A DNA stretch of 34,514 bases from Anaerolineae bacterium (GTDB lineage Bacteria > Chloroflexota > Anaerolineae > S016-19), in the NCBI GenBank assembly GCA_027016315.1, contig JALWAP010000109.1, positions 1 to 34,514 of the forward strand, read 5' to 3'. Below are positions 1-34,514 of this stretch, piece after piece. The position numbers were made by a program, and so were the translations under genes. The first letter of the stretch is position 1; every line of letters begins with the position of its first letter. The notes under the pieces are model-generated. The model was not told where the DNA came from. It saw nothing but the letters and a program-made list of their open reading frames with translations, and searched no databases.

Positions 1-537
1 CAAAGACTGCTTCATGTCCTGCCCGGTCGTCGGCTCGTCCACGATGATCATCTTCGGGCGCAGCGCCAGAATGGAAGCAATTGCGATCCGCTGGCGAATG
101 CCTTTCGGCAGGAAGAACGGGTGCATTTCGAAGTACGATGGATCGAGTCCAACTACTTTCGCCGATTCTTCCACCCTGGCTTTCACCTCGTCTTCCGGAA
201 GCTGGATGTTCCTTGGGCCGTAAGCGATCTCTTTCCAGACTGAGTTGTTGAAGATCTGGTGATCTGGGTTCTGGAAAACGTACCCCACCCTGGTTGCCAT
301 GTTGGTGATGGAAGATTTGGCGGTGTCGAGGCCATCCACGATCACCTTGCCCTCCGTGGGCTTGAAGAGGCCGTTGAGACACTTGGAAAGCGTGGTCTTG
401 CCGGAACCGTTCTGACCTATCAGCGCCACGAATTCGCCTTCGTGAATCGAAAGATTCACGTTCTTCAGCGCGAGGGTGCCATCCGGGTACCGGTAGGTCA
501 GGTTTTCCACCTTCACGTAGACATCGTTATCGGCCAT
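1..537 (-). CDS. ecfA2: ECF transporter ATPase (second A subunit), partial
   Basis: One of the two ATP-hydrolysing subunits of an energy-coupling factor importer, acting on the inner face of the membrane. The first 179 codons are in the window; the C-terminus lies off the left edge. Visible are Walker A GQNGSGKTT (41-49), the Q-loop in FQNPDHQIF (Gln89) and Walker B IIVDEP (164-169). The ABC signature, normally LSGGQ, reads LPKGI (143-147), followed by the usual RQRIAIAS context, so it is an intact gene with a degenerate motif rather than a frameshift. The ATG start overlaps the end of ecfA1 by 11 nt, which suggests translational coupling. The substrate is unknown. Confidence 0.9.
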   Translation of the reverse strand, partial: MADNDVYVKVENLTYRYPDGTLALKNVNLSIHEGEFVALIGQNGSGKTTLSKCLNGLFKPTEGKVIVDGLDTAKSSITNMATRVGYVFQNPDHQIFNNSVWKEIAYGPRNIQLPEDEVKARVEESAKVVGLDPSYFEMHPFFLPKGIRQRIAIASILALRPKMIIVDEPTTGQDMKQSL

Positions 538-1399
538 CTTTTCCTCCTGCAAGCATCTCCCGAAGCCTTTCCGTCCCCTCTTCAAGGGTCTTGGGCAGCG
601 GCAGCGAATCCGGATAGTGTCCCAACAACCTGAGCCTGAAGAAGAATTCCATCACCCCCGGCGGGAACACGTCGTGCTCCATCAGGAAATCCATCTTCTC
701 GAAGAATGGTGTGGTCTCGTCGGCCAGGAGAACCTGCCCGTTGTAGACCAGGACCATGTGATCGGAGAGGGGGACCAGGTGCTCCAGGCTGTGCTCCACC
801 ACAATGATCGTGCTTTTGTACTCCTGCTTCAGCCTTCCGAGCACATCGAAAACCCGCTTCCGCCCGACAGGATCAAGCATGGACGTAGGCTCGTCCAGCA
901 CCATGATCGGCGGCTGCATCGCCAGAACCGACGCCAGGGCAACACGCTGCTTCTGCCCGCCGGAGACTTCGTAAGGCGGCTTGTCCATCAACGGCTCGAT
1001 ATCCGTCAACGGCACAACCCACTCGAGCCTCCGCTTTATCTCTTCGATGCTCAGACCCAGGTTCTCCATGCCGAAGACCACTTCGTCCTCGACCGTCATG
1101 GCCGTGAACTGCGCTTCCGGATCTGAGAAAACAAGCCCGACTTTCTGGCAGAGTTCTGACTGCTTGTACTCTTTGACCTCCTTCCCCATCACGTAAACGT
1201 GCCCCGAACGGACGCCGTAGTACTGGTTTGGGATCAATCCGTTGATGGAATAGGCCAGGGTGGTCTTCCCGGAAGTGTTCGGGCCGATGACCCCGACAAT
1301 GGCACCTTCCTCGATCTCCAGGTTCACATCGTGGAGAGCCGGAACTTTGGTGCGGGAATATTTCCAGGAATAGTCTTCGAATTTGATTACGGCGCTCAT
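527..1399 (-). CDS. ecfA1: ECF transporter ATPase (first A subunit)
   Basis: Partner ATPase of the ECF module, 290 aa. Walker A GPNTSGKTT (39-47), signature VSGGQ (145-149), Walker B IMVLDEP (165-171), D-loop SMLDP and switch His203 are present. The Q-loop is unusual: the family's VFQDPE reads VFSDPE, so the Gln is Ser92. I chose the ATG at 1399 because AGGAGG lies 6-8 nt upstream and the codon overlaps the stop of the T-component gene as ATGA; an in-frame ATG 21 nt further upstream lacks such an SD. ATP sites are shared between the two ATPases, so this subunit's canonical signature would complete the site built on the other subunit's Walker A. Confidence 0.92.
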   Translation of the reverse strand: MSAVIKFEDYSWKYSRTKVPALHDVNLEIEEGAIVGVIGPNTSGKTTLAYSINGLIPNQYYGVRSGHVYVMGKEVKEYKQSELCQKVGLVFSDPEAQFTAMTVEDEVVFGMENLGLSIEEIKRRLEWVVPLTDIEPLMDKPPYEVSGGQKQRVALASVLAMQPPIMVLDEPTSMLDPVGRKRVFDVLGRLKQEYKSTIIVVEHSLEHLVPLSDHMVLVYNGQVLLADETTPFFEKMDFLMEHDVFPPGVMEFFFRLRLLGHYPDSLPLPKTLEEGTERLREMLAGGKDGR

Positions 1400-2265
1400 C
1401 CCACACCTCCTACCAACCACTCACGGAGCAATTTCATCGTCAGGGATCCTTCCAGCGTGAACATCCCATATCCGTACCTTGCCACTACCAATAGCACCAA
1501 CGAGAGGGTCAGGAACAGGACGATGATTCCATCCAGGGTTTTGAAGTGGTATTTCGTGAGCACGTAGTCCGGGCGCTTCACCCGATGAAGCCCGGTAAAA
1601 CTGTATCCCCGTGCCACCAGCGCATTGGAGAACTCCTCGGAACGTCTGATGGCAAGCCCCATGAGCGGGATTATGTACATCACGAACTGCCGGAGCTTGT
1701 ATGGAATCGACTTGCCTTTCGGATCGTAGCCCCGGGCTTTCTCCGCCTGCCTGACCACGGAGAAATCTTCGATCACCATCCCGACCGCTCGCAAGGACAT
1801 CGCAACCAGGTAAGTGACCGTAAACGGCATCTTGGCCCACCGCATGGCCACCAGCAGATCTCGCTCCCGGGTGGTACTCAAGAACAGCACCATCACGAAG
1901 ATCATCGGGAGAATGCGCATGTAGACTTCCACAGCGGCCACGATTCTCTCGAAATAGATCGGAATCCCAAAGAGACTGAATACCTGGTAAAATTCAGGAT
2001 GCCTCCCCCCAAGAACCGTATACGAAAGCAAAATCAAAACACCCATGGATACCGATATTGGCACGTAAAGCTTCAACGTGGAAAGGGTCACCCTGCTGTA
2101 CTCCAGCAGTATGAGCGTCACGATAATCAGCACAAAATTCCAATCAGGGGAACTTATGATCATAGGGAAGAGGCTTACAATCATCAGGAAATAAACTCTG
2201 ACGAACGGGTGGAGACTGTAGATCGGAGATTCTTCAGGCACATATCCCAGTATCGTCTTGTTCAT
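1396..2265 (-). CDS. ecfT: ECF transporter transmembrane T component
   Basis: Scaffold membrane subunit that couples the two ATPases to the substrate-binding S component; 289 aa. Several hydrophobic segments fill the first two thirds. The cytoplasmic coupling region carries the two Ala-Arg-Gly motifs typical of T components, at 177-179 (KARGYDPKGK) and 218-220 (VARGYSFTG). The start at 2265 is preferred because a GGAAGG sequence lies just upstream; a start at 2307 would add 14 unconserved residues. The stop overlaps the ecfA1 ATG by 4 nt. With the S component upstream it forms the full set S-T-A-A. Confidence 0.9.
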   Translation of the reverse strand: MNKTILGYVPEESPIYSLHPFVRVYFLMIVSLFPMIISSPDWNFVLIIVTLILLEYSRVTLSTLKLYVPISVSMGVLILLSYTVLGGRHPEFYQVFSLFGIPIYFERIVAAVEVYMRILPMIFVMVLFLSTTRERDLLVAMRWAKMPFTVTYLVAMSLRAVGMVIEDFSVVRQAEKARGYDPKGKSIPYKLRQFVMYIIPLMGLAIRRSEEFSNALVARGYSFTGLHRVKRPDYVLTKYHFKTLDGIIVLFLTLSLVLLVVARYGYGMFTLEGSLTMKLLREWLVGGVG

Positions 2266-2331
2266 AGCATCCTTCCATCTCCAAAAAGTTTGCGGGGAGG
2301 ATGGCATCCTCCCCGCGCGATGATGGCAAAA

Positions 2332-2937
2332 TCAGGCCCACCATCTCTTGACGAAAGAAGTGGTGTTGATGACCACGCCGGACAGAGCTTTCAACAAGAT
2401 GACTCCAAAGACAATCCCGGCTATCTCGTTACCGGCGAACCATCCCCAAACGAAGAGCGGCACGGATTCGGCGGTGAGAAGCCCGAACCCTTTCAGCACC
2501 ACCAGCGGACCCCAAATCGCCCCGAAGATGTTGCCCACGGTGATGGAGACAAGGAACACCACCCAGTCCTTCGTGGTCTTGAGCCTCGGGTCGGCCTTGA
2601 AGTAGCGGAAAGCCCACGCCGGAGCAAAGGACTGGAACGCGTTGGCAGGGATGTACGCCAGCGAGACGTACACCGGGGTACCGGCCACACCGTTGGAGAT
2701 GATCGGGAAGAGCGATGCCGCTATGACGCCCCACGCACCATACCAGATCCCGCCGACGTTTTGCACCGCTATGGCAGGCCAGAAGAAATTGACGCCAAAG
2801 CCAAGCGGCAAGGTGAAACTCCCGAATGCCCCAACAACCGCACCGATACCAATGAGCAACGCCGTGATGACGATATGGATTATTCCGGCGCGCCGTTCTT
2901 CACCAGCTTCGATGGCCCAGATTTCTGCAGCGTCCAT
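2332..2937 (-). CDS. Putative ECF transporter S (substrate-binding) component
   Basis: Small, very hydrophobic 201-aa membrane protein with about five to six predicted transmembrane segments, rich in Trp, Gly and Ala, and a positive C-terminus (KRWW). Size, topology and its place as first gene before the T and A components point to the substrate-capturing S subunit. I cannot match it to a named vitamin family such as BioY, ThiT or RibU, so the substrate is open. The start is firm: GAGGAGGTG lies 5-8 nt upstream of the ATG. Upstream is a leader of about 180 nt with a candidate short ORF whose stop codon lies inside this SD. Confidence 0.75.
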   Translation of the reverse strand: MDAAEIWAIEAGEERRAGIIHIVITALLIGIGAVVGAFGSFTLPLGFGVNFFWPAIAVQNVGGIWYGAWGVIAASLFPIISNGVAGTPVYVSLAYIPANAFQSFAPAWAFRYFKADPRLKTTKDWVVFLVSITVGNIFGAIWGPLVVLKGFGLLTAESVPLFVWGWFAGNEIAGIVFGVILLKALSGVVINTTSFVKRWWA

Positions 2938-2941
2938 GTTT

Positions 2942-3067
2942 TCACCTCCTCAAGGGACAGAACGCAAATGAAAATCGTGAAGACGAACGGAAAAAGATTG
3001 GACGTTCCTCGGAGGGCACCCGAAGGCTCGGACGAATGAACCTGTTCAGACCACACTCTCTGCCCAA
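2942..3067 (-). CDS. Candidate leader ORF upstream of the ECF operon
   Basis: Speculative 41-aa ORF in the ECF leader. It has a near-perfect SD (AAGGAGGTGAT, about 3071-3081) followed 5 nt later by TTG at 3067; an ATG at 3070 is in frame but too close to the SD. The reading frame runs through the leader and its TGA (2942-2944) falls within the SD of the S-component gene, 4 nt before that ATG, an arrangement typical of translational coupling. The peptide is rich in Arg, Ser and Phe and resembles nothing I know. It could be chance. Confidence 0.35.
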   Translation of the reverse strand: MGRECGLNRFIRPSLRVPSEERPIFFRSSSRFSFAFCPLRR

Positions 3068-3128
3068 CATCACCTCCTTTCCACACTTCCAAGGACAAAC
3101 AAGCCCAAAAGCAGAAACAACCACTAAA

Positions 3129-3157
3129 ATAATAGCATGCATCACGTCGGGTGACAA
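3129..3157 (-). promoter_or_regulatory. Sigma-A-type promoter of the ECF operon
   Basis: On the minus strand TTGTCA (3152-3157) and TATTAT (3129-3134) are separated by exactly 17 bp. The predicted start, near 3122, gives a leader of about 185 nt before the S-component gene. Confidence 0.65.
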
Positions 3158-3230
3158 ATTCCGTAAGTTTATAAACATAAATGTTACCAAACATGTAACT
3201 TTTTCATGGCTCTCACCAGCTTCGGGATAT

Positions 3231-3260
3231 TTAGCCTTTTGCCGAAAACTGTTGTATAAA
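3231..3260 (+). promoter_or_regulatory. Possible promoter of the rnj gene
   Basis: TATAAA at 3255-3260 is a reasonable -10 element in an AT-rich stretch; the -35 region (TTAGCC, 3231-3236) matches poorly. If used, transcription would start near 3267, too close to the TTG at 3272 to allow an SD there, which supports the GTG start at 3296. A short dyad (GTTAC...GTAAC, 3183-3199) lies upstream. Confidence 0.35.
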
Positions 3261-3295
3261 AAACCAACAACTTGCCGAACAAGGAGCTTTTCTAC

Positions 3296-4945
3296 GTGAA
3301 CGAACGGACTTTGAGGGTAATACCTCTTGGCGGCGCTGGCGAGATAGGCAGGAACCTGACAGTTTACGAACTCGGCGATGACATGATAATCGTCGACGTG
3401 GGGATAATGTTTCCGGACAACGACATGTTCGGAGTGGATCTGGTGATTCCGGACATGCGGTATATCATCGAAAAGCAGGACAACCTGCGAGGCATCATCC
3501 TCACCCATGGACACGAAGACCACATCGGCGGGTTGCCGTACCTCCTTTCCCAACTCGATGTGGACGTCCCGATTTTCGCCACAAGGCTTACGAGGGGCCT
3601 TGTCGAAGTGAAGCTGAAAGACCATCGCCTCTTCGACGAAGACCTGCGCACCATCTCGCCCGACTCCAGGTTGAAGCTCGGAGCCTTCGAGGTGGAGTTC
3701 TTCCACGTGTGCCACAGCATCCCGGATGCCGTGGGGGTCTCCATAACCACCCCTTTGGGAAGGATCATCCAAACCGGGGACTTCAAGTTCGACTGGCATC
3801 CCGTGGACGGAAGGCTGACGGAGATCGAAAAGCTGCGGAAATGGGGCGACGAAGGAGTCTTCCTCCTGCTTTCAGACTCGACCAACTCCGAGAAGCCAGG
3901 GTTCACACCATCGGAACAGGAAATCGGGAAAAACCTGGAAGAGATTTTCGACAAGGCCAGCGGAAGGGTAATCATCGCTACGTTCGCGTCCAATATCTCC
4001 CGGATCGAGCAGGTGATACGAATCTCCAGAGAACGGGGCCGTCGGATCGGCGTGATCGGCAGGAGCATGATCAACAACGTGAAGATGGCGTCGGAGCTCG
4101 GGTACCTCAGCATCGATCCCAGCGAGCTGCTCACCGAATCCCAGATGAGAAATCTCTCTCCTTCAAAAGTGACCATCCTGGCCACAGGAAGCCAGGGGGA
4201 GCCGACATCGGCCCTGGTCAGGATGTCGCAGGGGCGGTTCGACCCGCTCCAGATCAGAGAAGGGGACACGGTGATCATCTCGGCCGAGCCGATCCCGGGG
4301 AACGAACAACTGGTGAACCACACCCTGGACAACCTGTTTCGCCACGGCGCAGACGTCTACTACACAGAACTTTTCGACGTGCACACCTCCGGGCACGGGA
4401 GCATCGAAGATTACAAGCTCATGCTCGAACTGACGCGGCCGAGATATTTCATCCCTGTACACGGCGAATACCGACACCTGGTGCTGCACAGCAGGATTGC
4501 ACGGGAGAAAGGAGTCCCGCCGGAGAACATTTTCGTCGTAGAAAGCGGCCAGGTGGTAGAATTCGACGAGGAAGGAGGATGGATCGGCGATCGCGTCGGC
4601 GGCGACATGGTGCTGGTGGACGGGTTCGGAATCGGCGGAATGGAGCAGACGGTTCTCAGGGATCGACGCCACCTTGCCATGGGTGGGTTCGTGGCGGTGT
4701 TCGTGGGCGTGGATCGAAAAGGCGATATCCTGCTCGGGCCGGAAATCATCACCAAAGGGTTCGTCTACGAAGAAGAAGCCGCAAGCTTGATAGACGACGC
4801 GAGGAAGCTGGTGTGGAAGATGATGGGCAACGGCGAGGTCGGTGCAGGTGCAAGGGGCCGCAAGCTCCAGGAATCGCTCAGGGCGTTTTTCTACTCCAGA
4901 ACAGGTCGCCGCCCGATGATCTTGCCTATCGTAATGGAGCTGTAG
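3296..4945 (+). CDS. rnj: Ribonuclease J
   Basis: Metallo-beta-lactamase/beta-CASP ribonuclease with 5'-to-3' exonuclease and endonuclease roles in mRNA decay and rRNA maturation; 549 aa, close to B. subtilis RNase J1 (555). The N-terminus has the family-typical IPLGGAGEIGRN. The metal motif HGHEDH is at 71-76, with CHSIPDAVG and GDFKFD further on and the beta-CASP motif HGEYRHL in the second half. Start choice: the frame is open from a TTG at 3272, but AAGGAG (3281-3286) precedes the GTG at 3296 by 9 nt and the protein from there aligns with the family start. It heads a plus-strand cluster and is divergent from the ECF operon. Confidence 0.95.
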   Translation: MNERTLRVIPLGGAGEIGRNLTVYELGDDMIIVDVGIMFPDNDMFGVDLVIPDMRYIIEKQDNLRGIILTHGHEDHIGGLPYLLSQLDVDVPIFATRLTRGLVEVKLKDHRLFDEDLRTISPDSRLKLGAFEVEFFHVCHSIPDAVGVSITTPLGRIIQTGDFKFDWHPVDGRLTEIEKLRKWGDEGVFLLLSDSTNSEKPGFTPSEQEIGKNLEEIFDKASGRVIIATFASNISRIEQVIRISRERGRRIGVIGRSMINNVKMASELGYLSIDPSELLTESQMRNLSPSKVTILATGSQGEPTSALVRMSQGRFDPLQIREGDTVIISAEPIPGNEQLVNHTLDNLFRHGADVYYTELFDVHTSGHGSIEDYKLMLELTRPRYFIPVHGEYRHLVLHSRIAREKGVPPENIFVVESGQVVEFDEEGGWIGDRVGGDMVLVDGFGIGGMEQTVLRDRRHLAMGGFVAVFVGVDRKGDILLGPEIITKGFVYEEEAASLIDDARKLVWKMMGNGEVGAGARGRKLQESLRAFFYSRTGRRPMILPIVMEL

Positions 4946-4958
4946 GGGAGGAATACCG

Positions 4959-6419
4959 ATGTCCGAATGGGAGAGAAAAGCCGAGGAATTCACAGAAAAG
5001 ATAGCACGTGAATTCTACCTGACTGGATCGGGACAGAAAGAAAAGCTGGAAATCGAGCCTATATACCGTCAGTACGCAGATCTGTTCTCCGAGGAAAACG
5101 TACGGGAACGGCTCATGCACCTTCACGACGATCCCCCGGCCACCAGGTATCTGGCTGGAATGGCCGCCAGCGGTTTTGTGGAAAATCAGGTCAAAAAGCT
5201 GGATCAAGATGTGACTAACGCGATCCTTGCGGCCAAAGTCGACTGGGACGGGGAAGAAGTTCCTTTCCTGCAAGTGCCGGTTCTGCTGGCAAACGAGGAG
5301 GACTGGCAACGGAGGCATAAGCTGGAAAGCCTCTCTTCGCAGGTGGATGCGGAGCTACTGCCCCGCCTCAGAGAGCGCCTCGAGCGTGTGCACGAGATAG
5401 CCGAAACCCTCGGATTCGAAGATTATGTCCAGATGTACAAAACGCTTCTCGATGTCGATCTGGATGCACAGGCGCAGTGGCTCCAGAAATTCCTCGATGA
5501 AACCGAAGAGGAATACAAGCGGCAACTCTTCGACCGGCTCCAAAAAGCGGGCATTCCCGAAGATGAGGCCACATCCGCAGACATTGCCTTCATCTTGCGC
5601 GCCAAAGAGTTCGATCGCTATTTCGAAAAGGATCGGATGGTACCGGCGTTGCTGGAGACGCTCAAAGCCGCCGGGCTGAGCAAAGGAGAAGACCTACCAT
5701 TCACACTCGACCTGGAGCCACGACCGCTGAAATCGCCGAGGGCGTTCTGCTCGCCGGTGAAAGTCCCGGAGGAAGTGTATCTGGTGATAAAACCGCACGG
5801 CGGGCGCGACGACTGGGATTCCTTCTTCCACGAAGCCGGACACGCCGAGCATTTCAGCCACATTCCCAAGAGCCTGCCGTTCCCTGTCCGCGTGCTCGGC
5901 GACAGCGACCTCATCGAGGTCTATTCCTTCCACATGCAGTACCGCCTGCTGGAACCAAGCTGGGTCAGGGACATCGTCGGAATAAGGTCGCCGGACCTCG
6001 AACGCTACCTTTCACTCTCAAGGTTCGCCAAGCTCTTCCTGTTGCGACGGTATGTGGCCAAACTGCAGTATGAAGTCTCCATCCACCGAGGCAACGTGGA
6101 AAACGCAGGCGAGATATACAAAGCCACGCTGGAACGGGCGCTGCACATCCACATCGCCCCGGAGCGAGCGCTGCGGGACATGGACGACGGATTCTACACC
6201 GCTATGTACCTGCGCGCGTGGCTGTTCGAAGCGATGCTGAGGGAGTTCCTGCGAAAAGAACTGGGCGAAACGTGGTGGAGACACCCGGATGCCGGTGACC
6301 TGCTGTACCAATGGTGGCAAAGGGGACAGACGAAAACGCTGAACGACCTGCTGCCGGAGATAGGCCACACAAAACTGGAAATGGAACCGTTGATTCACGA
6401 CGTCCTGGGGCTTGAATGA
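4959..6419 (+). CDS. M3-like zinc metallopeptidase
   Basis: 486-aa probable cytoplasmic metallopeptidase. The zinc motif is HEAGH (291-295) in the context SFFHEAGHAEHFSH, as in M3 oligopeptidases (thimet oligopeptidase/PepF), where two His bind zinc and Glu is the base. A Glu in the segment around 310-320 (DLIEVYSF) is a plausible third ligand. It is shorter than classical M3 enzymes (about 600-700 aa), with a reduced helical N-terminal region of about 230 residues, so the subfamily is uncertain. No signal peptide is visible. SD GGGGAGG lies upstream of the ATG, 13 nt after rnj, and its stop abuts rsmG, so it is probably co-transcribed with both. Confidence 0.75.
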   Translation: MSEWERKAEEFTEKIAREFYLTGSGQKEKLEIEPIYRQYADLFSEENVRERLMHLHDDPPATRYLAGMAASGFVENQVKKLDQDVTNAILAAKVDWDGEEVPFLQVPVLLANEEDWQRRHKLESLSSQVDAELLPRLRERLERVHEIAETLGFEDYVQMYKTLLDVDLDAQAQWLQKFLDETEEEYKRQLFDRLQKAGIPEDEATSADIAFILRAKEFDRYFEKDRMVPALLETLKAAGLSKGEDLPFTLDLEPRPLKSPRAFCSPVKVPEEVYLVIKPHGGRDDWDSFFHEAGHAEHFSHIPKSLPFPVRVLGDSDLIEVYSFHMQYRLLEPSWVRDIVGIRSPDLERYLSLSRFAKLFLLRRYVAKLQYEVSIHRGNVENAGEIYKATLERALHIHIAPERALRDMDDGFYTAMYLRAWLFEAMLREFLRKELGETWWRHPDAGDLLYQWWQRGQTKTLNDLLPEIGHTKLEMEPLIHDVLGLE

Positions 6420-7208
6420 ATGCCTGAAATGTTGAACCTAGAACTGCTCGAAAAAGGCGCTCGAAAGCTAAACCTCCCGCTATCCAAAGGACAGCTGGAG
6501 ATGTTCGAGACGTACCAGCGCGAGCTCACAAAGTGGAATGAGAAATTCAACCTTACCGCCGTGAGCGACAGCGAGGGGATACAGACGAAGCATTTCCTGG
6601 ACTCCATGAGCCTGCTGTTACCCCTGCTTTCCGCGCTGGCGCCAGAAGCGAAAACCGTCCCGGAGGCGTACAAGCGGCTTGCCAAGATGAAATTGAGGGC
6701 AATAGACGTGGGCACCGGGCCAGGCTTCCCGGGTCTCGTGCTGAAAATCATGTGGCCCGCTCTGGAACTCTCTCTTGTGGAAGCAACCGGCAAGAAAGTT
6801 CAGTTCCTGCGGCACATGATCCGGGAGCTGGGGCTGGAAGATGTGGAAGCGTATCACGCCAGGGCGGAGGAAATGGGGCAAGACGGAACTCATCGCGGCT
6901 CGTACGACTTGGTGATGGCAAGAGCGGTGGCTGTCCTACCGGTGCTCGTGGAATACCTGATGCCTCTCGCAAGGAAAGGGGGGCTGGTGCTGGCGATGAA
7001 AGGGCCTTCGGCCTCAGAAGAAGTGCTGGAGTCGGAAACGGCCATTCGGATACTTGGCGGAGAGGTGCAAAAAGTGGTCGATGTGGAAGTTCCACTGCTG
7101 GCGGAGGAACGGAGGATCGTGATCATCAGAAAAGTGGCGGAAACTCCCGAAATGTACCCTCGCAGGCCAGGGATTCCACAAAAGCGCCCCTTGGGCTCGA
7201 AGAAGTGA
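6420..7208 (+). CDS. rsmG: 16S rRNA (guanine-527-N7)-methyltransferase RsmG
   Basis: SAM-dependent methyltransferase that modifies G527 of 16S rRNA; 262 aa, slightly longer than usual (about 210-240). Recognition rests on the N-terminal KWNEKFNLTAV...KHFLDS block (38-62) and the SAM-binding loop DVGTGPGFPG (96-105), followed by VEATGKKVQFLRH. An insert near 74-90 and a basic, Pro/Lys/Arg-rich tail account for the extra length. The ATG follows the stop of the peptidase gene directly, with no strong SD, so translation is probably coupled. Confidence 0.93.
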   Translation: MPEMLNLELLEKGARKLNLPLSKGQLEMFETYQRELTKWNEKFNLTAVSDSEGIQTKHFLDSMSLLLPLLSALAPEAKTVPEAYKRLAKMKLRAIDVGTGPGFPGLVLKIMWPALELSLVEATGKKVQFLRHMIRELGLEDVEAYHARAEEMGQDGTHRGSYDLVMARAVAVLPVLVEYLMPLARKGGLVLAMKGPSASEEVLESETAIRILGGEVQKVVDVEVPLLAEERRIVIIRKVAETPEMYPRRPGIPQKRPLGSKK

Positions 7209-7281
7209 CCCACCCTCCATTTCCCAAACGCGCGAAGGGGATGATAGAATTGGACATCATTCCGAGGAGATGCAGCCCAGA

Positions 7282-8079
7282 ATGGACGAGACGATGAAAA
7301 CTGTTGTGGTAATACCTACCTACAACGAGGCAGACAATCTGCCCCTGGTGACCGCATCCGTCCTTTCCCTCGGGATACCCGGCCTTAGCGTCCTCGTCGT
7401 GGACGACGACTCTCCGGATGGAACCGGCGAAGTAGCCGACAAACTGGCAGAACGGAACCCGGGAAAAGTAAACGTCATCCATAGAACCGGCCAGAGAGGG
7501 TTCGGGAAATCCTATATCAGCGGATTCAAATGGGCACTGGAACACGGAGCCGATCGCATCATCCAGATGGATGCAGATCTTTCCCATTCGCCTTCGTACA
7601 TCCCGGAAATGCTCCAGAAAAGCATGGAGTACGACGTGGTAGTGGGTTCCAGGTACGTGCAAGGGGGAAAGCTGGACGAAAGGTGGAGCCCATGGAGACA
7701 TTTCCTCAGTTGGTGGGCTAACTCGGTGTATACCAGGCTGATCCTCGGGATAAAGACCAAGGATGCCACGTCCGGGTTCAAATGCTGGACAAGGTACGCC
7801 CTGGAAGCGATCGACCTGGACACGATAAAGTCGAATGGATACGTGTTCCAGGTAGAACTGACCTACGTCAGCGAAAAACTGAACCTGAGAATCATCGAAA
7901 TCCCTATTTACTTCGAAGACAGGCACAAAGGACACTCCAAGATGAGCACTGCCGTCAAACTGGAGGCGGCATGGAGGGTCTGGGAGATCAAATTCAGGCA
8001 CCGCCATGTCAAGCCGCTCCAGCCAAGGGAGTCATCCGAGGCTCAGCCTAAACCAGCAACAGACGAAACCAGCGACTGA
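7282..8079 (+). CDS. GT2 polyprenol-phosphate mannosyltransferase-like enzyme
   Basis: 265-aa family GT2 transferase of the dolichol-phosphate mannose synthase (DPM1/Ppm1) type, which moves a sugar from a nucleotide donor to a polyprenyl phosphate at the membrane. Diagnostic blocks are VVIPTYNEADNLPLV, VVDDDSPDGTGE, QMDADLSHSP, a GSRYVQGG block, DATSGFKCW and RHKGHSKMS near the C-terminus. There is no C-terminal membrane domain, as in single-domain DPM1 proteins. In-frame ATGs occur at 7270, 7282 and 7294; GAGGAG (7264-7269) abuts the first, so 7282 or 7294 is likelier. An extended -10-like TGATAGAAT (7242-7250) could be its own promoter. The sugar is not predictable. Confidence 0.88.
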   Translation: MDETMKTVVVIPTYNEADNLPLVTASVLSLGIPGLSVLVVDDDSPDGTGEVADKLAERNPGKVNVIHRTGQRGFGKSYISGFKWALEHGADRIIQMDADLSHSPSYIPEMLQKSMEYDVVVGSRYVQGGKLDERWSPWRHFLSWWANSVYTRLILGIKTKDATSGFKCWTRYALEAIDLDTIKSNGYVFQVELTYVSEKLNLRIIEIPIYFEDRHKGHSKMSTAVKLEAAWRVWEIKFRHRHVKPLQPRESSEAQPKPATDETSD

Positions 8080-8576
8080 CCACAGTAGCCCAGCGTCGCG
8101 TCATGTCGCGCAGAGGAGGTATGGGGTCGGTGTGACGTGCCCAGTGCCAAAAAGATACCTCAAAGAGAACGGCTCTTTCAACGCTCTCGCGCAAGAAGCC
8201 AAAATTCAATGACGAGAGCGTTCGGAAATTCATCTCACCTCGGCCGACTAGATCCCGTTCAGGCAATAAACTTCTCCTGCTCCCACACGTTTTTCGTCAT
8301 TCTGAGGAGCGTTAGCGACGAAGAATCTTGAACGCCCTCTTCTCAGACAACGCTGGCTTGCCCGGATCGTTGCAAGATTCTTCGCCTCGGCATGTGGCTC
8401 AGCGGTGCTGAGCCACATCCTCGGCTCAGAATGACGCTGTAGAGACGGAGTGTATCCCTGCCAGGAGATTGTCCAGGATGCACTGTCAGCGCTCATACAT
8501 CGCTGCTTTCATACACCCCAATGCAGTTTTCGAATGCTTTATATGACGTCTGAATTCATATCGGAACCCCGGGATT
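8080..8576 (+). other. Gene-free intergenic stretch
   Basis: No convincing gene. It contains a 10-bp inverted repeat (8180-8189 and 8213-8222, 23-nt spacer, no T-run) and the palindromic dispersed repeat at 8296-8435. Short open frames here have no SD or recognisable similarity. Confidence 0.6.
8296..8435. repeat. Palindromic dispersed repeat, copy 1 (MITE-like)
   Basis: About 140 bp bounded by an 11-bp perfect inverted repeat (GTCATTCTGAG...CTCAGAATGAC). Inside is a second inverted pair, GAAGAATCTTG...CAAGATTCTTC, and a 12-bp perfect hairpin with a 3-nt loop (ATGTGGCTCAGC / GCTGAGCCACAT, about 8391-8417). A related copy lies at 30350-30494. No coding capacity or target-site duplication was confirmed, so mobility is an inference. 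Confidence 0.75.
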
Positions 8577-8605
8577 TTGACATGCTGGGACAAAGGTGAT
8601 AGCAT
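8577..8605 (+). promoter_or_regulatory. Promoter of the aroH-pheA-aroF operon
   Basis: Perfect -35 TTGACA (8577-8582), 17-bp spacer and TAGCAT (8600-8605) as -10. The predicted start near 8612 lies just before the SD of the leader ORF. Confidence 0.75.
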
Positions 8606-8634
8606 TGCTACGAGATTTCAGGCGAGGAGCCAAA

Positions 8635-8793
8635 ATGGGTAGCCGAATGTCGATCTGGAACGACAATCCGAATAAAGCAAGCTCGAGCTTTGAAGCATTC
8701 CCGCGCGTGTCTTTCCTGCGCGGGTTTTATTTTGGCTACTACTTTTTTACCGTGGGACACACGAGGCTCCGCGCCGCGGGCGATAGATCATAG
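8635..8793 (+). CDS. Phe/Tyr-rich leader peptide of the aromatic operon
   Basis: 52-codon ORF about 25 nt after the predicted transcription start. SD GAGGAG (8624-8629) is 5 nt before the ATG. Codons 31-38 (8725-8748) read Phe-Tyr-Phe-Gly-Tyr-Tyr-Phe-Phe, seven aromatic codons out of eight, with further Phe at 19, 22 and 27. The genes that follow make phenylalanine, and their DAHP synthase belongs to a Tyr/Phe-sensitive family, so a run of exactly these codons fits a control peptide like E. coli PheL. The stop TAG (8791-8793) lies between the antiterminator and terminator segments. The peptide itself probably has no function beyond translation of its codons. Confidence 0.72.
   Translation: MGSRMSIWNDNPNKASSSFEAFPRVSFLRGFYFGYYFFTVGHTRLRAAGDRS
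8700..8733 (+). terminator. Terminator-like hairpin inside the leader ORF
   Basis: Perfect 7-bp GC stem (8700-8706 with 8718-8724), 11-nt loop, then TTTTATTTT. It looks like an intrinsic terminator but lies in the translated leader, and its T-tract encodes Phe-Tyr-Phe. A following ribosome would melt it, so it may pause polymerase or stop untranslated transcripts. Confidence 0.55.
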
Positions 8794-8853
8794 CCTAAGA
8801 AGATTCCAGAGAATCCAAAGCGTGGAGCCAGAAAGGTTCCACGCTTTTTTATT
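8751..8853 (+). promoter_or_regulatory. Attenuator: alternative hairpins and intrinsic terminator
   Basis: Four ordered segments are visible. Segment 1 (CGTGGG, 8751-8756) directly follows the Phe/Tyr codons and can pair with 8768-8773. Segment 2 (GGCTCCGCG, 8765-8773) can instead pair over 9 bp, with one G-U, with segment 3 (CGTGGAGCC, 8821-8829). Segment 3 otherwise pairs with segment 4 (8835-8845) in an 11-bp stem with an AGAAA loop followed by TTTTTT (8845-8850), a strong terminator. A ribosome stalled on the Phe/Tyr codons would mask segment 1 and free 2 to block the terminator. No T-box sequence is present. Confidence 0.68.
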
Positions 8854-8874
8854 GCACCAATCTGGAGGTGAAAA

Positions 8875-9297
8875 ATGGGTTGCAAAGGCGTACGAGGAGC
8901 AACGACTGTCGAGGAGAACAATCCCGAATCGATCCTTTCGAGGACGAAAGAACTGCTCTCATGGATGGTCATCTCTAACGGGATAGAAGAAGAGGACGTG
9001 GCGGCGGCTTTCTTCACCGCAACCCCTGATCTGAACGCAGCTTTCCCTGCAGCGGCGGCAAGGGAAGTCGGCTGGACCACCGTTCCGCTGCTCGGTGCGC
9101 AAGAGCTCGACGTACAGGGTGCTCCTCCGAAAAGCATTCGCATCCTGATCCTGTGGGAAACGGACAAATCGCAGGAAGAGATCAGGCATGTATACCTTCA
9201 CGGGGCTGCAGGACTCCGGCCCGACGTACAACTGCCGGAGGTGGAGCAGAACGAAATAGAAAGATGGATAGAAAATCGCACAAACGGAGGTGAATGA
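8875..9297 (+). CDS. aroH: Chorismate mutase, AroH type
   Basis: Monofunctional chorismate mutase that rearranges chorismate to prephenate; 140 aa, of the B. subtilis AroH class. It starts with [12 protein letters not shown], giving catalytic Arg7; Arg89 (SIRILI) and Tyr107 (IRHVYL) match the active-site Arg90 and Tyr108 of the B. subtilis enzyme, and SATPDL-like and QELDV blocks are conserved. SD GGAGGTG precedes the ATG. First structural gene of the aromatic operon, right after the attenuator terminator. The stop overlaps the pheA start by 1 nt. The C-terminal tail after about residue 118 is variable. Confidence 0.95.
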
Positions 9298-10133
9298 TGT
9301 CGAGGACCGTAGTAGCTTTCCAGGGTGAACACGGCGCCTATTCGGAAGAAGCCATCCGCCAACATTTTGGCGACGAAGTCGAAACCCTGCCGCTGGGCAC
9401 GTTTGCCGACATCTTTACCTCCATCGAAGAAGGAAAAGCGGACTACGGGGTCCTGCCGGTCGAGAACTCGGTGGCAGGTTCCATCAACCAGGCCTACGAC
9501 CTGCTCCTGGAAAGGGACATACGGGTAGTCGGGGAGATTTACCTGCGTGTTCGACACTGCTTGATGGCACCCAAAGGCACAAAACTGGAAGAGATTCGGG
9601 TGGTTCGTTCACACCCACAAGCGCTTGCCCAGTGTGAAAAGACCATCGCCGAACACGGCTGGCGCGCCGAGGCAGTATACGACACGGCCGGTAGCGCCAG
9701 AGAGCTGGCCGCGTCGCCGGAGCCAGGGGTGGCTGCCATAGCGAGCGCACTGGCTGCAGAAATCTATGGGCTCGACGTGCTGGTCAAAGGCCTGGAAGAC
9801 AAGAACTGGAACATCACCAGGTTTTTCGTCCTCGGCGAGGAAGAAACCAGGCCGGCCGAAAGGAACAAGACCTCGTTGGTATTCGCAGTTCCGCACAAAC
9901 CAGGCGCCCTGGTCGAGTGCCTGAACGAATTCGCGGAGAAGAACCTCAACCTGACCAAGCTCGAATCGAGGCCCAGGCGAAACCGCCCCTGGCACTACGT
10001 GTTCTACCTCGATTGCGAAGGACATTGGAAGGAACCGAATTGCCAATCAGCGTTGATAGGATTGCTTTCGCGTGCAGCATTCGTGAAACTCTTGGGATCC
10101 TACCCTGCAGCAGAAATGCCCGACGAGGGATGA
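9297..10133 (+). CDS. pheA: Prephenate dehydratase
   Basis: Monofunctional prephenate dehydratase (278 aa) with a C-terminal ACT domain, converting prephenate to phenylpyruvate for phenylalanine synthesis. The catalytic part shows [13 protein letters not shown] (7-19), [11 protein letters not shown] (53-63), [10 protein letters not shown] (104-113) and the essential TRF motif (Thr174-Arg175-Phe176). The ACT domain has the Phe-binding signatures GALV (203-206) and ESRP (223-226), so feedback inhibition by Phe is expected. Two adjacent ATGs exist (9294 and 9297); the second is 6 nt from the SD GGAGG and is preferred. Chorismate mutase activity is supplied by the separate aroH product upstream. 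Confidence 0.95.
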
Positions 10134-10165
10134 AAATGATCACCACAATCGATCAGGAGGAGAAA

Positions 10166-11179
10166 ATGATAGTCGTAATGAAGAAAACCGCCACGGACAA
10201 GGAAATCGACGCCGTAATCAAGCGTATCACGGACATGGGGTTGCAGCCTCACGTCTCCCAGGGCGAGGAAAGGACGATCATCGGGATAGTAGGCCACACC
10301 CAGCCGATCGACCGCAACGTCTTCGAGATGATGAACGGGGTGGAAAAGACCGTCCCAATCCTGTCGCCGTTCAAGCTATCCAGCCGAGACTTCAAACCAG
10401 AAGACACTATCATCAGACTGAACGGGGTCAAAATCGGCGGGGAGAAGATCGTCATCATAGCAGGCCCTTGTTCCGTAGAAAGCAGAGAGCAACTTCTGGA
10501 GACCGCCCACGCGGTGAAAGAAGCAGGAGCCTCGATTCTACGGGGCGGCGCTTTCAAGCCAAGGACTTCCCCTTACTCCTTCCGGGGACTGGGGCTCAAA
10601 GGACTGGAGTTGCTGGCAGAGGCAAGGGACGAAACAGGCCTCTACGTGATCACAGAAGCCCTGTCCGCAGAAAAAGTATCCCTGGTTGCGAGTTACGCCG
10701 ATATCATCCAGATAGGCGCGAGGAACATGCAGAACTACGCCCTGCTGGAAGCTGTCGGAGCAACCAACAAGCCGGTCATGCTCAAAAGGGGAATGATGGC
10801 GACCATGCAAGAACTACTCATGTCGGCAGAATACATCCTTTCCAAGGGCAACAACCAGGTGATGCTCTGCGAGCGCGGCATCCGCACTTTTGAAACCTAC
10901 ACCAGGAACACCTTCGACATAAACGCCATACCCGCTCTGAAAATGATGACACATCTCCCCATCATCGCAGACCCAAGCCACGGCACAGGGAAATGGGAGT
11001 TGGTCACGCCAGTGGCAAGGGCGGCGATAGCAGCCGGGGCGGATGGCATCATTGTGGAAGTCCACCCTCGCCCGGAGGAAGCGCTATCGGACGGCGCTCA
11101 GTCCTTGAAGCCGGAGAAATTCGCGGCGTTGGTCAGGGAGGTTAAGGCAATAGCAGAAGCAATCGGGAGAAGTGCGTAG
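10166..11179 (+). CDS. aroF: 3-deoxy-7-phosphoheptulonate (DAHP) synthase
   Basis: Catalyses the first step of the shikimate pathway, condensing phosphoenolpyruvate with erythrose 4-phosphate; 337 aa, of the Thermotoga-type class I-beta enzymes. The N-terminal ~70 residues form the ferredoxin/ACT-like regulatory domain (IVVMKK...ERTIIGIVG). The barrel shows [58 protein letters not shown] and [11 protein letters not shown]. In T. maritima this domain mediates inhibition by Tyr and, less strongly, Phe. Start choice: an upstream ATG frame exists from 10136, but CAGGAGG (10154-10160) sits 5 nt before the ATG at 10166, where the family N-terminus begins. Last gene of the operon; no tyrA is present. 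Confidence 0.95.
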
Positions 11180-11265
11180 CGGTTCTATAATACGAGGGAG
11201 TGCCCAGATGGAGCTGTAACCACAGCACCTCCAAAACGGAGATTCCAAACCATTGGTGGCGGAAA

Positions 11266-11294
11266 GGCAGGCGCACTACCTGGGTGCGCCTGCC
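11266..11294. terminator. Convergent-junction hairpin terminator
   Basis: Perfect 11-bp stem (11266-11276 with 11284-11294), 7-nt loop. On the minus strand it is followed by TTTCC, after the DUF5684 gene; it may also end aroF transcripts arriving from the other side. Confidence 0.6.
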
Positions 11295-11304
11295 AACGTA
11301 CTTC

Positions 11305-11721
11305 TCAGGCCTGTCCCTGGGCAGCCACAGGACCCACGTATTCAGCGCTGCCAAAGCCCAGGAGGATGTAGCCAAGCCCTCCCAGCAAGAGGAAGAAGAT
11401 GATCCCCCACACTCCGCTCTTACCGAAGGACTTCGCCAGATCCATGGCAAGGATTATCTCGATGATCAGGTTGACACCCGGGACGAACAACAAAACGAAC
11501 CACCACCCGGGCCGACCGACGATTTCGATCAGCAAGTACAGGTTGTAAAATGGGACGATAGCTCCCCAGCCCGGCTTGCCCGCTTTCTGGAACATTTTCC
11601 ACAAGCCAGCGATCGCTATCACGAACCATACGAGTACGATCAAGCTGATCAGAAAAACAAGGCCTGTGCCAGCACCGCCCCCTTTGAACATACCGGACGC
11701 CACGAAAAGATAGTCGAACAT
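11305..11721 (-). CDS. Small integral membrane protein, DUF5684-like
   Basis: 138-aa membrane protein of unknown function. Three to four hydrophobic segments are visible: about 20-45, 65-85 and 103-120, with a shorter one around WGAIVPFYNLYLL. The pattern KMFQKAGKPGWGAIVPFYN, a Trp-rich turn, then AKSFGKSGVWGI matches the DUF5684 family of small membrane proteins, sometimes found with signal peptidases. SD AGGAGG precedes the ATG. It is a single-gene unit with a hairpin terminator after it, separated from the ferredoxin gene upstream by that gene's own terminator. Confidence 0.7.
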   Translation of the reverse strand: MFDYLFVASGMFKGGGAGTGLVFLISLIVLVWFVIAIAGLWKMFQKAGKPGWGAIVPFYNLYLLIEIVGRPGWWFVLLFVPGVNLIIEIILAMDLAKSFGKSGVWGIIFFLLLGGLGYILLGFGSAEYVGPVAAQGQA

Positions 11722-11784
11722 GAACCCAACCTCCTATGGACACAACATGGACCTACGGTTTCAAAAAAACAAACGCAAAGGACA

Positions 11785-11815
11785 GAAAAAAGGGACACCC
11801 CATCCCAGGTGTCCC
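11785..11815 (-). terminator. Intrinsic terminator of the ferredoxin gene
   Basis: On the minus strand an 8-bp stem GGGACACC/GGTGTCCC (11808-11815 with 11792-11799), 8-nt loop, followed by TTTTTT. It lies 17 bp after the ferredoxin stop. Confidence 0.85.
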
Positions 11816-11831
11816 TCCTTTACTCAAGAGA

Positions 11832-12140
11832 TCACAGCGTGTTGCCTTTGGAACCCCACTTTGCCTCGAATTCGTCCGGGGAAAGCGCATACCAGTCTGC
11901 GTTCTTCTCCACAAACTTGACCATGTCCTCGGGGACGTCTTCCTCGGCGTAGATCGCCTCCACCGGGCACTCCGGTACACAAGCACCGCAGTCGATGCAG
12001 GCATCGGGATCGATGTAGAGCTGTTCTACCTCGTCATAGCCGGGCTCCTCCTTGGAAGGATGGATTGCTTCGACAGGGCAGACATCCACACAAGCGGTGT
12101 CCTTGGTCCCAATGCACGCTTCTGTAATCACGTACGCCAT
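11832..12140 (-). CDS. Seven-iron-type ferredoxin
   Basis: 102-aa soluble electron carrier. The second cluster motif is canonical for 4Fe-4S (CIDCGACVPECP). In the first, the usual second Cys is missing (CIGTKDTACVDVCP, with Thr at that place), the pattern of Thermus- and Bacillus-type ferredoxins holding one 3Fe-4S and one 4Fe-4S cluster. The C-terminal extension DVPEDMVKFVEKNADWY is also typical. I chose the ATG at 12140, with SD AGGAGGTG upstream; a GTG three codons earlier overlaps that SD. Expressed from its own promoter (12214-12242) and terminator. Its redox partner is not evident from neighbours. Confidence 0.93.
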   Translation of the reverse strand: MAYVITEACIGTKDTACVDVCPVEAIHPSKEEPGYDEVEQLYIDPDACIDCGACVPECPVEAIYAEEDVPEDMVKFVEKNADWYALSPDEFEAKWGSKGNTL

Positions 12141-12213
12141 TGTCTTCACCTCCTACGCTTTAATGATTTCTCAGTTTTGGGAAACGTCAGTTTACCGAAC
12201 AACCGGCACAGTG

Positions 12214-12242
12214 ATAGTAGCATAAGACAGTCACAGGGTCAA
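12214..12242 (-). promoter_or_regulatory. Promoter of the ferredoxin gene
   Basis: Minus-strand TTGACC (12237-12242), 17-bp spacer, TACTAT (12214-12219). Start predicted near 12207, leaving a leader of about 65 nt. Confidence 0.65.
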
Positions 12243-12265
12243 ACTGGCGGACAGAACTCTTCTTC

Positions 12266-12274
12266 TGGTACAAT
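12266..12274 (+). promoter_or_regulatory. Possible extended -10 promoter of the Nudix operon
   Basis: TGGTACAAT fits an extended -10 element (TGnTATAAT). No good -35 is visible. It lies 31 bp before the Nudix ATG and diverges from the ferredoxin promoter. Confidence 0.4.
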
Positions 12275-12305
12275 CGAAAACAAGAAAAACTACCGGAGGT
12301 CGAAA

Positions 12306-12755
12306 ATGCCGATTCCCAGTCGGTTCGAACAATCGGCGGGCGGGGTAGTCTACAGAAATTCGCCGAACGGAGGAATCGAAATATTGATGATCCAGGTGCC
12401 GTACAGCCACGGCCCGACCTGGACGTTCCCAAAAGGCCACGTGGAAGAAGGCGAGACGCCCGAACAAGCCGCCGTCAGAGAAATCGAAGAGGAAACGGGT
12501 ATCCAGGCGGAAATAGAGCGCCCGTTGGGAGAAATAGACTACTGGTTCATCAGTCGCCACGGGAAGAAACTCCTCCGGATACACAAAAGGGTCACCCACT
12601 TCCTCCTCAAGGCTATCGGCGGAGATACGTCCAAACACAACGAGGAAGTAACCGACGCGAGGTGGTTCCCGATCGAAGAAGTAGAGGGTCTGCTGCTCTT
12701 CGACGGGGACAAGAAGGTGTTCGAAAAAGCACGTCAGGCGCTCACCGGGGCCTGA
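12306..12755 (+). CDS. Nudix hydrolase
   Basis: 149-aa hydrolase of nucleoside-diphosphate-linked compounds. The full Nudix box is present: GHVEEGETPEQAAVREIEEETG fits GX5EX7REUXEEXGU, with the metal-binding glutamates. The N-terminus SAGGVVYR and FPKGHVEEGE resemble the bacterial MutT/Ap4A hydrolase-like group; the true substrate is unclear. SD CGGAGG precedes the ATG. The frame is open far upstream to 11736, but those residues lie antisense to the ferredoxin gene and are not coding. First gene of a four-gene run with GT4, MaoC and the CofE-like fragment. Confidence 0.9.
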   Translation: MPIPSRFEQSAGGVVYRNSPNGGIEILMIQVPYSHGPTWTFPKGHVEEGETPEQAAVREIEEETGIQAEIERPLGEIDYWFISRHGKKLLRIHKRVTHFLLKAIGGDTSKHNEEVTDARWFPIEEVEGLLLFDGDKKVFEKARQALTGA

Positions 12756-12777
12756 GACGCAACACTCAGGAGGCAAC

Positions 12778-13905
12778 GTGGACGTCATCGTAGATTACAC
12801 CCCGGCCTTGAAACAACAAGGCGGCATCGGTCGATACGCCAGGGGACTGTTCAGGGCGCTCGCACTCCTGGACAAGAAGCGAAGGTACATCCTACTGGCA
12901 TCCTCCGATTGCCCAGACGACGACTTCCCATGGCCTGACAATTTCGTCAGGAAGAACCTGCTCCTGCCGGAAAAAATAACGACGATCCTTTGGAACCGCC
13001 TGGGGCTCCCCTTTCCGGCCAGGGTGTTTTCGCCAAAGGCCGCGTTGTTCCACTCGCCAAACTATTCGACCCCGCCCGTGATCGGAGCGAGATCACTGGT
13101 GACGGTGCACGACCTCTCTTTCATGGTGTTCCCACAGTACGCGTACCCATCCCTGCAGAAATACCTCGAATCGGCCGTGCCCAAGTCGATAAAAAGAGCA
13201 AGCCACGTGCTTGCGGATTCGGAATCCACAAAGCAAGACCTGGTAAACCTGCTGAACGTCCCGGACGACAAGATTTCGGTGGTCTACTCCGGCGTCGACG
13301 CGAACTTCCAGCCGCAGGCGAAGGAGACTATCGAAGAGACGCTGGAAGCGCTGCACATCCAGGGTTTCCCTTACATCCTCTCCGTCGGAACGCTGGAGCC
13401 GAGGAAAAACTTCGATGGCTTGATAAGGGCATTCAACATCGCGAAGATGGAGTTCGACATCCCGCACCATTTGGTCATCGCAGGCGGAGAAGGATGGCTG
13501 TACGAAAGCATCATCAAGGAGTACATCAAATCGCCCTACAAGGACGAGGTCCATTTTCTTGGATTCGTGCCAGACGACCGATTGCCATCGTTGTATTCCG
13601 GGGCGGATGTATTCGCTTTCCCATCCCACTACGAAGGATTTGGACTCCCACCGCTGGAAGCGCTTGCCTGCGGCACACCTGTGCTCGCAGCGAGAAATTC
13701 GTCGCTGCCGGAAGTGCTTGGAAATGCAGCCCTTTGGGTCAGCGATGCGGATACCACGAGCATCGCGGAAGGGCTCTACAAGCTCATCACCGATGAGGAA
13801 CTCAGGACAACCATCCTGCGAAACTCACAGGAACAGTTGAGGAAGTTCACCTGGGAAAATGGGGCAAAGGCGCTGCTCCGTGTATACGACACTTTAGGAG
13901 GTTGA
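12778..13905 (+). CDS. GT4-family glycosyltransferase
   Basis: 375-aa GT-B fold glycosyltransferase, cytoplasmic or membrane-peripheral, likely using an NDP-sugar. The N-terminal acceptor domain begins [20 protein letters not shown], with the Gly-rich loop. The donor domain has [29 protein letters not shown], and the EX7E-type block [20 protein letters not shown], ending with SSLPEVLG. This subgroup includes mannosyl- and rhamnosyltransferases of envelope polysaccharides; acceptor and sugar are not predictable. The start is GTG, with CAGGAGG 5 nt upstream. 22 bp after the Nudix gene and 4 bp before maoC. Confidence 0.92.
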
Positions 13906-13909
13906 CGAA

Positions 13910-14389
13910 ATGGGCAAAATCGTGGACTTGAACAAAAGCCTATACTTCGAGGATTTCGAGGAAGACCTGACCATAGTCACCCCGGCGAGGACCATAACCG
14001 AAACCGACGTGGTGAATTTCGCCGCCCTGACCGGGGACTGGACCAATCTACACACCGACGCGGAATTCGCCAAGACCACCATGTTTGGCCAGCGAATAGC
14101 CCATGGGCTATTGATCCTCTCCGTGGCGTCCGGGCTCGCCGTTCGACTTGGCTTCATGGAGGATTCAGTCATGGCGTTCCTTAGCGTCGACGAATGGAAA
14201 TTCAAGGCCCCCGTGTTCATCGGGGACACGATCCACGTGGAGGCAAAGGTCTCCTCGCTGAGGGAACTCCGCAGGCTTGGAGGCGGAGCCGTGACCCTGG
14301 ATGTCTCCGCGCTCAACCAAAAAGGGGAGACCGTGCAGAACGGTAAATGGACGGTGCTGATCAAGAACCGCCCAGAATCGGCCGGGTGA
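13910..14389 (+). CDS. MaoC-like (R)-specific enoyl-CoA hydratase family protein
   Basis: 159-aa hot-dog fold protein. The hydratase-2 motif is clear: ITETDVVNFAALTGDWTNLHTDAEFA (residues 27-52), with the catalytic Asp and His, then FGQRIAHGLL. Such proteins hydrate trans-2-enoyl-CoA or related CoA thioesters. SD AGGAGG overlaps the end of the GT4 gene, so translation is probably coupled. The substrate is open. The acyl-CoA carboxylase operon faces it across a terminator, so both could act in acyl-CoA metabolism, but this is inference only. Confidence 0.88.
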   Translation: MGKIVDLNKSLYFEDFEEDLTIVTPARTITETDVVNFAALTGDWTNLHTDAEFAKTTMFGQRIAHGLLILSVASGLAVRLGFMEDSVMAFLSVDEWKFKAPVFIGDTIHVEAKVSSLRELRRLGGGAVTLDVSALNQKGETVQNGKWTVLIKNRPESAG

Positions 14390-14425
14390 GCTACATCGCT
14401 CCCCGCGGTATGGAGAGGTGATAAT

Positions 14426-14653
14426 GTGGAAAGGCTGGACATCGTGGTGGACGAAGTGAGCTCCATGGGAGCGTTGCTGATAAAGCAAGCGTCGGAAGGC
14501 ATCCCTGCCGTGCTGATAAGGGGATTGAAGTACGAAAAAAACAACAAAGGGGTGAAGCCGCTTTTGATTTCCAATTACAGACGCACCGCCCGAAGCGTCC
14601 TGCTGAAAGGGCTCGTCAAGAACGCCATCGCCAAGCTGCTCCGAATCACCTGA
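14426..14653 (+). pseudogene. Short ORF resembling the C-terminus of CofE (F420-0 ligase)
   Basis: 75 codons from GTG with GAGAGGTG upstream. The N-terminal half (VVDEVSSMGALLIKQ, then EGIPAVLIRGLKYE) resembles the DELA...EGVPVVVIRG segment near the end of coenzyme F420-0:L-glutamate ligase-like proteins, normally about 250 aa. The remaining ~175 N-terminal residues are absent; only 36 bp separate it from the maoC stop. It is therefore either a decayed remnant left by a deletion or a small gene of unknown function using the existing start and SD. The rest (NYRRTARSVLLKGLVKNAIAKLL) is basic and amphipathic. The family assignment is from memory of the motif and is tentative. Confidence 0.4.
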
Positions 14654-14710
14654 CCTGGCGAGAACCCAAGGAGCAAGCACTCCTGACAGACACCGACATG
14701 CGCAGAAAAC

Positions 14711-14743
14711 AACGGCGCAGAGGGTCGCGACCTCTGCGCCGTT
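14711..14743. terminator. Bidirectional hairpin terminator between convergent operons
   Basis: Perfect 13-bp stem (14711-14723 with 14731-14743) and 7-nt loop. Minus-strand transcripts of the carboxylase operon reach GTTTTC after it; plus-strand transcripts meet a less T-rich tail. Confidence 0.7.
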
Positions 14744-14775
14744 CGGATTCGTGGATAACCGCTCCCTCGCGAAGC

Positions 14776-15270
14776 TCACTCGAGCACGATCAAGACTTCC
14801 CCCTGCCCGACCTGAACGCCCGGAGAGACCCTGACTTCCTTGACCGTGCCTTTCCTGGGCGATCGAATCTCATTCTCCATTTTCATTGCTTCCAGGATGA
14901 CCAACGGCTGGCTTTCCTCCACTTCTTCCCCTTCTTCCACCGGCACTTTCACGATCAACCCCGGTATCGGCGATTTTATCTCTACCCGCTTGCCATGCCT
15001 CTCCGGGGCTTTTCCTCCACGGGAGAGCCTCAGAGTCCTCTCGTCAGTCACCGGGACCTCGTATTTGATCCCGCCGATCGTTATGATGTATCCCCCGAGC
15101 GTCTCGCTGGCGATCAATTCGTAGGACTTACCGTCGACCAGCAGGGAGTACAGATTCCCTTCCCCAACCCTCTCCAGGTCGGCAGAAACCGGTTCTCCAT
15201 CGAGGATCACCGCGCCTTGATCGATCTCGATCTGGTACTCTTTCCCCTTCACGACGGCAATGTATTTCAT
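14776..15270 (-). CDS. Biotin carboxyl carrier protein of acyl-CoA carboxylase
   Basis: 164-aa carrier that shuttles carboxybiotin between biotin carboxylase and carboxyltransferase. The C-terminal biotinyl domain (about 95-164) contains EAMKM, with the biotinylated Lys130. The N-terminal ~90 residues form a separate beta-rich region (YSLLVDGKSYEL...GGIKYEVPV), as in propionyl-CoA and pyruvate carboxylase-type carriers. I chose the ATG at 15270, with TGGAGG upstream, because it overlaps the biotin carboxylase stop as ATGA; the frame is open to 15306. Last gene of the operon. Confidence 0.9.
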   Translation of the reverse strand: MKYIAVVKGKEYQIEIDQGAVILDGEPVSADLERVGEGNLYSLLVDGKSYELIASETLGGYIITIGGIKYEVPVTDERTLRLSRGGKAPERHGKRVEIKSPIPGLIVKVPVEEGEEVEESQPLVILEAMKMENEIRSPRKGTVKEVRVSPGVQVGQGEVLIVLE

Positions 15271-16769
15271 CTTCTCAAACCTCCAAGCAAAGCGGCCTGC
15301 TTCCACAGAGACATGCCTCTCCCCTCACCCGAGCCGGGCGGCTTCAGTGTCACTCGGCCTTTGCTTTCCCGATCGGCGAGCATGGCGGCTGCCAGCGCAG
15401 CTATCCGCTCGTTTTCCGGAGAGCCACCGCCTCCCATGGAGAACCGCTCGAGAAAAGTGGTGTCGAAATGCCCGCCCTGGAACCGGGCGCTATCCATCAC
15501 ACGCTGATGGAATGGAATGGAGGTGCTGATGCCGCTTATCCTGAACTCACGCAGTGCCCTGCGCATGCGGAGGATCGCTCCAGCCCTGCTCTCCCCCCAC
15601 ACGATGAGCTTGGCAAGAAGCGGATCGTAGAAAAGCGAGACCTCGAACCCCTCGTATATCCCGCTCTCGACCCGCACGCCGGGGCCCGTCGGCAGAGAAA
15701 GATATTCAATGCGCCCCCCAGACGGCAGGAAGTTGTTGTACGGGTCCTCGGCGGTGATACGGGCTTCTATCGCCCATCCACGCATCTGGATGTCTTCCTG
15801 GGCGAACCGCAAGGTGCGGCCCGAGGCTATGGAAAGCTGCTCCTTGACGATGTCCACCCCCGTCACCATCTCCGTGACCGGATGCTCCACCTGCAGCCTC
15901 GTGTTCACCTCGAGGAAGTAGAAATTCATGTCCGGATCTACCAGGAACTCGACCGTCCCGGCGTTGACGTAGCCCGCTGCTTTCACCGCCCGAACCGCTA
16001 CCTCGCCCATCCGCTGCCTCATCTCCGGTGTAACAACCGGAGAAGGAGATTCTTCGATCATTTTCTGGTGTCGCCTCTGGATGGAACATTCCCTTTCCCC
16101 AAGGTGGATGACGTTGCCGTGGGAATCAGCCAGTATCTGGACTTCGATGTGACGTGCATTGGGGATCACTTTCTCCAGGTAGATTGTGTCATCGCCGAAA
16201 GCGCCCATGGCCTCGCGGCGTGCGGCCGCAATCGCCCGGGGAAGCTCTTTCGGGTCGGACACAAGCCTCATCCCTTTGCCGCCCCCTCCAGCGGCGGCCT
16301 TGACCATCACCGGGAACCCGATGTCCTTTGCGGCGTCGATCGCTTCCGCATCCCCCACTCCAGCCTCCGTGCCCGGGACGACCGGCACCCCGGCCGCCAT
16401 CATGGTCCTGCGCGCCTGCACTTTGTCCCCGAGGAGTCGGATCGCTTCTGGCGGCGGCCCGATGAACGTCAGGCCCGCGTCCAGCACGCGCTGCGCGAAC
16501 TCGGCGTTCTCGGAAAGGAACCCGTATCCGGGATGGATCGCATCCGCGCCGCATTTCTTTGCCACCTCGATTATCCTGTCCATGTTGAGGTAACTTTCGC
16601 TGGGTTTGGAAGGCCCGATGTGATAAGCCTCACTCGCATAGCGGACGTGCAGTGCGGTTCTGTCTGCATCGGAGAATACCGCTGCGGTGGCGAGGCCGCG
16701 CTCCTCACAAGCCCGCATTATCCTTATCGCGATCTCCCCGCGATTGGCTATGAGAATCTTCCTGAACAT
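15267..16769 (-). CDS. accC: Biotin carboxylase subunit
   Basis: 500-aa ATP-grasp enzyme that carboxylates biotin with bicarbonate and ATP. It shows FRKILIANRGEIAIRIMRACEE (N-terminus), the Gly-rich ATP loop AAGGGGKGMRLV (about 160-171), RDCSIQRRHQK-like ERECSIQRRHQKMIEESPSP and FLEVNTRLQVEHPVTE. The C-terminal ~50 residues extend beyond a plain AccC and may help contact the carboxyltransferase. It is 13 bp downstream of the carboxyltransferase gene and overlaps the carrier gene by 4 bp. The neighbours make it part of an acyl-CoA carboxylase rather than the four-subunit acetyl-CoA carboxylase. Confidence 0.93.
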   Translation of the reverse strand: MFRKILIANRGEIAIRIMRACEERGLATAAVFSDADRTALHVRYASEAYHIGPSKPSESYLNMDRIIEVAKKCGADAIHPGYGFLSENAEFAQRVLDAGLTFIGPPPEAIRLLGDKVQARRTMMAAGVPVVPGTEAGVGDAEAIDAAKDIGFPVMVKAAAGGGGKGMRLVSDPKELPRAIAAARREAMGAFGDDTIYLEKVIPNARHIEVQILADSHGNVIHLGERECSIQRRHQKMIEESPSPVVTPEMRQRMGEVAVRAVKAAGYVNAGTVEFLVDPDMNFYFLEVNTRLQVEHPVTEMVTGVDIVKEQLSIASGRTLRFAQEDIQMRGWAIEARITAEDPYNNFLPSGGRIEYLSLPTGPGVRVESGIYEGFEVSLFYDPLLAKLIVWGESRAGAILRMRRALREFRISGISTSIPFHQRVMDSARFQGGHFDTTFLERFSMGGGGSPENERIAALAAAMLADRESKGRVTLKPPGSGEGRGMSLWKQAALLGGLRR

Positions 16770-16782
16770 TTTCAGTCTCCCA

Positions 16783-18336
16783 TCACAGCGGAATGTTGCC
16801 GTGCTTCTTGGGCGGATTGGTGTCCCGCTTGTTCCGGAGCATCTCCAGAGCGTTGATCAGCCTGGGGCGCGTCTCCTTTGGCTCGATTACGTCATCCACG
16901 AAGCCCCTCGAGGCAGCGATGTACGGGTTCGCCAGCTTCTGCCTGTATTCTTCCACGAGCTTGGCTTTCAGCGCCTCTGGATCCTCGGCCGCGGCCAGTT
17001 GCCGCTTGTAGATGATCTTGACCGCACCTTCCGGCCCCATGACGGCAATCTCGGCGGTCGGCCACGCAAAGACCAGGTCCGCGCGCACGTGCCTGGAGTT
17101 CATGACGCAGTACGCACCCCCGTAGGATTTACGGGTGATGACCGTGATCTTCGGCACCGTGGCTTCGGCGAAAGCGTAAAGGATCTTCGCACCGTGCCTG
17201 ATGATGCCGCCATGCTCCTGCGCAACTCCGGGCATGTACCCCGGAACGTCCTCGAACACCACCAGCGGTATGTTGAAAGCGTCGCAGAACCGAATGAACC
17301 TGGCGGCCTTGACCGAAGCATCGATGTCCAGAACCCCAGCGAGCACCGCCGGCTGCTGCGCCACGATCCCAACGGAATGCCCACCAAGCCTGGCGAATCC
17401 GATGATGATGTTCTGCGCCCAGTAAGGCATGACCTCGAAGAATTCCCCTTCGTCGACGATCCTGTTGATGACTTCCTTCATGTCGTAGGGCTTGTTCGGG
17501 TTGTCCGGCACGATGTCGTTGAGCTCCGGATCCATGCGATTTGGATCGTCTTTGGTGGGTACGAAAGGAGGCTCTTCCAGGTTGTTTTGAGGAATGTACG
17601 AAAGCAGCTTCTGGATCGTGAAAATTGCATCTTCTTCCGTGTCAGCCGCAAAATGTGCCACACCGCTTTTGGTATTGTGAACCCAGGCACCACCCAGGCC
17701 GTCGAACGTGACTTCCTCGTGGGTCACGCTCTTGACCACTTCCGGGCCCGTGATGAACATGTAGCTGGTGTCTTTCACCATGACGATGAAATCGGTGATC
17801 GCCGGGGAGTAAACCGCCCCACCAGCACACGGCCCCATTATGGCCGATATCTGGGGAACAACTCCTGACGCAAGCACATTCCGAAGGAAAATCTCCGCGT
17901 AGCCACCGAGGGAAATGACGCCTTCCTGAATCCGAGCGCCGCCGGAGTCGTTGAGACCGATGATCGGCGCTCCGTTCTTCATCGCCATCTCCATGATCTT
18001 GATGATTTTCTCGGCGTGCGCCTCCGAAAGCGATCCCCCGAACACGGTGAAATCCTGGGAGTAGACGAAAACCAAACGTCCATCGATAGTCCCATAGCCG
18101 GTCACGACGCCATCACCAAGGGGGCGGTTGTTTTCGAGGCCAAAATCGTGGGACCGGTGGGTGACGAACATGTCCAGTTCGTGAAAACTCCCTTTATCAA
18201 GGAGCAGATCCAAACGCTCGCGTGCAGTCAATTTCCCTTTCTTATGCTGGATCTCTATCCTTTTCTCGCCTCCACCCAGCATCGCTTGCTTGCGGAGCTC
18301 GTGCAGGTGCTGAATCTTGGGATCTTTTTCCGACAT
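16783..18336 (-). CDS. Acyl-CoA (propionyl-/methylmalonyl-CoA) carboxyltransferase subunit
   Basis: 517-aa crotonase-fold carboxyltransferase of the PccB/MmdA family. Visible are [13 protein letters not shown] near the N-terminus, the acyl-CoA site [27 protein letters not shown], the second-half oxyanion block SYGGAYCVM and [12 protein letters not shown], and the C-terminus KKHGNIPL common in this family. MmdA-type decarboxylases need membrane beta and gamma subunits, absent here; the neighbouring biotin carboxylase and carrier instead point to an ATP-driven carboxylase, most likely for propionyl- or acetyl-CoA. The ATG at 18336 has AGGAGG about 7 nt upstream; the frame is open to 18360. First gene of the operon. 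Confidence 0.9.
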
Positions 18337-18428
18337 AGGAGCAACCTCCTCAAAGGACAAAGTATGAGTGCAGCGACCAAAAGGATAAAACCCTTGCCTG
18401 CTACCCAGGTCGCGAAAAACACGAAGCC

Positions 18429-18457
18429 ATTATAGACCCAAACCAATTGTTTGGACT
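18429..18457 (-). promoter_or_regulatory. Acyl-CoA carboxylase promoter with an embedded dyad
   Basis: Minus-strand TATAAT (18429-18434) is a perfect -10; the -35 (AGTCCA) is poor. A dyad, CCAAAC/GTTTGG with 5-nt spacer, occupies 18438-18454, within the spacer and reaching the -35. A site there could bind an activator or repressor, possibly the PucR-type protein encoded just upstream. Confidence 0.55.
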
Positions 18458-18505
18458 AATCGGGATTGAGGAATTTTTCACGCTTCTCCAAGCCCGAATG
18501 TCTGC

Positions 18506-20191
18506 TCACTCAGAGCGCGCACCACGCCGTAGGATCGACTCGCTTCCGCTCACCAGGCACTTTCTCCCTTTGTGCAGCATGAACGCCCGCATCGCCAGAT
18601 GAAGCTCGAAGGTATGCCGCTTGGACCCCATGTTCACGCCGAGAAGATCCGATATCTTTTCCATCCGTTGGCGCAAAGTGTTCCTGTGGATTAGCAAATA
18701 GGCTGACGCCTTGACAGCGTTACCGCCGAGCTCCAAATACGTGAAGAGGGTCTTCAACAGATCTGTGTTGTGGGTTGAATCGTATTCTTCGATCTTCTCG
18801 ATCATCCTGTAGTACCGGTTCTCTCGCAAAGTCTCCACAGTGAGGCTTCGAAGCCAATGAAAGGAACCGATCTCATCAAAGAACACAGGCGAGGGAACAC
18901 CCACGCAGTTGATGGAGAAATCGAGTGCCTCGGTGGCTTCGTGATAGCACTTGTAAAGCATTCGGATGTCCTTGCACGCGCCGCTTACGGACACATGCAC
19001 CTGCACCCCGTTCTTACCTAGCTCCTGCCATATGCTCTGAGCGACCTGAACCCCTTCATCAGCATCGGACACGCCGAGCAAGACAACGATCTTCTTCTCC
19101 CATTCCAGCACGAGCCCGCTGCGCGCGATTCTGGAAAGAGCCTCCTGCACGAGCTTCTGCAACGATGGCAATGAGACACCGTTTCCACCGGAGTGGAGCA
19201 AGATGATCTGTTGCGCTTTTTCCAGGGAAATGCCATAGCTAAGCGCCTCTTCTCTGAGCTCCCGCTCGACACCAGCGTTCGATTTCATCAGGCGATCGAA
19301 GAAATCGGTCTTGAGTCTCTGCTGAGCTTCATAGACGGCCTTGTCCCTCATCATGATGATGGCTGCCACGGTCGACGCCCTCTCCACTGCCACGATATCG
19401 AACTCATCGATGACTCTGCCGTGAGGTATGAGCCAGACGTATCCCAGTATCTCTCCTGCCGCCACGATAGGAGCGACGACTCTCTCGTACCGAAGGCCGA
19501 TGTGCGGCATGGGGGATACCCTGATCGGCCTGCGAACCCGCTGTAACGTCTCGAAAATCCCGGCCATCTTCATTTCTTCCAAGTGCATCGGCATAGTCTG
19601 CCCATGTAGGATGCTTTCCCATCTCGCTTCGTCGACCTCACCCCAATTTGCGTAAGAAAGCAGGTGGAAGTTCGCGTCCTCAATAGAGACAGAACACTCC
19701 ACCAGCTCCGCCAGGGTGCTCGCCAGATCATCCAGCCCCGTCCCCTTGAGGACGATCTCCATAAGACGATTGTGAACGTTCAGCGATTCCTGCAATACGG
19801 CGTATTTGTCGTTGATCACACGTTCCATGATGGCACGGGTAAAATCGTAGAAGGGGAGTTCCCACGGTAGAGACACGAGGGGGAAACCCAGCTCGTCCGC
19901 CTGCTGGCACATGAAATCCGGGATTTCGGGCAGGTACTTGCCCACGGAAATAGCCAGGCACGCTACTCCGGCGCCGTGCAGATGAGGCACAAGGCTCCTC
20001 TGCAGCTCCGGCTTCATGGAGATCCCGAAAGCATTGGTCAACAGAAACTCGCCGGGGCGAACCCAGTTCACCATGTCCGGCATGTCCATCGTGTGCACCC
20101 ACTTTACCTCTCGCCCCAGCCCAGACTCGCCAGCTTCCAACCTCGCGGATTCGAACTCCGGCAGGCTGAGCACGTCCTTTACCGTGAGCAT
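18506..20191 (-). CDS. PucR-family transcriptional regulator
   Basis: 561-aa regulator. The N-terminal PucR domain (about 1-125) begins MLTVKDVLSLPEF and includes WVRPGEFLLTN. A middle GAF/GGDEF-like region follows, and the C-terminus has the PucR helix-turn-helix: YLELGGNAVKASAYLLIHRNTLRQRMEKI, close to 500-530. PucR was described as an activator of purine catabolism in B. subtilis, but relatives control varied amino acid and organic acid genes. The start at ATG 20191 has GGAGG 8 nt upstream; a GTG six codons earlier overlaps that SD. It lies 170 bp upstream of the carboxylase operon in the same direction and may control it, by inference from position. Confidence 0.88.
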   Translation of the reverse strand: MLTVKDVLSLPEFESARLEAGESGLGREVKWVHTMDMPDMVNWVRPGEFLLTNAFGISMKPELQRSLVPHLHGAGVACLAISVGKYLPEIPDFMCQQADELGFPLVSLPWELPFYDFTRAIMERVINDKYAVLQESLNVHNRLMEIVLKGTGLDDLASTLAELVECSVSIEDANFHLLSYANWGEVDEARWESILHGQTMPMHLEEMKMAGIFETLQRVRRPIRVSPMPHIGLRYERVVAPIVAAGEILGYVWLIPHGRVIDEFDIVAVERASTVAAIIMMRDKAVYEAQQRLKTDFFDRLMKSNAGVERELREEALSYGISLEKAQQIILLHSGGNGVSLPSLQKLVQEALSRIARSGLVLEWEKKIVVLLGVSDADEGVQVAQSIWQELGKNGVQVHVSVSGACKDIRMLYKCYHEATEALDFSINCVGVPSPVFFDEIGSFHWLRSLTVETLRENRYYRMIEKIEEYDSTHNTDLLKTLFTYLELGGNAVKASAYLLIHRNTLRQRMEKISDLLGVNMGSKRHTFELHLAMRAFMLHKGRKCLVSGSESILRRGARSE

Positions 20192-20235
20192 ACCCTCCAC
20201 CTCCGACACAATTTGAAGACATGCGCATCCTGATT

Positions 20236-20241
20236 ATTATA
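20236..20241 (-). promoter_or_regulatory. Probable -10 element of the pucR gene
   Basis: Perfect TATAAT on the minus strand, 45 bp before the ATG; the -35 (GTTTCA at 17-bp spacing) is only a half match. Confidence 0.45.
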
Positions 20242-20390
20242 CAACCTTTCGGCCGAGATGAAACACCGTGTCTGGAGCCGTCCTGGCCTCTGGCCATGAA
20301 CTCGAGCATATCATAGCTGACGGACTTCTCCCAAAGACCGAATTTCGCTTCATCCCAAGCCGAATTGTGTATCAAACGGCACCCCGCTCT

Positions 20391-20419
20391 TTGCTCGCCT
20401 CACCCAATTGTGCTATCCT
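20391..20419 (+). promoter_or_regulatory. Promoter of the cobalamin operon
   Basis: TTGCTC (20391-20396), 17-bp spacer, TATCCT (20414-20419). It lies just before the riboswitch, as expected for the B12-controlled transcript. Confidence 0.55.
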
Positions 20420-20424
20420 TCCGG

Positions 20425-20560
20425 TGGTTTCATACCTGGAGTGCCCCGAAACCCGGATGTCAGGGGCTTGAAGGGAGGAAGACCGGTGAAAGTCCGGCGC
20501 TGTCCCGCAACTGTAACCGTGCAAGCCGCGGAAGCCAGACACTCCCGCTTCAGGATGGTT
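20425..20560 (+). ncRNA. Cobalamin riboswitch
   Basis: The conserved core is present: GACCGGTGAAAGTCCGG, then CTGTCCCGCAACTGTAACCGT (20481-20520), followed by a B12-box-like AAGCCAGACAC (20532-20542). The flanking GGTTTCATACC at 20426 and a GGTTCCTATACC-like segment near 20557 fit the outer part of the aptamer. It senses adenosylcobalamin or a related corrinoid. A terminator at 20615-20642 follows, so control is probably by premature termination when B12 is plentiful. Exact ends are approximate. Confidence 0.93.
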
Positions 20561-20614
20561 CCTATACCCTTCGGATGAAAGGTGCGGACCGGCTTTTCGG
20601 GATGGCCGTAGGAC

Positions 20615-20642
20615 CCGTCTCTCGTTCGAGGGGCGGTTTTTT
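20615..20642 (+). terminator. Riboswitch-controlled intrinsic terminator
   Basis: 9-bp stem with two G-U pairs (CCGTCTCTC with GAGGGGCGG), GTTC loop, then TTTTTT. It lies 48 bp before the cobT ATG and is the expected expression platform of the riboswitch. Confidence 0.8.
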
Positions 20643-20689
20643 CTTTTTCCCGATCGAGAGAAATATCATGCCAGCAAAGGGAGGTAGAA

Positions 20690-21742
20690 ATGCTGCTCGA
20701 GAAAACCATCGATCGCATCGAAGGACTCGACGAACACGCTGCTGAGCTCGCCAGGGAAAGGCAGAACCAACTCACCAAACCGCAGGGGAGCCTCGGTCGG
20801 CTGGAAGAGATATCGATCAGGCTGGCCGGGATCTCCGGCAGGCTCGATGTCCCGCTGAGCAGGAAACGCGTCATCGTCATGGCAGGCGATCACGGCGTGG
20901 CTGCAGAGGGGGTGAGCGCCTTTCCACAAGAGGTGACCCAGCAAATGGTGCTGAATTTCCTGCACGGCGGTGCGGCGATCAACGTGCTTGCCAGGCACGT
21001 CGGGGCAGAGGTCTCGGTGGTCGACATGGGCGTGGCAGCCGACTTGCCGGATCACCCAAAGCTGTTCAAGAAGAAGGTGGCCTACGGCACAAAGAACATC
21101 GCCCACGGTCCGGCCATGACCCGGGACGAAGCCGTCCGCTCCGTGGAAGCAGGGATCGAAGTCTTCGAGGCGCTCTTCGAAAACCCCGGAATAGACCTGG
21201 TCATCACAGGGGACATGGGCATCGCCAACACGACGCCTTCTTCCGCCATCATCGCCGCGATCACCGGTCGGCCCGTCCCGAAAGTGACCGGAAGGGGCAC
21301 AGGAGTAGACGAAAATACGCTGGCACACAAGATCGAGGTGATCGAAAAGGCTCTGGAGCTGAATTCGCCCGATCCGTCCGACCCGCTGGACGTGCTCGCA
21401 AAGGTCGGCGGATTCGAGATCGGAGGGATCGCTGGGGTTATCCTGGCGGCAGCATCCCACCGGGTGCCAGTGCTGGTGGACGGCATAATCTCCACAGCGG
21501 GCGCCCTGCTGGCCGGGGAAATGGCTCCTGAGAGCGTAAATTACATGTTCTCGGCACACGCTTCGGTGGAGAAAGGCCAGCGTGCGGCGCTGGAAAAGCT
21601 CGGGCTTCAGCCGATACTCGATCTGAACATGCGGCTTGGAGAAGGAACCGGCGGCGCCCTTGCAGCCTTCGTGCTGGAAGCCTCGGTGAAAATCCTGAAC
21701 GAGATGGCCACGTTCGCCCAGGCAGGCGTCTCCGAAGGCTGA
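20690..21742 (+). CDS. cobT: Nicotinate-nucleotide:dimethylbenzimidazole phosphoribosyltransferase
   Basis: 350-aa enzyme that activates the lower-ligand base (dimethylbenzimidazole) to its alpha-ribotide. Diagnostic segments are QNQLTKPQGSLGRLEE near 25-40, VMAGDHGVAAEGVSAFP, FLHGGAAINVLARH, GDMGIANTTPSSAI and the catalytic-Glu region LNMRLGEGTGGALA near 310-323. SD GGAGG lies before the ATG. First gene after the cobalamin riboswitch. Some relatives also act on adenine or phenolic bases, and the sequence alone does not decide which is used here. Confidence 0.95.
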   Translation: MLLEKTIDRIEGLDEHAAELARERQNQLTKPQGSLGRLEEISIRLAGISGRLDVPLSRKRVIVMAGDHGVAAEGVSAFPQEVTQQMVLNFLHGGAAINVLARHVGAEVSVVDMGVAADLPDHPKLFKKKVAYGTKNIAHGPAMTRDEAVRSVEAGIEVFEALFENPGIDLVITGDMGIANTTPSSAIIAAITGRPVPKVTGRGTGVDENTLAHKIEVIEKALELNSPDPSDPLDVLAKVGGFEIGGIAGVILAAASHRVPVLVDGIISTAGALLAGEMAPESVNYMFSAHASVEKGQRAALEKLGLQPILDLNMRLGEGTGGALAAFVLEASVKILNEMATFAQAGVSEG

Positions 21743-21777
21743 GGGATACCTCGCCGGGTTCTGGCAAAGGGGGAAAG

Positions 21778-22506
21778 TTGCTGCGTAGATTCTTCCTGGC
21801 ACTCCAGTTTCTGACCATATCCCCTTCGTTCTGGAAAGGGGAACTGTGGCCGGAAGACCTTGGGCGCTCCGTGGCGTTCTACCCGCTGGTAGGGGCGCTG
21901 ATAGGAGGGACGATCTGGGGAGTCGCAGCGCTCGCGGGGAACGGAGTGACTCTCGGCATAAAGGCTTTTCTGCTCCTGGTCACGTGGGTGGTCATCACCG
22001 GCGCGCTGCACGTGGACGGCTTCCTGGATTCCTGCGATGGGCTCTTCGGCGGGATGACGCCCGAGCGCCGACTGGAGATCATGCACGACGTCCACTACGG
22101 CTCGTTCGCACTGGCAGGCGGAGCGATGCTCTTCCTCGGTAAATACGCCGGGCTGCAGGCGATCGGAACGTCTTCCATCCTGCTCCTGATTCCGGTTCTC
22201 GGAAGATGGGGAATGGCGCTTTCCATCTGGGTCTTCCCGTACGCAAGAAAGGAGGGCCTGGGAAAGGCGGTGAAAGACGGAATGTGCGCCATTGATCTGG
22301 CGGCGGCGCTTCTTACCTCGCTCCTGATCTCCGCCCTTTTCGGTTGGAAAGGGCTTGCAGCATGGGTCATCGGCACGGCCTCAGCGCTGGCAGTGGGAAA
22401 GTACGCATCGGCGAAGCTCGGCGGCGGGATCACCGGCGATATCTACGGCGCTGTATGCGAGGTAACCGAGCTCGCAACACTACTTGGAATCGCGGTACTC
22501 CAATGA
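21778..22506 (+). CDS. cobS: Adenosylcobinamide-GDP ribazoletransferase
   Basis: 242-aa membrane enzyme that joins adenosylcobinamide-GDP to the alpha-ribazole made through CobT, giving adenosylcobalamin (phosphate). It starts with RRFFLALQFLTISP and carries the acidic active-site motif HVDGFLDSCDGLFGG (78-92), with several transmembrane segments. The start is a TTG; the sequence AAAGGGGG just upstream is a workable SD and no ATG lies near the family start. The stop overlaps the next ATG by 3 of 4 bases (ATGA). Confidence 0.93.
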   Translation: MLRRFFLALQFLTISPSFWKGELWPEDLGRSVAFYPLVGALIGGTIWGVAALAGNGVTLGIKAFLLLVTWVVITGALHVDGFLDSCDGLFGGMTPERRLEIMHDVHYGSFALAGGAMLFLGKYAGLQAIGTSSILLLIPVLGRWGMALSIWVFPYARKEGLGKAVKDGMCAIDLAAALLTSLLISALFGWKGLAAWVIGTASALAVGKYASAKLGGGITGDIYGAVCEVTELATLLGIAVLQ

Positions 22507-23429
22507 TCGAACCGATTGCGGCGTTCCTGTTGGATCTGGCTTTCGGCGACCCGCCAAACAAGCTTCACCCGGTGGCCTGGCTCGGGAAAGCGATCGATGT
22601 GGCAGCGCACAAAGCCCCGGATTCTTCGGCTGCACGATTCCTTTACGGCTTGGCGCTGGTTCTGCTCGGTGCGACGGGCAGCGCCGCGCTGGCGCGCCTG
22701 ATCCTACAACTTCCATCGTCGACCCGAAAGCCCACCGAAGTGCTCCTCCTCAAGACGACCATCGGCGCACGCGGATTGGTGGACGCTGCAGATTCAGTTG
22801 CGTCCGCGCTGGAGCGGGGAGATGTAGAAAATGCCAGACACCTCGTCGGATGGCATCTGGTGAGCCGGGACACTTCTTCACTCTCGCCGGAAGAACTGGC
22901 AGGGGCAACGGTCGAATCGGTGGCCGAGAACCTGACGGACGGTCTCCTCTCCCCTTTGCTCTACTACGCAGTCGGTGGTCTCCCCGCAGCGTGGGCATAC
23001 AGGTTCGTAAACACGTGCGATTCCATGCTCGGGTACAGGGACGAAGAACACGAATGGCTCGGGAAAGCGGCCGCCAGGGTCGACGACGCGCTGAACTGGA
23101 TCCCAGCCCGCGTCGCAGCCGCAAGCATCGTCGCCGCAGCAGCCATCCTCGGGTTCGACACGAAAAATGCGTGGAAAACGATGCTTTCGCAGCACAGCAG
23201 GACGGCAAGCCCCAACGCCGGATGGACGATGAGCGCGGCAGCCGGGGCGCTGCACGTCACCCTGAGCAAACGGGGCCATTATTCGCTGGAAGGAGGCGAT
23301 CGACGGAAAAGCCACAGGACGATTCGCGAAGCCATCCGACTGATCGAAACAGCGTTTCTGCTGGATCTGGCGCTCGTGACGCTCGTCTCCGCCATCGTCT
23401 CCCACATTGGAAAAAGGCGGGCAGGATGA
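22503..23429 (+). CDS. cbiB: Adenosylcobinamide-phosphate synthase
   Basis: 308-aa membrane protein that attaches the aminopropanol (phosphate) arm to cobyric acid. Diagnostic segments: the N-terminus FLLDLAFGDPPNKLHPVAWLG, ESVAENLTDGLLSPLLYYAVGG, NTCDSMLGYRDEEHEWLGKAAARVDD and SPNAGWTMSAAAGAL. The true start is the ATG at 22503, overlapping the cobS stop; the frame is open to 22344 only by chance within cobS. The stop also overlaps the cobD start by 4 nt. Called cobD in some naming systems. Confidence 0.93.
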   Translation: MIEPIAAFLLDLAFGDPPNKLHPVAWLGKAIDVAAHKAPDSSAARFLYGLALVLLGATGSAALARLILQLPSSTRKPTEVLLLKTTIGARGLVDAADSVASALERGDVENARHLVGWHLVSRDTSSLSPEELAGATVESVAENLTDGLLSPLLYYAVGGLPAAWAYRFVNTCDSMLGYRDEEHEWLGKAAARVDDALNWIPARVAAASIVAAAAILGFDTKNAWKTMLSQHSRTASPNAGWTMSAAAGALHVTLSKRGHYSLEGGDRRKSHRTIREAIRLIETAFLLDLALVTLVSAIVSHIGKRRAG

Positions 23430-24505
23430 TAGAACCAAGACAGCAGTTGACGGAAACAGGAACGGACGATCATGGAGGCATCGTCGAATCGGAACTGATC
23501 GCACTCGGCATCTCACCCAACGAAGTGCTCGATTTCAGCGTCTCCACGAACCCTTTTGGCCCTCCCAGGTCGGTACTGGATGCTGTAGCCAGTGCAAGGT
23601 TCGACCGATACCCGGACAGGTCGGCGCTTCGGCTCAGGGAAGCCATTGCCGAACGGGAGGGGACATCGGCGGATTGCGTGGTGGTCGGGAACGGAGCGGT
23701 GCAAATCATCTGGGCAGCCGCGTTTTCCTTCCTGGAACCTGGGCGAAAGGCTCTCGTCGTTACCCCGACTTTCGGCGAATACGAGGTGGCGAGCAGGCTT
23801 GCGGGCGGGACGGTGGTGCGGTTCTCGAGGACGACGGAAAGCGGCGGCTTCCGGTTAGACGTCCGTCGGCTGGAGCACACGCTCTCAGATGTCCAACCGG
23901 CCGTAGTGTGGCTGTGCAACCCGAACAACCCAACCGGCGAATATCTCACACCATCCGAAATACGGCGATTGTATCGCGCCGCCCCGGAGTCGCTGTTCGT
24001 CGTAGACGAAGCCTACGCCAGCTTCATGCCAGATTTTCAGTCCCTGCACGGGTTGGAACGTCTCCTACGCATCAGATCCCTCACAAAAGACTTCGCTGTT
24101 CCCGGTCTTCGGCTCGGCTACGCGGTGGGGAGCCGGAACGTCGTACAGGCGCTTCGGAAGATGATCCCACCCTGGAGCGTGAATGCTCCGGCAATGGAGG
24201 CCGGGATCGCCATGCTAAGGGACGAAGAATTCCTGCGCGATTCCATCCCAAGGCTGCTGGACGAAAGCGGCAGGCTGAGGGAAGCAATCGCGCAGGCCGG
24301 ATGGGAAGTGTTGCGGTCGCCGGTGCACTACTTCCTGGTGCGTGTCGGCAACGCCACGGCTTTCAGGCGCAGGATGCTCGTGAATCGAAAGATCATGGTT
24401 CGGGACTGCACTTCCTTCGGGTTGCCGGATTACATCAGGATCTCTCCCAGGCGCCCAGCGGAAAACGACCTGCTGATTTCTGCCATGGAGGAGGCACATG
24501 GGTAA
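23426..24505 (+). CDS. cobD: L-threonine-O-3-phosphate decarboxylase
   Basis: 359-aa PLP enzyme of aminotransferase fold class I (HisC-like) that makes (R)-1-amino-2-propanol phosphate for CbiB. Visible: DFSVSTNPFGPP at the N-terminus, NPNNPTGEYL (165-174), FVVDEAYASF, the PLP Lys221 in SLTKDFAVPGLRLGY, and a C-terminal RISPRRPAEND. Context (next to cbiB and cobQ) favours this over histidinol-phosphate aminotransferase, which it resembles. The start at 23426 has ATGA overlap with cbiB; the frame extends upstream to 22484 through cbiB only as an artefact. Confidence 0.9.
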   Translation: MIEPRQQLTETGTDDHGGIVESELIALGISPNEVLDFSVSTNPFGPPRSVLDAVASARFDRYPDRSALRLREAIAEREGTSADCVVVGNGAVQIIWAAAFSFLEPGRKALVVTPTFGEYEVASRLAGGTVVRFSRTTESGGFRLDVRRLEHTLSDVQPAVVWLCNPNNPTGEYLTPSEIRRLYRAAPESLFVVDEAYASFMPDFQSLHGLERLLRIRSLTKDFAVPGLRLGYAVGSRNVVQALRKMIPPWSVNAPAMEAGIAMLRDEEFLRDSIPRLLDESGRLREAIAQAGWEVLRSPVHYFLVRVGNATAFRRRMLVNRKIMVRDCTSFGLPDYIRISPRRPAENDLLISAMEEAHG

Positions 24506-25991
24506 AGCGCTGATGGTTCAGGGCACGGCTTCTTCCGTCGGCAAGAGCCTGCTGGTGACGGCGCTCTGCCGGATATACCGCAGGCGAGGGGTGAAAGTTG
24601 CTCCGTTCAAGGCGCAAAACATGTCCAACAACGCCGCCATCACGGTGGAAGGCGGGGAGATTGGAAGAGCGCAGGCGCTGCAAGCGATAGCCGCCGGAGT
24701 AGAGCCCACCGTGGAGATGAACCCCGTGCTCCTGAAACCGGAATCTGACATGAGGTCGCAAGTGGTGGTTCTTGGCAAAGCTTGGCGAACCCTACCCGCG
24801 GGAGAATTCTACCGACAAAAGGACGTGCTGTGGAACGCCGTCACACGGTCCCTCGATTTACTCCTTTCCCGCTACGATCTGGTGATAATCGAAGGGGCTG
24901 GCAGCTCAGCGGAGCTGAACCTGAGGCACGGGGACATCGTCAACATGGCAGTGGCGAAATACGCCGCAGCTCCGGTGCTCCTGGTGGGCGACATCGAGCG
25001 CGGGGGCATTTTCGCCCAGCTCCTCGGCACGCTCTGGCTGCTCTCTCCGGACGAAAGAAGGCTGGTTCGGGGGCTGGTCGTGAACAAATTCAGGGGCGAT
25101 GCAGGCCTGTTCGTCAGAGGGATCGAAATCCTGCGGGAGAAAAGCGGGCTCCCGGTGCTGGGAGTCGTGCCGTACATCCACGATCTAAAGCTGCCGGAAG
25201 AAGATGCTGCGACACTCGGCGGCAGGACACACCGAACCGGCAGCACCATCGTCGCCGTGGTGCACCTGCCGCACATCTCCAATTTCGACGATTTCGATCC
25301 GCTGAGCGCCGAGAAGGGCGTGGAAGTGAGATTCGTGACCGACCCGGCCGGGCTAAAAGGCGCCTCCGCGGTAGCCATACCCGGCACGAAGAGCACCATC
25401 GCGGACCTGACATGGATGCGGCGCAGCGGGATGTCAGATGCAGTAACGGCTTTCGCCAAAGCGGGCGGAAGCGTGGTCGGGATCTGCGGGGGCTACCAAA
25501 TGCTCGGCAGAAGCATTTCCGACCCAGAGCATGTGGAATCGGACGTGGAGCATGTAAATGCACTCGGGCTGCTGCCGGTGAGAACCAGGTTCTCCAAAGC
25601 GAAATCGACGAGCCGCGCCGAGGCTGTCGTGGAACAGGGGCTCCCGGGGTGGATGCGCTCCCTCGCCGGGCTAAGGGTAAAAGGGTACGAAATCCACAAC
25701 GGGGAGACCTCGGGGAACCGGGCCTGGCTGAAGATCGTGAAGAGGAACGGACGCCACGTGCGAATACCGGATGGCCACGTCAGTCGGCTGGGGCGGATCT
25801 GGGGCACGTACCTCCACGGGATCTTCGAAAACATCCCTCTCAGGCGGGCGTGGCTCGAAAGCATCGGCTGGCCCGGAGGTGCCAGCGGGGCAGAAGAATT
25901 TTCACTGGAAAAGGAGATCGACAGGCTGGCGGATCACGTCGAGCGACACCTGGACATGAGGCTGCTCGATTCCATGTGGATGGAGCGGTAG
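24498..25991 (+). CDS. cobQ: Cobyric acid synthase
   Basis: 497-aa glutamine-dependent amidase that amidates four carboxylates of adenosylcobyrinic acid a,c-diamide. The N-terminal ATP-binding domain has QGTASSVGKSLL (8-19) and FKAQNMSNNA (37-46); the middle has GDIERGGIFAQL; the C-terminal glutamine amidotransferase domain has the nucleophile Cys330 in GICGGYQMLG and the His in YLHGIFEN. Overlaps cobD by 8 nt, with GGAGG inside the cobD end as SD. Last gene of the operon; corrin-ring genes, cobU/cobP and cobA are not in the window. Confidence 0.94.
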   Translation: MGKALMVQGTASSVGKSLLVTALCRIYRRRGVKVAPFKAQNMSNNAAITVEGGEIGRAQALQAIAAGVEPTVEMNPVLLKPESDMRSQVVVLGKAWRTLPAGEFYRQKDVLWNAVTRSLDLLLSRYDLVIIEGAGSSAELNLRHGDIVNMAVAKYAAAPVLLVGDIERGGIFAQLLGTLWLLSPDERRLVRGLVVNKFRGDAGLFVRGIEILREKSGLPVLGVVPYIHDLKLPEEDAATLGGRTHRTGSTIVAVVHLPHISNFDDFDPLSAEKGVEVRFVTDPAGLKGASAVAIPGTKSTIADLTWMRRSGMSDAVTAFAKAGGSVVGICGGYQMLGRSISDPEHVESDVEHVNALGLLPVRTRFSKAKSTSRAEAVVEQGLPGWMRSLAGLRVKGYEIHNGETSGNRAWLKIVKRNGRHVRIPDGHVSRLGRIWGTYLHGIFENIPLRRAWLESIGWPGGASGAEEFSLEKEIDRLADHVERHLDMRLLDSMWMER

Positions 25992-26012
25992 AGAGGCTAA
26001 CTGCGCAAGTCC

Positions 26013-26047
26013 CGTTCGGGCAGGCTCACTCGTAGCCTACCCGAACG
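26013..26047. terminator. Hairpin at the cobQ/secF convergent junction
   Basis: Stem of 8 + 5 bp with one mismatch (26013-26020, 26022-26026 with 26034-26038, 26040-26047), 7-nt loop. No T-run follows on either strand, so intrinsic termination is plausible but weak. Confidence 0.4.
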
Positions 26048-26060
26048 CTTCAAACCAAAA

Positions 26061-27002
26061 TCAAGCGGAGGCAGCTTCTTCCTCGCCTTTCCCAAAGAGC
26101 CTGCGGAAGAACCGACCGATCTCGTCGTTCTCCCACACCACCAGGATCTGGCTTGCGTTGAAGATCGAAGAATACGTACCGCTCAAGATGCCGATCAGCA
26201 TAGTGATGACGAAATGCCTGGTCGAAATGCCGCCGAAGAGCGCGAGCGCCGTCAGGGTGAACAAAACCGTCAACTGCGTGTTGATCGACCTATCCAGAGT
26301 CTGGATGATGCTGTGGTTGACCACCCGCTCGAACGGCATCATCCGACCGATCCTCCGCATGTTCTCACGGATTCTGTCGAACACCACTATGGTATCGTGC
26401 ACAGAGAATCCGATGACCGTCAGCAATGCCGTCAGGAACAACGCGTCCACCTGCCAGCCAAAGAAGTGACAGAAGATGGAAACCAAGCCCACGGTCACCA
26501 GAATATCGTGGATCATGGCTATGATTGCAGCGGTGCCGTACCGGAAAGGCCTAGGCACGCTGCGGAACGCGTACGTTATGTAGAGCAAAATCGCTATAGC
26601 GGCTGCGATGACGGCGTACATAGCCCTGGTGGTCACCTCTTTCCCAACGGAAGGCCCCACCGAGGAGAACTGAAGCTCCTTGAAATCGCCGTATTTGTCC
26701 TTGAGGGCGGCTTCGAGCCTGTCTTTTTCGGCGGTGCTCATCTCCGTGGTGCGGATGAAAAGCAACTTCCCATCGGACGAGGTCTGGACCAGGGAGCTTT
26801 CGAAGCCCTGCTTCATCAAAATCTTCTGTACCTCGCCGGCCATGATCTGGGTCTTTGGATTGTCGAACTGAAGCTCGAGGTACGAGCCGCCGGTAAAGTC
26901 AATCGAAGGATTCAGCCCCCAAAGGATCAGGGAGATGACCCCGGGGATGATTATCAACAGCGAGAAAGCAAAGTACCAGTACCTGTTCTTTACGATGTTC
27001 AT
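26061..27002 (-). CDS. secF: Protein translocase subunit SecF
   Basis: 313-aa accessory subunit of the Sec translocon, using the proton motive force to aid export. N-terminal transmembrane segment, then NPSIDFTGGSYLEL, followed by a periplasmic domain and five further hydrophobic segments from about 130. The conserved block SVHDTIVVFDRIREN is present. The C-terminus is acidic. It lies 16 bp after secD, in the usual order, and shares its promoter. Confidence 0.95.
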   Translation of the reverse strand: MNIVKNRYWYFAFSLLIIIPGVISLILWGLNPSIDFTGGSYLELQFDNPKTQIMAGEVQKILMKQGFESSLVQTSSDGKLLFIRTTEMSTAEKDRLEAALKDKYGDFKELQFSSVGPSVGKEVTTRAMYAVIAAAIAILLYITYAFRSVPRPFRYGTAAIIAMIHDILVTVGLVSIFCHFFGWQVDALFLTALLTVIGFSVHDTIVVFDRIRENMRRIGRMMPFERVVNHSIIQTLDRSINTQLTVLFTLTALALFGGISTRHFVITMLIGILSGTYSSIFNASQILVVWENDEIGRFFRRLFGKGEEEAASA

Positions 27003-27018
27003 AGTTTATCTCCTCGGC

Positions 27019-28377
27019 TCACACACCGAACCACCAGTGGTTCCGGGTGATGTCCATGTCCATGACTGTACTCAGGAAGATCCTGGTGACGGTCACGGCG
27101 GTAAACAGACTCACGAGAACGCCTATTGCCAGGGTAAGTGCGAATCCTTTCACCATGCTGGCCCCAAAATGGGAACCGAACCAGAACAGGATTGCGCTCG
27201 TTATCAAAGTGGAAGCATTGGCGTCCCTGATCGAAGGCCACGCCCGCTTAAAGCCCAGGTCTACGGCAGTGAACAGTGGCCGCCCCTGCCTCAGCTCCTC
27301 CTTCAACCTCTCGAATATCAGGATGTTGGCGTCGACCGCCATGCCGACCGTCAGGATGAAACCGGCGATGCCCGGAAGCGTCAGGGTAACAGGTATCAGC
27401 TTGTAGAGCGCCAGGTTCAACATGGCGTAGATGATCAACGCCAGATCGGCCAGGATGCCGGGCAGCCGGTAGTACAGGAGCATGAACAGCAACACACCCA
27501 CCAAGCCGATGATACCAGCCACGATGCTCCGATGCACGGAATCCTTGCCAAGCGTCGGGCCGATGGCCCTGGTTTCCACGACTTTCAGAGGATACGGCAG
27601 AGCACCGTATTTCAACTGGATGGCAATGCTCTTTGCTTCCTCCAGCTTGAAATTGCCGGTGATCCTCCCTCGGCCATCCGGGATGGGGCTCTTGATGACC
27701 GGGCAGGAGATCACCTTCCCGTCGAGCACGATCGCCATGTATTTCCCCACGTTCTTGGAAGTGAAGTCAGCGATCTTCTTCGCCCCTTCCGGCTTGAAGG
27801 AGAAATTGATCTGCGGCTTACCGTACTCGTCGAGGCTGGTAGATGCGCTCTTGAGCTCCTTACCGGTGACTATGGTGGTGAAGACCTTGTCGAACGGGCT
27901 GGTGCTCGTAACCGTGCCAGTGGTGTCGAGCCCCTGGGAGACCCTGTAGGTCGTCCTCACACGGGTGTTAGGCGGGATGTAGGTATCTCCGGCGTCGATG
28001 AACTCCAGCAAGCCAGTTTGCCCGATGGTCTTGATCGCCCGCTCCGGGTCCTTGATCTCCGGAAGCTCCACGACGATCCTGTTTCCGCCCTGAATCTGGA
28101 TCAACGGCTCGGAAACGCCAAGCCCGTTGACGCGGTTCTCGACGATCTGCTTCAGGGTAACCATGTCATCGTGGGAGATGGTGTGCCCAGGAGGAGCTTC
28201 TGCCTGGAGCACCACCGAAAGACCACCAACGAGGTCGAGGCCTTTGTGAACCTTGAGGTCACGTTTGAACCCAAGGATGTTTATCCCGCCCGCTGGCGGG
28301 AAGAAGTCGATCCAAAGTGCTACGAGGGCCAACAAAATTACAGCGGCCAGTGAAATCGCTTGATTACGGTTCTTCAT
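27019..28377 (-). CDS. secD: Protein translocase subunit SecD
   Basis: 452-aa partner of SecF. One N-terminal transmembrane segment, then GLDLVGGLSVVLQAE, where most SecD have Arg after GLDL. A large extracytoplasmic domain follows (Q..ENRVNGLGVSEP, IVVELPEIKDP), and the last third has five transmembrane segments with AGFILTVGMAVDANILIFERLKEE. I chose the ATG at 28377, with GAGGAG upstream; the frame is open eight codons further to a TTG. Preceded by a strong promoter. The gene is shorter than E. coli SecD (615 aa), as in many non-proteobacteria. Confidence 0.95.
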   Translation of the reverse strand: MKNRNQAISLAAVILLALVALWIDFFPPAGGINILGFKRDLKVHKGLDLVGGLSVVLQAEAPPGHTISHDDMVTLKQIVENRVNGLGVSEPLIQIQGGNRIVVELPEIKDPERAIKTIGQTGLLEFIDAGDTYIPPNTRVRTTYRVSQGLDTTGTVTSTSPFDKVFTTIVTGKELKSASTSLDEYGKPQINFSFKPEGAKKIADFTSKNVGKYMAIVLDGKVISCPVIKSPIPDGRGRITGNFKLEEAKSIAIQLKYGALPYPLKVVETRAIGPTLGKDSVHRSIVAGIIGLVGVLLFMLLYYRLPGILADLALIIYAMLNLALYKLIPVTLTLPGIAGFILTVGMAVDANILIFERLKEELRQGRPLFTAVDLGFKRAWPSIRDANASTLITSAILFWFGSHFGASMVKGFALTLAIGVLVSLFTAVTVTRIFLSTVMDMDITRNHWWFGV

Positions 28378-28424
28378 CCGTTTCTGCTCCTCTTGCCACA
28401 ATGATTTCTCCGGAAAACGAAGGC

Positions 28425-28454
28425 ATTATAATCGCTACCGAAATACGCTGTCAA
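28425..28454 (-). promoter_or_regulatory. Strong promoter of secDF
   Basis: Perfect TTGACA (28449-28454) and perfect TATAAT (28425-28430) on the minus strand, with an 18-bp spacer. Confidence 0.75.
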
Positions 28455-28513
28455 ATGATACACCGCGGGATATGAACGCCCCCTCCAACAAGCATCTGGA
28501 ACTGCGCATGGCC

Positions 28514-29911
28514 TCACGCGAACGCCCTCCTGGTGCTGGGCTTCCACGCGCTCAGCAGCCTGCCCCCGGTTTCGTATCTCCAGTCGTAGGTAAGTCTGTA
28601 CCCGTAGTCCGTACCGAAGCTTCCCATGAACTTGGACGGCCATTCCCTCAGGGCGTGCCTCCTCAAACTCCCCAGTCCCCTTCTCAGGATTGCCGGGTAT
28701 CCGTAAGCCTTGCGACACACGTAATCATACGCTTTTTCAAAATCCCCTACCGACATTTTCTTCGGGTAGTAGACGAGATGGGCGGTATCGTAGAACCTCC
28801 ACGGCTTATCCATCAAACGCCCTTCCTGAATCAAGACCTCCCGGAAAGGGGTGCCAGGGTACGGAGTGAGCACGGTCATACTTACGCTATCCAGCGAGCT
28901 GTTCTTGATGAAATCCCAGGTGTCGAAGATGGTCTGTGGCGTATCTTCGTCGAACCCGAAAACGAATAACCCCACGACGCCAAGTCCTGCCTCGTGGATC
29001 GCCTCCACCGCCTTGAGGTCGTCTTCGGCCACCCCGTTGCTCTTGCCACCCAGCTCTTTTCTGTTGGCCGGATTGATGGACTCGAAGCCGATGAACATCT
29101 TGTCCATGTGTGCCTTCCTGGCAAGCCTGAGCAAATCCGGCCTTTTCGCAACAGACATTTCCACCTGTGCTGTCCAACCGTGCAACGGAAGCTTTGCCAG
29201 TTCCTTGAAGAGATCCTCGATGTACTGAGGATTGGTGGTGAAAGGCAAGCCGAAATTGTCATCGGTTAGAAAGAACCTTTGCAATCTCCTCCGTTTGATT
29301 TCATCCACGACCTCGTCTATGGGCCGGTACCGGATCTTCTTACCGCTCACCCTGATGGCCGTGCAGAACGAGCACCCCCTGGGGCAACCCCTCGTGATCT
29401 CGAGCATGGGCGTCCAGTACCTGCGGTTTTCATTCATCATCTCGATGACGCGATCCGAAATCGGGGCCACGTTTTTCAGGGACGCCCATTCGGTATCGTC
29501 GTACCTTGGCTTGAGAGAATCGTCGATGAAATCCTGGATCAACTGAGGCCACGTCCGGTACGCTTCCCCGGTGACGACCACATCTGCCCACGGCTGGACA
29601 TCCTCCGGCATCAACGTCGCGTGGACCCCACCAACGACGACAACACGCACGCCTGCATCGTGCGCCATCTCGGCGAATTCCCTGGCGCGCTCCACGGCCA
29701 GGGTCTTGCTCGTTATGCCGACAAGATCGTTCGGGCCCAGTTCATGGAACTTACGCTCCAGAGGTTCCCAGTTTTCGTCCCAAATTTCCACGGAGATATC
29801 TTCGGGGACGAGGGAAGCAAGCCTCATCAACGTGTACGGGGAACCGGTGGCTTTGCCGAAAATCCGCCCCTCCCTGCCCGGGTGTATCAGGACAACTTTT
29901 CTTAACTGCAT
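28514..29911 (-). CDS. B12-binding-domain radical SAM enzyme
   Basis: 465-aa radical SAM protein. The N-terminal ~135 residues have a Rossmann-like cobalamin-binding fold (NDLVGITSKT, VVVGGVHATLMPEDV, ADVVVTGEAYRT), without the DxHxxG histidine. The radical SAM domain has CX3CX2C (Cys176, Cys180, Cys183) for the 4Fe-4S cluster, then FLTDDNFG and MFIGFESINP. The C-terminal ~100 residues are of unknown fold. Enzymes of this type methylate or rearrange lipids, cofactors and natural products; the substrate cannot be told here. SD AGGAGA precedes the ATG. It is transcribed toward secDF, which has its own promoter. A link with the B12 genes is plausible. Confidence 0.85.
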   Translation of the reverse strand: MQLRKVVLIHPGREGRIFGKATGSPYTLMRLASLVPEDISVEIWDENWEPLERKFHELGPNDLVGITSKTLAVERAREFAEMAHDAGVRVVVVGGVHATLMPEDVQPWADVVVTGEAYRTWPQLIQDFIDDSLKPRYDDTEWASLKNVAPISDRVIEMMNENRRYWTPMLEITRGCPRGCSFCTAIRVSGKKIRYRPIDEVVDEIKRRRLQRFFLTDDNFGLPFTTNPQYIEDLFKELAKLPLHGWTAQVEMSVAKRPDLLRLARKAHMDKMFIGFESINPANRKELGGKSNGVAEDDLKAVEAIHEAGLGVVGLFVFGFDEDTPQTIFDTWDFIKNSSLDSVSMTVLTPYPGTPFREVLIQEGRLMDKPWRFYDTAHLVYYPKKMSVGDFEKAYDYVCRKAYGYPAILRRGLGSLRRHALREWPSKFMGSFGTDYGYRLTYDWRYETGGRLLSAWKPSTRRAFA

Positions 29912-30050
29912 TGCATCTCCTGGTTTGATAACGATGGGAATTATACAGCAACCCTACGGTGCATCCAATTTTTGCAGGCCGATGCCCACTCCGGCCGCGG
30001 CCCACAGTCCGGAGTAGTTGAGAACGTGGACTCCGGTTCACTTCAAGCAC

Positions 30051-30131
30051 AACGCAACGGCGCGAAGAAGCAAAGACGCGAAGTTTACTGAAAAGCTTTG
30101 CGCCTTTGTTGTCTTCGCGTCTCCGCGTTGA
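30051..30131. repeat. Palindromic repeat, family 2 copy A
   Basis: About 81 bp, starting AACGC and ending GCGTT; an inner 10-bp perfect inverted pair AGACGCGAAG/CTTCGCGTCT lies at 30074-30083 and 30113-30122. The right half (TTGTCTTCGCG...GCGTTGA) is nearly the same as that of copy B at 30250-30333. Confidence 0.65.
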
Positions 30132-30176
30132 TGAAAAGGTACGCGGGCAACAAGGCCCTTTGTCGCTGGCGTCCCA

Positions 30177-30206
30177 GGTAGGGGCGATCTGCGGATCGCC
30201 CCTACC
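30177..30206. repeat. Short perfect palindrome, family 3
   Basis: 13-bp perfect stem (30177-30189 with 30194-30206) and 4-nt loop TGCG. It is GC-rich without a T-run and lies between the two family 2 copies. Confidence 0.65.
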
Positions 30207-30249
30207 ACTGGATTGTCAAGCATGTTTCGGTAGGCGCTGCTCAAAAAGG

Positions 30250-30333
30250 AACGCCAAGACGCAAGGGCCGCATAAGGCGCAAAGAATTTTTGAAATTCTT
30301 CGCACCTCGATTGTCTTCGCGGCTTTGCGTTGA
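30250..30333. repeat. Palindromic repeat, family 2 copy B
   Basis: About 84 bp, from AACGC to GCGTTGA; an inner AAGAATTT/AAATTCTT pair forms an 8-bp stem with a 3-nt loop near 30281-30299. Related to the copy at 30051-30131. Confidence 0.65.
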
Positions 30334-30349
30334 CATAACGCCCCACGAG

Positions 30350-30494
30350 TGTTTTCTTAGCAGGAGCGTCAGCGACGAAGAATCTTGAACGCTCGCTTTC
30401 CATGCTCTTATGGTTCGTCCAGAATGTTGCAAGATTCTTCGCCTCGGCATTGGGCTCAGCGCTGCTGAGCTCCGCTGCCTCGGCTCAGAATGAC
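30350..30494. repeat. Palindromic dispersed repeat, family 1 copy 2
   Basis: Related to 8296-8435: the shared segments GACGAAGAATCTTGAACG, TTGCAAGATTCTTCGCCTCGGCA and CTCGGCTCAGAATGAC occur in the same order, and a hairpin GCTCAGC/GCTGAGC with 3-nt loop lies near 30454-30470. The left terminal repeat is degenerate. Both copies are followed by a similar TCCCTnCCCAGGAGA-like flank, so the unit may be longer than the palindrome. Confidence 0.7.
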
Positions 30495-30731
30495 ACGTAG
30501 GGCTTGTCCCTACCCAGGAGAGCATCGCTCACAATATCCCGCTTGACAAGGCTCTACCTGCCGACGCAAGACAACGCGCTGCGACATGTCTCATAGCGGC
30601 AGCAGCTAAAGTGGAAGATTTGCATGTCTTTGCAGCTACGTGTCACCACAAGGTTCGATCTGCCCGGCAGCACCCTACGACAGGAAGCCAATGGTCTTCA
30701 ATCTCTCGTTATCCCCCCGGCGCGGGACGAT

Positions 30732-30761
30732 TTGGATTTTCGAATGGAAATGTGGGATAAT
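30732..30761 (+). promoter_or_regulatory. Probable promoter of the molybdenum hydroxylase operon
   Basis: TTGGAT (30732-30737), 18-bp spacer, GATAAT (30756-30761), 80 bp before the first ATG. A fair match to the sigma-A consensus. Confidence 0.5.
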
Positions 30762-30841
30762 GGCATACGAATCTCGACGTTACATCCCATCGCGAGCTCG
30801 AACCTGGGAGCTATATTTTCGGAGACGAAAGGAGTGTAAGT

Positions 30842-31672
30842 ATGCTCAAATACCTGGAAGAATACCACAGACCAAGAGACCTGAGGCAGGCGCTGACACT
30901 GCTGAAGAGAAAGGAAATCCCAACCCACGTGCTTGCCGGGGGGACGGAACTGGTGCTCTCCAAAAGCCCAAACATCAGGGCCGTGGTGGACCTGTCCGCA
31001 TTGGGGCTGGATTCCATCGAGATAGGGGACACAGTAAGGTTCGGGGCCATGGTGAGGCTACAAACCCTCGTTTCCAACCCTGACGTGAAAGCCCTGGCCA
31101 ACGGAATGATCAGCGAAGCAGCCCGGCGGGAGGGCACCTACGCAATCAGGAACCTGGCGACAGTTGGGGGCACAATCGCCGTGTCCAACTCCACTTCTAC
31201 TCTCATGGTGATGTTGCTGGTTCTGGACACCCAGGTCGAAATAAACGGCGAGTCGGACCAAAAGGTCTCCCTGGAGAACTTGCTGGAAAAGAAAGGCAAA
31301 TACATCGCAAGTAACATCCTCACCGCGGCGGAATTCCCCAATCCGAACGGGTGGGGATTCGGATTGTGGACCGTAGCCAAGCTGGAAAGCGACGAACCAA
31401 TCCTCGTCGCCGCAGCAGCGGTCAAAAAGGAAAACGGCAAAGCATCCGATGTCCGTATAGCCCTCGGCGGAGTGCACCGCCGACCGATACGGGTCCGGGA
31501 AATGGAAAAACTTCTCTTGGAAGCTGGCACGATCGACGAAATGACAAAAGTGATGCCTAAACTCAGCGAAATGATCTCGCCCAGAGGGAATCTCAGGGCA
31601 AGCGGAGAATACAGAAAAGAAGTCGCACCGGTGGCCGCACGCCGGGCGCTGACAATGGCTTGGGAGGCGTAA
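30842..31672 (+). CDS. Xanthine dehydrogenase family FAD-binding subunit
   Basis: 276-aa FAD subunit of a molybdenum hydroxylase, passing electrons from the Fe-S subunit to an acceptor. FAD contacts: VLAGGTELVLS near 30-40, and ATYAIRNLATVGGTIAVSNSTS-like segment near 98-118 (EGTYAIRNLATVGG). The C-terminal domain (IALGGVHRRPIRVRE) fits the CO dehydrogenase flavoprotein C-terminal family. SD AAAGGAG precedes the ATG. First gene of three; 3 bp before the Fe-S subunit. Confidence 0.92.
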   Translation: MLKYLEEYHRPRDLRQALTLLKRKEIPTHVLAGGTELVLSKSPNIRAVVDLSALGLDSIEIGDTVRFGAMVRLQTLVSNPDVKALANGMISEAARREGTYAIRNLATVGGTIAVSNSTSTLMVMLLVLDTQVEINGESDQKVSLENLLEKKGKYIASNILTAAEFPNPNGWGFGLWTVAKLESDEPILVAAAAVKKENGKASDVRIALGGVHRRPIRVREMEKLLLEAGTIDEMTKVMPKLSEMISPRGNLRASGEYRKEVAPVAARRALTMAWEA

Positions 31673-31675
31673 AGC

Positions 31676-32158
31676 ATGGCGAAGAGAACTATCGTGGAAG
31701 TGAACCTCCTGGTGAACGGAGAACCCAAGAGCTGGAAAGTTGCACCGGGGGAGGTGCTCAGGGACGTTCTGCGAAGAGAAGGGTACTACAGCGTCAAGTA
31801 CGGATGTGAGATCGGTGAATGCGGGGCATGCACCGTGCTGCTGGATGGAAAAGCCGTGCACTCCTGCCAGGTGCTTGCCGTCCAGGCCGAAGGGCATTCG
31901 GTCACCACGCTGGAGGGCTTGAGCACCCGGTTCGAGCTACATCCGCTTCAGGAAGCGTTCGTGGAAGAAGGGGCGGTACAGTGCGGCTACTGCACCCCCG
32001 GGATGGTGCTGTCAGCCAAATCACTGCTGGACGAAAACCCCAATCCCACGGACGATGAAATCAAGGACGCTCTCAGCTCGGTGCTCTGCAGGTGTACCGG
32101 TTACGTCAAGCAGGAGAAAGCGGTCAAGCGCGTGATCGAAGAAAGGAAAGGAGAGTGA
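31676..32158 (+). CDS. Xanthine dehydrogenase family [2Fe-2S] subunit
   Basis: 160-aa electron-transfer subunit with two [2Fe-2S] clusters. The plant-type cluster ligands are Cys44, Cys49, Cys52 and Cys64 (YGCEIGECGACTVLLDG...HSC); the helical-domain cluster uses Cys103, Cys106, Cys138 and Cys140 (QCGYCTPGM and CRCTGY). All eight are present, so both clusters should form. Closely spaced with the flanking subunit genes. Confidence 0.95.
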   Translation: MAKRTIVEVNLLVNGEPKSWKVAPGEVLRDVLRREGYYSVKYGCEIGECGACTVLLDGKAVHSCQVLAVQAEGHSVTTLEGLSTRFELHPLQEAFVEEGAVQCGYCTPGMVLSAKSLLDENPNPTDDEIKDALSSVLCRCTGYVKQEKAVKRVIEERKGE

Positions 32159-32161
32159 GCC

Positions 32162-34514
32162 ATGGCATACAACTCCCTGGATGAAATGCTCAGGATGGCG
32201 GAGCATCCGGAAGGCATCCCGAACGAGGAATTTCGCGTCGTCGGGAAGCGGATCGTCAAGGTAGATGCCGAAAAGCTGGTTAGAGGGAAACCGGTCTACA
32301 CCGACGACTTCCGGCTGCCAGGAATGCTCTACGCCAAGCTCGTAACCAGTCCACACGCTCACGCCCGCATAAAGTCCATCGACACGAGCAAAGCCGAGGC
32401 GCTGCCGGGGGTCCATGCTGTCCTGACGTACAAAGACGTCCCGCGGGTAGTGTTCTCCTCCGCAGGGCAGTCGCACCCGACGCCGTCTCCGCGGGACAAC
32501 GTGAGCCTTGACAACAAAGTTCGGTTCGTGGGGGATCGGGTGGCAGTGGTAGCGGCTGAGACTGAAGAAATCGCCGAGGAGGCGGCAAGGCTTATCGAGG
32601 TGGAATACGAGATACTGCCAGCCATCCTCGACATGGAAAAAGCCATGGAACCTGGCGCACCGGTCATCCACGACGAACCGGACGCCGAAGGGATACTGAA
32701 CGCATCCCGGAACCTGGTGTGCCACATAGAAGCCGAGGCCGGAGAGGTGGACAAGGCGTTCGAAGAAGCCGACCTGGTGGTAGAAGGAACGTTCAAGGAA
32801 CCTTTCCAGCATCACGTTCCCCTCGAGCCGCACGTTGCCATAGGCTACTGGGACGAAGACGGCAGGCTGGTTCTCCGAAGCAGCACACAGGTGCCGTTCC
32901 ACCTGCGGCGGATCATCGGTTGGGCTACCGGACTCCCGGAGAAGAAAATCAAAGTGATAAAGCCGAGGCTCGGGGGCGGGTTCGGCGGCAAGCAGGACAT
33001 CGTCATCGAGGACCTGGTGGCACATCTGGTCATCAAGACTGGGCGGCCTGTCAGGCTCATGCTGGATCGAATGCAAGAGTTCAGATCGACCAGGGCAAGA
33101 CACGCATACATCATCAAAATGAGGGTGGGTCTCAAGAAAGACGGCACCATCACGGCTGTGGAACTCAAAGCCCTGGGCGACACGGGAGCATACGGAGCCC
33201 ATGGCCTGACGGTGCTCAGCAACGTCGGCTCCAAGACCCTGGGGCTGCTACGCACCAAGAACATGCGGTTCACTGGAGACGTCGTCTACACCAACCACCC
33301 GGTTGCCGGAGCGTTCAGGGGATATGGCGCCACCGAAGGATATTTCGCCCTTGGAACACTCATCGATGAAGCCGCAGAGAAACTTGGCCTAGATCCACTC
33401 GAAATATACCGCAAGAACTGGGTCAAGAAAGGGGACATCTTCGCCCTGGCGAAGCCTCTGGGCGAAGGAAGGGAAGGCTACGAAAACCCGGTCGAGTCGG
33501 TGGCGTTGGAGAAATGCGTCTCCATGGGAGCGGAATTGATCGGATGGGAGAAGAGGAACGATCCGGAGTGGCACAAAGTCCCTGGTAAGCCATGGCTGCG
33601 CCGCGGCATGGGGGTTGCGGTGGTCGCCCACGGCTCCGCCATCCCCGGGCTGGACATGGGTGGAGCGTACATCAAGATCAACGAGGACGGCTCGTTCAAC
33701 CTCCTCTACGGCGGCTCCGATCTCGGAACTGGCGCGGATACGGTAATGGCTCAGATCGCCGCGGAAGTCCTGGGGTGCACGCCGGAGGACATCATCGTGT
33801 TCTCCGCCGATACCGATTTCACGCCGTTCGACAAAGGGGCTTACGCTTCGAGCACCACGTTCATCTCCGGCGGGGCGGTCAAGAAAGCAGCCGAGAAAAT
33901 CGCCTTGCAGATCAAAGAAGTTGCTTCCGAGATGCTTGGCGTGCCGGTGGAAGAACTGCGGCTCGAAAACAGGATGGTGGTGGCTCCGGACGGCCGCGGA
34001 GTCACGCTCAAAGACGTGGCAATGCGCAGCCTGCACATGGCCGACCAGCACCAGCTCATGGCGACGGCTTCCCACATGAGCTACAGGTGCCCGCAGCCGT
34101 TCGCGGCACAGTACGCGCAGGTTCTGGTGGACACGGAGACAGGCGAAGTGCGGGTTGAGAAATTCGTGACCGTTGCAGACATCGGGCAGGTGATCAACCT
34201 GACCACCGCCGAAGGCCAGATCGAAGGCGGCGTGGCGCAGGGGCTCGGGTACGCGCTGGCCGAGGGGATGGAGTTCAGCCCCAAGGGCCACCTGATGAAC
34301 CCACACGTCAATCAGTACCGCATCTTCACCAGTCTCGACATGCCGGAGATGATCACCAGGTTCATCCCAACGGTGGAGCCGAGCGGGCCGTTCGGCGCAA
34401 AATCCACCGCCGAACTTCCCATCGATGGGCCCGCACCCGCGGTCGCTAACGCCATAGCCAACGCCGTTGGAGTAAGGCTCCGAGAGCTGCCTATGACGCC
34501 CGAAAGGGTGCTGA
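32162..34514 (+). CDS. Xanthine dehydrogenase family molybdenum-binding subunit, partial
   Basis: The catalytic molybdopterin subunit; 784 codons are visible before the window edge, so only the extreme C-terminus is missing. Visible: VRGKPVYTDDFRLPGMLYAKLV near the N-terminus, GGGFGGKQDI, GAFRGYGATEGYFA, GGSDLGTGADTVMAQIAAE and, near the end, GAKSTAELP with a Glu in the place of the catalytic base. The usual GQG of xanthine dehydrogenase reads GTG, a variant known in aldehyde-oxidising relatives, so xanthine need not be the substrate. Order FAD, Fe-S, Mo; start ATG at 32162, 3 bp after the Fe-S subunit. Confidence 0.93.
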   Translation, partial: MAYNSLDEMLRMAEHPEGIPNEEFRVVGKRIVKVDAEKLVRGKPVYTDDFRLPGMLYAKLVTSPHAHARIKSIDTSKAEALPGVHAVLTYKDVPRVVFSSAGQSHPTPSPRDNVSLDNKVRFVGDRVAVVAAETEEIAEEAARLIEVEYEILPAILDMEKAMEPGAPVIHDEPDAEGILNASRNLVCHIEAEAGEVDKAFEEADLVVEGTFKEPFQHHVPLEPHVAIGYWDEDGRLVLRSSTQVPFHLRRIIGWATGLPEKKIKVIKPRLGGGFGGKQDIVIEDLVAHLVIKTGRPVRLMLDRMQEFRSTRARHAYIIKMRVGLKKDGTITAVELKALGDTGAYGAHGLTVLSNVGSKTLGLLRTKNMRFTGDVVYTNHPVAGAFRGYGATEGYFALGTLIDEAAEKLGLDPLEIYRKNWVKKGDIFALAKPLGEGREGYENPVESVALEKCVSMGAELIGWEKRNDPEWHKVPGKPWLRRGMGVAVVAHGSAIPGLDMGGAYIKINEDGSFNLLYGGSDLGTGADTVMAQIAAEVLGCTPEDIIVFSADTDFTPFDKGAYASSTTFISGGAVKKAAEKIALQIKEVASEMLGVPVEELRLENRMVVAPDGRGVTLKDVAMRSLHMADQHQLMATASHMSYRCPQPFAAQYAQVLVDTETGEVRVEKFVTVADIGQVINLTTAEGQIEGGVAQGLGYALAEGMEFSPKGHLMNPHVNQYRIFTSLDMPEMITRFIPTVEPSGPFGAKSTAELPIDGPAPAVANAIANAVGVRLRELPMTPERVL

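Follow-up and report, generated by a model that had tools for sequence, protein, structure and literature searches.

A probable ribosome-mediated attenuator with mixed phenylalanine and tyrosine control codons upstream of aroH-pheA-aroF in Chloroflexota

The aroH-pheA-aroF operon of an Anaerolineae-type Chloroflexota MAG is, with a probability of about 0.92 as judged from sequence, controlled by ribosome-mediated transcription attenuation, with the charging of tRNA-Phe and tRNA-Tyr as the sensed signal. The operon lies on the forward (+) strand of a 34,514-nucleotide stretch of DNA, analysed at full length and referred to here as the window; the source assembly (G000) comprises 306 contigs and is 92% complete and 5.9% contaminated. 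The reading is built on the anatomy of the leader, its conservation, the covariation of its alternative pairings and the match between control codons and operon; on these grounds ribosome stalling, a response of read-through and the direction in which the operon is regulated are inferred. The initial annotation of this DNA had set the attenuator against Firmicutes-type genomes, a framing of the host that is to be replaced, as the genome belongs to Chloroflexota.

The leader opens with a candidate sigma-70 promoter (8577-8605), in which TTGACA (8577-8582) and TAGCAT (8600-8605) are separated by a 17-nt spacer and a TG precedes the -10 box. The promoter is present as annotated; the assignment is a consensus match that is weak on its own, since about 0.6 such sites are expected in the 821 bases scanned. 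A Shine-Dalgarno (SD) sequence, GAGGAG (8624-8629), lies 5 nt before the ATG at 8635 and introduces a leader ORF (8635-8793) of 52 codons that ends with TAG at 8791-8793 and translates as MGSRMSIWNDNPNKASSSFEAFPRVSFLRGFYFGYYFFTVGHTRLRAAGDRS. Both the SD-led ORF and its aromatic run were confirmed: positions 8725-8748 read TTT TAT TTT GGC TAC TAC TTT TTT (Phe-Tyr-Phe-Gly-Tyr-Tyr-Phe-Phe), with seven aromatic codons out of eight. A six-frame scan of the 34.5-kb window gives no second site with at least six Phe or Tyr codons in eight, and when 8611-8874 was shuffled 3000 times with dinucleotides preserved, 7/8 aromatic codons never arose.

The genes of the operon were identified by their Pfam domains. 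They comprise aroH, a type I chorismate mutase (8875-9297; CM_1, PF07736), pheA, a prephenate dehydratase (PDT, PF00800) with an ACT domain (PF01842, below its cut-off) at 9294-10133, and an aroF-like DAHP synthase (10166-11179; DAHP_synth_1, PF00793) with a ferredoxin-like N-terminal domain (PF18152). For the last gene, 10166 is the approximate beginning of the first domain rather than a start codon, and the listed ORF opens at 9917. These domains bear out the annotated combination of phenylalanine synthesis with a DAHP synthase, and the Phe/Tyr run corresponds to the end product of the operon.

Beyond the stop codon, a 13-bp terminator hairpin (8817-8847) begins 23 nt past the stop and is followed by TTTATT. 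It is formed by segment 3 (8817-8829) and segment 4 (8835-8847, extending to 8853 with the U-tract), in agreement with the stem that had been proposed in the region of 8821-8829 and 8835-8845. The antiterminator consists of 10 bp between segment 2 (8765-8774) and 8820-8829, and the two structures exclude each other because they share the 5' arm of the terminator. The initial annotation had recognized this pairing as 9 bp (8765-8773 with 8821-8829); the pairing stands, with the length revised to 10 bp. Segment 2 is set off by 16 nt on either side, from the last control codon upstream and from the stop codon downstream. The region 8610-8860 as a whole folds with a z-score of -5.15. Folds in which the bases under a ribosome were masked, a model that assumes a fixed, idealised footprint and equilibrium folding, gave an antiterminator probability of 0.999 with the ribosome on the first control codon and a terminator probability of 0.975 with the ribosome at the stop codon.

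Three mutually exclusive hairpins had been described, of which the terminator and antiterminator were recovered. The third, a 1:2 protector hairpin in which 8768-8773 would pair with the stretch behind the control codons, was not found in the folds of the window's leader. As no such hairpin competes, the antiterminator would form even without a ribosome, with a probability of 0.99 when segment 4 is not yet made. An untranslated transcript would thus also be antiterminated, and segments 2-4 alone leave the classical basal state unexplained. The absence of the 1:2 hairpin limits the claim of a trp-like layout and leaves the claim of mechanism untouched. Folding of the complete untranslated transcript predicts that segment 2 (8766-8776) pairs with the leader's SD region (8621-8631); this pairing could silence translation of the leader once a transcript is finished.

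The proposed mechanism is as follows. When Phe or Tyr is scarce, the ribosome would stall on the Phe-Tyr-Phe-Gly-Tyr-Tyr-Phe-Phe run and leave 8765-8774 exposed. Once 8820-8829 has been transcribed, the exposed segment would pair with it, the terminator would be blocked and RNA polymerase would enter aroH-pheA-aroF. When both amino acids are ample, the ribosome would reach the stop codon at 8791 and cover or pass segment 2, so that 8817-8829 would pair with 8835-8847 and transcription would end ahead of aroH.

Most of the Chloroflexota aroH loci collected carry a short Phe/Tyr-rich ORF upstream, and removal of repeats left 55 distinct leaders. The leader of a relative from the same genus reads RGFYFAYYYFF. 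At planctomycete loci, at least six aromatic codons in nine were found in 0 of 31. The 55 runs together hold 187 Tyr, 175 Phe and 17 Trp control codons; two leaders (L015 and L085) have seven consecutive Tyr codons each, and some others use mostly Phe. Read in frame, the runs contain 362 TTY/TAY codons, one TTG and no TTA, TAA or TAG, an excess toward which the selection of runs by a search for aromatic codons is itself biased, and the other two frames of the same runs contain many TTA/TTG and some TAG codons. Since Leu and stop codons, which only a change of third base separates from Phe and Tyr, are almost missing, selection appears to act on the amino acids of the ORF frame and not on a U-rich RNA. 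A start codon with an SD sequence was recovered by a simple rule in about half of the relatives. The leader ORF is nevertheless predicted to be translatable, given the SD sequence and ORF in the window and the coding signature over the 55 relatives.

The RNA switch is conserved together with the peptide. A terminator lies 20-46 nt past the stop codon in all 55 leaders, that of L023 having been re-placed by hand. In duplex tests, the pairing between segment 2 and the 5' arm of the terminator is better than in shuffled sequences at p ≤ 0.05 in 36 of the 55 leaders, and the remaining 19 showed no significant antiterminator. Where the arm deviates from the common AGCGTGGAGC (L004, L011, L024 and L078), segment 2 deviates to match. 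The most telling covariation test concerns the terminator loop, because loop bases past the conserved arm barely aid the terminator yet lengthen the antiterminator. In an alignment of 38 leaders, 71 of 114 cells show these bases complementary to the neighbours of segment 2; 2000 shuffles, which, like the other shuffle tests, ignore relatedness, gave 51.6 on average and never more than 63. Under the same masking model, the antiterminator has a probability above 0.5 in 54 of the 55 leaders when the ribosome is on the first control codon, and the terminator forms in 55 of 55 when it is at the stop codon. Folding suggests that 1:2 protector hairpins appear in many relatives. The initial annotation had named loss of the frame or codon run beside conserved hairpins as the pattern that speaks against attenuation; in the related genomes, frame, codon run, terminator and antiterminator are retained together despite sequence change, which supports its core reading of ribosome-mediated Phe/Tyr attenuation of aroH-pheA-aroF.

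An additional element, absent from the initial annotation, is a GC-rich hairpin (CCCGCGCG...CGCGGG) inside the leader ORF (8700-8724, CCCGCGCGTGTCTTTCCTGCGCGGG). It sits directly 5' of the control codons and is followed by TTTTATTTT, so that the first nine bases of the control codons double as a U-rich stretch behind it. This hairpin and UUUUAUUUU of the control codons may constitute a second, early terminator or pause site that halts untranslated transcripts and replaces the 1:2 protector hairpin, a tentative addition to the attenuator that is judged less likely than not. None of 200 synonymous-codon randomisations was as stable as the window's internal hairpin. Of the 24 leaders put to this test, 15 were more stable than their randomisations at p ≤ 0.05; the same-genus leader L002, however, was not (p = 0.23). 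A strong hairpin adjoining a U-rich stretch occurs in 18 of the 55 leaders in several sequence forms, including CCCGCGC/GCGCGGG and CCCACGC/GCGTGGG, a pair in which a synonymous difference between CGC and CGT is compensated on the opposite arm (L030). Phe codons alone, on the other hand, already yield U-rich stretches. In the hairpin-selected leaders, Tyr within the first three control codons is encoded by TAT in 11 of 11 cases, as opposed to 35% in the remaining run.

The folds provide a further argument that does not hold on the tree. Without a ribosome, the antiterminator forms in 15 of the 18 leaders with an internal hairpin and in 10 of the 37 without one (Fisher p = 1e-4), the median antiterminator probability in the latter group being 0.16. 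This complementarity between internal hairpin and unprotected segment 2 is strong row by row, but it is represented by six independent pairs on the tree and has no support after phylogenetic correction. The association is also partly built in: when folded, the internal hairpin by itself leaves segment 2 free.

That the terminator instead belongs to a protein or small-molecule switch (TRAP-like or a riboswitch), with the short ORF incidental or translated merely for reinitiation, is very improbable. Terminators with alternative pairings do serve such systems, and a protein is conceivable as an additional input, but no tool result indicates one, and the in-frame, pyrimidine-ending Phe/Tyr codons across 55 leaders, together with the variation of leader codons with the amino acid of the downstream gene, argue against a ligand as the sensed signal. 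Nor does Rfam supply a match: no amino-acid leader family scored above its curated threshold, the sole leader match listed being Leu_leader with 14.5 bits against 50, and a scan at a permissive threshold returned matches at chance level. Direct binding of uncharged tRNA-Phe or tRNA-Tyr by the leader RNA, as in a T-box, is the least credible reading. In its favour, T-boxes were found in 60 of 60 class members searched, although they precede trpE and often pheS and not aroH; the covariance-model scan already contradicts it, with no T-box (RF00230) match in the window and none at gathering score at the aroH loci of 20 relatives.

The Phe/Tyr leader is widespread in the phylum. A covariance model of the leader matches 122 of 199 same-class relatives, and the arrangement recurs in about a hundred Chloroflexota species. 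The model also matches families outside the class, with aroH-like genes downstream in the loci inspected by eye; as the aroH leader thus occurs beyond the window's class, a culturable host may exist for tests. A second covariance-model match (L196) proved to be an Asp-rich gene end and was discarded. In one genome (L190, G136:C16), a Phe/Tyr leader, LFFGYFYFY, with a similar terminator precedes a putative substrate-binding protein of an ABC transporter, whose ligand may be an aromatic amino acid or precursor.

Leaders with other control codons, obtained as second copies or by targeted searches, precede other amino-acid genes. They were picked after inspection, and their codons appear to match the genes behind them; pheST, tyrS and aspartokinase were identified by reading sequences and by searches made with them rather than by Pfam. 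Phe-only leaders precede pheST in one lineage, f35 (FFSFFFF in L191, FFGFAF in L194, and also L202), and a Tyr-only class precedes tyrS (YVYGY in L197, YAYYY in L184 and YYAYIY in L188). The tyrS products of L184 and L188, each with the Tyr-rich leader upstream, are extended at the N-terminus by a long stretch that looks like a B3/4 domain. Met/Thr leaders are found before aspartokinase (TMMTTT in L266, MTTTMMTTT in L268, MMTTTMMTMT in L195, and also L291), with Thr alone in L186; Met and Thr are two end products of the aspartate pathway. Runs of Ile, Leu and Val codons precede ilvB, among them one in the source genome (L334, G000:C134), where a short ORF ending in ALVVIVIALIIIELLLSEEPPVHGAA is followed by a GGCCGCTC...GAGCGGCC terminator and then acetolactate synthase; similar runs occur in L328, L333, L340, L343, L344 and L347. 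Because short Leu/Ile/Val-rich ORFs can be membrane peptides, it is position and terminator that support the ilvB cases. One genome has an HHHH leader before hisG (L375). The other leaders in the source genome are a sample.

T-boxes occur alongside these leaders. They are carried by trpE, and in several families T-box matches immediately precede pheS. T-box-like terminators (TCGTCCC) were observed upstream of pheS in most families other than f35 (L203, L208, L214, L226 and others). At pheST there is an apparent exchange of sensors between families, T-box versus Phe leader peptide. The window itself also holds a cobalamin riboswitch (20422-20566, + strand, 52.9 bits) upstream of cobalamin genes (20690-25991) with DBI_PRT, CobS, aminotransferase class I/II and CbiA/GATase_3.

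The window's leader would work in the same way as the proteobacterial attenuators for phe, his and trp. The pheA leader (pheL) of E. coli is an attenuator with a Phe-only control-codon run; the two leaders share a short ORF with control codons, a terminator before the structural gene, an overlapping antiterminator and a phenylalanine-synthesis target. The window's leader differs in mixing Phe with Tyr, the latter slightly commoner family-wide, in its aroH-pheA-aroF operon and Chloroflexota host, and in the lack of an Rfam family match. Its ORF also contains a hairpin ahead of the control codons, which the textbook layout lacks. In E. coli, a Phe-rich leader attenuator also precedes pheST, which encodes phenylalanyl-tRNA synthetase. 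The leaders of the f35 lineage likewise consist of Phe codons and stand before pheST, whereas T-box-type control at pheS is seen in several other Chloroflexota families.

Comparative genomics has revealed peptide leaders outside Proteobacteria, namely the trp, ilvB and leuS attenuators of Actinobacteria (PMC1262725) and the His leaders of Firmicutes (PMC2965389, PMC9413887); like the leader described here, they have a terminator and, in part, an antiterminator. The actinobacterial survey reported no conserved RNA regulatory structure before phenylalanine/tyrosine operons (PMC1262725), and no Chloroflexota leaders were found in these three papers. In an Rfam-based survey that included five Chloroflexi genomes, amino-acid leader models were limited to Trp, His, Leu and Thr. 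Literature searches on leader-peptide attenuation in Chloroflexi or Chloroflexus and on tyrosine codons returned nothing relevant; a wider survey (Lopatovskaya et al. 2010, Mol Biol 44:128) may mention Chloroflexota. T-box leaders have been described in Chloroflexota before ile tRNA ligase, trpE and trpB-like genes (PMC2494555). These belong to the same phylum and likewise sense aminoacylation, and those of trpE were confirmed in this analysis; a T-box reads a single tRNA, whereas one leader peptide can answer to two amino acids. As far as found, the attenuator thus represents a known mechanism in a phylum new to it, with mixed Phe/Tyr control and possibly an extra terminator inside the ORF.

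These results extend peptide-leader attenuation to Chloroflexota, where it coexists with T-boxes, and the usual split between leader peptides in Proteobacteria and T-boxes in Gram-positive-type lineages therefore fails here. With some reserve, and at odds short of even, it may be suggested that leader-peptide attenuators form a broad network in Chloroflexota beside the T-boxes, reading two or three amino acids at a time (Phe and Tyr at aroH-pheA-aroF, Met and Thr at aspartokinase, Ile, Leu and Val at ilvB), and that in one subtype the control codons also serve as U-tract for a terminator inside the ORF, by which untranslated transcripts are ended. The apparent control of pheST by a T-box in certain families, and by a Phe leader in one other, offers a traceable case of sensor replacement. 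By means of mixed leaders, one cis element could monitor two end products of a branched pathway.
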